In this document: piece after piece, positions 1 to 64,000 of the stretch
Layout: each line of letters begins with the position of its first letter
Position numbering within the stretch: the stretch's first letter is position 1
DNA from: Rhodovibrio salinarum DSM 9154
Lineage (GTDB): Bacteria > Pseudomonadota > Alphaproteobacteria > Kiloniellales > Rhodovibrionaceae
Direction of reading: 5' to 3'
Assembly (NCBI RefSeq): GCF_000515255.1
Contig: NZ_KI911559.1
Coordinates: 3,166,693-3,230,692 of the forward strand
Length of the DNA stretch: 64,000 nt
The notes under the pieces: model-generated
What the model was told of the DNA's origin: nothing
The model's input: the letters and a program-made list of their open reading frames with translations, nothing else
Database searches by the model: none
Translations under genes and position numbers: made by a program

Positions 1-253
<253 letters not shown>

Positions 254-257
254 GCGC

Positions 258-1880
258 ATGCAACTGACCGTCTGGACATACGAGGGGCCGCCGCACGTCG
301 GCGCGATGCGGGTCGCCACCGGCATGACCGGCGTGCACTACGTGCTGCACGCCCCGCAGGGCGACACCTACGCCGACCTGCTGTTCACCATGATCGAACG
401 GCGCGACCACCGGCCGCCGGTGACCTACACCACCTTCAAGGAGCGCGATCTCGGCTCGGACACCGCGGAACTGTTCTCCCGGGCGGCCAGGGACGCCTAC
501 GACCGCTTCCGGCCCGAGGCGATGCTGGTCGGCTCGTCGTGCACGGCGGAGCTGATCCAGGACGATCCGGGCGGGCTGATGAGTGCCCTCAACCTGCCGA
601 TCCCGGTGGTGGCGCTGGAGCTGCCGGCCTACCAGCGCAAGGAGAACTGGGGCGCGGCGGAGACCTTCTACCAGCTGGTGCGCGGCCTGATCGGGCGCAA
701 CGACGGGCAGACGCCGGTCGGCAGCCCCGCAGGCGAGCGCCCCCGGGCGAACATTCTGGGCGCCACCGCGCTCGGCTTCCGGCACCGCGACGACGTCGCC
801 GAGATCACCCGGCTGCTAGGCCAGCTCGGGATCGAGGTCAACGTCGCCGCGCCGCTGGGCGCCAGCCCGCACGACCTGCAGCGGATCCCGCAGGCCGACG
901 TCAACATCCCGCTCTACCCCGAGGTCGCGGGCACGCTCGCGCGCTGGCTCAAGCGCGAGTGGAAGATGCCGCAGACCGAGACGATCCCCTACGGCGTCAA
1001 TGCCACCCGGGAGTTCGTCCAGGAGGTCGCGGAGATCTGCGGGGTCGATCCCGCCCCGGTGCTCGACGCCATGCCGACCCGCCTGCCCTGGTGGTCGCGC
1101 TCGGTCGACAGCAACTACCTGACCGGCAAGCGGGTGTTCGTGTTCGCCGACGGCACGCATGCGATCGCCGCCGCGCGGGTCGCCCAGGAGGAGATGGGCT
1201 TCGAGGTGGTGGGGCTGGGCACCTACGCCCGCGAGTTCGGCCGGGAGGTGCGCGCGGCGGCGCAGGCCTACGGCGTCGAGGCGCTGATCAGCGACGACTA
1301 CCTGGAGGTCGAGGCGCAGATCGCCGAGCTGCAGCCCGAGCTGGTGCTGGGCACGCAGATGGAACGCCACATCGCCAAGCGCCTGGGGATCGGCTGCGCG
1401 GTGATCTCCGCCCCGGTGCACGTGCAGGACTTCCCCGCGCGCTATTCCCCGGTGATGGGCTTCGAGGGCGCCAACGTCCTGTTCGACACCTTCGTCCACC
1501 CGCTGGTGATGGGCCTCGAGGAACACCTGCTCGGCATGTTCCGCGAGGACTTCGAGTTCCACGACGACGCCCGCCCCTCCCACCACGGTCCCGGCGCCCG
1601 CGTCGAAGCTCTCGAGCCCGCGCCGCAGCCGGCCCCCGACGCCGCAGTGCCCGAAAAGCAGCTGGAAACGGCTGGCGCCGATGCCGGCGACACCGCCACG
1701 CTGGACGCCCCCACCGACGCGCCCGCCTGGACCCCCGACGCCGAACAGGAACTGAAGAAAATCCCCTTCTTCGTCCGCGGCAAAGCGCGCCGGAATACGG
1801 AGAAATTCGCCCGCGAGCGCGGGCTCAGCAAGATAACGGTCGAGGCCTTGTATGATGCCAAAGCGCACTTCGGCTCATAA
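258..1880 (+). CDS. bchB: Light-independent protochlorophyllide reductase subunit B
   Basis: 540 residues, starting [20 protein letters not shown], the characteristic BchB/ChlB N terminus. BchB binds protochlorophyllide and shares the 4Fe-4S cluster with BchN in dark-operative POR. Two parts are visible: the nitrogenase-like core (about 1-425) and the C-terminal protochlorophyllide reductase domain (about 490-540, [20 protein letters not shown]). They are joined by an Ala/Pro/Asp-rich linker (about 435-490), which makes the protein slightly longer than the roughly 510-530 residues usual for the family. The 3' end overlaps the bchH start by 29 bases. Sits in the bchN-B-H-L-M run. Confidence 0.97.
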
Positions 1881-4800
1881 CAGCACGCCCCTGCGCGTGG
1901 TCATCGTGACGCTGGATACGCATCTGGCGAGCGCGACCGAACAGGCGTGCCGTCAGTTACAGCAGCGCGAGCTGCCGGGTCTGGAGCTGAACCTGCACGC
2001 GGCTACCGAGTGGAATCGCGATCCCGACGCCCTTGAACGCTGCCGCGAGGACATCGCGCAGGGCGACATCGTCATCGCCTCGATGCTGTTCATGGAAGAC
2101 CACATCCAGGCGGTCCTGCCCGACCTGCAAGCCCGGCGCGACACCTGCGATGCGATGATCTGCGCGATGAGCGCGGGCGAGGTCATCAAGCTGACCCGGA
2201 TCGGCCAGTTCGATATGAGCGGCGAGCAGTCCGCGCCGATCAAGCTGCTCAAGCGCCTCAAGGGATCTAAGAAGCCAGGCAGTGGCAGTTCCGGCAGCAA
2301 GCAGATGGCGATGCTGCGCCGGGTGCCGAAGATGCTGCGCTACATCCCAGGCACCGCCCAGGACGTGCGCGCCTATTTCCTGACCCTGCAGTACATGCTG
2401 GCGGGCTCCACCGAGAACGTCGCCAACATGGTGCGCTTCCTGGTCAACCGCTACGCCGCCGGTACGCGTGCGCCGCTTGCCGGCACCCTGGCCGCGCCAG
2501 CGCCGCGCGAATATCCGGACGTCGGCGTCTACCACCCGCGGATGAAGGACCGGATCGCCAGCGACGCCGGCCACCTGCCCCGCCTGTCAGGCGCAAAGGC
2601 ACGCGTCGGCGTGCTCCTGATGCGCTCCTACGTGCTGGCCAATAACGCGCAGCACTATGACGGCGTGATCCAGGCGCTGGAGGCGCGCGGCCTGGAGGTC
2701 GTGCCCGCCTTCGCAAGCGGCCTGGACAACCGGCCGGCGGTCGAGACCTTCTTCATGAAGGACGGCCAACCGACGGTCGACGCCGTGGTCTCGCTGACCG
2801 GCTTCTCGCTGGTTGGTGGCCCGGCGTACAACGACGCCGGCGCGGCCGAGGCGATGCTGGAGCAGCTCGACGTGCCCTACATCGCCGCGCACGCCGTGGA
2901 GTTCCAGACGATGGAGGCCTGGAAGGCCTCCGAGAACGGCCTGATGCCGGTCGAGGCCACGATGATGGTCGCGATTCCGGAACTGGATGGTGCCACCGGC
3001 TCGATGGTGTTCGGGGGCCGGTCGATCAATGCCGACGACGGCCAGCTGCGCGACATGCACGTTCATCCCGAACGCGCCAACATGTTGGCGCGACGGGTCG
3101 ATAAGCAGGTCCAGCTGCGCAAGTCGGCGCGCAAGGACCGCAAGCTCGCGATCGCGCTGTTCAACTTCCCGCCGAACGCAGGCGCGACCGGCACGGCGGC
3201 CTTCCTGTCCGTGTTCGAGAGCCTGCACCGCACGTTGGGCGAGTTGAAGCAAGCCGGCTACACGGTTGACGTGCCCGAGACGGTCGACGAGCTGCGCGCG
3301 GCGATCGTCCAAGGCAACGCCGAGCAGTTCGGTGCACTCGCCAACGTCCACCACCGCACCCCGGTCGATCAGCACGTCAAGCGGGAGACCTGGCTGAAGG
3401 ACATCGAGGCCGCCTGGGGCCCGGCGCCGGGTCGGCAGAACGCCGACGGCCGGCACCTGTTCGTCATGGGCGCACAGTTCGGCAACGTCTTCGTCGGCGT
3501 ACAGCCCGGCTTTGGCTACGAGGGCGACCCGATGCGCCTGCTGTTCGAGAAGGGGTTCGCGCCGACCCACGACTTCTCCAACTTCTACCGCTACATCAAG
3601 GAAGACTTCGGCGCGCACGCGGTGCTGCACTTCGGCACCCACGGCGCGCTCGAGTTCATGCCCGGCAAGCAGACCGGCCTGTCGAACGACTGCTGGCCGG
3701 ACCGGCTGATCGGCGATCTGCCGAACTTCTATCTCTATGCCGCCAACAACCCATCCGAGGGCATGCTGGCCAAGCGGCGCGGCGCCGCCACGCTGATCAG
3801 CTACATGACCCCGCCGCTGGCGCGCGCGGGTCTCTACAAGGACCTGCTCGACCTCAAGCACTCGATCGAGCGCTACCGCGCCCTGCCGCCGCAGCAACAG
3901 GACGAGCGAGATCAGCTGACCGAGCTGATTCAGGCGCAGGCGATCAAACTCGATCTGGCGGACGAAGACGCGGCTACCTGGACCGGGGCAACGGCCGAGG
4001 AGAACATCTACCAGCTGCACGAAGACGTGCGCGAACTCGAGAACACGCTGATCCCCTATGGTCTGCACACCCTCGGCGAGGCTCCCACGCCGGCGCAGCG
4101 GGTCGAGATGCTGACCGCCATGGTGGAGAGCGACGCCGAGGCGGACGGCAAGACCTCCCTGCCCTACGCCACGATCGAGGCACTGGTCGAAGGCCAGAGC
4201 CCCGAGCAAGCGCTCCAGGCCGGGGGCCGCAAGCGCGACGCGTCGGCCCTGGACCGCGCGCGCGAGCTGCAGGGGATCGACCGTCAACTGAAGACGCAAA
4301 CGGAAACGCAGGCGATCCTGCACGCGCTCGACGGCGGCTTTATCCCACCGGCCCCGGGCGGCGACTTCCTGCGCAAGCCGAGCGTTCTGCCGACCGGGCG
4401 CAACATTCACGGCTTCGACCCCTTCCGCCTGCCCAGCGCGTTCGCCATGCACGAGGGCCGGCGCCAGAGCGATCAACTGATCGAGCGCTACCGTGCCGAT
4501 GGCAACGGCTATCCGGAATCGATCGCGCTGGTGCTCTGGGGCACCGACAACCTGAAGAACGAGGGGGCGCCGATCGCCCAGGCGCTCAGCCTGATGGGGG
4601 CGGAGCCGCGGTTCGACAGCTACGGCCGGCTGGCCGGCGCGAAGTTGAGCGACCTGGATACGCTGGGCCGGCCGCGGATCGACGTCGTTATGACGCTGTC
4701 CGGCATCTTCCGTGACCTCCTGCCGATGCAGACCAAGCTACTGGCCGAGGCGGCCTACCTCGCCGCACAAGCGGACGAGGCGCCGGAATGGAACTTCGTG

Positions 4801-5625
4801 CGCAAGCACGCGCTCGCCTACATGCAGCAGGAGGGGGTCGATCTGGAGACCGCCGCGCTGCGGGTGTTCTCGAACGCCGAGGGCGCCTACGGCTCCAACG
4901 TCAACCAACTGGTCGAAAACGGCCGCTGGAACGACGAGGACGAGCTGGCCGACGCCTACACCAAGCGCAAGTGCTTCGCCTATGGCGTCTCTGGCAGCCC
5001 GATGAAGCGCCCTGCGCTGCTGAACCGCATGCTGGGCGACGTCCAGATGGCTTACCAGAACCTCGACTCGACCGAAGTCGGCGTGACCTCGATCGGCTAC
5101 TACTTCGACACGTTGGGCTCGATCAGCCGCGCCGCCGGCAAGGCGCAACGCGAAAACGGCCAGGCCGCGGCCGGGAACGCCGGCAAGAACGGCGAAATTC
5201 CGGTTTACGTCGGCGACCACACCACCGGCAAAGGCAAGGTGCGGACGATCGGCGAACAAGTCGGTCTGGAGACCCGCACCCGCAGCCTGAACCCGAAGTG
5301 GTACGAAGGCATGCTGGAAAGCGGCTACGAGGGCGTGCGCCAGATCGAGCAGCAGATCACCAACACCATGGGGTGGTCGGCGACGACCGGCCAGGTGCAA
5401 CCCTGGGTGTACGACCGCCTGACCCAGACGTTCGTGCTCGACGACGAGATGCGCGAACGCCTGGCGCAGCTCAACCCGGCCGCGTCCGCGCGCATGGCCA
5501 ACCGACTGATCGAGGCGCACGAGCGCAACTACTGGACCCCGGACGACGCGACGCTGGAGGCCCTGCGGCGCTTCGGCGAGGAGCTCGAGGACCGGCTCGA
5601 GGGCATCGACGAAGCCGCGGCCTAA
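1852..5625 (+). CDS. bchH: Magnesium chelatase large subunit H
   Basis: 1257 residues, normal for the porphyrin-binding subunit of Mg-chelatase (CobN/BchH family). It binds protoporphyrin IX and Mg2+ and, driven by the BchI-BchD AAA+ motor encoded at 34990-37970, makes Mg-protoporphyrin. The family core motif [16 protein letters not shown] begins near residue 592; the N-terminal DUF3479-like region is present. The start overlaps bchB by 29 bases; ATG at 1855 is an equally possible start, with GAGG a short distance upstream. The C-terminal part carries the usual [18 protein letters not shown] stretch. Confidence 0.97.
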
Positions 5626-6609
<984 letters not shown>

Positions 6610-6635
6610 CTGCGCACGCGAGATCGCAACCTAGC

Positions 6636-7352
6636 ATGACCCAAACCAGCTACCAGCAACGCCGCAGCCAGCTCGCGGAGTACTTCGACCGTACCGCGGC
6701 GACGGCTTGGCAGCGCCTGACCTCCGACGCCCCGGTGAGCCGCATTCGCGCCACCGTGCGGGAGGGGCGTGCGCAGATGCGGGAAACGCTGCTGGACTGG
6801 ATGCCCGCCGACCTGACCGGCCGCCGCTTGCTGGATGCCGGCTGCGGCACCGGTATGCTGTCGGTCGAGGCCGCGCGCCGCGGCGCCGAGGTGGTTGCGG
6901 TCGATATCTCGCCCACGCTGGTGGACCTCGGCCGACAGCGCCATGCCGAAGCGGTGGAAGCCGGCCACGCCAAGCCGGGCGCCGTCGACTTCCGGGTCGG
7001 CGATATGACCGATCAGGAGCTTGGCACCTTCGATCATGTCGTCGCGATGGACTCGATCATCCACTACAAGCCCGATGACATGGTGGCGATGATCGCCAAC
7101 CTGGCGGCGATGGCCGAGCGCCAGCTGCTGGTGACCTTCGCGCCGCGCACCCTGCCGCTTACGCTCATGCACCTGAGTGGCCAGTTGTTCCCGCGCGGCG
7201 ACAAGTCGCCCGCGATCGAGCCGATCCGCGAGACCAAGCTGAAAAAGCTGATGGCGCGCGCGCCGCGTCTGCAAGGCTGGCAGCCCGGGCGCACGCAACG
7301 GATCGGCCACTTCTTCTACACCTCCCAAGCGCTGGAGGTGTTGCCGCGATGA
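6636..7352 (+). CDS. bchM: Magnesium-protoporphyrin IX O-methyltransferase
   Basis: 238 residues, class I SAM-dependent methyltransferase. It transfers a methyl group to the ring C propionate of Mg-protoporphyrin, making the monomethyl ester that BchE uses. SAM-binding motif I, LLDAGCGTG, is at residues 65-73, followed by EVVAVDIS (motif II). The C-terminal RIGHFFYTSQALEVLP is typical of BchM. The start has only a weak Shine-Dalgarno, consistent with coupling to bchL 26 bases upstream. The stop overlaps the lhaA start (ATGA). Confidence 0.96.
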   Translation: MTQTSYQQRRSQLAEYFDRTAATAWQRLTSDAPVSRIRATVREGRAQMRETLLDWMPADLTGRRLLDAGCGTGMLSVEAARRGAEVVAVDISPTLVDLGRQRHAEAVEAGHAKPGAVDFRVGDMTDQELGTFDHVVAMDSIIHYKPDDMVAMIANLAAMAERQLLVTFAPRTLPLTLMHLSGQLFPRGDKSPAIEPIRETKLKKLMARAPRLQGWQPGRTQRIGHFFYTSQALEVLPR

Positions 7353-8791
7353 AGAAACTGAACGCCCAACTCGCGCAGGGCTGGCAGCAACTCGGACCGC
7401 GGTTCCTCCCCTTCGCGGATGCCGCGTCGGCGGAACTGCCGCTCGGCCGGCTACTGCGCCTGTCGCTGTTCCAGGTCTCGGTCGGCATGGCCGTGGTGCT
7501 GCTGACCGGTACGCTGAACCGCGTGATGATTCTGGAACTGGACGTGCCGGCCTGGCTGGTTTCGCTGATGGTGGCACTGCCGGTTGTGTTCGCGCCGTTC
7601 CGCGCCCTGGTCGGCTTCCGCTCCGACACCCATAAGTCGGTGCTCGGTTGGCGGCGCGTGCCGTATATCTGGATCGGCACGATGCTACAGTTCGGCGGCT
7701 TGGCGATCATGCCGTTTGCGCTGCTGGTGCTCTCGGGCGATACGGTGCAGACGGTGCCGCCATGGGTCGGCCAGGGCGCCGCCGGCATCGCCTTCCTGCT
7801 GGTCGGCGCCGGACTGCACACGACGCAGACCGCCGGCCTGGCGCTCGCGACCGACGTGGCCCCGGCGGACAAGCGCCCGCGTGTGGTCGCGCTGCTGTAC
7901 GTCATGCTGCTGGTCGGCATGGTCGCCGCCGCGCTCTCGTTCGGCGTACTGCTCGCCGAGTTCGACCAGATGAAACTGATCCAGGTGATCCAGGGCGCCG
8001 CCGCCGTCACGATCATCTTCAACAGCATCGCGCTGTGGAAACAGGAAGCCCGGAACAAGGAACTGACCGCGCCGGATCGCGATCGTCCCAGCTTCACCGA
8101 AGCGTGGCGCACGTTCCGGGGTCAGGGCCGCACGCTGCGCCTGCTGACGGCCGTCGGCCTAGGGACCGCCGGCTTTTCCATGCAGGACGTCCTCCTGGAG
8201 CCCTACGGCGGTCAGGTGCTGGGCCTCAGCGTGAGCGAGACCACGCTGCTCACCGCCATGTTGGCAGGCGGTATGCTGATCGGCTTCATGCTGGCCGCCC
8301 AACAGCTCAACCGGGGCCGGAACCATCACCGGCTGGCGGCGGTCGGCGTGCTGATCGGTCTCGTCGCCTTTTCCCTGGTGATCTTCGCGGCACCGCTCGG
8401 CTCGGCCACGATGTTTCGGGCTGGCGCGGTGCTGATCGGCCTGGGCGGCGGGCTGTTTGGCGTCTCAACGCTCACGGCCGTCATGGAGATGGCCGAGGGC
8501 AGCGAAAGCGGGATCGCACTGGGCGCCTGGGGGGCCGTGCAGGCTACCGCAATGGGCTGCGCGATCGCGCTGGGCGGCGCTGTGCGGGATGTGGTCAACG
8601 GCTTCGCGCTGTCCGGGGCGCTGGGCCCGGCGATGAACCAGGCCAGCACCGGCTACGGGGTCGTTTACCACCTGGAGATCTTGCTGCTGTTCGCGACCCT
8701 GGTCGCGGTCGGACCGCTGGTGCGTTCCACTCAGCGGTCAAACGAGAAGACGTCGCAACGGAAGTTCGGTCTGGCCGAGTTCCCCGGCTAG
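7349..8791 (+). CDS. lhaA: LhaA/PucC-family light-harvesting complex assembly transporter-like protein
   Basis: 480 residues, very hydrophobic, with about twelve predicted membrane segments; a member of the bacteriochlorophyll-delivery (BCD) branch of the major facilitator superfamily. The N-terminal segment LFQVSVGMAVVLLTGTLNRVMILEL, split here as LFQVSVGMAVVLL and TGTLNRVMILEL, and the motif GWRRVPYIWIGTMLQFGG are family signatures. Homologues (LhaA, PucC, Bch2) are needed for LH1 or LH2 assembly and probably hand over bacteriochlorophyll. The position between bchM and puhA is that of lhaA (ORF F1696) in Rhodobacter, hence this name rather than pucC. Starts with a 4-base ATGA overlap with bchM. 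Confidence 0.92.
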   Translation: MKKLNAQLAQGWQQLGPRFLPFADAASAELPLGRLLRLSLFQVSVGMAVVLLTGTLNRVMILELDVPAWLVSLMVALPVVFAPFRALVGFRSDTHKSVLGWRRVPYIWIGTMLQFGGLAIMPFALLVLSGDTVQTVPPWVGQGAAGIAFLLVGAGLHTTQTAGLALATDVAPADKRPRVVALLYVMLLVGMVAAALSFGVLLAEFDQMKLIQVIQGAAAVTIIFNSIALWKQEARNKELTAPDRDRPSFTEAWRTFRGQGRTLRLLTAVGLGTAGFSMQDVLLEPYGGQVLGLSVSETTLLTAMLAGGMLIGFMLAAQQLNRGRNHHRLAAVGVLIGLVAFSLVIFAAPLGSATMFRAGAVLIGLGGGLFGVSTLTAVMEMAEGSESGIALGAWGAVQATAMGCAIALGGAVRDVVNGFALSGALGPAMNQASTGYGVVYHLEILLLFATLVAVGPLVRSTQRSNEKTSQRKFGLAEFPG

Positions 8792-8812
8792 ACAAGTGCA
8801 AGGAGTAGAGCC

Positions 8813-9604
8813 ATGCCCTTTGGCGCCATTACCGAATATATGGACGTGGCACAGATCGTGCTTTACGTCTTCTGGATTTTCTTCGCAGGCCTGATCATCT
8901 ACATCCGCCGCGAAGACAAGCGGGAAGGTTATCCACTGGAATCCGACCGCATCGAGAACACCAACCGCATCGTTTTGCAAGGCTGGCCGTCGATCCCCAA
9001 GCCCAAGCGTTTCCTGCTCCCCGACGGCAGCGCCTACTTCGCGCCCGACTTTAAGCGCGACGAGCGTCCGGTGCCGGCCGAGCCGGCGGGCAATTTCCCC
9101 GGCGCCCCGCTGATCCCGACCGGCGATCCGCTCAAGGACCAGATCGGTGCGGCCGCCTACGCCGAGCGACACGATACGCCCGAGCTGACTTGGCACGGCG
9201 AGGCGAAGATCGTGCCGATCAGCCAGGCCGAGGGCTGGAAGGTGATCGACAGCGACCCCGACCCGCGCGGCATGGACGTCTACTGCGCCGATGGCGAAAC
9301 GGCCGGCACGGTGAAGGAAATCTGGGTCGACAAGCCGGAATCGATCATCCGTTACCTTGAGGTCGATTGCGGCACCGCCCAGGCGGCCAAAAGCGTTCTG
9401 GTTCCCTTCTTCCTGACCAAGGTCAAGGGCAACGCCCGGAAGAAGTGGATCGACGTGAAGGCGGTTACCGCCAGCCAGTTCAAGGACGCACCGACGGTGA
9501 AGGACAACACCCAGATCACGCGCCTGGAAGAGGACAAGATCATGGGCTACTTCGGCGGTGGTCACCTGCATGCCATGCCGCACCGCGCGGAGCCGCTCTT
9601 ATGA
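8813..9604 (+). CDS. puhA: Photosynthetic reaction centre subunit H
   Basis: 263 residues. One membrane helix near residues 12-32 (IVLYVFWIFFAGLIIYI) followed by the RREDKREGYPLE signature, then a cytoplasmic PRC-barrel domain. PuhA caps the cytoplasmic face of the L/M core and shapes proton entry to QB. A good ribosome site (AAGGAG) precedes the ATG, as expected for a strongly expressed structural gene. It is embedded in the bch-lhaA-puh run and overlaps puhB by ATGA. Confidence 0.98.
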   Translation: MPFGAITEYMDVAQIVLYVFWIFFAGLIIYIRREDKREGYPLESDRIENTNRIVLQGWPSIPKPKRFLLPDGSAYFAPDFKRDERPVPAEPAGNFPGAPLIPTGDPLKDQIGAAAYAERHDTPELTWHGEAKIVPISQAEGWKVIDSDPDPRGMDVYCADGETAGTVKEIWVDKPESIIRYLEVDCGTAQAAKSVLVPFFLTKVKGNARKKWIDVKAVTASQFKDAPTVKDNTQITRLEEDKIMGYFGGGHLHAMPHRAEPLL

Positions 9605-10308
9605 GCCATGACGATTTCGATTTCGAGCCGATCCCGGGTCTGCCGAAGCGTCCGCCAGAGGGTGAAGAGATCCTCTGGCAGGGCGCCCCGAGCGCCCGGA
9701 GCCTGGGACGCTTTCTGTTCAATCTCAGGCTGATCGCGCTCTATTTCGGAATCCTGGCGGCTTGGGGCGCGGCCACGGCGATCTCCGACGGTCGCGGCAT
9801 CCTCGATGCCGCGACCTCGGTGATCTGGCTGGCCGTCCTCGGGATTGGTGCGATCGCTCTGTTTCAGGGCTTCGCCTGGCTGGTCGCCCGCACCACCGTC
9901 TACACCATCACCAACCGGCGGGTGGTGATGCGCATCGGCGTGGCCTTGCCGATCACCTACAACGTCCCGTTCAGGGTGATCGACACCGCCAGCCTCAAAG
10001 AGCATAAGGGCGGCGCAGGCAACATCAGCCTGCAGCTGCGCGAAGGCAACAACATCGCCTACCTGCGCCTGTGGCCGCACGTCCGGCCCTGGCACTTCAA
10101 GCAGGCCGAGCCGACCTTGCGCGAGGTACCGAACGCACGGCACGTTGCAGAGATCTTGGCAAATGCGTTGCAGCGCTTCGTCAACCAGCCAAGCGGCGCG
10201 GCCGAAACGCCCGACCAGACGTCGACGACCGGTGGCAACGCGGATCAAGATGATCGGCAGATGCCGCACATGGCCCAACAGCAGGTGCGCGTCTCGGCGG
10301 CCGAATAG
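9601..10308 (+). CDS. puhB: Photosynthetic complex assembly protein PuhB
   Basis: 235 residues from the ATG that overlaps the puhA stop. PuhB is a membrane protein with a PH-like domain needed for reaction-centre assembly and, indirectly, LH1. Seen here: N-terminal FDFEPIPGLPKRPPEGEEILWQG (split as FDFEPIPGLPKRPP and EGEEILWQG), two hydrophobic segments (about 40-60 and 70-100), then a PH-like part with the TNRRVVMRIGVALPITYN motif. The same frame stays open upstream inside puhA but shows no homology there. The C-terminal 35 residues are polar and look disordered. Confidence 0.93.
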   Translation: MSHDDFDFEPIPGLPKRPPEGEEILWQGAPSARSLGRFLFNLRLIALYFGILAAWGAATAISDGRGILDAATSVIWLAVLGIGAIALFQGFAWLVARTTVYTITNRRVVMRIGVALPITYNVPFRVIDTASLKEHKGGAGNISLQLREGNNIAYLRLWPHVRPWHFKQAEPTLREVPNARHVAEILANALQRFVNQPSGAAETPDQTSTTGGNADQDDRQMPHMAQQQVRVSAAE

Positions 10309-10524
10309 GCCGCGCAGAGACGCGCCCTGCGCGCCTTTCTACGCCGCGGCACAGACCGCGGCACACAGAACATCCCGGCGGCCCCCGCCCGCCGCAGACG
10401 TAGACGTAGACGCAGACAACCACAGTGCCGCGCAGGACCGCCGACAGCCAACGGCGCCGCGACGGCGCACCGCCCGCGACCCACGAACGGGCCACCGCGA
10501 GCCCGAGGAGGAGGACGAAGCGCG

Positions 10525-10986
10525 ATGAGCGACAACCGTGGTGTGGTTCCGCGCAAGGCGATCATTGGCGCTGGCCTGATTCTGGCGATCACGATGGCGT
10601 TCGCTGCTTACGGCAGCATCACCGGTTTGAACCTGCCCGGCGAGCCGGACAGCGAACCGCGGACCAGCGTGCCAATCCGAGTCGACGACCGGCCGGATGG
10701 GTCGGTCGCCGTCTACGACGCCGATACCAATGAACTGATCGATACGGTCGCCCCGGGCGAAAACGGGTTCATTCGCGGCGCCATGCGCGCGCTCGCCCGC
10801 CAGCGGCAAATGCAGAACATCGGCGCCAAGCCCCCCTTCAAGCTGACGCTTTGGGAGAACGGCCGGCTGTCGCTGAAGGACATGGCGACTGGCGAACGGA
10901 TTTTCCTGGAAGCCTATGGCACAACGAACCGCGACGCCTTCGCAGCCCTACTGGTCACCGCGACCAAGCAACGCGAACGGCAATAG
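10525..10986 (+). CDS. puhC: Photosynthetic complex assembly protein PuhC
   Basis: 153 residues. One membrane segment close to the N terminus (about 12-30) and a periplasmic domain rich in short beta-forming stretches, with RVDDRPDGSVAVYDADT typical of the family. PuhC helps reorganise LH1 around the reaction centre in Rhodobacter. A strong Shine-Dalgarno run (GAGGAGGAGG) precedes the ATG. It is separated from puhB by 216 bases that contain no credible gene, only a short GTAGAC/GCAGAC hexamer repeat at about 10398-10417. Confidence 0.9.
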   Translation: MSDNRGVVPRKAIIGAGLILAITMAFAAYGSITGLNLPGEPDSEPRTSVPIRVDDRPDGSVAVYDADTNELIDTVAPGENGFIRGAMRALARQRQMQNIGAKPPFKLTLWENGRLSLKDMATGERIFLEAYGTTNRDAFAALLVTATKQRERQ

Positions 10987-11001
10987 TCCGCCGCACGCAG
11001 A

Positions 11002-11078
11002 TCGGGCGGTTTCGAATCAACGCCGCGCGATGCGCGCGTTATCCTGACCGCACCTGTCGGGCGGTTTCGCCGCAACGC
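11002..11078. repeat. Short direct repeat between puhC and puhE
   Basis: TCGGGCGGTTTCG followed by a CAACGC occurs at 11002-11023 and again at 11057-11078, 55 bases apart; the copies differ at only three positions over 22 bases. Between them is the inverted sequence CGCGCGATGCGCGCG (11024-11038). This is the only structured part of the 176-base gap before puhE. The function is unknown; it might be a paired regulator site or RNA structure. Confidence 0.45.
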
Positions 11079-11162
11079 GGTCCCGCGCACAGGTAACACC
11101 ACGCCGGCGCCGATTCGGCATGCGGCACGGGATCAACGGTAACGACGGACACCAGCGCGCAC

Positions 11163-12980
11163 ATGGACGCCTACCTCTGGCCAGCGCTGTTCGCCCTGTT
11201 CCTCTGGTGGTTCTCCACCGGAGCGGTGATCTATCTGGACGGCCTCCCCCGGCCAACCTTCAAGTGGAGCATGCTGGGAGCATCCGTCGTGCTGGTCGCC
11301 GCCCTGTTCGGCATCGGCGCGACGGCAAACGACACGACCCTGAGCGGCGCGTACTGCGCGTTTGCCAGCGGCCTGCTGGTCTGGGGATGGATCGAGCTCA
11401 GCTTCTACACCGGCTACGTCACCGGGCCACGCACACACCCCTGTCCCGAGGGCTGCCGAGGCTGGAAGCACTTCGGCCACGCGATCATGACCAGCCTGTG
11501 GCACGAACTGGCCATCCTGGCGGGGGCGGCGATCGTGCTGGCGGTCACCTGGGACCAGCCGAACAAGGTCGGTCTGTGGACCTTCGTCGTGCTCTGGTGG
11601 ATGCACCAGAGCGCGAAGCTCAACGTGTTCCTCGGCGTGCGCAACGTCACCGAGGAGTTCGTTCCGGAACATCTCACCTTCCTGCGCTCCTTCCTGACCA
11701 AGCGCACCTCGATGAACCTGCTGTTCCCGGTCTCGGTAACGGTGTCGACGGTGGTGTGCGTCTACCTAGTCGACGCCGCCGTGGCGCCGGGGGCCAGCAC
11801 GTTCGACGCGGCTGGCTACAGCTTTCTTGCGACCTTGATGACGCTGGCGATCCTGGAGCACTGGTTTCTGATGCTCCCCCTGCCCGCCCAGAAGCTATGG
11901 AGCTGGGGCCTGAAGTCGCGTCCCGAGGGACAGCCGTTCGAGGTCGACGTGGTCGCAGGGTTCCTGGGCGCGGGTAAGACCACGTACCTGCGCCGCGCCC
12001 TCGCATCGGTCGATCCGAATGTCCCGACCGTGGCGCTGATCAACGACTTCGGTGAGTTGGGGGTCGATGCGTCGCTGCTGTACGGACGTGGCGCGGATGT
12101 GGTCGAGCTGCCAAACGGCTGCATCTGCTGCTCGCTCCGCCAAGACCTCGCCCAGCAGCTGCGCGAGGCGCTCGCAACCTACCGGCCGCAACGCATCCTG
12201 ATCGAGCCGAGCGGAATTGCCGACGTCGCCAGCCTGCTGGGTGTCCTGGAAGAGGCCGACATCAAACCGTTGCTGCGCACCCTGCGCCTGACCACGGTGG
12301 TCGACGCGGGCGCTTTCCTGCGCGATTACGCTCAGCTGCCCGAGCATTTCGAGACACAGGCCCGCCTGACGCCGCTGTTCGTGGTCAACAAGATCGATAC
12401 GGTGAACGAGGGTGAGCTGCAGACCGTCTACGATACGCTGCGCGCCCTGAACCCGCGGGCGGGGATCATCAAGGCAACCTACGGTCAGACGGAAAACGGT
12501 ACGCCGGACGGCAACAGCCTTGCTCTCCTGTCCGCCGACACCACCAAGGCGCTGGACAGCCAACATACTGCGCACCATGTCCACGACGGCGCCCACGTCG
12601 CACCGGATGTCGACCCGGGGCAGCAGCAGAACAGCGAAGACGCGGGCAATGACGAGACGCCCCCCACGCACGTCAACGCACTCGGTCTCGACACCTGGAG
12701 CGCACGCTTGACCGGCGCCTGCGATCCGCAGAGCCTGCGGGCGGTGCTGGATGCGGTGGCTTCCGGTGCGTTCGGCGATGTCGCGCGGGTCAAGGGAATC
12801 GCCCGCGCGGGGGCCGGCTGGGTGCATTTCGACATGGCCGGGGGACGGTCGTCCGTCGCCGCCTTCGCGCCGCACCGGGACGACGAGCCCCGCGTGGTCG
12901 CAATCGGCCGGGAAGTCGACGGCGACCGCTTGAAGGCGGCGTTCGAAGCGTGCCGAACCCCGATCGTGGGGACCTGCTAG
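11163..12980 (+). CDS. puhE: PuhE fused to a G3E (CobW/COG0523) GTPase
   Basis: 605 residues in one uninterrupted frame. Residues 1 to about 255 are a complete PuhE (photosynthetic complex assembly protein 2, DUF3623): about seven hydrophobic segments, [16 protein letters not shown], and [20 protein letters not shown] at the end. PuhE modulates reaction-centre and bacteriochlorophyll levels. About ten residues later a G3E P-loop GTPase begins: Walker A GFLGAGKT (266-273), the metal-binding CICC motif (320-323), EPSG, and the guanine motif NKID (409-412). A His-rich loop ([11 protein letters not shown]) near 470 and a CobW C-terminal domain (about 505-600) follow. COG0523 proteins insert or deliver metals such as Zn2+ or Co2+; the metal here is not known. 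The location immediately before hemA and bchE suggests a tetrapyrrole-related role, by inference. Confidence 0.92.
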
Positions 12981-13057
12981 CTCCGATAGCCATACGCTGT
13001 CGGCAGGCCACTGACCTGCGGGGGCCCAAAGGCGACAGGCGCAGCAGAGAGACGCCA

Positions 13058-14269
13058 ATGGACTACGAAAGCTTTTTCCAGCAACAGATCGGCAGCCTGA
13101 AGACGGAAGGCCGCTACCGCGTCTTCGCCGACCTGGAACGCCATGCCGGCGACTTCCCGCGCGCCACCCGTTACGAGGGTGCGGACCGCAGCGACGTCAC
13201 CGTTTGGTGCTCCAACGACTACTTGGGTATGGGCCAGCACCCCGACGTGCTGGAGGCCATGAAGACCGCGATCGACCGCTGCGGTGCGGGCGCCGGCGGG
13301 ACGCGCAACATCTCCGGCACGAACCACTATCACGTTTTGCTGGAGCAGGAACTGGCCGCGCTGCACGGCAAGGAGGCCGGCCTGCTATTCACCAGCGGCT
13401 ACGTCTCCAACTGGGCCGCGCTCGGCACCCTCGCCGCACGCCTGCCGAACTGCGTCGTGTTGTCGGACGCCCTCAACCACGCCTCGATGATCGAGGGGAT
13501 TCGGCATTCGCGCGCGGAAAAGCGGATCTTCGCCCACAACGATCCCGAAGACCTGGCCCGGAAGCTGGCCGACCTCGATCCGGAACGGCCGAAGCTGATC
13601 GCCTTCGAGAGCGTCTACTCGATGGATGGCGACATCGCCCCGATTGCGGAGTTCTGCGAGGTTGCCGAGCACTACAACGCCATGACCTATCTGGACGAGG
13701 TGCATGCCGTCGGCCTGTATGGGCCGAACGGCGGCGGCATCGCCGACCGGGAAGGCGTGGCGCACCGGCTGACGGTGATCGAGGGCACGCTCGGCAAAGC
13801 GTTCGGGGTGATGGGTGGCTATATCGCCGCGTCCGACGCGCTGTGCGACTTCGTGCGCTCGCATGCTTCCGGCTTCATCTTCACCACCTCCCTCCCGCCA
13901 GCCATCGCCGCAGGCGCGCTGGCCAGCGTACGCCATGTCCGAGACGCCCATGAGCTGCGCGCCCGTCAGCAGGACCGTGTCGAGAAGGTTCGCCGTTGGC
14001 TGGACGATGCGGGGTTGCCGCATCTGCCGAATCCGAGCCACATCGTTCCGGTCATGGTCCGCGATGCCAAGCAGTGCAAGGCCATCACCGACCGGTTGCT
14101 GAGCGAGCATGGCATCTACGTCCAGCCGATCAATTACCCGACCGTCCCGAGGGGTGCCGAACGACTGCGTCTCACCCCCTCGCCCCTGCACAGCGATCAG
14201 GACATCGAGCAATTGGTCGATGCGCTGTCGATCGTCTGGGCGGAACTCGGAGTCCAGTGCGCGGCTTAG
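13058..14269 (+). CDS. hemA: 5-aminolevulinate synthase
   Basis: 403 residues from the ATG reading [10 protein letters not shown], the usual alphaproteobacterial HemA start; the frame is open further upstream but without similarity. PLP-dependent condensation of glycine and succinyl-CoA to ALA (Shemin pathway). The PLP lysine is K247 in [24 protein letters not shown] and [11 protein letters not shown] near the N terminus are glycine and PLP-site motifs. Located 77 bases after the puhE fusion. Having hemA inside the photosynthesis cluster suggests it serves bacteriochlorophyll synthesis; whether the genome has a second copy cannot be seen. Confidence 0.97.
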
Positions 14270-14363
14270 GCCCGCCGGACTCAGAGCTTTCGCCGTCGCC
14301 AAGCCAGTTTCCTGCTCACGCACCCGATTCCGATCTTCGCATAGGGCCTTTTGCGGGCGTGAA

Positions 14364-14377
14364 TTGATTCACGTCAA
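14364..14377. promoter_or_regulatory. FNR/FnrL-like box upstream of bchE
   Basis: TTGATTCACGTCAA matches the FNR consensus TTGAT-N4-ATCAA with one mismatch. It is centred about 70 bases before the bchE start and about 41 bases before the position inside the downstream PpsR box where transcription could begin, the class II activator geometry. FnrL is known to activate anaerobic bch genes, including bchE, in Rhodobacter. Site seen; binding inferred. Confidence 0.72.
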
Positions 14378-14396
14378 CGCGGGCTTACAGCGGTCT

Positions 14397-14414
14397 TGTC
14401 AGGTTTATATGACA
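14397..14414. promoter_or_regulatory. PpsR/CrtJ palindrome in the bchE promoter
   Basis: TGTCAGGTTTATATGACA is a perfect TGT-N12-ACA palindrome with the preferred inner C and G, the recognition sequence of the redox repressor PpsR/CrtJ. It ends 26 bases before the bchE ATG and contains a TATATG that could serve as a -10 element, so a bound repressor would block RNA polymerase. Only one good copy is present here, unlike the tandem pairs at bchC and crtE/crtD. Confidence 0.8.
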
Positions 14415-14440
14415 GTTACGGCAGGCCTGGGGAGATCGTC

Positions 14441-16165
14441 ATGCGTATCCTGCTGATGCATCCGAACTACCATTCCGGTGGCGCGGAGATCGCGGGCAAC
14501 TGGCCGCCGGCATGGGTGGCCTACATAGCCGGCAGCTTGAAGAAGGAAGGCTACGACAACATCCGTTTCGTGGATGCGATGACGCACGATCTCTCCGACG
14601 AGCAGATCCGGGCGATCATTGCCGCGGAGCAGCCGGACGTCGTCGGCACCACCGCGATTACGCCGTCAATCTATAAGGCGGAACGGATTCTGGAGATCGC
14701 CAAGGAAGAGGTGCCGGAGGCGGTGACCGTCCTGGGCGGCATCCACGCCACCTTCATGTACAAGCAGGTGTTCGTCGAGGCGCCTTGGATTGACTGCATC
14801 GTGCGCGGCGAAGGCGAGCACGTGTTCGTCGACCTGATCCGGACGATCGACGAGGGTCGCTGGCCTGAGGAGTGCGACCAGGTAAAAGGCATCGCCTGGC
14901 ACGACGGCGAGCAGGTGATCGCCAACCCGGCGGCGCCGCCGATCACCCGGCTGGACACGCTGGCGCCCGACTGGGGCGTGCTCGAGTGGGACCAGTACCA
15001 CTATATCCCGATGCAGAACCGCCGAGTCGCAGTGCCGAACTTCGCGCGCGGCTGCCCCTACACCTGCACCTTCTGCTCGCAGTGGAAGTTCTGGCGGACC
15101 TATCGGGTGCGCAACCCGAAGGACGTGGTCGACGAGATCGAGCACCTGTACCGGGAATACGACGTCGGCTTCTTCATCCTGGCGGACGAAGAGCCCACGA
15201 TTCACCGGAAGAAATTCATCGAGTTCTGCGAGGAGCTGGCTTCCCGGAACCTGGATATCTACTGGGGCATCAACACCCGCGTGACCGATATCCTGCGCGA
15301 CGAGGAATACCTGCCGCTCTACCGCCGGGCCGGGCTGATCCACATCTCGCTTGGCACCGAAGCAGCCGCGCAGATGAACCTGAACCGGTTCCGCAAGGAA
15401 ACCACGATCGAGCAGAACAAGAAGGCGATCGAACTGCTGCGCAAGCACGGCATCGTCTCCGAAGCCCAGTTCATCGTGGGGATGGAGAACGAGACGCGGG
15501 AGCAGCTCGAGGAAACCTATCAAATGTGCCAGGACTGGGCGCCCGACATGGCCAACTGGGCCATGTACACCCCCTGGCCTTTCTCCGACATGTTCGCGGA
15601 GCTGGATGACAAGGTCGAGGTCTACGACTTCGACAAATACAACTTCGTCACGCCGATCATTAAGCCGGACCAGATGGATCGCGCGGAAGTGCTTGACCGC
15701 GTCATGCACAATTACCGCCGCTTCTACATGAAGAAGAGCTTCTTCTCCTATCCCTGGACGCGCGACAAGGCGAAACGGAAGTATCTGATGGGCTGTCTGA
15801 AGGCCTATGCCCTGTCCGGTTTCAAGCGGAAATTCTACGACCTCGGCCGGGTGAACTACTGGGGCTCCAAGAAGACGGTGCACTTCGACTTCGACGAGAC
15901 CAAGTCGACCATCGTTCAGCCCTCGCTCGGTGAATGGAAACAGGCCCCGCGCAAGAAGCTGGAACGGGCACGCAACGTCGCTCGGGAGGCGCAGGTCAAC
16001 AAGCAGGCCGCCCGTGAGCGGGCCAAGGAGGAAGCTGCCCGGATCAAGGCAAACGGTGGCCAGGCCGACGCCAGCACGCCCACGCGCAGCGGCGAGCCGG
16101 TATCTCTCAACAAGCGGCGCGAGCGCGACGAACAGCGCACCGCGGAGAGCACGCCAGCGGAATAG
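14441..16165 (+). CDS. bchE: Anaerobic Mg-protoporphyrin IX monomethyl ester cyclase (cobalamin-dependent radical SAM)
   Basis: 574 residues from the ATG preceded by GGGGAG. BchE forms the isocyclic ring E using water-derived oxygen, with cobalamin and a radical-SAM 4Fe-4S cluster. Residues 1 to about 140 are the B12-binding domain ([20 protein letters not shown] start). The radical-SAM motif CPYTCTFC supplies cysteines C205, C209 and C212. The C-terminal 60 residues are a basic, Ala/Arg/Glu-rich tail that is probably coiled or disordered. Upstream are an FNR-like and a PpsR-type site. This is the only ring E cyclase in the window; no acsF is present. Confidence 0.96.
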
Positions 16166-16192
16166 CCGCCACCTCCGAGCGATAACGGATGC

Positions 16193-16230
16193 GGCCCCGC
16201 CGGCCCTGTGCCGGCGGGGCCGTTTGCTTT
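16193..16230 (+). terminator. Rho-independent-type terminator after bchE
   Basis: GGCCCCGCCGG (16193-16203) pairs perfectly with CCGGCGGGGCC (16211-16221) around a 7-base loop, followed by a T-rich stretch (GTTTGCTTTT). It begins 27 bases after the bchE stop. It may terminate or attenuate before bchJ. Confidence 0.75.
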
Positions 16231-16372
16231 TATCGGTTCCGCGTTAAGTTGCGCGGTTACCACCACAACGCCGACGCCGACCTAACACGCTCGGCAGGCT
16301 TCTGAGATTCTTGTACACAGCCCCTGACCGTCCGACAAAGTCGCCTCAAGGGGTAGCAATTGGAGGACCGGC

Positions 16373-17020
16373 GTGCTGAACGACGGCAGCGAAGCCCCCC
16401 ACGGAACCATCCAGCCCCCCGCGCATGGACACACCGCCCCGCCCGGCCGTGTCGGCCCGAATGCCATCACGCGCGTTGGCGAGGCACTGGATGCGCTTTA
16501 TGGGCGCGCGACGACCCATGCGGTGTTTGCCGATGCGGGCCTGACCGGCTACCTCGATGCTTGGCCGCACGAGATGGTCGACGAGCGCGAGGTCGCCGCG
16601 TTGAATCGCGCCCTCCACGCCGCCTTGCCAGGGGACAGTTTCCGCCAAGTCACCCGGGACGCAGGACGGCGAACCGGTGACTATCTGCTCGCCCACCGAA
16701 TCCCCAAACCCGTGCAGGCGGTGCTACGCCCGGCGCCAGCGTGGCTGGCTGGACGCGTCCTTCTCAAGGCAATCGAACGCCATGCCTGGACCTTCGCCGG
16801 GTCAGGAACGTTCGCCGCGACGGCAGGCCCGCCGGTCACGGTTACGATCGTGAACTGCCCACTGTGCCACGACATCCGGGCCGATACCCCGGTCTGCGAC
16901 ACCTATACAGCGACTTTTGAACGGCTGTTCCGTGAGCTGGTTAGCCCACGCGCCCAGGCGACGGAAACGGCCTGCCAGGCGACAGGCGCCCCGGCCTGCC
17001 GCTTCGAGATCCGCTGGTAG
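16373..17020 (+). CDS. bchJ: BchJ, V4R-domain protein of bacteriochlorophyll synthesis
   Basis: 215 residues, GTG start with TGGAGG seven bases upstream. The protein matches BchJ: N-terminal RVGEALDALYG..., YLLAHRIPKPVQAVLRPAP in the middle, and a C-terminal V4R-type domain with conserved cysteines (NCPLCHDI, VCDTYTATFERLF, CRFEIRW). BchJ was named 4-vinyl reductase, but genetics in other bacteria assign that reaction to BciA/BciB or the BchXYZ enzyme, and BchJ may instead bind or channel pigment intermediates. It sits after bchE, as in Rhodobacter and Rhodospirillum. Confidence 0.85.
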   Translation: MLNDGSEAPHGTIQPPAHGHTAPPGRVGPNAITRVGEALDALYGRATTHAVFADAGLTGYLDAWPHEMVDEREVAALNRALHAALPGDSFRQVTRDAGRRTGDYLLAHRIPKPVQAVLRPAPAWLAGRVLLKAIERHAWTFAGSGTFAATAGPPVTVTIVNCPLCHDIRADTPVCDTYTATFERLFRELVSPRAQATETACQATGAPACRFEIRW

Positions 17021-17054
17021 CTCGACGCGTCCGTTCCTCCGCGCGGACAAAAGA

Positions 17055-17084
17055 AAACCCCGGCAACGTTGGTTGCCGGGGTTT
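17055..17084. terminator. Bidirectional terminator between bchJ and pufC
   Basis: AAACCCCGGCAAC (17055-17067) and GTTGCCGGGGTTT (17072-17084) form a perfect 13-bp stem with a 4-base loop and A/T-rich ends on both sides. It lies between the convergent bchJ (+) and pufC (-) genes and can end both transcripts, separating the two PGC arms. Confidence 0.9.
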
Positions 17085-17135
17085 AGTTTGTCGGAGGCTG
17101 GCCTGCCCGCAACGACGGGGCAGGCCAGCGCTCTG

Positions 17136-18290
17136 CTAGAAGCGGTTGTCGACCGCCGGTTCGGCGTTTTCCGAGCCGATACGCGGCTGCAAACCGTAGT
17201 TGGCGCCGTGATCCGGCCCCAGCTCGTCACGGAGCTGCGCGGCCTCGTCGCGGCTGAGGTTCGGGTCAAGGCCCGGATAGTCCTTGACCATGTTGGCGCC
17301 GAACAGCGGCTTGTACACGCCCTGGTGACAGGTCGTGCAGTTGATCTTCGGCGCATCGCCCGTCGGGCCCAGACGCTCCGGCGGCAGGAACTCGGTCGTC
17401 GGAATCACGTGCTCGTTGTTGAGCGCCTGGGTCATCCGCTGACCGTGCCACGCCGTCACGCGCTGCGGCGGGCTCTGATCCCAATCGCTCCAGGACCGGC
17501 TGTTGTGGCAGTACGTGCAGTTGACGCCCAGGGCTTCGGACTGGTGCATCATCAGGCTGTACGTCGCCTCAGTCGACTGGATCGAGTCCGTGCTCTGGGG
17601 ATCGGGCAACGCCTGGCCGCCCTGCACACGGATCATCTGGGTCAAGTCACCCTCGCCAACCAGATAGCGCTCGAACGGATTGCCGGGCATAGCGGTATAG
17701 CCGACCTCCGTGTTCGGCGCGTTCTGACCATCCGGCCGCCAGCCCGCCAACATATTGTTGGTGCTGCGCGGATCGTCCGCGTTCTCCCACCAGACGTACT
17801 CCGGCAGGTTGTTGCCGCGGTGGCAGGTGAAGCAGGTCACGCCCGTCGCCCCGACGTGGTCTTCCCAGTTCTCGTTGATGTCCCTGGTCATCCGCAGCAT
17901 CTGACGGCTGACCTGCTTGGTGTAGACATCCTCGTAGGCAAACCCCTGAGCCAGGTTGTGGCAATAGCCACAGCCCTGCTCCGGCGCCACCCATTGGGTG
18001 ATGGCGTTCATCAGGCGGGTGAACTGGGCCTGGTTGAGGTCACCCAGCACTTCTACGTTCTGGTAGACCTCAGAGGCCTTCTGCCCGCCCTCAGGCGCCG
18101 GAGTTCCAGGTTCCGGCACCTGATTCTGCTGGATCAACGTGGCGAAGTCCTCGGGATTGTAGTTCTGCTCGAGGGCCACGCCGCGGTACCCGCGCTGCAC
18201 GCTGTCCTTCGGCGGATCCTCGCAACCCGACAGCGCGACGGCAACGCCGAGCGAGACGAGCGCGAGCGATTTCTTATAGCTCCAAGCCAT
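17136..18290 (-). CDS. pufC: Photosynthetic reaction centre tetraheme cytochrome c subunit
   Basis: 384 residues. The signal peptide ends in a lipobox with the lipidated cysteine at C23 (VALSGC), so the protein is anchored on the periplasmic side. Four CXXCH heme sites are visible: 107-111, 153-157, 258-262 and 318-322. It takes electrons from soluble carriers and re-reduces the special pair. It is the last gene of the puf operon, 14 bases after pufM, and is followed by the strong terminator at 17055. The N-terminal region (about 25-100) contains a Pro/Gln-rich loop typical of PufC. Confidence 0.97.
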   Translation of the reverse strand: MAWSYKKSLALVSLGVAVALSGCEDPPKDSVQRGYRGVALEQNYNPEDFATLIQQNQVPEPGTPAPEGGQKASEVYQNVEVLGDLNQAQFTRLMNAITQWVAPEQGCGYCHNLAQGFAYEDVYTKQVSRQMLRMTRDINENWEDHVGATGVTCFTCHRGNNLPEYVWWENADDPRSTNNMLAGWRPDGQNAPNTEVGYTAMPGNPFERYLVGEGDLTQMIRVQGGQALPDPQSTDSIQSTEATYSLMMHQSEALGVNCTYCHNSRSWSDWDQSPPQRVTAWHGQRMTQALNNEHVIPTTEFLPPERLGPTGDAPKINCTTCHQGVYKPLFGANMVKDYPGLDPNLSRDEAAQLRDELGPDHGANYGLQPRIGSENAEPAVDNRF

Positions 18291-18304
18291 AGTGCGCTCT
18301 CCCT

Positions 18305-19297
18305 CTACTGTACCGTTGCCGCGCCCGACATCGCCGGGTCACTCATCTCGGTCATGCCCGGGAAGACGTCCGGATAGACCGGGGCCAGACCGTGCTTCAC
18401 GCCCCAGAGGTACCAGTTGTCCACGACCGTGCCGGTCAGCAGGATGCCGATACCACCGGTCAGCGGGGTCAGCACCGCGAACCACCACGCCCAGCGGTGG
18501 ATACTCTCCATGGTGGCGTTGAAGCCCATGGTCCAGCGCCAGAACAGAGCCGCACGCTCCGAGGCAGTGCCGCGATCGGTGATCTGCTCGCTTTCACGAT
18601 CGCCGCCGTACCGGCTGGTCGCCAGAATGGTGGCGCCGTGCATGGCGAACAGCAGGGTCGAGCCGTACAGGAACGCGATCGAGAGCATGTGGAACGGGTT
18701 GTAGAAGAGGTTCCCGTACCGGATCGAGAACGCCGCGGTCCAGTCGAGGTGCGGGAAGATCCCGAACGGCACGGCTTCCGCCCAGCTGCCCATCATCACC
18801 GGGCGAATCAGGCCCAGCACGAGGTACAGCCAGATCGCCGAGGCGAACGCCCAGGCCACGTGCGTGCCCATGCCGAGCTGGACCGCCCGACGGTAAGTCC
18901 GCACCCACCAGAGCAGGATCGCCGAGGTCAGGAAGAAGCCGGCCATCAGCCACCAGCCACCCTCATTCAACGGCGGCAGGCTCAGCCCGTATTCCGGCGG
19001 CGGCGGCTCCAGCGCCAGCCAGGGACCCTGGCGAACGAACTGGATCGGATCCCAGTCGACGCTCGCGAACATGTTGAGACCGATGATCTCGATCGCGATG
19101 AAGCCGCAAAGGATCGAGGCGATCCCATACCAGCCGAGGTAGATCGGCCCAAGCTGACTGTGACCGAGGCGCCCCAGCCAGCTGTTGTGCATGGGGGTGC
19201 CGAAGCGCCGGCCGGTTCTACCGGGCGGCAAGGCCAGACCGGTCTCGACTGGTCCTTGGACTTCGACCCGTGTGAAGATATTCTGATATTCAGGCAT
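18305..19297 (-). CDS. pufM: Photosynthetic reaction centre subunit M
   Basis: 330 residues, five transmembrane helices. PufM binds half of the special pair, QA and the non-haem iron. Visible signatures: N-terminal [39 protein letters not shown] with the pigment and iron histidines, and [16 protein letters not shown]. Gap of 18 bases from pufL. The C-terminal extension is short, as is usual where a PufC subunit is present. Confidence 0.98.
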
Positions 19298-19315
19298 GGT
19301 CGGTGTCCCTTCGCC

Positions 19316-20161
19316 CTAGTAGAAGCCACCGGCAGCATCCCAGACCGGGAGCTCGAGCCACCACCACCACCACTCGGGCCAGCCGCGCGTCCAGATCGGC
19401 CCGGAGATGATGATGCACACGGCGCTCCAGAACCCGGCGTTCAACGCCAGGAACAGACCTAGTCGGTGGATGCCGAGCGGGCCGATCGAGTAGCCGATGA
19501 AGTCACGGAAGAAATTATCCTCGTGCTCCGCGGCTTTAACCGGCTCGTCGTCCTTGCCGGTGTTCGCGGCGGACAGGATCGCACTGCCATGCAACGCCAG
19601 CGCGAAGGTCGTGGTGAAGAAGAAGCTCACCGCGAGCATGTGCGCCGGGTTGTAGTGGAAGTGCAGGTACTGGTAGCCGACGTTCGACACCCAATCGAGG
19701 TGCGATAGGATGCCGTACGGGAAGCCGTGCCCCCAGGCGCCCAGCAGTAGCGGGCGGAACACGACCAGCGTGATGTAGGCAAAGATCGCCACGCCGAAGG
19801 CGAAGGGTACGTGCAGTCCCATCCCCAGCTTGCGTGAGATCTCAACCTGCCGAAGCGCCCACGACACGAACGCCCCGATCGCGCAGATCGTGATCAGCTG
19901 CCACAGACCACCGTCCTGCAACGGGGCCAGTGCCAGGCCGTAACTCAAATCCGGCGGCGCGATATTGATCCGCCAGATATTCCATGTCGGGCCGAGCGCG
20001 GCGCCCCAAAGGATCAGGCTTGTCCCCAGGACGGCGAAGAACAGCGTCGTGACACCGAAGAACCCTACATAGAAGGGGCCCACCCAGAAATCAAACAGGT
20101 CGCCGCCTACAAGCGTGCCGCCACGGACCCGATATTTTCGTTCAAAACTCAACATAGCCAT
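19316..20161 (-). CDS. pufL: Photosynthetic reaction centre subunit L
   Basis: 281 residues from the ATG giving [16 protein letters not shown], preceded by GGAGGG; a start five codons earlier is less likely. Five membrane helices. PufL carries the QB site and active-branch cofactors. [20 protein letters not shown] contains the special-pair and iron-ligand histidines, and the [15 protein letters not shown] stretch is conserved. It lies 114 bases after pufA, across a strong intercistronic hairpin that likely sets the LH1:RC ratio. Confidence 0.98.
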
Positions 20162-20223
20162 AACCGAACCCTCCAATCGGATACCGGCCTCGGTGCCCGT
20201 CAGCGGCGGGCCCGAGCCGCGGT

Positions 20224-20249
20224 GCGGGGCGCCGGCCCCGGCGCCCCGC
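20224..20249 (-). promoter_or_regulatory. pufA-pufL intercistronic RNA hairpin
   Basis: GCGGGGCGCCGG (20224-20235) and CCGGCGCCCCGC (20238-20249) are perfect inverted repeats of 12 bp. There is no T-run on the transcribed strand, so it is better read as a 3' stability element than as a strong terminator. In Rhodobacter a hairpin at this place protects pufBA mRNA and raises LH1 relative to the reaction centre. The sequence is seen; the role is by analogy. Confidence 0.75.
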
Positions 20250-20275
20250 CCGCTGACTCGTTGGTCGGGCCCGGT

Positions 20276-20470
20276 TTAGGCCTTCGACGGCTCGACCGAC
20301 CGCTCGATCACGCTGGACTGTTGAGTACCGCTCGCAGCGGGCCCCTGCAGCCAGTTGAAGCGATCGGTGCTGAGCAGGATGAAGTGGATGAGCAGCGCCA
20401 GCACGAACAGAAACGTGCCCAACGCCACCAGCATCCGACGGGGATCGAAAAGAAGCCAAATCTTCCACAT
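20276..20470 (-). CDS. pufA: Light-harvesting 1 alpha polypeptide
   Basis: 64 residues: [20 protein letters not shown] start and a single membrane helix with the bacteriochlorophyll ligand H29 and the DRFNWL segment that follows it. This is the inner-ring LH1 antenna subunit. The start follows a strong AAGGAGGAG that overlaps the pufB stop; the intercistronic gap is 12 bases. The C-terminal tail ([18 protein letters not shown]) may be processed, as in other LH1 alpha chains. Confidence 0.97.
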
Positions 20471-20482
20471 GGTAACTCCTCC

Positions 20483-20722
20483 TTACGCCAGAACTGGCAG
20501 GATCGTGGCCAGCGTCTGCTGGGCACCGTCCAAGATCACGCTGGCCTGCGCGGCACCGTCACCCTGGAGCCACGGACGCCAGATCCAGGCGAGGATGTGC
20601 GCGAACACAGCGATCGCCACGAAGATGATGAAACTCGACATGAAAATCTTGTGGAACTCTTTGGCCTCGCCTTCCGTCAGTCCGGAAAGGCTCTCGTTCC
20701 GGGCCTTGCTCTCGGTTGCCAT
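20483..20722 (-). CDS. pufB: Light-harvesting 1 beta polypeptide with long C-terminal tail
   Basis: 79 residues. The standard LH1 beta is complete by about residue 52: acidic N-terminal part ([17 protein letters not shown]), one membrane helix with ligand histidine H42 and the AWIWRPWL exit motif. A further 27 residues (53-79) follow, with a hydrophobic, helix-prone end ([20 protein letters not shown]). LH1 beta chains usually stop within a few residues of the WRPW motif. The tail is in frame and the downstream Shine-Dalgarno for pufA is normally placed, so it does not look like a frameshift. It may be cleaved off or may contact the periplasmic rim of the ring. Confidence 0.95.
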
Positions 20723-20824
20723 ATCTGCACCTACTCCCGTTTTGCTAGTTGCACCTAGCTGGAATACCGCTTTCCGTCTCGAACGCGGCTGTTGAGACCG
20801 CGATACAGACGATCGCGGCGGTTA

Positions 20825-20846
20825 CCGGCCGGCCTTAGCCGGCCGG
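20825..20846 (-). promoter_or_regulatory. pufQ-pufB intercistronic hairpin
   Basis: CCGGCCGGC (20825-20833) is the reverse complement of GCCGGCCGG (20838-20846), giving a 9-bp stem with a 4-base loop. It lies between pufQ and pufB, where puf mRNA processing and segmental stability elements are known in Rhodobacter. No T-run follows on the transcribed strand. Confidence 0.55.
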
Positions 20847-20865
20847 GTTCTCGCGTGGGCTGACC

Positions 20866-21096
20866 TCAGCCCATGAACGCGAAGGGGACGTATGTGTCCG
20901 CTGCCGCCCGCGCCTCGGCGAGCAGGGACAGCCGCTCGCCCGGCACCGCATGCGCGCCGCTTGGCAACACCCGCCCGACCATGGCCGCAACCAGGAAGAT
21001 CGGCAGGCTCACCGCCATCAGCAGGCGATACTCGAAGGAGTCCCCTTTGCGGTGTTTCTTGTCGCCAGTCGCGGCGATCCGGTTACGATCCGGCAT
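20866..21096 (-). CDS. pufQ: PufQ
   Basis: 76 residues from the ATG with GGGAGG upstream; the same frame is open for 43 more codons upstream with no usual similarity. One membrane helix (FEYRLLMAVSLPIFLVAAMVG region, about 25-43) and the conserved end RLSLLAEARAAADTYVPFAFMG (split as RLSLLAEARAAAD and TYVPFAFMG). PufQ stimulates bacteriochlorophyll formation, possibly as a porphyrin carrier. Position between bchZ and pufB is the classic one. A small 7-bp hairpin at 21123-21143 lies between bchZ and this start. Confidence 0.88.
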   Translation of the reverse strand: MPDRNRIAATGDKKHRKGDSFEYRLLMAVSLPIFLVAAMVGRVLPSGAHAVPGERLSLLAEARAAADTYVPFAFMG

Positions 21097-21221
21097 GTCC
21101 TTGTCCTCCCAGTTATAGGCCGAGCGGCCTTCGTTCGGCCGCTGCCAGGCAGCGGCGCGGCGCGCCTGGGTCGCCCCCTCGGCGCGGTTCCGGTCTGGAG
21201 CCGGGGTCAGGTGCACCACCG

Positions 21222-22697
21222 TCATGCCGCAGCTCCGGTATTCAGGGCCCCGCGTGCGGCGTCGACGTGCTCGGCAGCCACACGGGGAACGCCGTTCTGG
21301 CGGGCGATCGCCTCAGCGCGTTCGCGCAGGCGCTTGGCGGCGGAAATCCGCACCAGGAACGGCTGTGTTTCGATGTATGCGTCCAGCTTGGCCTGCGCCG
21401 CGTCCGCCCAGGGCAGCGTCTGCTCCAGATCCAGCTGCGCCTGGCCACGGGCCGGCGTCGCGTCCGCCGTATCCATTTGCGTGGACAGCGGCAGGATGTT
21501 GAACAGCGCGTCGAACAGCTGGTTGCAGAACTCCTGGACGACGTAGGTCGCACCCGCGTAGCCCATGAACGGTGTGCCCGTGCTGCGCCGGACGATCGCC
21601 CCGGGGAAGGACGCCGGAACGTACATCGCCCGCCCCCCGGCCTCGGCGTTGTACATCCGTTCGTTGTAGGAGCCGAACAGGACAAGCGGCGTGTTCTCCT
21701 GCACGTCGCGGCGGACCTGGGCGTTATCCGGCTTCTTGCCGGGCTTCCGGGCGTGATGGAACGCGCAGGGCACGCCCATCTCGTCTTCTAGGAACTTGCG
21801 CAAGCCGCGGGTGTAGGTTTCGCTTGCGACCACGCCGAAGCTGGAGGTCGCGAAGAAATCCTGCGTCACCGAGCGCCAGAGGTCCCACACCGGTTTCAGC
21901 GTCGTGTGCTTCTCCTGCTCGATGAACGGCTCCGGGTCGGCGCCGGTCAACTCGCCCAGCGTGCGAAGGAACTTGGTGGTCGAGAACACGCCGATCGGGG
22001 CCTGCAGGTACGGCCGGTCGAGCGCCTCGCAGAGCTTCCGCCCGAACTCGCGGTACATGCAGATGTTCACGTCCGCGTTATTCAACCGCGGAATGTCCAG
22101 CACATGACTGCCGAGCGGGAACACCATGTTCACTTCGCAACCGATCCCTTCGACCAAGCGACGGATCTCGGCCAAGTCACTCGGCATGTTGAAGGTGCCG
22201 AAGATCGGTCCGATGATGTTCACCCGGGGCTTGTCCTGCCCCTCCCGGCGCTTGGGCTTATCCGTCTTGCCCTTCTTGGGCCCGAATTCAGTCCATAGCC
22301 AGTTAATCGCGCGGTCGGCCGCTTGCCATTGATCCTCGTCAATGGTGCGACAAAGGAACCTACGAAGATTACTTCCTTCGGGCGTGACTCCACCGCCGAT
22401 CATTTCAGCGATCGAGCCTGTGACCACGACAGCGGGCAAGTCGTTGTCCTGAGTCGCCGAGGCACGTTTGAGATTTTCTTCCGTGCCGGTCATTGACAAT
22501 TCGTCTTCCGACAGGCCGGTCACGGTGATCGGCAGTTCGTGCGGCGGCAGGCCGTCGGTGTAGTGCAGCACCGAGGTCACCGGCAGGTTCTCGCAGCCCA
22601 CCGGGCCGTCGATCACCACCCGCATCCCCTGGATCGCGGTGAAGGTGTAGATGGCGCCCCAGTAGCCCCCGGCGCGGTCGTGATCGAGTACGAGCAT
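21222..22697 (-). CDS. bchZ: Chlorophyllide a reductase subunit Z
   Basis: 491 residues from the ATG giving [17 protein letters not shown]; the frame is open upstream inside bchY but without similarity. BchZ is the NifK-like partner of BchY in chlorophyllide oxidoreductase, which reduces ring B. Visible: [22 protein letters not shown] with a cluster cysteine, [18 protein letters not shown], and [14 protein letters not shown] near the C terminus. Gap of 5 bases from bchY, indicating one transcript. Confidence 0.96.
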
Positions 22698-22702
22698 GGC
22701 TC

Positions 22703-24298
22703 TCAGGTCCCCACGCTGTCCGGAACGCCGGTGTCGCGCTTCTCGGCCTTCGCCGCGCGGCGCATCTTGCGCTTGGCCGACGGTACCTCGGTGAAGCCGT
22801 AGCCGGCCGTATGGCCCTGGCCGACGCCCTCGAAGAAGGACACCATCTCGCGGAAGCGGTCGGCCCCGGCGGTCTGGGTCTCCACGATCCCGGTCAGCGC
22901 GCCAATGCCGGCGGCACCGAACAGCGGCCGGGCGGAGACCATGTTGGTGAAGTAAATCGCCGGCCAGCCGAGCTCCTTCGCCTTCTGCACCAGCGGCGTC
23001 GTGCCGATCGACAGATCCGGGCGGACCTCCTGCATCGCCGCCGTGTCTTGCTCCAGCGCAGCGCGGTACTGCACGTGGCAGCCGTGCGCTTCGAGCCACT
23101 CGCGGTCGATCCGGCTCCATTCCGTGCGCGGGCAGGCCGTGCCGACGTAGGGCACCTCTGCTCCGGCCTCGATCAGCAGCCGCGCGACCAGCAGCTCCGA
23201 GCCCTCGTAGCCGGAGACCACCAGACGCCGGCCCTTCAGGCTGTGTTCGGCGAGCGCCGCCTGCACTGCCCGGCCCGCCTTCGCCTTGGCGGCGTCGATC
23301 TTGGACTCGGCCACACCGGCCGCCGCGCCGATGCGCTGCAGCCAATCGGTCGTCCCCTCCAGGCCAACCGGACCGGAGCCCACGACCGGGCGGCCAGCGC
23401 GATCGAACTGCTCAACGCAGCGGGTGTAGAAGGGATGCACCGCGCCCACGGCCACGCTGTCGAGCGCGGCGTAGAGGTCGCGCCACTCGCGCGTCGGCAC
23501 GTTCGGCGCCACCTTCAGGCCCATCGGCTCGATCATCTGACCGACACCGACCGGATCGGCCGGGAACATCTCGCCCAGCAGGGTGATCGTCGGCGCGTCC
23601 TCGACCAGGTTGCGCGGCTTGGCGACCGGACCGGCTTCAGCCTCCTCGCGGGCGTACTTCAGCATCGCGCCGGCCAGGATGTCCTTCGCTTCCGCATGGG
23701 TCGGCACGCCGAAACCCGGCACGTCGATGCCGATCACGCGCACGCCGTTGATCTCTTTCGGCAGGCGGTCGAGCGGGATGCCGGAGGCGGTGGGCACGCA
23801 CAGATTGATGATCACCACGCAGTCGTAGCGCTCCGGATCGGCCATCTGCTCCACGCCGTTCCGGATGTCCTGGTACAACTCGCCGGTGACCAGCGTTTCG
23901 GAGTTGAATGGCACGTAGCCAACCGTCCGCCGCGCGCCGTAGAAGTGCGAGGTAAAGCTCAGGCCGTAGACGCAGCAGGCCGACCCCGACAGGATCGTCG
24001 CGGTGCGGCGCATCCGCAGCCCCACCCGCAGCGAGCCAAACGCCGGGCACATCGACTGCGGCTGGTCGTGCGGGCCCTGAGGGTAGTCCTCCGCCAGCTT
24101 GGCCAGCGTCTCGGACTTGCCGGCCTTCCGCGCGGCGTCCATCAGGGTCTGTTTGCCGCCGTGGCAACCGCCCTCGGCAACGGCCTTGGCCGCAGCCTGC
24201 TCGATCGGTTCGCTCGGCGCACCCGTCGCGGGCGCGTCGTCGGCCGGCTTACCGGAGGCCTCAAGGCCCTGGATGCGATTGTCCGTCGTGTCGGTCAT
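22703..24298 (-). CDS. bchY: Chlorophyllide a reductase subunit Y
   Basis: 531 residues from the ATG giving [17 protein letters not shown], preceded by AGGGGCCG. BchY, the NifD-like subunit, holds the 4Fe-4S cluster with BchZ and the chlorophyllide site. Cysteine-containing motifs [34 protein letters not shown] and [12 protein letters not shown] are present. The first 60 residues form an Ala-rich leader. Eleven bases separate it from bchX. Confidence 0.96.
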
Positions 24299-24309
24299 CG
24301 CCCGGCCCC

Positions 24310-25269
24310 TTACGCGTCCTCGTAAACCACTTCGAGCGACTTGCGCTGCGGCGCCACGCCGCCACACATGTCGGCCATCGTGGCCGGCTGCAGCTCGACG
24401 CCACGGCCAACATCCTCACCCTTGAACAGGTCGAGCAGCCCCTCATGCTCCAGCGGCGCGGGCAGGACCGGTGCGGCCTCGGCCGCGGCCAGGCCCAACT
24501 GCTCGAACAACGGGCCCCACGGGCCGCCGGGATAGCCGATGATCTCGTAGTTCGCGGATTTGCGGCGGATGTCGTCGTCCGCCGGGATTGAGGCGAGTAC
24601 CGGAATACCGACCTGGCCCGCGAAGGCCTTCGCCTCGCCGGTGCCATCGTCCTTGTTCACCACCAGACCGGCGACGCCGACGTTGCCGCCCATCCGGCGG
24701 AAATAGTCGACGGCCGAGCAGACGTTGTTGGCGACGTAGAGCGACTGTAGGTCGTTCGAGCCGACGACGATCACCTTCTGGCACATGTCGCGGGCGATCG
24801 GCAGACCGAAGCCGCCGCACACCACGTCACCCAGGAAGTCGAGCAGGACGTAGTCGAAGCCCCAGTCGTGGAAGCCCAGCTTCTCCAACAATTCGAAGCC
24901 GTGGATGATGCCCCGGCCGCCACAGCCGCGACCGACCTCCGGACCGCCAAGCTCCATCGCGAACACGCCGTCGCGCTTGAAGCAGACGTCGGAGATGTCG
25001 ACTTCCTCGCCAGCGGCCTTTTTCTTCGCGCTCGTCTCGATGATCGTGGGCGTGCTGCGCCCGCCGAACAGCAGCGAGGTGGTGTCGCTCTTCGGGTCGC
25101 ACCCGATCAGCAGGACGCGCTTGCCCTGCTGCGCCATCATGTAGCTGAGGTTGGCGAGCGTGAAGCTCTTGCCGATCCCGCCCTTGCCGTAGATCGCGAT
25201 GACCTGCGTCTCGCGCGCCTCACCCGGTTCGGCTGTCTGGTCCGGATTACTTGTGGCCGACGTTGTCAT
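24310..25269 (-). CDS. bchX: Chlorophyllide a reductase iron-sulfur ATPase X
   Basis: 319 residues. The ATG at 25269 overlaps the bchC stop (ATGA) and follows GGAGGGGC, which fixes the start; the TTG four codons earlier is unlikely. NifH-like dimer feeding electrons to BchYZ. P-loop GKGGIGKS at 28-35; cluster cysteines in [11 protein letters not shown] and [11 protein letters not shown]. Slightly shorter at the N terminus than many BchX proteins of about 330 residues. Confidence 0.97.
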
Positions 25270-26216
25270 ATGCCCCTCCAATCCAGGACCATCTTAAGGC
25301 AGGCGGAGTCGCCAAAGGCGGTCCGATAGGCTTGTTCGGCGTCTGTCGCCGCCCGCCGGTGGGTAATCAGGCCATCCAAGGAAAGCGCGCCACTCTCGGC
25401 CAGATCGCGCGTGGCGTGCAGGTCGCTTTCGCGCCATTCCGCGGCGATCCGGATGCGCGCTTCCCGCATGAAGGCCTGCGGAAACGCAAACGACGGACGG
25501 TCGCTGTAAAAGCCCGCGAGAACGACCTCGCCGCCGAAGGCAAGACGTCCGATCAGTTCATCAAGCAGACCGGCATCGCCGCTCACGTCGTAGATCGCGG
25601 AATAGTCCCGTCGGCCATCATCCTCGGGCGCCACCACGGTGTAGCCCTGCGCCCCCTCACGGCGGGCGGGATCGGCCTCCCAGACCACCGGCGACTCACC
25701 GCCTAGCGCGAGCGTCACGCGCGCCAACAGCCGGCCCAGCGTGCCGTGACCGACGATCAGCTCGGGCAGCTTGGCATCCTTGGCCTGCAGTGCATGGTAC
25801 GCCGTCGCGGCCAGGGCCAGCAGCACGCCCCCCTCGCCCAGATCGTCGCTGACCTTCACCACCCGACTGGCCGGCACGACGACACGACTCGCAGCACCGC
25901 CGAACAGGCCGCGCACGTCGCCGAAGCAGCGCGCCCCGGGAACGAACACCCGGTCACCTTCCTGCAGACCGCTCTCACCATCGGCCTGACTGACCCGCCC
26001 CAGCGCCTCGTAGCCCGGCACCAGCGGATAGCCCATGCCCGGGAAGTGCGGCATCTGACCGGTCCAGAGCAGCCGCTCAGTGCCGGTCGAAATACCGGAA
26101 ACCTCCATGTCCACCACGATGTCGCCGGCAGCCGGAGCCGCGAGATCGAGCCGGCTCAGCGCCAGCTTCTCGGGCTCCTCCAATACGACGGCTGTGGCGT
26201 TCAGCGGCGGGGTCAC
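25266..26216 (-). CDS. bchC: 3-hydroxyethyl bacteriochlorophyllide a dehydrogenase
   Basis: 316 residues, GTG start with GGGAGGGGG upstream. Medium-chain dehydrogenase/reductase fold. BchC oxidises the C3 hydroxyethyl group to acetyl, giving bacteriochlorophyllide a. Typical segments: [21 protein letters not shown] (split as [14 protein letters not shown] and [20 protein letters not shown]), VFVPGARCF and the nucleotide-binding region around VGHGTLGRL. First gene after the tandem PpsR-type promoter; overlaps bchX. Confidence 0.96.
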
Positions 26217-26251
26217 GGCGGCCCCCTCCCGGTTTGATGGTTTTCGCTATG

Positions 26252-26295
26252 TGTCAGTCTAACGTGACGCAAGGCTATGTCAATCTAACCTTACG
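26252..26295 (-). promoter_or_regulatory. bchC promoter with tandem PpsR/CrtJ-type sites
   Basis: Two half-matching palindromes, TGTCAGTCTAACGTGACG (26252-26269) and TGTCAATCTAACCTTACG (26278-26295), both of the form TGT-N12-ACG, are separated by exactly 8 bp, the spacing known for cooperative CrtJ binding at bchC of Rhodobacter capsulatus. On the minus strand they embed a consensus -35 (TTGACA, 26278-26283) and, 16 bases on, a TAGACT -10. The upstream site overlaps the crtF stop codon, so bchC can be read both from crtEF and from its own promoter. Confidence 0.82.
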
Positions 26296-27479
26296 TTCCT
26301 TGTGGCTTTCCGTGCTGAGATGACGCGGCACAGGAACGGCTGGCGTGTGCGCCATTCCCGCACCGCTTCAAAGCCAGCATGTCTCAGAAATCCCCGCTGC
26401 TCCGCGGCGGTGCGAGCGCGGCCACGCCCCATCGCAAGCAGGTAGAAACCGAAGTACGCATCCCCGACCGGCGCCGCCGAGTCGTCGCTTGCCATCGGCT
26501 CCGCCACGACGACCGTGCCGCCGGCTGGCAGGGCGCTGTAAACGTTGGTCAACAGACGCTCTACCCGGGCGTCATCGTGGTCGTGCAGAATGCGCACCAG
26601 GGTGATCACGTCCGCCCCCTGCGGCAGCGGATCGGCGAAAAAGTCGCCCCCGTGCGTCGTCACCCAATCGTCGAGTCCGGCTGCGGCGATCTGCTGACGG
26701 GCGCGCTCTGCAACCGCCGGCAGATCGAACAACATCAGCTCCAACGCAGGCATGGACTCGGCTGCGGCGGTTAGGAACGCGCCATCCCCGCCGCCGACAT
26801 CGAGCAACCGGCGATGCTTGTGGAAGGGATAGGCCTCCAGCGCTTCCGCCGCGACGAGCGGCTGCGACTGCGCCATCAACTGCGAGTACGCGCCCACCTG
26901 CTCTGCCGGCAGGGTCTTGGGATCGTCGGTTTTGGCGTACGGCCAATATCCCCCGAGCTGCGTCGGCCCGCGTTCGCCGCGCAGCAGCGCGACCGGATCG
27001 GCCAAGTCGGCGTAGAGCATGGCGTGATGGTCGACCATCGCGGCGATCCCCGGACTGCCGACCACGACGGCCCCTTTAGGGCCCAAGCCGATCCGCCCGT
27101 CCGACCGGGTCTCCAGCAGCTTCAACGCGATCGCCGCCCGCACCAGCCGGTCAGCACCGTCAAGCGGCAGTGACACCCGCTGCGCCAGTTCCTCTCGCGT
27201 CTGCGGCCCGGCCCGCCACAGTAGATCGAACACGCCCAAATGCACGCAGCAGTACAGCACCTGCGCGTAGACGAAACCAGCCGTCAGGTCGAACAGATCG
27301 TGGGCCTGGCGCCGGGCGATCAGCCGGGTCAGGGGAAAACCCGCCGCCCAGCGCTGGAAACGTGCGCTGGCCAGCAGGCGGTTGCGCCAATCGGCCAGGC
27401 GATCGCGCAAACCGGCAGCCCCCCTGTCAGGCTGGGGCGCGTGGGCCTGGCGCTTTTGGGATGAGGGTGAAGCGGTCAC
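26280..27479 (-). CDS. crtF: Demethylspheroidene/hydroxyneurosporene O-methyltransferase
   Basis: 399 residues, GTG start with GAGGGGC upstream. SAM-dependent O-methyltransferase that methylates the C1 hydroxyl of acyclic carotenoids, the last kind of step in spirilloxanthin synthesis. N-terminal dimerisation/winged-helix part (about 60-140, RAGPQTREELAQRVSLPLDG), and SAM-binding LLDVGGGDGAFLTAAAE near residue 220, then LVRILHDHDDARVERLL. Lies between crtE and bchC, as in other purple bacteria; an 80-base gap follows crtE. Confidence 0.93.
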   Translation of the reverse strand: MTASPSSQKRQAHAPQPDRGAAGLRDRLADWRNRLLASARFQRWAAGFPLTRLIARRQAHDLFDLTAGFVYAQVLYCCVHLGVFDLLWRAGPQTREELAQRVSLPLDGADRLVRAAIALKLLETRSDGRIGLGPKGAVVVGSPGIAAMVDHHAMLYADLADPVALLRGERGPTQLGGYWPYAKTDDPKTLPAEQVGAYSQLMAQSQPLVAAEALEAYPFHKHRRLLDVGGGDGAFLTAAAESMPALELMLFDLPAVAERARQQIAAAGLDDWVTTHGGDFFADPLPQGADVITLVRILHDHDDARVERLLTNVYSALPAGGTVVVAEPMASDDSAAPVGDAYFGFYLLAMGRGRARTAAEQRGFLRHAGFEAVREWRTRQPFLCRVISARKATRNVRLD

Positions 27480-27559
27480 CGTTCGCCCCTCGCAATCGCG
27501 GGCGCGGGGTTGCGCACGCGTCGTTCAGACAGCCAAGCCCGCCTTCGGGGCGCCAGCGG

Positions 27560-28432
27560 TTACGCCGCCGCCTGGGCCAGCGACTTCGGCAGGAAGCGCT
27601 TGGTCTCGCTGCGGATCAGTTGGATCAGTTGATCCCGGCCGGGACATTGCGGGATCGACGCCACCGCGTCCTCCACCAGCGTGTTCAGGCGTGCCTTGGC
27701 GCCCTCCAGGCCCAGCTCACGCACCGCGCTCGGGCGGTCCAGGGCCTCGTCGCGGCCGGTTGGCTTACCCAGATCCTCCGCGTCGGCATAGACGTCCCGG
27801 ATATCGTCGGCGACCTGATAGGCCTCGCCCAGCTTGGCGCCAAGGGTGCGCCAGGGCTGGCCGTCCCGCCCGGCGGCTTCCGCGCCGATCACGGTGGCGG
27901 CCGCAAACAGCGAGCCGGTCTTGAGCTGCTCGTACTTGTCCAGCGGCACGCCGTTCGGCTCGCACTCCCAGGCCTGACCAGCGCAAATGCCGGACGGCAG
28001 CCCCACCGAACGACCAAGCGTGCGCAGCAGCGCGGGCAGCCGTTCCGGCGCGCTCGCCGCGGCATCGGCCAGCGTTTCGAAGGCCAACACGATCAACGCG
28101 TCGCCCGCCAGCACGGCCAGTCGCTCGCCATAAGCGACGTGCACCGACGGCTTGCCGCGGCGGACCTGCGCATCGTCGAAACAGGGCAGATCATCATGGA
28201 TCAGTGAGGCACAGTGCAGCATCTCGATCGCCGCCGCGGCGGCATTGGCCGCATCCGGCGCGTCGTCGCCGCAGGCGCCGGCCACCGCCAATGCCAGACG
28301 CGGCCGCATCCGCCCCCCACCCGGGAACACCGCGTAGCGTACCGCGTCCGCCAACCGCGGCGGGGAATCCGGCGACTCGCGCCGGGCCAAGACGTCCTGA
28401 AGGACGCTTTCAATCCGGGTCGAGGTGTCCAT
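27560..28432 (-). CDS. crtE: Geranylgeranyl diphosphate synthase
   Basis: 290 residues from the ATG at 28432 (AGGGGAG upstream). A start at 28504 is possible but would fall almost at the promoter boxes. Trans-prenyl diphosphate synthase supplying GGPP for carotenoids and the bacteriochlorophyll tail. First aspartate-rich motif in LIHDDLPCFDDAQVRRGKP, second in YQVADDIRDVYAD; GGGRMRPRL binds the allylic substrate. It heads the minus-strand crtEF-bchCXYZ-puf superoperon. Confidence 0.94.
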   Translation of the reverse strand: MDTSTRIESVLQDVLARRESPDSPPRLADAVRYAVFPGGGRMRPRLALAVAGACGDDAPDAANAAAAAIEMLHCASLIHDDLPCFDDAQVRRGKPSVHVAYGERLAVLAGDALIVLAFETLADAAASAPERLPALLRTLGRSVGLPSGICAGQAWECEPNGVPLDKYEQLKTGSLFAAATVIGAEAAGRDGQPWRTLGAKLGEAYQVADDIRDVYADAEDLGKPTGRDEALDRPSAVRELGLEGAKARLNTLVEDAVASIPQCPGRDQLIQLIRSETKRFLPKSLAQAAA

Positions 28433-28507
28433 ACTGCCGCACTCCCCTGCCAGGCTGTCCAGGTTGTGACCGTGGTCCCTGCCCCGCTCGGCCATCGCAG
28501 ACACGAG

Positions 28508-28551
28508 TGTCAGGTTTTATGGTCATTCATAAGTGTCATTATGACTAGACA
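28508..28551. promoter_or_regulatory. Tandem PpsR/CrtJ sites in the divergent crtE/crtD promoter
   Basis: A perfect TGT-N12-ACA palindrome, TGTCATTATGACTAGACA (28534-28551), and a one-mismatch copy, TGTCAGGTTTTATGGTCA (28508-28525), are separated by exactly 8 bp. They occupy the middle of the short crtE (-)/crtD (+) intergenic region, which is locally AT-rich. One repressor tetramer here could control both carotenoid arms. The sites and the spacing are seen; binding is inferred. Confidence 0.85.
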
Positions 28552-28617
28552 CCCCTTATCTGGCAAGTCAACGTCGACCGGGTCTCTTGCAAAGTTCCCA
28601 ACGCCCCGGGAGGTCGA

Positions 28618-30213
28618 GTGAAACGCGCAGGCGAACGCATCGTGGTCATCGGCGGCGGCGTAGCGGGCTTGGTCTCCGCCCTCAAACTCGCCGCGCGCGG
28701 ACTGGAGGTGACGTTGGTTGAACGCCAGAGTCACCTGGGTGGCAAGATGCGCGCCCTACCCGCCGGCGATACGGCCATCGACGCCGGCCCGACCGTGTTC
28801 ACGATGCGCCAGGTGTTCGACGAACTGGCGCAGGAACTGGGCGAGCGGCTGGAGGACATCGTCAGCCTGCGCCCGGCCGACCGGCTGGCCCGCCACGCCT
28901 GGGACGGCGACGACAGCGCCCCTGCTAAGCGCCTGGACCTGTTCGCCGACGTGACGCGCTCGGCGGAGGCCATCGCCGCCTTCAGCGGGCCAGCGGAAGC
29001 CAAGCGCTACAAGGCCTTCACCGAAGAAGCCCGCAAGATCTACGCGACGCTCGACCGCCCGTTCCTGCGGTCGCCCAAGGCGACCCCAGTCGGGCTGATG
29101 CAGCACGCCGGGCCGAAGGACCTATGGGGCATCAAGCCGTTCGACCGGCTGTGGGACGCGCTCGGCCGGCATTTCCACGACCCCCGGCTGCGCCAACTGT
29201 TCGGGCGCTACGCGACCTATTGCGGGTCCTCGCCGTTCCAGGCGCCGGCCACGCTGATGCTGGTCGCCCACGTCGAGCAAAGCGGTGTCTGGCTGATCGA
29301 TGGCGGCATGCACACCTTCGCTCAGGCTTTGGCCGAGCTGGCCCAACGCCACGGCGTCACGCTGTACACGGGCCGGGAGGTGCGGGAGATCGAACTCGCC
29401 GGCAACGCCGTCTCAGGCGTCCGGTTGGATGACGGCACGCACCTGCAAGCGGACGCGGTCGTGTGCAACGCCGACGTGGCGGCGCTGGCCGACGGCAAGC
29501 TGGGTCGGCGGGCCGCACGGGCAGCGCCGCAGACGCCGACGGAGATGCGCTCGCTGTCCGCCATGACCTGGACCTTCCTGGGGTCCGCCGGCGAGTTCCC
29601 GTTGCTGCACCACAATGTGCTGTTCTGCCGCGACTACAAGAAGGAATTCGCCGATATATTTGATCGCCGCCGCCTGCCGGACTCCGGCACGGTCTACATC
29701 TGCGCGCAGGATCGCAGCGACGGGGGAGAGCTGTCCGCGGCCGCCCGGGAGCGCGGATCCGAACGCCTGTTCATGCTGGTCAACGCACCGCCGACCGGCG
29801 ACCGCGACCGCTTCGACGAACCGGAGATCACCGCATGCGAGGAACGCCACCTGGCCCTGCTCAGCCGCTGCAACCTGGATTTGTCAATCGACCGTTCGAC
29901 CTGCACGGTGACCACGCCGAAGGACTTCGCCCGGCTGTTCCCGGGGACCGGCGGCGCGCTGTACGGACGGGCGAGTCACGGCTGGCGGGCGTCGTTCCAG
30001 CGTCCGCCGATCCGCACCAGGCTGACGGGTCTGTACCTGGCGGGGGGCAGCGCGCACCCGGGTCCGGGGGTGCCGATGGCGGCGATGTCGGGGCGTCTGG
30101 CGGCGGAGTGCCTGTTGGCGGACTGGGGCATCAGCGACCCAACACGGACGGCCCCGGGTTCGATCAGCCGGTCGCGCCGGGCGGCTACGTCTGGTGGTAC
30201 GTCGACGCGCTGA
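28618..30213 (+). CDS. crtD: 1-hydroxycarotenoid 3,4-desaturase
   Basis: 531 residues, GTG start preceded by GGGAGG. FAD-dependent phytoene-desaturase-family enzyme that adds the 3,4 double bond after CrtC hydration. Dinucleotide motif GGGVAG at 12-17, and C-terminal FAD motif GLYLAGGSAHPGPGVPMAAM. The last 30 or so residues (Ser/Arg/Thr-rich, ending GGTSTR) are encoded by DNA that also encodes the conserved CrtC N terminus, so this tail is shaped by the overlap. Confidence 0.94.
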   Translation: MKRAGERIVVIGGGVAGLVSALKLAARGLEVTLVERQSHLGGKMRALPAGDTAIDAGPTVFTMRQVFDELAQELGERLEDIVSLRPADRLARHAWDGDDSAPAKRLDLFADVTRSAEAIAAFSGPAEAKRYKAFTEEARKIYATLDRPFLRSPKATPVGLMQHAGPKDLWGIKPFDRLWDALGRHFHDPRLRQLFGRYATYCGSSPFQAPATLMLVAHVEQSGVWLIDGGMHTFAQALAELAQRHGVTLYTGREVREIELAGNAVSGVRLDDGTHLQADAVVCNADVAALADGKLGRRAARAAPQTPTEMRSLSAMTWTFLGSAGEFPLLHHNVLFCRDYKKEFADIFDRRRLPDSGTVYICAQDRSDGGELSAAARERGSERLFMLVNAPPTGDRDRFDEPEITACEERHLALLSRCNLDLSIDRSTCTVTTPKDFARLFPGTGGALYGRASHGWRASFQRPPIRTRLTGLYLAGGSAHPGPGVPMAAMSGRLAAECLLADWGISDPTRTAPGSISRSRRAATSGGTSTR

Positions 30214-31094
30214 GCGACGACGGTCAGCACGGCCTGACCATCATCGCCTTCATCGGGTCGGTGTTCTCGCCGTACTACGCCTGGGCCCGACAGCGCGCAC
30301 CCGGCGGCGCGGCGGACCCGCTGAACCACTGCTCGATCAATGTGGCCCTCTACGGCGAGGGGCCGAACCGCTGGGCGATGACGGAACGTGGCCGCACCCG
30401 CATCGATCGCGGCGCGCGGCACTTCTCCGTTGGTCCCAGCGGGCTGCACTGGGATGGCCGGACGCTCACCATCCACCTCGACGAGATCGCCGCGCCGCTG
30501 CCACGCGCGGTGCAAGGGCGCGTGCGCGTCACCCCGCACGCGATGACGACCCAGGAGTTCGCGATCGATCACCAGGATCGCCACCACTGGTGGCCGATGG
30601 CCCCCACGGCGGAGGTTTCGGTCGCCTTGAACAAACCGGCCCTGTCCTGGCACGGCACCGGCTACCTGGACCGCAACCGCGGCGACGAACCGCTCGAAGC
30701 CGGTTTTCAGGAATGGGACTGGGCGCGCGCCCCGCTGCCCTCCGGCGGCACCGCGATCACCTACGACACCTTCCGCCGCGACGGCTCCGACCACGCGCTG
30801 TCCCTGCTCGTCAGGAAAGATGGCGGGATCGAACGGTTCGACAACGCCGTCCTCAACGATCTGCCGTCGACATCGATCTGGCGCATCCGCCGCAAGGGCC
30901 GCGCCGATGCCGGCCATCGGGCCTGCGTGTCGAAGACGCTGGAGGACACGCCCTTCTACGCCCGCTCGCTGGTCGAGACGCACCTGGCAGGCGAACCGGT
31001 GCGGGCGATGCACGAAAGCCTGTCGTTGACGCGCTTCGACACGCGGATCGTGCGCCTGATGCTACCCTTCCGAATGCCCCGTATCCGCGCCTGA
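30108..31094 (+). CDS. crtC: Carotenoid 1,2-hydratase
   Basis: About 328 residues. Adds water across the terminal double bond of neurosporene or lycopene in the spirilloxanthin pathway. Conserved GGYVWWYVDALSDDGQHGLT starts about 24 residues in, then FIGSVFSPYYAWAR, GPSGLHWDG and HHWWPMAP. This conserved N-terminal block lies upstream of the crtD stop, so the genes overlap by roughly 100 bases. No ATG fits; GTG at 30108 is the best start and CTG at 30123 an alternative. The frame remains open further upstream within crtD but without similarity. Confidence 0.9.
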   Translation: MPVGGLGHQRPNTDGPGFDQPVAPGGYVWWYVDALSDDGQHGLTIIAFIGSVFSPYYAWARQRAPGGAADPLNHCSINVALYGEGPNRWAMTERGRTRIDRGARHFSVGPSGLHWDGRTLTIHLDEIAAPLPRAVQGRVRVTPHAMTTQEFAIDHQDRHHWWPMAPTAEVSVALNKPALSWHGTGYLDRNRGDEPLEAGFQEWDWARAPLPSGGTAITYDTFRRDGSDHALSLLVRKDGGIERFDNAVLNDLPSTSIWRIRRKGRADAGHRACVSKTLEDTPFYARSLVETHLAGEPVRAMHESLSLTRFDTRIVRLMLPFRMPRIRA

Positions 31095-31268
31095 CCGGGG
31101 TTCACGGGAGCGGATGAAGGCGGACTCGCCCTCCCGTCCCTCGGCCGCCGCCTTGGCCTTATCTTCGCGCTCCATCTTTTTCAGCGAACGCAACTGCCAG
31201 ATGCCGAAGCCGATCAACAGCCCGAAGACCGTCATCCCCTCCAGCAGCACAATCCAACCGCCATCCAT
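31062..31268 (-). CDS. Small membrane protein between crtC and crtB
   Basis: 68 residues, ATG with GGAG upstream. One N-terminal membrane segment (WIVLLEGMTVFGLLIGFGIW, about 5-24), then a basic and acidic helix (RSLKKMEREDKAKAAAEGRE) and a polar tail; probably N-out or N-in single-pass with a charged cytoplasmic end. Its 3' end overlaps the convergent crtC by 33 bases. It has no named family that I recognise. The location inside the PGC, downstream of crtIB, suggests co-expression with photosynthesis genes. Confidence 0.68.
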   Translation of the reverse strand: MDGGWIVLLEGMTVFGLLIGFGIWQLRSLKKMEREDKAKAAAEGREGESAFIRSREPRSGADTGHSEG

Positions 31269-31401
31269 GGCGCGTCTCCGCTGTTCGGATAGACGAACGG
31301 GGCTATTCCCTCTCCTTCAAGCGGCGAAGGCCCCTACGCAAGGTCGGGAACACACCCTCCAGGCGATATAGGCCGCCCCGAAGCTTCGGCCAGGATCGAG
31401 C

Positions 31402-32466
31402 CTACCCGCGTGCCTGGTCGCGCTGCTCCAGACGCATGAACAGGTCGATCACGAAGGCCGCGGCGCCCTCTTCGACGGGAGCGGACGCATCCGCTGCGTC
31501 CGGCTTGAAACCGTGCAGCGCGGGCAATGCCTCGTGCACGGCCTGAACCAGGAACCGGGTCTCCGGCAAGCAGGGATAGTCGCTGTAGTGCGCAACCGGC
31601 ATCGGCCCCTTCAACGCGTCGACCATCAGCCCGACCTTGCGCATCGCCGGTACAACCGCCCGCCGGGACAAGGAATCGTGGCCTTGCCGGGCGACCTGAT
31701 GGCCGATCGCCCGGTACAGACGGCTGGCGGCGGTGATGCCTGGGCGGCAGGAAGCCGGCAGCGCGGGAATGCCAGCTTCCGCACGCTGATACAGCTCCTC
31801 CGCGTGGGCTAGCAGCCGTTCCACCGTCCGCGCGACGCCCGGACCAAACCGTGGGTCGGCGAGCCAAGCGTCAGCGTCGATGCCTTCCGCCTCCAGCCAA
31901 TCGATCGGCAAATAGACGCGCCCCTGGCGCGCATCCTCGCCAACGTCGCGGGCGATATTGGTCAGCTGCATCGCCACGCCGAGGTCAGTGGCCCGCGAGA
32001 CGACCTCCGCCTGGCGCGCGCCCATCAGCATTGCGACCATCGCGCCGACCGCCCCGGCAACCCGGGCGCCATAGGCGCGCAGATCCTGAATCGTGCGGTA
32101 ACGCCGCTCCTCGGCATCCCAGGCGAAGCCTTCCAACAGCGCTTCGGGCAAGGTCTGCGGGATCGCATAGGCGGCGACCACGTCGGCAAACGCCCGGTCC
32201 GCGGCGTTGTTGCCTGGGCGACCGTCATAAATCCACTGCAAGCGCTGGCGCAGTTCTGCGAGCGCGCGCGTGCGATCCGGGCGAGTGTCGACGGCGTCGT
32301 CCGCTTCCCGACAGAAAGCGTAGAGCCCGCGCGCCGGTTCCCGCACCCGGCGCGGCAGCACCAGCGACGCGGCATGAAAGCTGCGCGATCCGGTACGGAT
32401 CGCCGCCGTCGCCGCTGCGGCATCGGCCGCGCGGAGGGTTGCGTCTCTAGGCGAATTCACTGGCAT
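31402..32466 (-). CDS. crtB: Phytoene synthase
   Basis: 354 residues from the ATG giving MPVNSPRDATLRAADA, which overlaps the crtI 3' end by 20 bases. Condenses two GGPP to phytoene. Aspartate-rich motifs DDAVD (56-60) and DVGED (174-178, in NIARDVGEDARQGRVYLP) bind the diphosphates through Mg2+. YAFCREADD is the standard squalene/phytoene synthase signature. crtI and crtB form a coupled pair. Confidence 0.95.
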   Translation of the reverse strand: MPVNSPRDATLRAADAAAATAAIRTGSRSFHAASLVLPRRVREPARGLYAFCREADDAVDTRPDRTRALAELRQRLQWIYDGRPGNNAADRAFADVVAAYAIPQTLPEALLEGFAWDAEERRYRTIQDLRAYGARVAGAVGAMVAMLMGARQAEVVSRATDLGVAMQLTNIARDVGEDARQGRVYLPIDWLEAEGIDADAWLADPRFGPGVARTVERLLAHAEELYQRAEAGIPALPASCRPGITAASRLYRAIGHQVARQGHDSLSRRAVVPAMRKVGLMVDALKGPMPVAHYSDYPCLPETRFLVQAVHEALPALHGFKPDAADASAPVEEGAAAFVIDLFMRLEQRDQARG

Positions 32467-33982
32467 CGGGCACCACCTGGTCGAGCACGCGAGCGGACGA
32501 GAGGACTCCGGGCAAACCGGCACCGGGATGGGTACCGGCACCAACGAGGTATAGACCCTCGACGTCCTCGCTCTTGTTGTGGGGGCGGAACCAGGCGCTC
32601 TGTGTCAGTCGCGGCTCCAGCCCGAAGGCCGCGCCGCGCTCGGACAGCAGGCGGTCCTGAAAATCCTGCGGCGTGATCATGTGTTCGGACACGATGTTCT
32701 CGCGCAGGCCCGGCAACTCGGTGCGCTCCAGGAAATCCGCGATCCGCGCGCGATACGCCTGCGCCTGCTGCGACCAGTCGATCCCGGCATCCATGTGCGG
32801 CACCGGCGACAACACGTAGAAGCTATCGCAGCCGTCCGGCGCCAGCGACGGATCGGTCGCGGTCGGCCGGTGCAGATACAGCGAGAAGTCGTCGGCCAGG
32901 ATTTTGCGCTCGAAGATGTCCTCGATCAGCTCCTTGTAGCGCGGGCCAAGCAGGATCGTATGGTGCGCCGTCTCCGAGTACTGTCGCTTGGTGCCGAAGT
33001 ACCAGACGAACAGACTCATCGAGTAGCGCGCGCGGTCCAGCTTGCGGTCGGTCCAGCGCTTGCGGACCTGCGGCGGCAGCATCCGGCGGTAGGTGTAGGC
33101 GCTGTCGGCGTTGGAGACGACGATCTCGGCGGGAATGCGCTCGCCGGTCGTAAGGCGCACACCGGTCGCCCGGCCGTCCGCAACCTCGATCTCCTCGACC
33201 TGCGCGTGATAGCGGATCTGGTTGCCCTGCCCCTCCACCAGCTTCGCGAGACCGCTGGCCAGCCGGCCGGTGCCGCCCATCGCGAAATGGATACCCCAGT
33301 GCCGTTCCAGATAGGAGATCAGGCAATAGACCGAACTGGCATGGAAGGGGTTGCCGCCGATCAAGAGCGGATGGAACGACAGCATGACCCGCAGCCGCTC
33401 GTCCTTCACGTAGCGGCTGACCGTCTGATAGACGCTGCGGTCGCCGCGCAGGCGCATCAGATCCGGGGCGACCCGCGCCATATCCATGATCGACCCGAAG
33501 TGCACGTGACCGAGCTGCTGAAAGCCGACCTCGAAGATCTCGCGGCTGGTTTCCAGGAAACGCTCGTAACCCGCGACGTCGTCCGGGGACAGTTTGGCGA
33601 TGCGCTGGCGCATCGTCTCCGGGTCGCCGTTGTAGTCGAAGGTCGTGCCGTCGGCGAAGCGCATCCGATAGAAGGGGTCGACCGGGCGCAGCTCGACGTC
33701 GTCGGACAGCTTGCGGCCGGCCAGCTCCCACAGTTCCTCGAACAGGAACGGCGCGGTCACGATCGTCGGCCCGGCGTCGAACACGAACCCGTCCTGCTCG
33801 AACACATACGCCCGGCCGCCCGGCTTATCCAGCTTCTCCAGCACGGTGACCCGGTAGCCACGCGCGCCCAGGCGCACGGCGGCGGCCAGCCCGCCGAAGC
33901 CACTGCCGATCACCACGGCATGCGGCCGCTGCTCCGGATCGTGGGCGCTATCGGCCGCGCGTGCCGTGGTGGTGTCGAACAT
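32447..33982 (-). CDS. crtI: Phytoene desaturase
   Basis: 511 residues. FAD-dependent desaturase converting phytoene to neurosporene or lycopene. Dinucleotide-binding GSGFGG (26-31), GRAYVFEQDGFVFDAGPTI, and C-terminal GLYLVGAGTHPGAGLPGVL. Paralogue of CrtD. The upstream 71-base gap to bchO shows no PpsR-type palindrome, so expression may come from further upstream (bchIDO) or a different promoter. Confidence 0.96.
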   Translation of the reverse strand: MFDTTTARAADSAHDPEQRPHAVVIGSGFGGLAAAVRLGARGYRVTVLEKLDKPGGRAYVFEQDGFVFDAGPTIVTAPFLFEELWELAGRKLSDDVELRPVDPFYRMRFADGTTFDYNGDPETMRQRIAKLSPDDVAGYERFLETSREIFEVGFQQLGHVHFGSIMDMARVAPDLMRLRGDRSVYQTVSRYVKDERLRVMLSFHPLLIGGNPFHASSVYCLISYLERHWGIHFAMGGTGRLASGLAKLVEGQGNQIRYHAQVEEIEVADGRATGVRLTTGERIPAEIVVSNADSAYTYRRMLPPQVRKRWTDRKLDRARYSMSLFVWYFGTKRQYSETAHHTILLGPRYKELIEDIFERKILADDFSLYLHRPTATDPSLAPDGCDSFYVLSPVPHMDAGIDWSQQAQAYRARIADFLERTELPGLRENIVSEHMITPQDFQDRLLSERGAAFGLEPRLTQSAWFRPHNKSEDVEGLYLVGAGTHPGAGLPGVLSSARVLDQVVPDASEFA

Positions 33983-34053
33983 GCGTGTGTCCCTCGGTTG
34001 CCCTCTAACAAACCACGTGTGTTGCGCCAGCGCCGCGCTTGGCCGCAGCGGAC

Positions 34054-34965
34054 CTAAGCGGCGCTGCTCGCGTCAGTGAGGCCGGCGGCCTCGAAGATCA
34101 GGTCGGCCACCACGTCCGGTTTCTCCTCGTGCACCAAGTGACCGGCGCAGGGAACCGTGGCCAGGCGCGTGCCTGGGCGATGCGCCGCAACCCGCCCAGC
34201 CTCCGTCGGTGGCACGGAGACGTCGTTCGCGCCCACGATCATCACCAGCTCCCCCTTGAGCGTGGGCAAGTCGCGCTGCAAGCGCTTCAAATTCCAGCGC
34301 GCCATCATCCCGAGCGCGGCCGCGGTGTGACGGGAGAAGCGGATCAGGCGCGCGTACAGCTCGATGCCGCGGGCATCGATGCAGGACCCCGTCCCCCACA
34401 GCAGCCGTTCCACGGCCGCCGGTTCGCGCGCGTTGAGTGAGAATACCCGCGCGGCGAAGCCGCCCTTGTTCAACACCTTCGCAATCGGCGAAAAGACGAT
34501 CCCCGGCAGCCCGGGCAGCGGTAGCAGGGCGCCGTTGATCGACACCAGCGTGTCCAAGGTGAGGTGCCCGTGCAGTTGCATCTGCGCCAGCACGGCCGCG
34601 CCCGCGGAATGCCCGGCCGCCACCTTGGGCGCTAGACCAAGGGTCTGCAGCAGCTGCCCCAACGCCGTCGCCATACCGGGCAGCGACAGCGCGTCTTCCC
34701 GGGCCGGCCAGCTGGAAAAGCCGTGCCCCGGCATGTCGGGCACGATCACGGTGAACCGCTCCGCCAGCAGCGGCGCCAAGTCGCGGAACGAATGGCTCGC
34801 GGCACCGGTACCGTGGATCAGCAACAGCGCCGGCCCCTGCCCCATCACCTGGACATGCCAGGTCACGCCGCCAGCCTCGACGAACCGGCTGGCCTCCCGG
34901 TTCGGCCAATCCGCGCCTTCGCGCGCCCACTCAGGAGCGGTATAGCTGACCCGGCACTCAGACAC
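34054..34965 (-). CDS. bchO: BchO, alpha/beta hydrolase of the photosynthesis cluster
   Basis: 303 residues. Alpha/beta-hydrolase fold: oxyanion region LLLIHGTGAASHSF (about 47-60), nucleophile elbow GHSAG with S120, and a C-terminal catalytic histidine in CAGHLVHEEKPD. BchO is linked to Mg-chelatase genes in purple bacteria (bchI-D-O order), and its biochemical role is unsettled. It is located 24 bases after bchD. Confidence 0.9.
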   Translation of the reverse strand: MSECRVSYTAPEWAREGADWPNREASRFVEAGGVTWHVQVMGQGPALLLIHGTGAASHSFRDLAPLLAERFTVIVPDMPGHGFSSWPAREDALSLPGMATALGQLLQTLGLAPKVAAGHSAGAAVLAQMQLHGHLTLDTLVSINGALLPLPGLPGIVFSPIAKVLNKGGFAARVFSLNAREPAAVERLLWGTGSCIDARGIELYARLIRFSRHTAAALGMMARWNLKRLQRDLPTLKGELVMIVGANDVSVPPTEAGRVAAHRPGTRLATVPCAGHLVHEEKPDVVADLIFEAAGLTDASSAA

Positions 34966-34989
34966 GGTGGGTCCCCGATTGTGTCCCGC

Positions 34990-36912
34990 TCACAACGACT
35001 TCTCCGCGGTCTTGACGGCCTGCGACAGCGCGCTCGCATCGGCGTGGGGCAGCGGCAGGTAGTGGCCGCCCATCGCGCCAGCTAGTTCGTGCGCGCTCTG
35101 GCGCGGACGGGGCGAGGTGTCGATCAGCAGCGCCGTAACGCCAGTCGCACGCAGCCGGCGCGCGGCCGCCTGGGCATCCGCCTTCGCCTGCGCGCGGTCG
35201 GTGCCGCCGGTGTGGTCGACGTTGGCGCGGCCATCGGTCATCAGGATCACCACCGGCGTCTCGCCACGACGATTGGCGTGATCCGCCAACACCCACGCCT
35301 CGGTCAGGCCAGCGGCGAGCGGTGTCCCGCCACCGCCAGGCAGGCTGGCGAGCGAGCGCTTGGCGCGGGTCAGGGAGCGGGTCGGCGGCAGCAGCACCTC
35401 CGCCGCCTTGCCCCGGAAGGCGACCAGCGCGACCTTATCGCGCCGGACGTAGCAATCCGCCAGCAGGAGTTCGACCGCGCCCTTGGTCTCTGCCAGCCGA
35501 TGCAGTGCGGAGGAGCCGGAGGCGTCGACACAGAAGATCGTCGCCGTCTCGGTCTTGTGCTTCAGGCGCTTGATCCGGAAGTCGTCCGGCTGCACCACCA
35601 GCCGGCCGCCAGAACCGCCCTTACCCGGCAGCCCCCGACCGCGCAGCGGCTGCCAGGGGGCGGCGGCACGCAAGGTCGCCAGGACGTCCAGCTTGTTGTC
35701 GCCGCCCGGCGCGCCACGAAAGGTGCCGACCTGCCGGCCACGGGTGCGCGACTTGGCGAGCGCGCCGGCCCGCCCGGCCTGGCCACTTTGGCGCCGGCCC
35801 ATCTGGTCGCGCAGCCGCTCCAGCTGGCCCGGCTGCAAGGCGGATTGCGCGGCGGCCAGAATGGTCTCCGCCAGTTCCTGGGCGCTCGGCGCGTCCTGCT
35901 CTTCGTCTTCCTCGTCGCGGTTTGAGTCTTCGTCCTGAGACTCTGGGTCCTGCGTTTCGGGCTCTTCGGGCGGCTGCTGCTCGGGTGCCTCCTGCTCCTC
36001 TTCCGCCTGTTCCTCTTGCGGGGGCGGCGGCAGCTGGGTGGCGCGCGGCGCCAGGACCATGCGCGCGGCGACCTCGGCATCGTCCTGGCGGACGGCATCG
36101 ACACCGTTCAGGGCGGCGTGCGCCTTGGCGACCTTGAGCGCAAGCAGCGGCGCCCGCATCGAATGCACGCCCAACGCCTGCGCCGTCCCGGTCAGTGCGC
36201 TCAAAATCTCCTCGGACGCGCTCACATGGGCCAACCGCGCGCGCGCCAGTTCGATCGCCCGCGCACGCTTGGCCTGTTCGCCGTCGGTGTCGTGCGGCGG
36301 CACGGACGACAGGTCGATCTGGATCGCCAGTCGCTCGGTCAGCGCGCCCGGCGGCTGCTCCTCGTCCTCCGCCCCCTCGTCGCAGGCGACCAGGGCGAAA
36401 CGGCTGGGCAACGTCTGGGCGAACCCTTCGCGCTCCAGGCGCACCTCGCCGTTGTCCAGGACGGCGGCGATCCGGGCGGCCGTGCCGGCATCCATCCGCT
36501 CGGCCATGGCGATCTGCATTACCTTGCCATCGCCTTCCGCGAGCAGCCCCTTGCTCACCACAGGCTTCCCGCTCTGCAACGTCGTTGCCAGATCGAGCCC
36601 GCCGATCAGCCGGTCGTCGGAGACGTTGAGCGGGATCTTGCGCATCGGGCCGAAGTCGCCGAGGCGATCCGTCAATTGATCCAGCCAGCGCTGGCGCACC
36701 GGGCCGGCGCGTGCGCGCAGCAGCACGCCACCGATGCCCATCGGGTCGACGGCAAAAACCGCCAGCGCCAGCAGCGCGTCGCGCCAGACCGCCCCCGCGC
36801 TCGGCCGCGAGGCCGACCGGGAATCGGCGACCACGCCGGAGCCCGTGTCCGCACGCACGTCCGCCCGTGGGGTCGTGGAACCGGTCTCAAGCTGCGCGAA
36901 CGCGCCGTCCAT
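34990..36912 (-). CDS. bchD: Magnesium chelatase subunit D
   Basis: 640 residues. N-terminal AAA+-like part (about 40-290) without an intact P-loop, an acidic and proline/glutamate-rich linker (about 294-345), and a C-terminal von Willebrand A domain with the MIDAS start DASGSS (463-468). BchD forms a double hexamer with BchI and docks onto BchH. Start overlaps the bchI stop by one base (TAATG), so translation is coupled. Confidence 0.95.
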   Translation of the reverse strand: MDGAFAQLETGSTTPRADVRADTGSGVVADSRSASRPSAGAVWRDALLALAVFAVDPMGIGGVLLRARAGPVRQRWLDQLTDRLGDFGPMRKIPLNVSDDRLIGGLDLATTLQSGKPVVSKGLLAEGDGKVMQIAMAERMDAGTAARIAAVLDNGEVRLEREGFAQTLPSRFALVACDEGAEDEEQPPGALTERLAIQIDLSSVPPHDTDGEQAKRARAIELARARLAHVSASEEILSALTGTAQALGVHSMRAPLLALKVAKAHAALNGVDAVRQDDAEVAARMVLAPRATQLPPPPQEEQAEEEQEAPEQQPPEEPETQDPESQDEDSNRDEEDEEQDAPSAQELAETILAAAQSALQPGQLERLRDQMGRRQSGQAGRAGALAKSRTRGRQVGTFRGAPGGDNKLDVLATLRAAAPWQPLRGRGLPGKGGSGGRLVVQPDDFRIKRLKHKTETATIFCVDASGSSALHRLAETKGAVELLLADCYVRRDKVALVAFRGKAAEVLLPPTRSLTRAKRSLASLPGGGGTPLAAGLTEAWVLADHANRRGETPVVILMTDGRANVDHTGGTDRAQAKADAQAAARRLRATGVTALLIDTSPRPRQSAHELAGAMGGHYLPLPHADASALSQAVKTAEKSL

Positions 36913-37970
36913 TACGCCGCCTCGCCGCTCTGCTCGGCGTCCGCGTCGAAGAGCTCCGACAACACCCGCTCGACACGCGTGGTCGACCCCGCCTCATCCA
37001 GCGGATCGCGACGCAGGCGGTGACGCAGCGACATCGTGGCGACGCGGCGCAGATGCGCGTCGGTGACTTCCGGATCGCCGTCGATCGCCGCTGCGGCACG
37101 GGCGGCGCGCATCAAGGTCAATTCGCCACGCAGGCCGTCGGTGCCGAGCTGAATGCAAATCTCCGAAGCCCGCTTCAGTGCTGCATCCGGCACCTGCGTC
37201 TCCGCCAACCGCGCCTTGGCGTCCAGGATGGTCTGACGCAGCTTGTCGTCCTCCGCCTGCCAGGACCGCTTGAACCCCTCCTTGTCGCGGTCGAAAGCAT
37301 CGCGCCGGCGGACCACCTCGATCCGGGTGTCGAGGTCGCTCGGCGTCTCGACTTCCAGCGACAGACCGAAGCGGTCGAGCAGCTGCGGGCGCAGCTCGCC
37401 CTCCTCCGGATTGCCGGACCCGACCAGGACGAACCGCGCCGGGTGACGGACCGACAGCCCCTCGCGCTCGACCACGTTTTCGCCGGAAGCGGCCACGTCG
37501 AGCAGGACGTCGACCAGATGATCCTCCAGCAGGTTGACCTCGTCGATGTAGAGGAAGCCGCGGTGCGCGCGGGCCAGCAGGCCCGGCTCGAAGTGCTTTT
37601 CGCCATGAGACAGCGCCCGCTCCAGATCGAGCGCGCCGACCACCCGGTCTTCGCTGGCGCCCAGCGGCAGATCGACCACCGGCACTTCGACTGAATGGGT
37701 TGGCACCTCGCCGCCGCCCGCCTGCATCTTGGGGCAACCGGGCTCGCACAGCTCCGTGTCGCGGTCGGGGGCGCAGTGATAACGACACCCTTCGACCGCC
37801 TGCATTTCCGGCAGCAGCGAAGCAAGCCCGCGAACCGCGGTCGACTTGCCGGTGCCGCGGTCACCGAAAATCAGCACGCCGCCCACGCTGGGGTCGACGG
37901 CGGCAATGGTCAGGGCAAGCTTCATCTCCTCCTGACCGGCAATGGCGGAGAAGGGGTAGGCAACAGCCAT
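36912..37970 (-). CDS. bchI: Magnesium chelatase ATPase subunit I
   Basis: 352 residues. AAA+ ATPase; Walker A GDRGTGKS (36-43), Walker B region LYIDEVNLLEDHLVD, and the sensor segment LVGSGNPEEGELRPQLLDRFG (split as LVGSGNPEEGE and LRPQLLDRFG). Supplies ATP energy for Mg insertion by BchH. First gene of bchI-bchD-bchO on this strand; the 144-base gap to dxs contains no clear PpsR or FNR site. Confidence 0.97.
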   Translation of the reverse strand: MAVAYPFSAIAGQEEMKLALTIAAVDPSVGGVLIFGDRGTGKSTAVRGLASLLPEMQAVEGCRYHCAPDRDTELCEPGCPKMQAGGGEVPTHSVEVPVVDLPLGASEDRVVGALDLERALSHGEKHFEPGLLARAHRGFLYIDEVNLLEDHLVDVLLDVAASGENVVEREGLSVRHPARFVLVGSGNPEEGELRPQLLDRFGLSLEVETPSDLDTRIEVVRRRDAFDRDKEGFKRSWQAEDDKLRQTILDAKARLAETQVPDAALKRASEICIQLGTDGLRGELTLMRAARAAAAIDGDPEVTDAHLRRVATMSLRHRLRRDPLDEAGSTTRVERVLSELFDADAEQSGEAA

Positions 37971-38114
37971 ACGGTGTGCGCTCCGTTTTGTCTTCGTATC
38001 GCGTGCCTGGGCGAAAGGTTTGGTTTAACCCACGCCGCACGCGTTCATCATTTTAGGACTCGTAACGGATCGGAGCTGGCCGTGCCAGTGCGCGCGATGG
38101 CGCAGCGACACGGC

Positions 38115-40079
38115 TCAGACCGCGCGATAACCAGTCCGGCCGGCGCTGCGGACGACCTCCGTGGATGCGCCGTCATTTGCGATCCCCAGCGCCTCTAGCG
38201 CCCGGGCGACCATGTGGCAGGCGTTGAGAGCAGCGGCCTCGTACTGCTGCTCCGGCTTGTCGTGGTCGATGAACCGATCCGGCAGGGTCATCGGCCGGAT
38301 CTTCAGGCCGTGGTCGAGCAGCCCCTCCTCCGCCAGGAGCGTCAGCACCTGCGTCGCGAAGCCGCCGATCGCGCCCTCCTCGACCGTCAGCAGCACCTCG
38401 TGCTCCTTGGCCAGACGCCGCACCAGATCGCGGTCCAGCGGCTTGGCGAACCGCGCGTCCGCCACCGTCGTCGACAGCCCGCGCGCCGCCAGCTCGTCCG
38501 CCGCCCGATAGGCCTCGCCCAGCCGGCCGCCGTAGGACAGGATCGCCACCTTGCTGCCCTCGCGCACGATCCGGCCCTTGCCGATCTCCAGCAGCTCGCC
38601 GCGCGCCGGCATCTCAACGCCCAGCCCCTCGCCGCGCGGGTAGCGCACCGCGATCGGGCCGTCATCATAAGCCGCCGCCGTGGCGACCATGTGCATCAGC
38701 TCCGCCTCGTCACCCGCGGCCATCAGCGTGAAGTTCGGCAGCGTGCCCAGATAGGTGACGTCGTAGCTGCCCTGGTGGGTGACGCCGTCGGCGCCGACCA
38801 TGCCCGCCCGGTCGATCGCAAAGCGCACCGGCAGGTTCTGGATCGCCACATCGTGCACCACCTGGTCGTAGGCGCGCTGCAGGAAGGTCGAATAGATCGC
38901 CGCGAACGGCTTCATGCCCTCGCACGCCAGACCGGCGCAGAAGGTCACCGCGTGCTGCTCGGCGATGCCGACGTCGAACATCCGGTCCGGGAACTTCTGG
39001 GCGAACTTGTCCAGCCCAGTCCCCCCCGGCATCGCCGCGGTCACCGCCATCACCCGCGCGTCCGCCTCGGCCTCCTGGATCAGCGCCTGCGCGAAGGTGC
39101 CGGTATAGCTCGGTGCCTGCGGCGTTGGCTTCGCCTGCTTGCCGGTGACCACATCGAACTTGGCCACCCCGTGGTACTTGTCCGCCGCGCCTTCCGCCGG
39201 CTCGTACCCCTTGCCCTTCTGCGTCACACAGTGGATCAGGATCGGCGCCCCACCTTCCGTGTCGCGGACGTTGCGCAGCACCGGCAGCAGGTGGTCGAGG
39301 TTGTGACCATCGATCGGTCCGACGTAGTAGAAGCCCATCTCCTCGAACAGCGTGCCGCCGGTGAACAGGCCACGGGTGTACTCCTCCGCCCGCCGCGCGG
39401 CCTCGCGCACCGGACGCGGGAACTGGTGGCTCAGATCGCGCATCGCCCCGCGCACCGAACGGTAGGAGCGCGAGGACAGGATCCGCGACAGATAGGCACT
39501 CATCGCCCCCACCGGCGGCGCGATCGACATGTCGTTATCGTTCAGGATCACAACCATGCGCGAACGCAGCGTGCCGGCGTTGTTCAGCGCTTCGTAGGCC
39601 ATGCCGGCGCTCATCGCCCCGTCGCCGATCACCGAAATGACCTGATTCTGCGCGCCCTTGTAATCGCGCCCAACGGCGAAGCCGAGGCCAGCGGAAATCG
39701 AGGTGGAAGAATGCGCCGCCCCAAACGGGTCGTAGTCACTCTCCGCCCGGCTGGTGAAGCCGCTGAGGCCGCCGCCCTGGCGCAAGGTGCGAATGCGGTC
39801 CTTGCGTCCGGTCAATATCTTATGCGGATAGCACTGGTGCGAAACGTCCCAGATCAGCTTGTCATCGGGCGTGTTGAAAACGTAGTGGATCGCCGTCGTC
39901 AGCTCGACCACGCCCAACCCGGCGCCCAAGTGACCACCGGTTACGGACACCGCATCGATGACCTCCGCGCGCAACTCGTCAGCGAGCTGGCGCAAGTCGG
40001 TCTCGGGCAGCCGTCGCAGATCCGCTGGCGTCGCCACACGATCGAGCAAGGGACGGTTTCGCTCGGCCTGTTGCGTCAT
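38115..40079 (-). CDS. dxs: 1-deoxy-D-xylulose-5-phosphate synthase
   Basis: 654 residues, normal length. Thiamine diphosphate enzyme joining pyruvate and glyceraldehyde 3-phosphate, the first step of the MEP pathway. TPP motif [40 protein letters not shown] near the N terminus, and transketolase-type C-terminal domain. A dxs copy in the PGC ties isoprenoid supply to carotenoid and phytol synthesis. Upstream lies a near-consensus PpsR-type site. Confidence 0.97.
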
Positions 40080-40518
40080 CGCTTGTCCTCCCAGCCGCAG
40101 AAGCCCGCGTCAACGCGCTCATCCAGACGGAAATCCGGCGCGCGGGCCATCCGTGCCGGCTCGCGAAGCCTTGGCATCCACTTCAGGCGCGTTACAAAGC
40201 CAAGCATAGGCGCGCCAAAGCGATGTGTCTACTTTTCTTGACGTCAACTATCCTTGACGTTTGGGTGCGGTTGTCGACGGTCCTTGCTGGTTCGCCGTCC
40301 CGCAATCCGAGACGACACCGCTGGGTTACGTTGCCGCACCTGCCCTCATCACGCGCCACCGCCTTTGAGGAGGACTGGAGGAACACGCCAACGGGCTACA
40401 GGTATCCGGTGCTGCCAACTCTTGCCGACCTGGGCGGCACGCGACGGAGAGTTGCCGGGATACAGGCAAAATATTAACCTTGCACCCCGTGCGTCACACA
40501 CCGCTGAAGGAGGCATCC
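40080..40518. other. 439-base gap between dxs and the 33-residue microprotein gene
   Basis: Holds the dxs upstream region. Notable items are TGTCTACTTTTCTTGACG (40226-40243, TGT-N12-ACG, the same form as the bchC sites), the 10-base palindrome TTGACGTCAA (40238-40247) and a second CTTGACGT 16 bases after the first (40237 and 40253). The rest is plain; no credible coding sequence was found. Confidence 0.6.
40226..40243. promoter_or_regulatory. Near-consensus PpsR/CrtJ-type site upstream of dxs
   Basis: TGTCTACTTTTCTTGACG fits TGT-N12-ACG with one mismatch from the full palindrome, the same variant seen twice at bchC. It is about 150 bases before the dxs start and no partner lies 8 bp away. 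It overlaps the palindrome TTGACGTCAA, so another regulator could use the same place. Confidence 0.4.
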
Positions 40519-40620
40519 ATGGCTGATACTCCAGGCTCTCCCGAGTCTATGGACAAAGCGGCCGGCGGGCTGGTCGCGTTCATTTTGTTTCTGTTCCTGA
40601 TCATCGTCATTGCGTCCTGA
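40519..40620 (+). CDS. 33-residue single-span membrane microprotein
   Basis: ATG with a near-perfect Shine-Dalgarno (GAAGGAGG) at the right distance. The product has a short polar N terminus (MADTPGSPESMDKAAGG) and one uninterrupted hydrophobic span (about 18-33, LVAFILFLFLIIVIAS) running to the stop. Codon use is coherent for a gene, and the start signal is stronger than for most neighbours. It is too small for a family assignment. Its place between dxs and tspO beside the PGC makes an LH1-RC or membrane accessory role possible, but that is inference only. Confidence 0.6.
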   Translation: MADTPGSPESMDKAAGGLVAFILFLFLIIVIAS

Positions 40621-40646
40621 GCCATAGCCAAACTGCCAAGACCACC

Positions 40647-40675
40647 GGGCGCCGCGCGCGGGACGTGCGGCGCCC
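40647..40675 (+). terminator. Hairpin after the microprotein gene
   Basis: GGGCGCCGC (40647-40655) is the reverse complement of GCGGCGCCC (40667-40675), with an 11-base loop, 27 bases after the stop. No strong T-run follows, so it could be a weak terminator or a stabilising 3' hairpin. Confidence 0.4.
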
Positions 40676-40772
40676 AACGTTCTTCGGTGAGACCACCACC
40701 GCCTAAGCCTGACCGACGCCAGCGCGCATCACGGGCGTTGATCCGCACTGCTCCGCCCCCTACTTAGGGAAT

Positions 40773-41288
40773 ATGATGACCCTGGATTCCGCGATACCGC
40801 TCATCGTTTCCGTCGTGCTGGCGCTCGCAGCGGCAGCTTCAGGGGCGATCTTCAAACCCGGCAGTTGGTACAAGGCGCTCGCCAAGCCTCCGTGGCGTCC
40901 ACCGGACTGGCTGTTCGGACCGGTGTGGATGATCCTCTACGGCATGATGGCGGTCGCTGCCTGGATGGTTTACGAAGCCGCGGGCTTCGCCGGGGCGGGC
41001 ACGGCGCTCGGCATCTATTTCGTGCACCTGCTGCTGAACGCCGGTTGGTCGGCCGTCTTCTTCGGTATGAAGAGCCCCGGCTGGGGCCTGGTCGAGGTCG
41101 TTGGACTCTGGGCCTCGATCGTCGCGACCATCGTGGCCTTCCTTCCAATCAGCACGACGGCGGCCTTGCTGCTGCTCCCCTACCTGGTGTGGGTCAGCTT
41201 CGCGGCGGTTCTGAACCATCGGATCTGGCAGCTGAACCCCGGCGGCAAACCGGCCGGCCAGTCCACGGACTCCAAGCAGGCTGCCTGA
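40773..41288 (+). CDS. tspO: TspO/MBR (tryptophan-rich sensory) family protein
   Basis: 171 residues, five hydrophobic segments. Family signatures: WYKALAKPPWRPPDWLFGPVW (split as WYKALAKPPWRP and PDWLFGPVW), LNAGWSAVFFG and LLLPYLVWVSFAAVLNHRIW. Bacterial TspO is an outer- or inner-membrane protein that binds porphyrins; in Rhodobacter sphaeroides it dampens photosynthesis gene expression in response to oxygen. The C-terminal 20 residues are polar. ATG at 40776 is an equal start. Its location beside the PGC supports a tetrapyrrole role. Confidence 0.92.
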   Translation: MMTLDSAIPLIVSVVLALAAAASGAIFKPGSWYKALAKPPWRPPDWLFGPVWMILYGMMAVAAWMVYEAAGFAGAGTALGIYFVHLLLNAGWSAVFFGMKSPGWGLVEVVGLWASIVATIVAFLPISTTAALLLLPYLVWVSFAAVLNHRIWQLNPGGKPAGQSTDSKQAA

Positions 41289-41437
41289 CACCGCGGTGGC
41301 GATAGCGCGGTGCCGGTGCCCGTCCTGTTGCAACAGCAACCGCTTGGGCCAAGTGTCCATGTGACACCAGCCCCGCACAGCCCAAGTCCCTTGGGTGACA
41401 TGGAAGCTCGCGTGAGCCGCACGCTGGGAAGGACGCC

Positions 41438-42283
41438 GTGACGCTGCGACACGACCAGCGAACCGAAGCGGGCCCGCCCGATCCGCACGACGAACAGCCG
41501 CAACCCGCAAAGGCGCGGCGCCGAGGACGCACCGGCTGGCTCGGGCTCGGCTTCCTCGGGCTCAAGCTCGGACCGAAGGTGACCAAGCTTGCGCTCGCCG
41601 GGGCGAGCGTGGCCGCCTACTCCACCCTATTCAGCTGGCAGTTCGCCCTGCTCCTGGTCGCGGCGATCTTCATCCACGAACTGGGGCACGTCTGGTCGAT
41701 GCGCCGATGCGGCATGCCCGTAAAAGGCATCTACCTGCTCCCCTTCGTCGGCGGCGTGGCGGTGGGTCAGGCCGATGCCGAGAACCGCCTGAGCGAGGCA
41801 CAGAACTACGAGATCGCCATGATGGGCCCGGTGTTCGGGCTCGCTTCGGTGGCGCCGCTGTTAGCTGCCTACGGCGCAACTGGCAGCGATTTCTGGGGAG
41901 CCAGCGCGGCGATGGTCGCGCTCGTCAACCTGTTCAACCTGCTGCCGATCTTCCCGCTGGACGGTGGCCGGGTGCTACGCGCTTTGTTCGCTTCCGCAGG
42001 GCGCGGGCCCATGCTGGGGGCGATGGCGGTCTCGCTCGCGGCGACCGCGATCGGTCTGTTCGTGCTGGGCATGCCGATGCTCGCGATCCTGCTTGGTATC
42101 GGCATGCTGGAGTTTTACGGCGAGTTCCGTCACGGTGCCGGAACCGGCACCCCGATGCGCAAGGCCACCGTCGCCGCCGCCCTGATCGGCTATTTCCTGC
42201 TGGCGGCCCTGTTGGCCGGCGCGATTTTCGCCACCGGGACGACCAGCGGCGGCGCGCTGGCGCTCGACATTCTGCGCGGCTGA
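41438..42283 (+). CDS. Site-2-protease-like M50 family metallopeptidase
   Basis: 281 residues, GTG start with GGGAAGGA upstream. Membrane-embedded zinc peptidase: HELGH at residues 80-84 in a hydrophobic segment and the partner motif NLLPIFPLDGGRVLRAL, whose aspartate completes the zinc site. The first 30 residues are basic and polar. About six membrane segments. Substrate unknown; such proteases often cut anti-sigma factors or other membrane proteins. Confidence 0.87.
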   Translation: MTLRHDQRTEAGPPDPHDEQPQPAKARRRGRTGWLGLGFLGLKLGPKVTKLALAGASVAAYSTLFSWQFALLLVAAIFIHELGHVWSMRRCGMPVKGIYLLPFVGGVAVGQADAENRLSEAQNYEIAMMGPVFGLASVAPLLAAYGATGSDFWGASAAMVALVNLFNLLPIFPLDGGRVLRALFASAGRGPMLGAMAVSLAATAIGLFVLGMPMLAILLGIGMLEFYGEFRHGAGTGTPMRKATVAAALIGYFLLAALLAGAIFATGTTSGGALALDILRG

Positions 42284-42453
42284 TGCGCGCGCCAGCGGTA
42301 TCTTGCTGGACGCCGGCGGGGCTGAATGCCACTTAGGTTCCCACAAGCCGCACCGGCTTCGCCGTGCATGCCCGCGCGCGACGTGCATGGTAACCGCCGC
42401 CGATCGCTTGGGCTGCGCAAGACGGCGGTCCTGCCCGCCTGCGACGAGGACTG

Positions 42454-43977
42454 ATGCCGACACCGCGACGCGCCAACAGGCCGCGCCTGCTGCTTGCCGC
42501 CGCCGGGCTGCTGCTCCTCGGCGCCTGCGCGCCCCAGCCAGCGCCGGTCGAGACCCGCACCCCGCTGCCAGACGGCTTTTCCGACACCGGCGATGCCCCA
42601 CGCCCGGACGATTGGTGGCAAGCGTTCGATGATCCCGCGCTCGACGAGCTGATCACCCGCGCGCTCAACGACCGGCCGAGCCTGCGCGCGACCTGGGCCC
42701 GGCTGGCGCAGGCACACGCAGTCGCCGGCCGCACCGCTGCAGACCGCTGGCCCAGCCTGTCCGGCACCGGAGAGGCAAGCCGTCGACAGACCGGTGAACT
42801 GCGTGGAGATGACAGCAACGACCGGGCTCGAAGCGGCACCGGTGGCAGCTTCACGAACGACAATGTCAGCGAGAACTACAGCCTCGGTCTGTCGGCGTCT
42901 TACGAATTGGACCTGTGGGGCCGGGTCGACGCCCAGGCGGATGCCGCCCGACTGGACGCGCAGGCCACCCGACAGGAGCTAAACGCCGCCGCTCTTTCGC
43001 TCACCGGCGAAGTGGCGGATACCTGGTACCAGTTGCTTGCCCAACGTGCGCGGCTGGATCTCCTGAAGCGCCAGCTCGACACCAACCGGACGGTCGAACG
43101 CGTGGTCGAGGTGCGCGTGCTGCAGGGACAGGCCGGCCTTGCCGATCTGCTGCGCCAGCGCGAATTGATCCAGCAGACGCAGCAGCAGATCGACGCCGCT
43201 CGGGGCGAGGTACAGTTGCTGGAAAACGAACTGACCGTGCTGCTGGGCCGGGCGCCGCGGACGGGCGCGTTGCCCGACGGGCGCAACCTGCCCCAGGGAC
43301 CGGCCTTGCCGCGCACCGGGGTTCCCGCGGACCTGATCGCGCGCCGACCGGACGTGCAGGAGGCGCTGCTGCGCGTCCAAGCCGCGGATAAGCGCGTCGC
43401 CGCGGCCATCGCCGAACGCTTCCCGCGGATCGACCTGACGAGCAGCCTGACCACGGCCGCCACGGCGCCGGCCGACCTGTTCACCAGCTGGACCTCCAAC
43501 CTGGCCGCGCAGCTCTCGGTGCCGCTGTTCGATGCCGGGCAGCGCAAGGCCGAGGTCGACCGGAGCCAAGCAGTGGTCGCCGAGCGCTTGGCGCAGTTCG
43601 AGGACACCGCCCTGACCGCGTTGCAGGAGGTCGAGGACGCCCTGACCCGGATCGACCAGCAGGGCCGCCGTGTCGAACGCCTGAACCGGCAGATCGAGTT
43701 GGCGCGCCAGTCCGTGGCGCGCCTACGCAGCCGCTACGTCAACGCCAACGTCGACTTCCTGGACGTGCTTGACGCCCTGACCCGGGTACAAAATCTGGAA
43801 CGCGAGCTGATCGAGGCCCGCCGCCAGCGCCTGGCCGCGCGGGTTGCGCTGGCCCGAGCCCTCGCCGGCGATATCGACCCGCCGCGTCCAACCGGGGAGG
43901 CGTTCGAGGTGCTGGCGCCGGTGCAAACACCCGACAGTGGCCAGGCCGCGGCCAAGGACGAGGAGACCGATACGTGA
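42454..43977 (+). CDS. Outer-membrane efflux lipoprotein (NodT/OprM type)
   Basis: 507 residues. Lipobox with cysteine C25 (LLLLGACAP) after a basic N terminus, then the outer-membrane-factor repeat architecture with long helices (about 60-240 and 270-460), including DDWWQAFDDPALDELI and ELDLWGRVDAQADAARLD. It would form the TolC-like exit duct of the tripartite pump encoded with the next two genes. The stop overlaps the next start by four bases. Confidence 0.92.
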   Translation: MPTPRRANRPRLLLAAAGLLLLGACAPQPAPVETRTPLPDGFSDTGDAPRPDDWWQAFDDPALDELITRALNDRPSLRATWARLAQAHAVAGRTAADRWPSLSGTGEASRRQTGELRGDDSNDRARSGTGGSFTNDNVSENYSLGLSASYELDLWGRVDAQADAARLDAQATRQELNAAALSLTGEVADTWYQLLAQRARLDLLKRQLDTNRTVERVVEVRVLQGQAGLADLLRQRELIQQTQQQIDAARGEVQLLENELTVLLGRAPRTGALPDGRNLPQGPALPRTGVPADLIARRPDVQEALLRVQAADKRVAAAIAERFPRIDLTSSLTTAATAPADLFTSWTSNLAAQLSVPLFDAGQRKAEVDRSQAVVAERLAQFEDTALTALQEVEDALTRIDQQGRRVERLNRQIELARQSVARLRSRYVNANVDFLDVLDALTRVQNLERELIEARRQRLAARVALARALAGDIDPPRPTGEAFEVLAPVQTPDSGQAAAKDEETDT

Positions 43978-45215
43978 GCGCCGACGAGCAAGACCGACCG
44001 CGCGCGACCTGGCGCCGCCGTCTGCTGCGGGGGCTACTGCAGGGGGTCCTGCCGCTTGCCGTGCTGGCTGGGGCCGCGGCCATCGTCTACACCTTGATGT
44101 CGAGCCAGCCGTCGAGCGAGCGCGCGCCCGAGCGCAGCGAACCCGCGCGTCTGGTCGAAACGGTCACGGTCACCCGCAGCGATCGCACCGCGACGGTGCA
44201 GGCCTGGGGCGAGGTGATTCCAGCCGACTCCGTTCAGGTCGCCCCGCGGGTCGGCGGCGAAATCGTCGACGTGGCCGACGACCTCGAACCCGGCGGCCGG
44301 GTCCGCAAAGGCCAGGTGCTGGCCCGCGTCGACGACAGCGACTACAAGGTCGCGTTGCGCCAGGCGCGAACGGAACTCGCCAAGGCCCGGGCGGCGCTCA
44401 GGATCGAACAGGGCAACCAGAAGGTCGCGGAAACCGAGGCCGAGCTGCTGGACCAGCAGCTCAGCGAGCAGGAACGCGACCTCGTCCTGCGCCAGCCACA
44501 GTTGCAACAGGCCCGCGCCGACGTCGACGCCGCCCAGGCGGCGGTGGAGGACGCCGAGCTCGACCTGCAGCGCACGCGGGTACACGCCCCGTTCGACGCC
44601 GTGGTGCAGTCGGTCTCGGTGGATGTCGGCAGCCAGGTTTCCGCGGGCACCACGATCGCCGAGCTGATCGCCACCGACCGCTACTTCGTCGAACTGGCCG
44701 TGCCGGCGGCAAAGCTGCGATGGATTGAAGCGCGCCAAAGCAGCCGGGGGCCCGGCTCCCGCGTCCAGTTGGCCAACCCGAGCGTTTGGGGCGAAGGCCG
44801 TACGCGTACGGGCGAAGTGGTACGCGTACGCCCAGACCTGAGCGAACAGGGCCGGATGGCCCGTGTGCTGGTCGAGGTCACCGACCCGCTGGACCAGCAG
44901 CCGCCGATGCTGGTCGGCAGCTACCTACGCGGCCGGATCGCCGGCGACCGGCTGGAGCAAGTTGTGGCATTGGATCGCGCCTATCTGCGTGAAAGCGACA
45001 GCGTCTGGGTGATGACCGGCGACGGCCGGCTGGAAATCCGGGCGGTCGAAATCGCATACCGCGGGCCAGAGGAAGTTTACGTCTCGGTCGGCCTCGGTGA
45101 CGGGGACCGGGTGATCACCAGCGAGATCGCGACACCAACCAACGGCATGAAGCTCCGCACCCGCGGCGACGAGGGGCAGCAAGGCAACGACGCGGCGGGC
45201 AGCGGGGCGGTATGA
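43974..45215 (+). CDS. RND efflux periplasmic adaptor (membrane fusion protein)
   Basis: 413 residues, GTG start overlapping the previous stop (GTGA). N-terminal membrane anchor (about 18-40), lipoyl half-motif VQVAPRVGGEIVDVADDLEPG, a long coiled-coil hairpin (about 120-200), then LQRTRVHAPFDAVVQSVSVDVG and beta-barrel domain. Bridges the inner-membrane pump and the outer-membrane channel. C-terminal end overlaps the pump start (ATGA). Confidence 0.93.
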   Translation: MSADEQDRPRATWRRRLLRGLLQGVLPLAVLAGAAAIVYTLMSSQPSSERAPERSEPARLVETVTVTRSDRTATVQAWGEVIPADSVQVAPRVGGEIVDVADDLEPGGRVRKGQVLARVDDSDYKVALRQARTELAKARAALRIEQGNQKVAETEAELLDQQLSEQERDLVLRQPQLQQARADVDAAQAAVEDAELDLQRTRVHAPFDAVVQSVSVDVGSQVSAGTTIAELIATDRYFVELAVPAAKLRWIEARQSSRGPGSRVQLANPSVWGEGRTRTGEVVRVRPDLSEQGRMARVLVEVTDPLDQQPPMLVGSYLRGRIAGDRLEQVVALDRAYLRESDSVWVMTGDGRLEIRAVEIAYRGPEEVYVSVGLGDGDRVITSEIATPTNGMKLRTRGDEGQQGNDAAGSGAV

Positions 45216-48200
45216 GCGACCACAACGATCCGCAGAGTCCGCTGCAACGCATCCAGGCGCGCCGGGCCCAGCGCCCGGACCCGGACGCGCGCGGCCCGCT
45301 TGCCTGGATGGCCCGGCATCGGGTGGCGCCCAACCTGCTGATGGCGGTGTTACTGATCGGCGGACTGCTGATGACCACGCAGATCCGCCAGGAGGTCTTC
45401 CCCGAGTTCCAGGCCGACAGCGTGATCGTCCAGGTGCCCTACCCCGGCGCCAGCCCATCGGAAGTCGAGCAGGGGGTCATCCTGGCGGTCGAGGAGGCGG
45501 TTCAGGGGATTATCGGCGTCGAGGAAGTGACCTCGACCGCGCGCGAAGGCAGCGCGACGATCACCGCGGAGGTGCAGCAGAGCGCCGATTACCAGCGGGT
45601 CTACCAAGACGTCCGACAGGCGGTGGACAGCATCACCACCTTTCCCGACGATGCCGAAGAACCGGATCTGCGCTCCAAGAAGTGGCGGCGCGACGTGCTG
45701 GACATGCAGATCTTCGGCGACGTCGACCGCGATGTCCTGCGCGAGGCGGCCGAGCGCGTGCGCGACAGCCTGATCCAGGCCGACGGCGTAACCCAGGTCG
45801 GGCTCGAGGGCATTCGGGAGTTCCGGGTGTTGATCGACGTGCCGCAGGACTCCCTGCGCGCTTACGACCTGACGTTGGAGGAGGTGCGCCAAATTGTGGC
45901 GGACTCCGCGCTGGACCGCGCGGGCGGCAGCCTGGAGACCGGCAAGGGCGAGTTCCTGGTGCGCTTGAAGGAGCGCAAGGAGTGGGCGGACGAATTCGCC
46001 CAGATCCCGGTGGTGACCAGTAAATCCGGTTCGATCGTCCGCCTGGGCGACATCGCGGAGGTGCGCAACGGCTTCTCCGAAACCGACGAAGCTGCCTGGT
46101 ACAACGGCACGCCCGCGATCGGGGTCGAGGTCTTCCGGGTGGGGAACGAGACTCCCACCGGGGTCTCGCAAGCCGTGCATGACGCCTTGCCCGAGGTGCT
46201 CTCGGAACTGCCGCCGCAGATCGACGTCACGATCCAGGACGATGCCTCGGAGGTCTACCAGCAGCGTATCGATCTGCTGCTCAAGAACGGCTTCATGGGC
46301 CTGTGCCTAGTGCTTGTGCTGTTGAGCCTGTTTTTGGAGTTCAAGCTGGCGTTTTGGGTGACCGTCGGCATCCCGGTGGCGTTCGTTGGCACCTTCATCT
46401 TCATGCCGGTGCTGGACGTCTCCATCAACATGGTCAGCCTGTTCGCCTTCATCCTGGCGCTCGGCATCGTGGTCGACGACGCCATTGTCGCGGGCGAGAA
46501 CATCTACGAACACCGCCAGCGCGGGATGGGCGCGATCGAGGCCGCGATCCACGGCGCGCGCGACATCGCGGTCCCGATCGCCTTCTCGATTCTGACCAAC
46601 GTGGTGGCCTTCCTGCCGATGGCGCTGATCCCGGGCGCCTGGGGGCAGATCTGGGCGGTCATCCCGGCGATCGTGGCGACCGCGCTGCTGATCTCCTGGG
46701 TCGAGGCGATGCTGATCTTGCCCGCGCACCTGGGCCACGTCCGGCCAAATCCGACGACCGGGATCGGCGCGCGCCTGCACGCCTGGCAACGCATCTTCGC
46801 CGACGGTCTGCAGAGCGTGACCGAACGCGGCTTCGGCCCGCTGCTCGCGGTTGCGATGCGCCTGCGTTATCTGACCATCGCCGCCGCGATCGCGATCCTC
46901 GCGGTCGTCGTCGCGATCCCGGTTAGCGGACGCATGGGCTTCATCCTGATGCCGGAGGTCGAGGCCAGCGTGGCGGAGGCGACCGCCGTGATGCCCGTCG
47001 GCGCGCCGGACAGCCGCCGGGAAAAGGTTCGAGAAACGCTCGTCGCGGCGGCGGAAACGGTGCTGGCGGAAAACGGCGGCACGCAGCTCGGCGACGGCAC
47101 CTATGCCGAGATCGAGTCCGACCAGATCGAGGTCCGTGTCTACCTAAGCCCACCTGATGTGCGGCCGATCTCCACCCGCGCGTTCACCGAGAAGTGGCGC
47201 GATCAGGTCGGCGAGCTGTCGGGCGTCGAGTATATCCGCTACTCCAGCCAGGGCGGTCCAGGCGGCGGACCGTCGCTGTCGGTGGAACTGAGCCACCCGG
47301 ACGTTGACACCTTGGAACGCGCGGCCTCCGACCTCGCCCAGCGGATGTCCGGTCTAGCGCCGGTCAAGGACGTCGACGACGGCACGGGCGACGGCAAGCC
47401 ACAGCTCGACATTACGCTCACCGAGGAAGCGCGCGCGCTCGGTCTGTCGGCGGCGGAAATCGGCCGTCAGGTGCGCGGACAGTTCTACGGCCTGGAAGCG
47501 GTCAAGCAGCAACGCGGGCGCAACGAGGTCACCGCGCTGGTGCGCGCACCGGAATCTGAGCGCGACGGCCTGGAAGACATCGAGGACATGCTGATCCAGG
47601 TCCCGGGCGGCGGCACCGTGCCCCTGACCCAGGTTGCCAACATCAACCGCGACCGTGCCTACACCAAGATCACCCGACGCGACGGCCGGCGAACCGTCAC
47701 GGTGACCGCCAACGTCACCCCGATCGAGGCTACCAGCCGTGTCACCGCAACGCTGCGCGCGGAGATGCTGCCGCAGCTCACCGCGGACTACCCGGGACTG
47801 GACTACGCGTTCGAAGGCCGCCAGGCGTCAATGCGCGAAGCGTTGGATTCCTTCGTCTACACCGTTTCCGCGGGGCTCTTCCTGATCTTCGCCCTGCTGG
47901 CGATCCCGTTGCACAGCTACGTTCAGCCGCTGATCGTGATGACCGCGATCCCGTTCGGTGTGGTCGGTGCGATCCTGGGCCACTTGCTGATGGGCTACGC
48001 GCTGTCGATCATCTCGATCATGGGCATGATCGCGCTGGGCGGCGTGGTCGTGAACGGCGCGCTGGTGATGATCGACTACGCCAACCGACGCCTGAACGAA
48101 GGCCACGATGCCTTCACCGCGATGCATATGGCTGGCGTGCGTCGCTTCCGGCCGATCCTGCTGACGACGCTGACGACTTTTGGCGGGCTCGCGCCCATGA

Positions 48201-48394
48201 TCTTCGAAACCAGCCGGCAGGCGCGCTTCCTGATTCCGATGGCCCTGTCGCTTGGCTACGGCATCCTGTTCGCCACCGCGATCCTGCTGTTGCTGACCCC
48301 GTGCTTGTACCTGGTCCTCGATGACCTCCGCCGCCTGCCCGAGCGCCTGGGCCTGACCCGCACCGCCTTGCCCGACCGCGATCCGGCCGAGTAA
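45212..48394 (+). CDS. RND-family efflux pump, inner-membrane subunit (AcrB type)
   Basis: 1060 residues, full-length RND pump. About twelve membrane helices in two halves, each followed by a large periplasmic loop. FIFMPVLDVSINMVSLFAFI and LALGIVVDDAIVAGENIYEH carry the paired aspartates of the proton relay in TM4; PYPGASPSEVEQGVILAVEEA (split as PYPGASPSEVEQG and VILAVEEA) is the usual N-terminal porter motif. Proton-driven export; substrate not predictable from sequence. A short Arg/Asp-rich cytoplasmic extension precedes the first helix. Confidence 0.95.
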   Translation: MSDHNDPQSPLQRIQARRAQRPDPDARGPLAWMARHRVAPNLLMAVLLIGGLLMTTQIRQEVFPEFQADSVIVQVPYPGASPSEVEQGVILAVEEAVQGIIGVEEVTSTAREGSATITAEVQQSADYQRVYQDVRQAVDSITTFPDDAEEPDLRSKKWRRDVLDMQIFGDVDRDVLREAAERVRDSLIQADGVTQVGLEGIREFRVLIDVPQDSLRAYDLTLEEVRQIVADSALDRAGGSLETGKGEFLVRLKERKEWADEFAQIPVVTSKSGSIVRLGDIAEVRNGFSETDEAAWYNGTPAIGVEVFRVGNETPTGVSQAVHDALPEVLSELPPQIDVTIQDDASEVYQQRIDLLLKNGFMGLCLVLVLLSLFLEFKLAFWVTVGIPVAFVGTFIFMPVLDVSINMVSLFAFILALGIVVDDAIVAGENIYEHRQRGMGAIEAAIHGARDIAVPIAFSILTNVVAFLPMALIPGAWGQIWAVIPAIVATALLISWVEAMLILPAHLGHVRPNPTTGIGARLHAWQRIFADGLQSVTERGFGPLLAVAMRLRYLTIAAAIAILAVVVAIPVSGRMGFILMPEVEASVAEATAVMPVGAPDSRREKVRETLVAAAETVLAENGGTQLGDGTYAEIESDQIEVRVYLSPPDVRPISTRAFTEKWRDQVGELSGVEYIRYSSQGGPGGGPSLSVELSHPDVDTLERAASDLAQRMSGLAPVKDVDDGTGDGKPQLDITLTEEARALGLSAAEIGRQVRGQFYGLEAVKQQRGRNEVTALVRAPESERDGLEDIEDMLIQVPGGGTVPLTQVANINRDRAYTKITRRDGRRTVTVTANVTPIEATSRVTATLRAEMLPQLTADYPGLDYAFEGRQASMREALDSFVYTVSAGLFLIFALLAIPLHSYVQPLIVMTAIPFGVVGAILGHLLMGYALSIISIMGMIALGGVVVNGALVMIDYANRRLNEGHDAFTAMHMAGVRRFRPILLTTLTTFGGLAPMIFETSRQARFLIPMALSLGYGILFATAILLLLTPCLYLVLDDLRRLPERLGLTRTALPDRDPAE

Positions 48395-48557
48395 AGCGTC
48401 CACTGGCCACGCATCGCGCCTTACGCCGCGTGCTTGGTCATTCGCCGCCGCCATGGCAAGCCCCGGCATCTCTATCGCCTTTTATTCCCTAAATGGCCAA
48501 TCCGGTGAGCCCGACACCGCGATCTCTGGAGCCCTCAATGGAGCCGCTCAGAGGGAG

Positions 48558-49145
48558 TTAAATCAGAAGGCCGACTTCGATGACCCCCCAGAGTGCAGCT
48601 GCACTGACGGCGAGTGAGAGTAAGGAAACGGCGATGGCGATCGCCAGGATCAGGCCGTCTTCTTCCAAGAAAGCGAAGGCCAGCAGCATGATCGCAGCGA
48701 TCGGCAACAAATGGCTGAACGGCACCGGGATCAGCAGCGTTGCGCCGAGCAGAAACGCGATCAGTCCGACCACGCGCTTCCTGGTTTCAAACGGCGTGTT
48801 CCAGCGCGGTCTAACGGCGCGTTCGATCCAGCGGAGGGTCGGCGTCACCCGGGCAATCAAACGGCCAAGACGTCGCGTGGAAAACCGGCGGTGCGCGACG
48901 CGCGCTGGGAGGACGGGCTCGTCGCGACCGAGCATCATCTGAATCGCCGGTATCGCCAGCAGAACCCCCGCGAAGGTGGAGACGCCCGGCAGCAGACCGA
49001 CCAGCCCGATGAGCAGCATCACGATGCCGAACGAACGCTCGCTCAGGCGTCCGATAATCCACCCGAGAGTCACCTCGTCGGACGTGGCGTCCCGGGCGAG
49101 TTTGTCCAGGATCTCAGATGTCGGCACTCGCTCGGAGAGACCCAT
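48558..49145 (-). CDS. ExoD-like membrane protein
   Basis: 195 residues from the ATG at 49145 (GGGG just upstream); an ATG at 49184 would add 13 residues with no ribosome site. Resembles the ExoD family first linked to exopolysaccharide and alkali tolerance in Sinorhizobium: LGWIIGRLSERSFGIVMLLI, LPGVSTFAGVLLAIPAIQM, and IPVPFSHLLPIAAIMLLAFA. Four or five hydrophobic segments. No neighbouring polysaccharide genes, so the physiological role here is open. Confidence 0.83.
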   Translation of the reverse strand: MGLSERVPTSEILDKLARDATSDEVTLGWIIGRLSERSFGIVMLLIGLVGLLPGVSTFAGVLLAIPAIQMMLGRDEPVLPARVAHRRFSTRRLGRLIARVTPTLRWIERAVRPRWNTPFETRKRVVGLIAFLLGATLLIPVPFSHLLPIAAIMLLAFAFLEEDGLILAIAIAVSLLSLAVSAAALWGVIEVGLLI

Positions 49146-49184
49146 GCCCCATATATAGCACAAGCAGTAACGGACCGCGCGCAT

Positions 49185-49644
49185 GTGCGATCAGCCAAGC
49201 CGCGTGAGAGTAATGACCGGTGCGAAACGCTACGGCATGGGGGTGCGATTATGCGCAGGCTACCCCGGTCCGACCTTGTTGTATCCGGCCCGTTGCCCCC
49301 TTCTCAGCCCGCCGAACGATCAGCATTCACAGGACGCAGCGGGGATTCACCAAAAGGAGTTTGGATATAGAACTTCTGCGGGGCATGACGGAAAGGAGTA
49401 TGATTCCTTTGTTAGCCAAAAAACATCAATGACGAAATCAAGCGAACGTTTCATTCTTTTTAGGTAGTGTGATGTGCGCGCGGAATCGGTAAAACAAAAA
49501 TCCAACACCGAACTTGGGAAGCCCATCGGGGAACACGGTGGTGCTGACGAGACGGGTACGTTCACAGCCGGTTGATTAAAGACCGATCGGGTCAGGTCGC
49601 AGATCAAAAAGAACCGGCCAACCCGCCCATGGGGATATGCCGCT
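49185..49644. other. 460-base AT-richer leader region before the LuxR-type gene
   Basis: Clearly lower in GC than its surroundings, especially 49370-49510. It contains a strong Shine-Dalgarno (AAAGGAG, 49393-49399) followed at once by a 10-codon frame (49400-49432, MIPLLAKKHQ) whose stop overlaps the ATG of a 12-codon frame (49429-49467, MTKSSERFILFR). These could be leader peptides or chance. No larger credible gene was found. Confidence 0.4.
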
Positions 49645-50355
49645 ATGACCGAGATTAATGCCTACGTTATCGATGCCAATCGCCTATCGCGCGAAGGACT
49701 CATCGCCATTCTAAGTCGCGGCGACCTGACAGTTGCAAAAGAAGCCTCCACGCTCGATGAGTTGCGTACACAGGGCTCCGAAGACGCCGAGCCCAACCTG
49801 ATCCTGATCGACTGCGGTCACGATCCGGAAGTTGCCCGCCGCAATCTCGACCAGCTGCGCGGCTGGTATCCGACGTCCAAGATCGTCGTCCTCAGCGCCA
49901 GTGAGGATCCAACCTTCCTCGTTGCTTGCTTCAGCGCTCCGATCGACGGACTGGTCTCGAAGAACGTCTCCTCAAGCGCCCTGCTGAAGTCGCTCCATCT
50001 AGTCATGGCGGGCGAGCGGGTTTTCCCCTCGCAGCTGGTCACCATGCTGCTGGCCGGCGGCGCCAGTGCAGCCGTCTCGTCCCCGAAACTGCAGGCGGGC
50101 TCGCCGTCGCTCTCGGAACGGGAAACGCAGATCCTGCAGTGCCTGGTCGCCGGCGACAGCAATAAGGCGATCGCCAACCGCCTGCACGTCACCGAGGCGA
50201 CCGTAAAGGTCCATCTCAAGAGCATCCTGCGCAAGATTCAGGTCCGCAACCGCACGCAGGCCGCGATTTGGGCGCTCAACCGGGGCATGAACGCAGGCGA
50301 AATCAACATCGATCCCAAGAACCTCAGCACGGACCACGGCCAAACGCTACGGTAA
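49645..50355 (+). CDS. LuxR/NarL-family response-regulator-like transcription factor
   Basis: 236 residues. Residues 1-125 resemble a receiver domain with a likely acceptor D56 (LILIDCG), but the usual N-terminal acidic pair is reduced to one aspartate (D10, VIDAN), so phosphorylation is doubtful. Residues about 155-210 are a LuxR-type helix-turn-helix: LSERETQILQCLVAGDSNKA and VTEATVKVHLKSILRKI. No adjacent sensor kinase. Long AT-rich upstream region and a strong terminator at 50435 indicate a single-gene unit. Confidence 0.88.
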   Translation: MTEINAYVIDANRLSREGLIAILSRGDLTVAKEASTLDELRTQGSEDAEPNLILIDCGHDPEVARRNLDQLRGWYPTSKIVVLSASEDPTFLVACFSAPIDGLVSKNVSSSALLKSLHLVMAGERVFPSQLVTMLLAGGASAAVSSPKLQAGSPSLSERETQILQCLVAGDSNKAIANRLHVTEATVKVHLKSILRKIQVRNRTQAAIWALNRGMNAGEINIDPKNLSTDHGQTLR

Positions 50356-50434
50356 GACGTTATCAGCCGGGCACAAACGCACCGAACCGGCAGAGTCCGT
50401 CGATTAAACTCGAACAATGATAAAAGCACCCGGG

Positions 50435-50498
50435 GACGGTCAGAACCGCTACCCATGAGGGCAACGATCCTCAGGTAGCCGTTCTGGTCGTCTTTTTT
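50435..50498 (+). terminator. Strong terminator after the LuxR-type gene
   Basis: GACGGTCAGAACCGCTACC (50435-50453) pairs, with two wobble or mismatch sites, with GGTAGCCGTTCTGGTCGTC (50474-50492). An inner TGAGG/CCTCA pairing extends the stem, and seven or more T residues follow (50491-50498). A long Rho-independent terminator. Confidence 0.9.
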
Positions 50499-50578
50499 TG
50501 GTGGCTACATGGTGTGCCGACCGACCGTCCCCCTTCGCGCCGCGCAATCGCGCAGCCGAGTGACTGTGGCATAGGAAC

Positions 50579-50608
50579 AAAAAGGCGACCACCCATGGGA
50601 TGGCCGCC
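50579..50608 (-). terminator. Terminator downstream of the 135-residue hypothetical gene
   Basis: Read on the minus strand: GGCGGCCATCCCATGG followed by GTGGTCGCC folds into a near-perfect hairpin (one mismatch), followed by TTTTTGTT. It lies 49 bases beyond the stop of the gene at 50657-51064. Together with the terminator at 50435 it isolates the two converging units. Confidence 0.78.
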
Positions 50609-50656
50609 AGATCAGCTCAGGGAAACGACAAAGCGGCGCCAAGCAGCCAGGCGCGA

Positions 50657-51064
50657 TTAGACCAACCGCAGCGCGACCGGGCGACTGTTGCCGGCAAACG
50701 CCAAGACCGTCCGACTGCGGCGGATCGGCAGGCTCTCATAGCACCGACCGGCATAGACGCGGGACATCGCCATCTCGCGCGTTGCCGGACTGGCGAATTC
50801 GGGATCAGGACGGGGCCAGCCATCGTCCTCGTCCGGCTGCCCCTCGACGGCGGGCACGGAGGGCCGGACCCGGCAGACCGTCCAGTTCCGTGGACGCAAC
50901 CACAGATCGCTGCCGTCCCGGGCCTGCACCACGCCACCATCGAAGCAGCTCTGCGCGGCTTGGCGCCATGCTCCGTTGTGATCTGGCCCTTCCACGACGA
51001 ACATCATCGTCGCCGGAAGGTCCCGGCTGCCCAGCGGTCGGCAATAGACTTCGTAGTTCTGCAT
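50657..51064 (-). CDS. Hypothetical protein, 135 residues
   Basis: ATG with GGGGGATGG eight to twelve bases upstream and a proper terminator downstream, so very likely a real gene. No family recognised. The protein is soluble, with an N-terminal half that could be a small alpha/beta fold (MQNYEVYCRPLGSRDL and MMFVVEGPDHNGAWRQAAQ, in the style of PAAR- or ribosome-associated small domains, but not convincingly), an acidic proline-rich middle (EGQPDEDDGWPRPDPE) and a basic end. Three cysteines are scattered. Confidence 0.65.
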   Translation of the reverse strand: MQNYEVYCRPLGSRDLPATMMFVVEGPDHNGAWRQAAQSCFDGGVVQARDGSDLWLRPRNWTVCRVRPSVPAVEGQPDEDDGWPRPDPEFASPATREMAMSRVYAGRCYESLPIRRSRTVLAFAGNSRPVALRLV

Positions 51065-51253
51065 CTATCCATCCCCCGCACCACGGCGACCCCGCCAGGA
51101 GTCCGACCGTTTTCTACGCGAACGTGAGGAGGATAGAATGCGCGCTTGGCGTAATTTTGGCACTTGCGCAGGAGCACTAACCCCTTCGTTCGCGTGGGTC
51201 CTACGCCGGGGGCGCGTGGCTCTACGCCAGGGGAAGGAGCGGGCCGTACGCGC

Positions 51254-52159
51254 TCACTCCGCCTGCCAGCGCGCGAAGATGGCACTGACCAAAGTACGAC
51301 CCGCCTGATCGCACACGCCCATCTCGCCGCTTTCCAGCATACCTGCGCGTTCGGCAAGCGCTTCCGCCAGCCCGTAGTGCAGGGACGTGCTGGACATCCG
51401 GATCGCGTAGACGGTGGCGACCAGGAACAGCGCGTCCTCGCTCAGCACCTGGGTGGCGAGTTGCAGCAGTTCGGGCAGCCCCTCGTAGAGCTGCCAGACC
51501 TCCCCCTTGGTGCCCCGGCCGTACTTGGGCGGGTCGAGCAGCACACCGTCGTAGGTGCGCCCGCGCTTGACCTCGCGGCGCAGGAACTTGACCGCATCGT
51601 CGGCGATCCAGCGGATCGGGGCGTCCTGCAGGCCAGCGAGCTCCTGGTTGCGGTTGGCCCAGGTGATCGCCTTCTTGGACGCATCCAGATGGGTCACGTC
51701 CGCCCCTGCCCGCGCGGCGATCAGGCTGGCGACGCCGGTATAGGCGAACAGGTTAAGCACACGCACGGGCCGCCCCGCGGCGGTGCGCGCCTCGATCAGT
51801 GGCCGGAACCAGTCCCACTGCGCGGCCTGCTCGACGAACACGCCCAGATGCCGAAAGGGGGTGAAGCGCGCCTCGAACGCCACATCGGCGTAACGCATCG
51901 GCCAGGCCTGCGCGGGCGCCCCGTTGAACCCCCAGCGGCTGGCGCTGTCGTCGGTGCCTTCGAACCAGGCGTCGGCGGCCTGCCAGATCTCGTCCGCAAG
52001 CGCCGGCTGCCAGATCGCCTGCGGCTCCGGGCGAATCACGGTGTGATCGGCGTAGCGCTCCAGCTTGCGCCCGGCGCCGGAGTCCAGCAGCGCGTAGTCC
52101 TCCCAGCCGTCGGCCGTCGTTAGCAGCGGCAGGCGATGGGTCAAGTTGACACCACTCAT
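51254..52159 (-). CDS. RlmI/RlmK-like class I SAM-dependent RNA methyltransferase
   Basis: 301 residues. SAM-binding core NLFAYTGVASLIAARAGADV (about 135-155) and the catalytic-site motif LLDPPKYGRG, typical of 23S rRNA methyltransferases of the RlmI/RlmL-K type. The PUA and N-terminal elements of RlmI are not obvious, so the RNA target is unclear. It overlaps the SpoU-type methyltransferase gene by ATGA, forming a two-gene RNA modification operon. Confidence 0.87.
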   Translation of the reverse strand: MSGVNLTHRLPLLTTADGWEDYALLDSGAGRKLERYADHTVIRPEPQAIWQPALADEIWQAADAWFEGTDDSASRWGFNGAPAQAWPMRYADVAFEARFTPFRHLGVFVEQAAQWDWFRPLIEARTAAGRPVRVLNLFAYTGVASLIAARAGADVTHLDASKKAITWANRNQELAGLQDAPIRWIADDAVKFLRREVKRGRTYDGVLLDPPKYGRGTKGEVWQLYEGLPELLQLATQVLSEDALFLVATVYAIRMSSTSLHYGLAEALAERAGMLESGEMGVCDQAGRTLVSAIFARWQAE

Positions 52160-53004
52160 TCCTGCCCTCCCGACCGGCGGCGGTCCTGGTTCAGCACCTC
52201 GTAAAGCATCACCGAGGCGGCGATCGAGACGTTCAACGAATCGGCGCGCCCACGCATCGGGATCAGCACCAGCTCGTCGCAGCCGGCCTCGTACTCGGCC
52301 GGCAGGCCGGATTGCTCGTTACCCATGAACACGAAGGTCGGCCGCGGGTAGGTCACCTGCTGATAATCGCGGGTCGCCTTCAGCGAAGTGCCGACCAGCA
52401 TCCCGCCCTGGCGCGCGCGCCAAGCCTGGAAGGTCTGGAAATCCGTGTGCACCAGCCGCTGGCAGAACAGCGAACCCATCGAGGCGCGCACCCCCTCGAT
52501 CGAATAGGGGTCGCAGCACTGGTCCAGCAGGATCGCCCCCGCCCCGCCGACCGCATCCAGGGTGCGCAGGATCGTCCCCAGGTTACCGGGGTCGCGGATG
52601 CCCTCCAGCACCGCCCAGCAGCGATCGCCCGTCGCGTCGACCGTCTCCAGCCGTTCCCAGCGCTGCGGCAAGACGCCGACCGCGCCTTGCGGATTGTCCT
52701 TGCGGGCGATCTTGGCGAGCACCGGTTCGCTCACCTCCAGCACGCTGCCGCCGTTATCGAGCGTGTGCGCGACCAGCCGCGCACCGACCCGGTGGTCACG
52801 CATTTCGGGCAGCACGACCAGCGTCTCGATCGCGTGCCCCTGATCGATCGCCTCGGCCAGGATGCGCAGCCCCTCGGCCAGGAAGCGGCCCTCGGACTCG
52901 CGGTGCTTCTTCTGGTGTAGCGCGCGGATCGCCTTGACCTGGGTGTTGCCCGGGCTGGTGATCCGCTTGATGGCACGGTCTTGGGAATTGGGTTCGACGG
53001 ACAT
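52156..53004 (-). CDS. TrmH/SpoU-family RNA 2'-O-methyltransferase
   Basis: 282 residues, AAGGAAT upstream of the ATG. N-terminal RNA-binding substrate domain (about 15-110: ITSPGNTQVKAIRALHQKKH, EGRFLAEGLRILAEA) and C-terminal SPOUT knot with the three SpoU motifs: LEGIRDPGNLGTILRTLDAV, FVFMGNEQSGL, and LNVSIAASVMLYEVL. Modifies rRNA or tRNA ribose; the exact nucleotide is not predictable. Confidence 0.92.
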   Translation of the reverse strand: MSVEPNSQDRAIKRITSPGNTQVKAIRALHQKKHRESEGRFLAEGLRILAEAIDQGHAIETLVVLPEMRDHRVGARLVAHTLDNGGSVLEVSEPVLAKIARKDNPQGAVGVLPQRWERLETVDATGDRCWAVLEGIRDPGNLGTILRTLDAVGGAGAILLDQCCDPYSIEGVRASMGSLFCQRLVHTDFQTFQAWRARQGGMLVGTSLKATRDYQQVTYPRPTFVFMGNEQSGLPAEYEAGCDELVLIPMRGRADSLNVSIAASVMLYEVLNQDRRRSGGQE

Positions 53005-53140
53005 GACGCGCGCATTCCTTCCGCGAAAGGCAGCAGGGCGTCAAGGCGATGTGTCCGCCTTTCGGCCCCACCCTTGCCAGGGATGACCTCGGCTCACACG
53101 TGTCGGCGCGGAAATCACATTCGATTCAGGAGACTCCGCA

Positions 53141-54133
53141 ATGCGCGCCCAGACCCTCACCGCCTTCGGCGGTCCCGATGCCTTCAAGCTGGCCGAAGTC
53201 GACGATCCCCGACAGCCCGGCGAAGGCGAAGTGCTGATCAAGCTCGCCGCGGCCAGCGTCAACCCGGTCGACACCAAGCTGCGCGGCGGCGGCCGCGAGA
53301 TCGCGCCGGAACCGCCCACCGTGCTGGGCTGCGACGGCGCCGGCACGGTGGTCGCGGTCGGCCCAGGCGTCAGCCGGTTCCAGGAAGGCGATACGGTGTT
53401 CGGCTGCATGGGCGGCGTGAAGGGCCATGGCGGCACCTACGCCGAGTACATCCTGGCCGACCAGCGCCTGATCGCCCCCAAGCCAAGCACGCTCGACATG
53501 CGTGAGGCCGCGGCCCTGCCATTGGTCACGATCACGGCCGCGGAGGCGCTGCAACGCTGCCACGTGGGCGAAGGCACACGGGTCCTGATCCGTGGCGGTG
53601 CCGGCGGTGTCGGCCACGTCGCGATCCAGCTTGCCAAGGCCCGCGGCGCGTATGTCGTCGCCACGGTCTCCAACCCGGAAAAAGCAGAAATGGCCCATCA
53701 ACTGGGCGCCGACGCCGCGCCGAACTACCACCAGCTGTCGATGGATGCGATCGTTCAGGAGCAGACGGACGGGGCCGGTTTCGACGTGGTGCTCGACGCC
53801 ACCGGACGCGACGATTTGTCGGGCGCCTTCGCGTTCGCCAAGGTCAACGGCCAGATCGCCGCCATCGTGACGACCTACACCACCGACCTGTCGCAGATGC
53901 ACGCCAAGGGACTGTCGCTGCACGCGGTGTTCATGCTGCTGCCGATGCTGACCGGCCAGGGCAAGGAAGCCCATACCGAGATCCTGGAAAACGCCCGCGC
54001 GCTTGCCGAAGACGGCCGGCTACGCCCGCACCTGGACGTCGAACACTTCACTCTGAAGACCGTGCCAAAGGCGCACGAACGGCTGGAAAGCGGCAAGGCC
54101 GTCGGCAAGGTCGTGATCGACATCGACGTGTAA
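53141..54133 (+). CDS. NADPH-dependent quinone oxidoreductase-like MDR protein
   Basis: 330 residues, AGGAGA upstream of the ATG. Medium-chain dehydrogenase/reductase of the zinc-free quinone oxidoreductase branch: GCDGAGTVVAVGPGVSRF, nucleotide-binding GGAGGVGHVAIQLAKARGA, and AHERLESGKAVGKVVIDID at the end. Probably reduces quinones or enones with NADPH; substrate unknown. Divergent from the RNA methyltransferase pair. Confidence 0.9.
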   Translation: MRAQTLTAFGGPDAFKLAEVDDPRQPGEGEVLIKLAAASVNPVDTKLRGGGREIAPEPPTVLGCDGAGTVVAVGPGVSRFQEGDTVFGCMGGVKGHGGTYAEYILADQRLIAPKPSTLDMREAAALPLVTITAAEALQRCHVGEGTRVLIRGGAGGVGHVAIQLAKARGAYVVATVSNPEKAEMAHQLGADAAPNYHQLSMDAIVQEQTDGAGFDVVLDATGRDDLSGAFAFAKVNGQIAAIVTTYTTDLSQMHAKGLSLHAVFMLLPMLTGQGKEAHTEILENARALAEDGRLRPHLDVEHFTLKTVPKAHERLESGKAVGKVVIDIDV

Positions 54134-54157
54134 GCAGGAACGCCGATCACCCTGACC

Positions 54158-54187
54158 CCGGCCCGGGCGCGCTTGTGTCCGGGCCGG
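54158..54187. terminator. Hairpin between convergent genes at 54.16 kb
   Basis: CCGGCCCGG (54158-54166) is the reverse complement of CCGGGCCGG (54179-54187) with a 12-base loop, located between the + oxidoreductase stop and the - EamA gene stop. No T-run, so termination strength is uncertain. Confidence 0.45.
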
Positions 54188-54193
54188 ATCGCC

Positions 54194-55033
54194 TCAGAAT
54201 TTCATCAGTACCACGCCAGCGGCGATCAGGCCCGTCGATGCCCATCGCCAGCCGCTCACGGATTCGCGAAGGATGAAAAACGCGATCAGCGTCGCGAACA
54301 GGATGCTGCTCTCGCGCAATGCCGCGACCAGGGCGATCGGCGCCCGAGTGAAAGCCCAGACGGCGATCCAATAGGAACCGAACGACATCGCCCCGGCAGT
54401 GGCACCTCCCCTCCAACTCGGTCGCAGTGCCAGAAAAGCCGCATGGCCACGCGTTGCCAGCACATACACGACCATCACGCAGGCATCGCCGATGACCATC
54501 CAGAAAATGAAACCGGATGGGGTTCCGGCGACACGGGCACCGACACCGTCGACCAGGGTATAGCTGGCCGTGAACCCGGCTGTCACGAGTGCGAAGGCCA
54601 GCGCCCGCCCACCCATCCATCCCGACACGGCCCCTTTTACCGCCATCAACAGAACACCCGCCGAGATCGCGCAGACCGCAACCAGAGCCGCCATATCGAA
54701 GTGCGCGCCCAGAGCCACGACGGAAAAGAGCGTCACCAACAGCGGCGCGGTCCCGCGCGTGACCGGATAAGCCTGACTCAGATCTGCATGAGCGTAGGCC
54801 TGAATCAGAAATAGCTTGTAGCTCGCATGCAGTGCCGCGGCTCCAGCGATCCACGGCCAGGCGTCCAGGTGCGGCGGGGGGACGAAGGGCAGCAGCGAAA
54901 GCGCGATGACCGCCTGGGCCAGGGCGAGCAGCAACATGGTCGAGACGCGATCCAGGCTGACTTTCACGGTCGAGTTCCAGCCAGCGTGCAAAAGCGCGGC
55001 CAGAAGTACCGCCGCAAAGACCTGATTCTCCAA
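54194..55033 (-). CDS. EamA/DMT-family transporter
   Basis: 279 residues, about ten hydrophobic segments in two EamA-like halves. Visible: LLAALLHAGWNSTVKVSLDR at the start, AYAHADLSQAYPVTRGTAPL in the first half, and AIALVAALRESSILFATLIA-like ALVAALRESSILFATLIAFF in the second. Likely exporter of small metabolites. Divergently oriented to a LysR-type regulator at 55229, which suggests local control. Confidence 0.87.
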   Translation of the reverse strand: MENQVFAAVLLAALLHAGWNSTVKVSLDRVSTMLLLALAQAVIALSLLPFVPPPHLDAWPWIAGAAALHASYKLFLIQAYAHADLSQAYPVTRGTAPLLVTLFSVVALGAHFDMAALVAVCAISAGVLLMAVKGAVSGWMGGRALAFALVTAGFTASYTLVDGVGARVAGTPSGFIFWMVIGDACVMVVYVLATRGHAAFLALRPSWRGGATAGAMSFGSYWIAVWAFTRAPIALVAALRESSILFATLIAFFILRESVSGWRWASTGLIAAGVVLMKF

Positions 55034-55228
55034 GAACCTGTCTCCGGAAAAGCGCCGCGATCCCTAGAGACCTGGCTTCAGGCATACCGGCGCGGGGGCC
55101 GGTTGCATGGACCTGGCCGGTCCCTGGAGCCGGGAGGGAGGCGATTTCATGTGTGCCACTCTCTTATCGGCGATACGATTCCAGCAGAAAAACGATCTTT
55201 CCTGACGCGATAAGTGAGTATTTCGCAC

Positions 55229-56083
55229 ATGAAGAGAGGCGCTTTACCACTGAACGCACTCCGGGCCTTCGAGGCCACCATGCGACATGGTCAGATGCGC
55301 CTCGCCGCCGAGGAGCTTGGTGTGACCTACGGGGCCGTCAGCCGCCAGGTGCGCGGTCTCGAGCAAACGCTCGGCGTGCCCCTGTTCGAAGGTCCGCGCA
55401 ACCGGCTGACACCTTCGCGTGCGGCGGTCGACCTCCACCCTGCCTTGCAGGAGGCCTTCGACGGTATCGAAGCGGCGGTCGCCCGACTGGTCGACCGGGA
55501 CCGCCGCGTCCTGGACGTCTCCTGTCTGGGGACGCTGACGATGCGCTGGCTGATTCCGCGCCTGTTCGGGTTTCACGCGGAGCACCCCGGCGTCGAGGTC
55601 CGGCTTTCCGCCGACGATGGCCCGGTCGACTTCGCGCGACAATCTCTCGATGTCGCGATCCGTGTCGGACACGGCCCTTGGACCGAGGGCGAGGTGATCG
55701 AGCTGTTCCCGGACAAGGTCGGTCCGGTGCTCAGCCCGATGCTGGCAGAGCGTGTCGAAGACCCCCTACGCGATGCTCCGGCGCTGCACACCAAAACCCG
55801 GCCTGCAGCCTGGCAAGACTGGTGTCGAAGCCAGGATCTCCCGGCCCCCGAAGGCGGCCGCGAATTCGAGCATTTCTACTTCATGCTGGAGGCCGCAACG
55901 GCCGGGCTGGGGGTTGCGATCGCCCCCGAGGTCCTGGTTCGGGACGACCTGGCGGCGGGCCGTCTGAGGGCCCCTTTCGGCTTCGAGCCAAGCGGGCAGA
56001 CCTATGTCGCTCTGGCGCCCAAGCGGCCGGGTCGTGAAACGCTGGCTTTCCTGGACTGGCTGGCACGAAGCCGCGCCGTTTGA
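55229..56083 (+). CDS. LysR-family transcriptional regulator (GcvA-like)
   Basis: 284 residues from the ATG giving MKRGALPLNALRAFEAT; a GTG at 55214 would add five residues, and neither has a good ribosome site. N-terminal winged helix (about 5-65, RLAAEELGVTYGAVSRQVRG) and C-terminal effector-binding domain (about 90-280). The sequence LPLNALRAFEA is typical of GcvA-type regulators. Divergent from the EamA exporter gene, its likely target by the usual LysR arrangement. Confidence 0.9.
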   Translation: MKRGALPLNALRAFEATMRHGQMRLAAEELGVTYGAVSRQVRGLEQTLGVPLFEGPRNRLTPSRAAVDLHPALQEAFDGIEAAVARLVDRDRRVLDVSCLGTLTMRWLIPRLFGFHAEHPGVEVRLSADDGPVDFARQSLDVAIRVGHGPWTEGEVIELFPDKVGPVLSPMLAERVEDPLRDAPALHTKTRPAAWQDWCRSQDLPAPEGGREFEHFYFMLEAATAGLGVAIAPEVLVRDDLAAGRLRAPFGFEPSGQTYVALAPKRPGRETLAFLDWLARSRAV

Positions 56084-56148
56084 GCCCGCCACCGCGATGA
56101 TGCCCCCATGGCGGCCACAGCTTCGGTCAGCGGATAAACGGGTGCGAC

Positions 56149-56592
56149 TCACGCCTGCCGCGGGATCAGCTCCGTCGCCTTGGGCGACAGCAGCGCCAGG
56201 ATCTCCAAACACTCGCGGAACAGGGCACGGTCCGGAGAGTCGGTGGCGAGCAGGGTGAGGGCGGTCTTGAACAGGCCGTGGCCGACCGCCTCCACCTGCC
56301 CGTTCTCGGTCATCTGACGCTTGTCCTCGGCCAGTTCGTCGAGATAGCCGCGACGCGCGTCGAGCGGCTGGGCGAGGAATCCATCGACCCCGCCATAGCG
56401 GGCCTGGAACGCGCTCACCGCGCTCTTCACGCCATAACCTGCCGACAGCTGGGTGAGGATGTCGCTCGCTGCGACCTCCTGCACCGCCGCGCGGAACCGC
56501 TCGACAAAATCGCGCCGACTCTCGGCAGCGGGATCGGGGGCGGCCTCAGCCGGCGGGCCACCGCGCACACGCTTCAACAAACGCCCCAGCAT
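56149..56592 (-). CDS. Hypothetical helical protein downstream of the ABC1 kinase gene
   Basis: 147 residues. Basic start (MLGRLLKRVRGG), Ala/Pro/Glu-rich linker, then a predicted all-helical domain (FVERFRAAVQEVAASDILTQ, DELAEDKRQMTENGQVEAVG). No family recognised. It abuts the ABC1/UbiB kinase-like gene with no gap, so the two are probably co-transcribed and perhaps functionally linked. Confidence 0.65.
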   Translation of the reverse strand: MLGRLLKRVRGGPPAEAAPDPAAESRRDFVERFRAAVQEVAASDILTQLSAGYGVKSAVSAFQARYGGVDGFLAQPLDARRGYLDELAEDKRQMTENGQVEAVGHGLFKTALTLLATDSPDRALFRECLEILALLSPKATELIPRQA

Positions 56593-57966
56593 CTAGACCA
56601 GGCTGCGCTGACTGGCGTCGACCGCCGGATGGCCGTGGCGGGACAGCAGGTCGGCCTGGCGCTGCTCGACGACGTCCCGGTCGAAGTCTTCGATCATGGC
56701 GTTGAACATACGGTGCCAGTTGACCCGTGCGTCAAGGCGCAAGGCCAGCGCACCCAATCCGACGCTGGCCCGGTCCATGAAGACGAACTCGCTCGGCAAC
56801 TCGATCCCGCCGGCTTCCGAGAGCTTCTTGCGCACCTCGGACAGACGCGTACGCCCTTCCGAAACGTGCTCGCGATGGCCAATCGGGCGGTCGCTGTCGT
56901 CCAGCAACGGCGCGTAGACGAAGCGCGCCCACTCATTCAGGACCTCCATCAGACCGTGGGTCAGTTTGCCGAACCCCCAACAGCGGTAGGCATAGGCCGC
57001 CTTCTCCTGGTCGTCGTCGCGCAGCGCCTCGTACAGCCGGATCACCCCCTCAACGAAGCTCGCGGGAAAGACACGCACGCAGCCGAAATCCAGCAGGTTG
57101 ATCGCGTTGTCCGGGCGGATCGTGTAGTTGCCGAAATGCGGGTCGCCGTGGATCACCGCATAGCTGTAGAGTGGCCGATACCAGAGCTGGAACACGTTCA
57201 TCGCGATCCCATTGCGCGTCTCCTGGTCATAAGCCTCGAGGTCGAACGCGGCCGTGATCGGCTCGCCATGCAGCCAGTCGGCGGTCAGCAGACGGTCGGT
57301 CGATAACTCGGCGACCGGCTCAGGGACGTGCACGTTGGGCTCGTCCGACAGCATCTCGCGGTACATGGCCATCCGACGGTATTCGAGGGTGTAGTCGAGT
57401 TCCTCCAGGATGCGCGCCTTCAGTTCCTCGACAATTCGACCGGTGCGGATCGAGCCCTCGTAACGCTCGAACAGCGCCATCATCCAGCCGGCTTGCTTCA
57501 GGTCGGATTCCACCGTCTCGGACATGCTCGGATATTGCAGCTTGCAGGCGACCTCACGTCCGTCGTGCAGCGTCGCCCGGTGCACCTGCCCCAGCGACGC
57601 CGCCGCAGCCGGCTCCAGCGAAAACTCGGCGAAGCGCTTGCGCCAGCCTGCGCCCAGTTCGTTCGTCATCCGTCGCTTGACGAAGGGACGGCCCATCGGC
57701 GGGGCGTTCGACTGCAGCTCCGAGAGCTCGCGGGCGTATTCCGGCGGCAGCAGTTCAGGGATCGAAGCCAGGAGCTGAGCAAACTTCACCATCGGCCCCC
57801 GCAGGCTGCCCAGCGCCTCCTTCAACGCCTGCGCCTGACGGTCGCGGTCGCCGGTGAAGCCGATCGAGGAGCGCAGACCGTTCCACAGCAGCGAGCCGGC
57901 GGTGGTGCCGATCTTCAGGTTCCGGCGCGTGCCGGTGAGCGTCTCTTCGGAGGTGATGTCGCTCAT
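56593..57966 (-). CDS. ABC1/UbiB-family atypical kinase
   Basis: 457 residues from the ATG giving MSDITSEETLTGTRRNLK with AAAGGG upstream; a GTG 28 codons earlier is possible. UbiB/ADCK fold: the KxGQ-like region LRGPMVKFAQLLASIPELLP has a variant KFAQ, then AAAASLGQVHRATLHDGREV (ATP-binding loop), VACKLQYP, HGDPHFGNY (catalytic) and LLDFGCVR (metal). Family members support ubiquinone synthesis or lipid homeostasis by ATPase activity. Not adjacent to ubi genes. Confidence 0.87.
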   Translation of the reverse strand: MSDITSEETLTGTRRNLKIGTTAGSLLWNGLRSSIGFTGDRDRQAQALKEALGSLRGPMVKFAQLLASIPELLPPEYARELSELQSNAPPMGRPFVKRRMTNELGAGWRKRFAEFSLEPAAAASLGQVHRATLHDGREVACKLQYPSMSETVESDLKQAGWMMALFERYEGSIRTGRIVEELKARILEELDYTLEYRRMAMYREMLSDEPNVHVPEPVAELSTDRLLTADWLHGEPITAAFDLEAYDQETRNGIAMNVFQLWYRPLYSYAVIHGDPHFGNYTIRPDNAINLLDFGCVRVFPASFVEGVIRLYEALRDDDQEKAAYAYRCWGFGKLTHGLMEVLNEWARFVYAPLLDDSDRPIGHREHVSEGRTRLSEVRKKLSEAGGIELPSEFVFMDRASVGLGALALRLDARVNWHRMFNAMIEDFDRDVVEQRQADLLSRHGHPAVDASQRSLV

Positions 57967-58130
57967 CTGCGCTGCCCTTTGTCCGATTGCGGCTGGCGTC
58001 ACCTCGAAGCCAGGAAGCGTGGAACGTGTGAGAAGATGCTGCCCGGCCACGTTGGATCGCCCAAGATGGCGCCTGCGGTTCTGCTCTCAGCGCCACCCCG
58101 TTCTGCCCGACAGACGGATAGGCTGCGGGC

Positions 58131-58592
58131 TTATTCTGCGAGGTGGTGCAGATAGGCGATCAGGTCCACCCGGTCTTGCGGGATCTTCAGGCCGTCGTAT
58201 TGCTTGCGTTGCCCCGGGAACATCGCCTGCGGGTCGCTCAGGTAGCGGTTCAGGCGCTCGGGCGTCCAAGCCCCCTCGGCCTGCTTCAAGGCCTTGGAAT
58301 AACGCCGGTAGCCCTGGGCCGTACCGACGGTCCGGCCAATCACGCCGTACAAACTGGGCCCGACCTGATGCGATCCCGGAACAGCGTCGTGGCAAGGCTG
58401 GCAGGCCCGTTGAAACACCTCGCGCCCATGCTGCGGATCGCCGGGCTCTTGTGCACGTGCCGGCCCGGCTGGCGTCGAGATCGCGACAGCCAGCAGACCA
58501 CACGCCAGCGCCTGCACCGGCACACGATGACGTGACAGGGTCGGAAAGACGCACATAGCCCACAGCCTGCGACGGTACGGAAATGACTGCAA
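58131..58592 (-). CDS. Class I c-type cytochrome, exported
   Basis: 153 residues. A Sec-type signal peptide (hydrophobic core VQALACGLLAVAISTPAG) after a longish N-terminal region; an internal ATG at residue 13 may be the true start. Single heme site CQPCH (64-68), conserved VGPSLYGVIGR, and a likely distal ligand methionine in DPQAMFPGQ, with C-terminal DLIAYLHHLAE. A soluble periplasmic electron carrier of cytochrome c2/c550 style; a link to PufC re-reduction is possible but unproven. Confidence 0.87.
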   Translation of the reverse strand: MQSFPYRRRLWAMCVFPTLSRHRVPVQALACGLLAVAISTPAGPARAQEPGDPQHGREVFQRACQPCHDAVPGSHQVGPSLYGVIGRTVGTAQGYRRYSKALKQAEGAWTPERLNRYLSDPQAMFPGQRKQYDGLKIPQDRVDLIAYLHHLAE

Positions 58593-58610
58593 GGCCGTAC
58601 GATACCCCGG

Positions 58611-58979
58611 TTAATCCGGCGGTACCACACCGGGGAAACGGGCACGCACGTCGGCCGGGTCGATCAGGAAACGCAGTCCTGCGCGGTCACCTTCCTGCCA
58701 GACCACCTCTGCCGGAACGGAACCGGACGCGCGCACGCTCAACGTCACCCGTTCGCCCGGCGTCACCACGCTCAACAGGTCAGGGTCGCGGCCGATCAGT
58801 TTCTCGTTCAGCATCAGCTTCGCCCCGCCGGCGGAGATATCCACCACCGTACAGGTAACCTCACCATCGACCCCGTCGGCCATCAGCGTGGCGCCCCAAA
58901 GCACCCGCGAGCGACGATGCGCCCGCCGATCCTGTCTCGAGAGGGTGCCGCCCGCTTTAGGCTCGTTGTCATCGTGCAC
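58611..58979 (-). CDS. PilZ-domain protein
   Basis: 122 residues from a GTG with GGGAGCGAG upstream. PilZ domain with the c-di-GMP motifs: RRAHRRSRV (RxxxR-type) near residue 20 and DISAGGAKL ((D/N)xSxxG) near 50. Stand-alone PilZ proteins act as c-di-GMP receptors. The exact start is uncertain; the frame stays open a further 37 codons upstream without similarity. Confidence 0.8.
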   Translation of the reverse strand: MHDDNEPKAGGTLSRQDRRAHRRSRVLWGATLMADGVDGEVTCTVVDISAGGAKLMLNEKLIGRDPDLLSVVTPGERVTLSVRASGSVPAEVVWQEGDRAGLRFLIDPADVRARFPGVVPPD

Positions 58980-59169
58980 GCTCTCGCTCCCAACCCGCCC
59001 TTGGTGCTGACAGCAGCCTGAAGAATTGTGCGTGGACAGGTGTAAGCAGGACGTTAACGCGCAGGGCCATCGACGAGGGCCGCCGGTCATTCTTTACCAG
59101 CCGCTAACCCTTTCCAGCCGACAGTTGACGGTGCTCCACTACTCCGCAGCCTCTTCGAGAAAGCAGCTC

Positions 59170-59370
59170 ATGCAACGCTTAAGCGACAAGATCATCGCGG
59201 CCCACGAACAAGCCTGTACCCAGGGCAAGGCCGAGGTCGCCCATCACCTTCTTCAGGCCCTTGAAGCCGAACTGTCTGCCATCGGCGGCCCGGCACAGGA
59301 CACGCGTGAGATCGACGAAGCCGTGGAAGCAGCGTTCCAGCGCCAACAAGCTTTAACATCGGCGTCCTGA
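59170..59370 (+). CDS. Small helical protein, 66 residues
   Basis: ATG with GAGAAAG upstream. Predicted two or three helices: MQRLSDKIIAAHEQACTQGK, VAHHLLQALEAELSAIG and DEAVEAAFQRQQAL. No known family recognised, though short helical proteins of this style occur in other Rhodospirillales. Divergent from the PilZ gene and 272 bases before the next gene. Confidence 0.55.
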   Translation: MQRLSDKIIAAHEQACTQGKAEVAHHLLQALEAELSAIGGPAQDTREIDEAVEAAFQRQQALTSAS

Positions 59371-59642
59371 ACGCAGCCGGGCACCATCTGGCTGCCTATA
59401 TTCCGGTTGATTCCGGATCTTGCGGAACCTTTCGCGGCCGTTCGCACGTTTAGTGGGTTGGCGATCATGCCTGCCTGCGCCACTGTTATCGAAGGCCTGT
59501 GTCCCAACGACGGGACCGGCAGGCCCGGCGGCGCGAACGACGCACGCGGCGTCCAGATGCCTGGAGGCCGCGAAGTCCGGCGCCTTGGTCGGCACGCGAT
59601 GTGTGCGCCGACCGGGCGGTCAGTGAAGGAGCGCAAGACCCA

Positions 59643-60338
59643 ATGACGGAACAGCCGCATACCGAACGCCTGATCGAGCATGTCGAACTGGTGCGCAGCC
59701 GCGGCGACCCCGCACAGATGAAGTTGTGCGTCATGTCCCTGGTCGCCCGCTTGGCCCAGGAAGCCCACGGCGACCAGCCACGCTGCGCCTCGCCGGTGAT
59801 CGCGGCCTTCGCGCGGGCGGTGAACGACGCCATGGACCGCCAGACACGCCAGCGCCTGCGCCCCTTCGCCCCGCGCATCGTGGGCACGGCGGATCGGCTG
59901 GACGACCAGCGGCAGGCACTCTTGCACGCGGCGCTGATCGAGATGCTGCTGCCGGCCATCGTGACCGACCTGCAGGCCAGCGCACGGACCCAGGACCAAG
60001 CTCAGGCCGCCGAATTAACGGCCGAACTGACCGGTCAGCTAACCCACGGCGATGACGTGGAGCAACTGCGCATCGCCCAGGACATCGAGTGGGACCGTGC
60101 AGCCTTGATCTGGCCTCTACGCAACGCGCTCACCGCGCGGCGGGACGGCGATGGCGTGCAGCAGGCGGAGTCGGTCGCCCGTGTCCTGATCGCCGCCGTT
60201 GCCTGTGTGGCGCGGCCAACCCGGCGGAACTGGTACTGGGACCGCGCAGTCGAGCTGCTGGACCAGCTATGTGACGTCGCCGAGGACGCCCCGGTCACGC
60301 CGGTCGCGCAAGATACACGTCCCACGGCCCTGGCCTGA
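59643..60338 (+). CDS. Hypothetical helical protein, 231 residues
   Basis: ATG with AAGGAG upstream (AAGGAGCGCAAGACCCA spacing). Soluble and mostly helical, with regular Ala/Leu/Arg heptad-like stretches (HTERLIEHVELVRSRG, AALIEMLLPAIVTDLQASAR). One aromatic patch near the C terminus (RRNWYWDRAVELLDQLCDVA). No recognised domain. The frame is open farther upstream, but the residues there look non-coding. Confidence 0.6.
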   Translation: MTEQPHTERLIEHVELVRSRGDPAQMKLCVMSLVARLAQEAHGDQPRCASPVIAAFARAVNDAMDRQTRQRLRPFAPRIVGTADRLDDQRQALLHAALIEMLLPAIVTDLQASARTQDQAQAAELTAELTGQLTHGDDVEQLRIAQDIEWDRAALIWPLRNALTARRDGDGVQQAESVARVLIAAVACVARPTRRNWYWDRAVELLDQLCDVAEDAPVTPVAQDTRPTALA

Positions 60339-60528
60339 ACTGGCCTCGACTGGCGCTTTCGGTGAGCCGGCCATTTTCGGGCGCGCAGACGCGTTGGCCG
60401 GCTCGCCAGCCTTGCCTCTTTACGTTACGGTCCGCCCAGTAGCCGGACGCGGGCCGCAGCGATTCTCCGACTCTGCGGCCCGCCCTGCCTGTTCGCGAGC
60501 GCGACCACAATGGAAGGGTAGAACCGCC

Positions 60529-60915
60529 ATGGCCCCGCGACTTCCCACGACCGCCGCGCCCGGCGCGGCGACCACGACGCCCGTGCGCCGACAGGGAGAT
60601 GACCAGCGGCTGTGCGACATCCGCACGGCCTCGCACAAGGTTTGGAACAGCAAGCGCCTGCACGGCTGGCGGGGCAACGACGTGTTCGTCGGCCACGCCA
60701 CCCGCCCGGTCCAGGACGAGTCCCTGATGGGCCCCGAGATCAGCTGGTGCGAGTGGCACTGCGCGGGCCAGTGGGACATCTGCTACGGCGCTGACGTGCC
60801 CCGCACCGGCCGCGAGATGTATTTCAGCTTCTCCAATGCCGCGGACGCCAAGGCATTCGATGCCTGGCGGGAGCAGCGCCGCCGCGAGCGCGAAGGCCGG
60901 GAGGACGATATCTGA
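60529..60915 (+). CDS. Hypothetical protein, 128 residues, upstream of an M20 peptidase
   Basis: ATG with GGAAGGG about 12 bases upstream. Thr/Ala/Pro-rich first 20 residues, then a compact region with WNSKRLHGWRGNDVFVGHA and EISWCEWHCAGQWDICYGAD, ending in a charged helix (WREQRRREREGREDD). Three cysteines in a W-C-E-W-H-C context could bind metal. Not recognised. Its stop overlaps the peptidase start (TGATG), so the two are coupled. Confidence 0.62.
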   Translation: MAPRLPTTAAPGAATTTPVRRQGDDQRLCDIRTASHKVWNSKRLHGWRGNDVFVGHATRPVQDESLMGPEISWCEWHCAGQWDICYGADVPRTGREMYFSFSNAADAKAFDAWREQRRREREGREDDI

Positions 60916-62348
60916 TGAGCGACGGCGTGAGCACGCGGCTGCAGCCGGTGCTGGACCATCTGAACGCAGATTTCGACAACGCGCTGAAGCGCTGGCAGGA
61001 CTTCCTGCGCATTCCCAGCGTTTCGACCGATCCAGCCTACAACGACAAGGCGCGCGAGGCCGGCCAGTGGCTGGTCGACCAACTGACCGAGATCGGCTTC
61101 ACGGCCGAGTTGCGCGACACCACCGGCCATCCGATGGTGGTTGCCCACCACCCCGGCCCCGGAGACGCCAGCGGCGCGCCGCACCTGCTGTACTACGGCC
61201 ACTACGACGTGCAGCCGCCCGATCCGGTGGAACTGTGGGACAGCGGGCCGTTCGACCCGCAGATCGTCGATGGTCCACGCGGCCGGCGGATGGTCGCCCG
61301 CGGCGCGGTCGACGATAAGGGCCAGTTGATGACCTTCGTCGAGGCGTTCCGTGCCTGGCAGGCGGTGCACGGCACGCTTCCCGTCGCGGTGACAGCTTTC
61401 TTCGAAGGCGAGGAGGAAACCGGTAGCCCCTCGCTGGTGCCCTTCCTGAAGGCAAACGCCGAAGAGCTGCAGGCCGACGTCGCCGTGGTCTCCGACACCG
61501 GCAGTTGGGACGTCGACACGCCGGCGATCACCACGCAGCTGCGCGGCATGCTGTACACGGAAGTGACGGTAACCGGACCCAGCCACGACCTGCACTCCGG
61601 CCTCTATGGCGGCGTGGCGCCGAACCCCGCGAACGCCCTGACGCGCGTTCTGGGCGAACTGCACGATGCCCAGGGGCGCATCCAGATTCCCGGCTTCTAC
61701 GACGCCGTGGCCGATCCGGATGCCGAGACCCTGCGCCAATGGCACGAGCTTGGCCTGGACGAAGAAGCTGTCCTGGGAGGAATCGGCGTGCCCGCCTCCA
61801 GCGGCGAGCAGGACCGCCCTTTCCTGGAGCGCCTATGGTCGCGCCCCACGGCCGACATCAACGGTATCTGGGGCGGCTACACCGGCGCGGGCTCGAAGAC
61901 CGTGATCCCGTCACAAGCCGCTGCCAAAATCAGCTTCCGCCTGGTGCCCGACCAGGACCCAGATGCCGTGCTGGCCGGCTTCCGCACCTTCATCGCCGAG
62001 CGGCTGCATCCGGGCTGCAGCTTCGAGTTGCATACCCACAACGGGTCGCCTGCGATCAAGGTGCCGACCGACAGCCCCTACCTGCAGGCCGCACGCGATG
62101 CCCTGGCCGACGTTTATGGCAAAACCCCCGTCAACATCGGCTCCGGCGGCTCGATCCCGGTGGTGGGCGAGTTCAAGGACGTCCTGAGCATCGACACGCT
62201 GCTGATGGGCTTCGGGCTGGACGACGACCGCATGCACAGCCCGAACGAGAAATTCGAGTTGGCCTGCTTCGACAACGGCATGAAAGCGCATGCCGCCCTG
62301 CTCGAGCGGATGCGCACCCTCGCCGCCCAACGCGATGCCGCGGAATAG
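60915..62348 (+). CDS. M20 family metallodipeptidase
   Basis: 477 residues. Zinc exopeptidase of the M20 (CNDP/PepV-like) type: LLYYGHYDVQPPDPVELW (metal His and catalytic Asp), RGAVDDKGQ (bridging Asp), EGEEETGSPSL (catalytic Glu pair) and PNEKFELACFDNG near the C terminus. A dimerisation domain is inserted around 190-310. Likely cleaves dipeptides or acylated amino acids in the cytoplasm. Followed by a strong terminator. Confidence 0.93.
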   Translation: MSDGVSTRLQPVLDHLNADFDNALKRWQDFLRIPSVSTDPAYNDKAREAGQWLVDQLTEIGFTAELRDTTGHPMVVAHHPGPGDASGAPHLLYYGHYDVQPPDPVELWDSGPFDPQIVDGPRGRRMVARGAVDDKGQLMTFVEAFRAWQAVHGTLPVAVTAFFEGEEETGSPSLVPFLKANAEELQADVAVVSDTGSWDVDTPAITTQLRGMLYTEVTVTGPSHDLHSGLYGGVAPNPANALTRVLGELHDAQGRIQIPGFYDAVADPDAETLRQWHELGLDEEAVLGGIGVPASSGEQDRPFLERLWSRPTADINGIWGGYTGAGSKTVIPSQAAAKISFRLVPDQDPDAVLAGFRTFIAERLHPGCSFELHTHNGSPAIKVPTDSPYLQAARDALADVYGKTPVNIGSGGSIPVVGEFKDVLSIDTLLMGFGLDDDRMHSPNEKFELACFDNGMKAHAALLERMRTLAAQRDAAE

Positions 62349-62370
62349 GTAGAGCCCCCAAGCTCTGCCC

Positions 62371-62405
62371 AAGAAAGCCCCGGCGGATACCGCCGGGGCT
62401 TTCTT
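62371..62405. terminator. Terminator after the M20 peptidase gene
   Basis: AAGAAAGCCCCGGCGG (62371-62386) pairs perfectly with CCGCCGGGGCTTTCTT (62390-62405) around a 3-base loop, with A- and T-rich ends on either side. It can act in both directions, between the peptidase gene and the convergent small gene at 62409. Confidence 0.88.
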
Positions 62406-62408
62406 GCT

Positions 62409-62645
62409 TTACGCGCCCGGATGCTCGCCGTCGTTCTGTTGATACTGCGTTTTCGGGGCATAGCGGTAGTTCGGACCGGTCATCGACCAGACCAGCGCGA
62501 TCACCCAGCCCACAACCGTCCAGCCGAAAGCGATATTGATGGCAAGGATCGCCATCGCTTTCGGGTGTCCGCGCCAGACCGCCAGGGTAAGCGGCACGAA
62601 ATACAGCACGACGAGTACCAGCAGCGTCCAGCCACCCAGATCCAT
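62409..62645 (-). CDS. Small membrane protein of the superinfection-immunity family
   Basis: 78 residues. Two hydrophobic segments (about 6-25 LVLVVLYFVPLTLAVW; and 31-55) around a short HPKAMAILAINIAFGWTVVGW motif that is typical of the Imm_superinfect (T4 Imm-like, PF14373-type) family, ending in a polar tail. Family members are common in chromosomes with no proven phage role. The terminator at 62371 lies directly after the stop. Confidence 0.75.
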   Translation of the reverse strand: MDLGGWTLLVLVVLYFVPLTLAVWRGHPKAMAILAINIAFGWTVVGWVIALVWSMTGPNYRYAPKTQYQQNDGEHPGA

Positions 62646-62696
62646 GGTTCTTCTACCTCGCTCGTGCGCCCGCCAAGTCAGGCGCTACCATGTCCA

Positions 62697-64000
62697 TCAT
62701 CCAACGCCTCCGGCCCGCCGACCGTCACGGCCGGTGAAGATCAGGCCGAACAGCAGCGACAGCGCCGCACCGACCGCCACCGTGGTGCCCAACTGCGCCA
62801 GCATCGGAAACTCAGCGCCGGCCAGGATGGCGAACACGGCCGTGGAGGTGATCGCGCAGATCACCACCGACCGCCGGGCATCGCGGCCATGGATATCGCC
62901 CTCCTCGCCCTTCTCGGCGTCGCCGGGGCGTTCGGATTCCGCCGCCTCGCGCAGGAAGATGGCATAGTCCAGGCCAAGCCCGGCAACCACCATCAAGCCC
63001 AGCAGGTGAAACACCGTAATCGAGGTGCCAGCGGCCACCAACACACCGGCCGTCACCAGTACCGAAACGACGACGGCCCCGCTGACCAGCACCACCGGCC
63101 GTGCCCGGCGTAGACCGATCCAAAGCGCGAGCGCGGCCAGCAACCCACCAAAACCGATCCAGGTCAGGGTCTCGGTCCGATAGCCGCGCAGCAGGTCCTC
63201 GGTCTCGGCTTTCAGATCCAGCAGCCGCACGCCTGGAACCTGCGTCTTGGCGAGCGCCTGCTCCAGCCGCGCGGGATCGCGCAGTCCCCGGATAAAAGCG
63301 AAGCCCCGCGCACCATCCTGGGTGTCGACCAACAGATTGGCGACCCGGCTGCGCAACGCCGTGTGTTGCAGGTCGCCGGGCAGGACCGGACCGGCCTGCT
63401 TAGCCGTCGTCAGGTCGTCGACAAACGGATCGAAAGTGCCGGGCTCGAACGGCAGACCATCGGTCGCCTGCGCCAGCCGGTCCTCCAGCACCTCGCGTGC
63501 CGGCAAGGCAGCCAGCCGCTCGGTCTGCCGGTCGCGGCTCGGCAGGTACCGGGCCAGCGTATCGAAGCCGGCCAACACACCGGCCTCGCGCAGACTCCGT
63601 AGGGTCGGCAGCAGCGCCTCCCCGCGCTCCAGCACCTGTTGCGCGTCACCTCCCTGGATCGCCACCAAAAAGCGCGGATTGGTCGCCGCCAGATCCGCCC
63701 GCAACGCCTTATCCGTCGCCTTAAGCTCCTGCGGGGTAGGCGACAGCGCGCGCAAGTCCGCTTCCCACAAGGCATCGCCCTTGGCGCTCATCAGCGCCAG
63801 GCAAGCCAAGGCCAGCACGAGCGCAGGCCAGCGCAGCCGGGCACTTTTATGGTGCCAGGGCGCGATCCAATCCCACACACGCCGGGCCGGCGGCAATTCA
63901 ATCGGTTGCGCCGTCCAGGGCAACGCGTAACGCGTCACCAGTGCTGCCACGACCAGCGCCACCAGGGTGAACAAACCGAGCTGCGCCACCCCGGGGAAGG
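62697..64000 (-). CDS. MMPL/RND-family exporter, C-terminal part (partial)
   Basis: About 434 residues visible; the frame is open to the right window edge, so the N terminus lies outside. MMPL-type hydrophobe/amphiphile exporter: a membrane segment, a long periplasmic loop (about 70-270), then a block of five membrane helices containing VFHLLGLMVVAGLGLDYAIF with the proton-relay aspartate. Similar pumps move lipids, hopanoids or polyketides. Gap of 51 bases to the gene at 62645. Confidence 0.85.
   Translation of the reverse strand, partial: FPGVAQLGLFTLVALVVAALVTRYALPWTAQPIELPPARRVWDWIAPWHHKSARLRWPALVLALACLALMSAKGDALWEADLRALSPTPQELKATDKALRADLAATNPRFLVAIQGGDAQQVLERGEALLPTLRSLREAGVLAGFDTLARYLPSRDRQTERLAALPAREVLEDRLAQATDGLPFEPGTFDPFVDDLTTAKQAGPVLPGDLQHTALRSRVANLLVDTQDGARGFAFIRGLRDPARLEQALAKTQVPGVRLLDLKAETEDLLRGYRTETLTWIGFGGLLAALALWIGLRRARPVVLVSGAVVVSVLVTAGVLVAAGTSITVFHLLGLMVVAGLGLDYAIFLREAAESERPGDAEKGEEGDIHGRDARRSVVICAITSTAVFAILAGAEFPMLAQLGTTVAVGAALSLLFGLIFTGRDGRRAGGVG

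Follow-up and report, generated by a model that had tools for sequence, protein, structure and literature searches.

A PuhE–COG0523 GTPase fusion in the photosynthesis cluster of Rhodovibrio and its possible role as a metallochaperone for AcsF

Introduction

In the photosynthesis cluster of Rhodovibrio salinarum DSM 9154, one reading frame joins the membrane protein PuhE to a GTPase of the COG0523 (G3E) family, which raises the question of what a putative metal-handling domain does at this place. The PuhE domain (DUF3623) is still listed by Pfam as being of unknown function, and the accessible parts of PMC13297055, PMC7319587 and PMC4944227 name no loading factor for the diiron centre of AcsF. 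A fusion whose metal site is missing in every AcsF-less genome examined offers a testable handle on both questions in culturable bacteria. In COG0523 proteins metal handling depends on the CxCC motif, and the C-terminal domain is presumed to bind or choose the client (PMC7689651, in part); in CobW, a thiol-rich metal site forms with GTP and Mg, likely at the CxCC (PMC7689651 and PMC9164220, both in part).

Results

One frame encodes PuhE and a COG0523 GTPase

The window, the whole stretch of 64,000 nucleotides that was analysed, contains a single uninterrupted frame beginning with ATG at 11163–12980 on the plus strand, which encodes 605 residues (Pfam, NCBIfam and the list of open reading frames). 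Residues 1–255 (11163–11927) form a DUF3623 domain (PF12291, 369.5 bits against a cut-off of 27) with seven predicted membrane helices and a C-terminus predicted to be cytoplasmic. The protein belongs to PuhE both by sequence, since it matched the PuhE equivalog TIGR03055 over its full length with 331.5 bits (NCBIfam cut-off 164), and by location, since NCBIfam placed puhA and puhC 5' of it in the photosynthesis cluster. The GTPase domain occupies residues 262–436 (11946–12470; Pfam cobW, 129.6 bits, cut-off 20.7) and contains a Walker motif (P-loop, residues 266–274, 11958–11984), a GCICC sequence as putative CxCC metal site (residues 319–323, 12117–12131) and the guanine-specificity motif NKID (residues 409–412, 12387–12398). 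A CobW_C domain follows at residues 510–598 (12690–12956; Pfam, 44.1 bits, cut-off 22). The P-loop, CxCC and NKxD motifs, together with both Pfam domains over cut-off, place this half in the COG0523 branch of G3E. The curated NCBIfam models gave scores below their cut-offs for the CobW equivalog TIGR02475 (84.3 vs 332.1 bits), the zinc metallochaperone ZigA NF038288 (91.1 vs 600 bits) and the YjiA GTPase NF008578 (60.7 vs 361 bits). The first-pass annotation, which had proposed a PuhE–COG0523 fusion in one frame from the letters of the sequence, was thus borne out by domains over their cut-offs and complete motifs.

The architecture recurs in Rhodovibrio sodomensis and in many other genomes, and the GTPase and CobW_C domains appear constrained between the two Rhodovibrio species (NG86 dN/dS 0.22 and 0.07, respectively), so the fusion is not a sequencing error. 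A split product made from an internal start was considered and found unsupported by a scan of codons 241–300, which contain no ATG; the other start-type codons there are GTG 263, GTG 290 and TTG 299, of which the last two fall within the GTPase. The linker between W248 and the P-loop measured 18 residues in 27 of 31 rows and 19–20 in the other four, two further rows having escaped the search pattern. The His-rich loop described at first proved modest: a short His-containing stretch is present between the GTPase and CobW_C (residues 468–478, 12564–12596, plus strand, read off the sequence), but the linker has only five His in 50 residues and that of R. sodomensis only one. No cobalamin riboswitch or other known RNA was found in the 64-kb window at the gathering threshold.

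Predicted structure and invariant residues of PuhE

The model of the whole protein (mean pLDDT 77.1, pTM 0.56) comprised seven membrane helices, a final short helix, the GTPase seven residues later and then CobW_C; pLDDT was below 50 at residues 159–178, 319–324 (including the CxCC) and 467–506. The helix count is concordant with PMC12423673 (in part), and the charge distribution in a simple hydropathy count suits a cytoplasmic position for the C-terminal end of PuhE. A fold search with the whole model returned YjiA first, followed by HypB and other G3E or SRP GTPases, and YjiA was also the sole solved relative by sequence (two distinct sequences). The PuhE part modelled separately (11163–11921) reached a pLDDT of 92.8 and had no Foldseek match in the PDB at E ≤ 0.001; VIA-align gave Z scores of at most 7.3, a level that a common arrangement alone may produce in helical bundles. 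The transmembrane acyltransferase superfamily was rejected as a home for PuhE, as the accessible text of PMC12423673 does not count DUF3623 there.

Five PuhE residues (E78, H114, E115, E232 and H233) were identical in 113 of 113 domains, with or without a GTPase, and the models place them in helices 3, 4 and 7. This set resembles metal or pigment ligands.

Distribution of the fusion

The idea that the puhE–GTPase fusion might be a singleton did not hold: it is widespread, its intact hosts including Acidiphilium rubrum and other Acidiphilium, Acidocella, Lichenicoccus roseus, Caenispirillum salinarum and Ferrovum MAGs. Among the best 80 of 272 relatives, a scan biased toward this clade, the closest named one was R. 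sodomensis (L072), whose PuhE is 89% identical and carries the fusion. In the class sample PuhE exceeded its cut-off in 27 of 385 genomes, three of which had full fusions (G000, G391, G158). The phylum sample yielded PuhE in 31 of 398 genomes, 11 of the 31 being judged by frame length alone, with fusions in G000, G391 and G843. Within the window's order, PuhE was present in 16 of 61 genomes: G000 and G004 encode full fusions, G055 has CobW_C only, G056 and G057 have tails, and a contig end truncates G010. PuhE is a stand-alone protein in most PuhE-bearing genomes sampled.

Pooling gave 113 PuhE rows (120 minus seven duplicates or fragments), of which 30 had an intact GTPase (two, L079 and L105, cut by contig ends), three a GTPase without CxCC, six CobW_C only and 74 none. 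Two Pelagibius rows with tails only (L080, L083) were counted as GTPase-less, and L094, whose 252-residue extension had no G3E match, as stand-alone. Hosts with a degenerate GTPase include Roseospira and Halorhodospira abdelmalekii. A plasmid collection contained 11 PuhE records, annotated puhE, the best being 48.9% identical. Fusions were also seen in contigs titled Kouleothrix (Chloroflexota) and Acidobacteria (L085, L105, L081), which may reflect transfer or mis-binning.

PuhE was also found joined in frame to BchJ (L206:1516–2961; L207:823–2241 and L211:841–2265, both minus strand) in the AcsF-less genomes G878, G861 and G853. Both domains exceed their NCBIfam cut-offs, making this a second kind of C-terminal PuhE fusion.

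The literature searched, mostly outside subscription journals, yielded no report of the PuhE–GTPase fusion, its distribution or a link to AcsF. Its parts are known families; the fusion is perhaps a new COG0523 subfamily.

Origin, decay and constraint

The fused G3E domains formed one clade (support 99), apart from 18 stand-alone COG0523 rows (17 distinct) drawn from the order and from the genome of the window. Across the 385 class genomes, with up to five candidates scored per genome, the best non-fusion G3E proteins among the matches listed were about 29–33% identical over nearly the full length. In a quick PuhE tree all intact and three degenerate fusions fell within one 55-row set (support 98), which also contained 21 stand-alone rows and a single row with CobW_C only; outside it lay the five Roseomonas-type rows that have just CobW_C. 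Constraining those five together with the 55 improved the tree by 23.66 log-units over the free search (p-AU 0.756). The trees fit a single fusion origin with repeated decay, and a single origin is not rejected. Stages of loss can be seen in the tails after PuhE, from CobW_C with few His (Pelagibius IP29b) through His-containing tails (other Pelagibius, Rhizobiales-type MAGs) to short tails devoid of His. Four Rhizobiales-type stand-alone PuhE (L089, L100, L107, L114) have tails that contain His and share an ending of the type A-x-LRS; such tails are perhaps remnants of the fusion's His loop.

Pairwise NG86 dN/dS values, which are rough in this GC-rich DNA, were 0.045–0.26 for the GTPase (eight pairs, one degenerate) and 0.044–0.345 for CobW_C (11 pairs), suggesting purifying selection on both domains. 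Degenerate copies gave 0.17–0.34 in two near pairs and 0.55–0.68 in one distant pair, one GTPase comparison being saturated. As these copies seem still constrained, the domain would have some role without the CxCC, which hints at a second, metal-free function such as docking or PuhE regulation.

Gene neighbourhood

In the window the fusion lies between puhC (10525–10986) and hemA (5-aminolevulinate synthase, 13058–14269, with the start MDYESFF read off the sequence), and the longest bchE frame follows at 14396–16165, all on the plus strand and named by NCBIfam. Further on, puf-type genes (a cytochrome subunit with CxxCH and M- and L-like frames) were recognised by eye at 17136–20176 on the minus strand, facing the bchJ end.

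Where loci reach far enough, the usual order was bchH-bchL-bchM-lhaA-puhABC-acsF-puhE(-G3E)-hemA. In 23 of 28 intact-fusion loci, and also in G004, acsF lies directly 5' of puhE-G3E; of the remaining five, one (L106) begins at puhE and four have no acsF there (L072 from R. sodomensis, L075, L085, L105). The same acsF-puhE order accompanies stand-alone PuhE, for example in Rubrivivax and Afifella, and is thus not peculiar to the fusion. The first-pass annotation had drawn on hemA and bchE as context: hemA recurs 3' of the fusion in 19 of the 28 loci, as in the window, but none of the 28 stretches showed bchE.

In the genome of the window, acsF is located at C1:1051099–1052079, about 2.1 Mb from puhE. 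It lies behind a second bchN-bchB-bchL set, far from the photosynthesis cluster; set and acsF together occupy L155:12054–17748, corresponding to G000 C1 about 1,051,000–1,056,750, minus strand. The bchL of this set and that of the cluster are about 80% identical.

A stand-alone G3E gene near puhE in G045 was considered as a split fusion and rejected; it is read as CobW because its neighbours are a CobN/BchH-like gene (29% to BchH) and a frame resembling a TonB receptor (by eye). G049 has a stand-alone G3E near puhE in the same order, as judged from BLAST positions alone.

In the genomes examined, the intact putative metal site is confined to those encoding AcsF

The first set for AcsF and BchE consisted of 52 handles picked from the fusion clade and from the rows with CobW_C only, excluding out-of-clade PuhE genomes such as Rubrivivax. 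AcsF was searched in 51 genomes and then in 16 more chosen to challenge the pattern (15 from the families to which the AcsF-less genera belong, plus G843). After G901 (L205) was dropped because its contig ends in PuhE, 66 genomes remained; L072 (R. sodomensis) stood outside the AcsF and BchE counts.

Every one of the 27 genomes in which the fused CxCC is intact (26 of the first set and G843) encodes AcsF, and none of the 20 informative AcsF-less genomes has such a site, so that among the 66 genomes the intact metal site was confined to those encoding AcsF, with two independent events on the G3E tree. Seven of the 20 AcsF-less genomes retain a fused GTPase with P-loop and NKxD in which GCICC is replaced (GHVCF twice, GAVCL twice, NRTAH, AGGYG and AGGYS), ten have no added domain, and three have PuhE-BchJ. 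Some AcsF absences come from MAGs, whereas named isolates account for five (two Roseospira, two Halorhodospira and Magnetospirillum molischianum). Ignoring kinship, Fisher's test on intact CxCC and AcsF gave p = 1.8e-6 for the 66 genomes; restricted to the 34 genomes that have a GTPase domain (27:0 vs 0:7), it gave p = 1.9e-7.

The G3E tree requires AcsF to have changed twice, in a Rhodospirillaceae set and a Halorhodospira set (support 100 for each), and the CxCC was lost in each. Caenispirillum, from the same genome family as Roseospira, kept both AcsF and the CxCC. The PuhE tree of 66 rows requires six changes of AcsF, several of which fall on rows that are long or weakly placed, and an independent-pair test on the 51-row PuhE tree gave two pairs and had no power. 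Only two independent events underlie the match between CxCC and AcsF, and oxygen is a confounder: because AcsF loss accompanies anaerobic bacteriochlorophyll synthesis, any O2-linked client would fit. Moreover, 19 of the 46 AcsF genomes lack an intact fused GTPase (14 have none, five CobW_C only), so AcsF has no general need of it.

An iron chaperone for AcsF is the simplest reading to account for both the gene order and the CxCC–AcsF match. We tentatively favour, at a little short of even confidence, a membrane-tethered metallochaperone, probably for iron, that would serve AcsF; metal binding, GTP hydrolysis, iron as the metal and AcsF as the client are what we infer for it.

Other roles for the fused GTPase

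The GTPase might instead be a metallochaperone for another target of in-air bacteriochlorophyll synthesis, perhaps PuhE itself, which we regard as rather unlikely. The confounding of the AcsF correlation with aerobic life would leave room for such a client, and the five invariant PuhE residues may, in the models, contribute to a single site towards the cytoplasmic face. IcmF also offers a precedent for a chaperone joined covalently to its target (PMC9164220, in part). Against PuhE as client, the five residues are equally invariant in PuhE lacking a GTPase, and there would be no direct reason for the CxCC to track AcsF.

Metal sensing that tunes pigment synthesis, as first suggested, is possible. 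Taken as the main function, a signalling part through which bacteriochlorophyll levels respond to metal seems improbable to us. The near-fixed linker length would suit it, as would the retention of P-loop and NKxD after CxCC loss and of CobW_C after GTPase loss (the five Roseomonas-type rows and a Pelagibius MAG); the role of PuhE itself is taken from a title in the reference list of PMC11762602. However, the COG0523 proteins described in the available text of PMC9164220 and PMC7689651 handle or deliver metal.

Zinc handling for Zn-bacteriochlorophyll, or a general acidophile trait, is very improbable. A. rubrum, other Acidiphilium and Acidocella have intact fusions with 11–16 His in the linker, but intact fusions also occur in Rhodovibrio and Caenispirillum, and the Ferrovum linker examined (L104) has no His. 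Rhodovibrio and Caenispirillum are not known to use Zn-bacteriochlorophyll. In Acidiphilium rubrum, where Zn-bacteriochlorophyll does occur, a reported proposal has Mg inserted first and replaced later (PMC4944227, in part).

The first-pass annotation had put forward cobalt or cobalamin supply to BchE, prompted by bchE after hemA in the window, and the GTPase is distantly CobW-like at 84.3 bits, although far from the 332-bit cut-off of the CobW equivalog. Among the 26 intact-fusion genomes of the first set, to which the BchE counts apply, eight had BchE over cut-off and two had contig-end fragments counted as present; neither was found in the other 16, among them Acidiphilium rubrum and Lichenicoccus roseus. 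BchE presence and intact fusion showed no association (Fisher p 0.16), and the six AcsF-less genomes of that set all encode BchE and have no intact fused CxCC, the opposite of expectation. BchE supply therefore cannot be the general role, and we consider it highly improbable. Its companion proposal, zinc supply to ALA dehydratase (HemB), is barely credible: hemA, the source of the HemB substrate, does lie 3' of the fusion in most loci, but zinc-type HemB has Cys where the Asp-type motif has Asp, and all 23 HemB found (in 23 of 25 genomes searched, including 13 of the 14 that carry an intact fusion) have the Asp-type motif DVALDP...G(H/Q)DG.

Discussion

For the reading that we favour, an AcsF metallochaperone, the sequence suggests the following course. 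A COG0523 metallochaperone would be joined through a short linker of near-fixed length to the cytoplasmic end of the seven-helix PuhE; with GTP bound, the CxCC would acquire a transition metal (Fe(II) being the likeliest), which would be passed to AcsF, guided by CobW_C and the PuhE anchor. The handover would take place at the membrane site of bacteriochlorophyll synthesis and of its insertion into the core complex. AcsF contains a diiron centre (PMC7319587 and PMC13297055, both in part), and a COG0523 protein, Nha3, serves an Fe-type nitrile hydratase (PMC9164220, in part).

Beyond the small number of events, the link to oxygen, the AcsF-bearing genomes that lack a fusion and the acsF-puhE order around stand-alone PuhE, further points count against this reading. 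Recombinant AcsF out of E. coli contained about 2.35 Fe per monomer according to the accessible text of PMC13297055. The window's own genome has its acsF far from the fusion. His-rich linkers are found more typically in proteins that handle zinc, nickel or cobalt.

The stronger claim that the fusion is a new PuhE-anchored COG0523 subfamily and the dedicated iron-insertion factor of AcsF, with PuhE as docking platform and PuhE-BchJ as a second docking case, is possible yet doubtful. If true, PuhE would couple the cofactor loading of pigment enzymes to photosystem assembly.

The fusion shares cobW and CobW_C domains, P-loop, CxCC and NKxD with the COG0523 proteins CobW, ZigA/ZagA, YjiA, YeiR and Nha3, but its GTPase passes no curated CobW, ZigA or YjiA cut-off, forms a clade of its own and is attached to a seven-helix membrane protein. 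Likened by description alone, Nha3 comes close in that it matures an iron enzyme, the role proposed here; Nha3 is a separate protein (PMC9164220, in part, for both points), whereas the client of the fusion is a proposal. With stand-alone PuhE (DUF3623, TIGR03055) the fusion has the full-length domain, the invariant residues and the place in the operon in common, and it differs by about 350 extra residues. IcmF belongs to a different G3E branch, has a cobalamin client and is not known as a membrane protein. Nevertheless, as a MeaB G3E chaperone covalently joined to its partner mutase (PMC9164220, in part), it is built on the same principle as the fusion.
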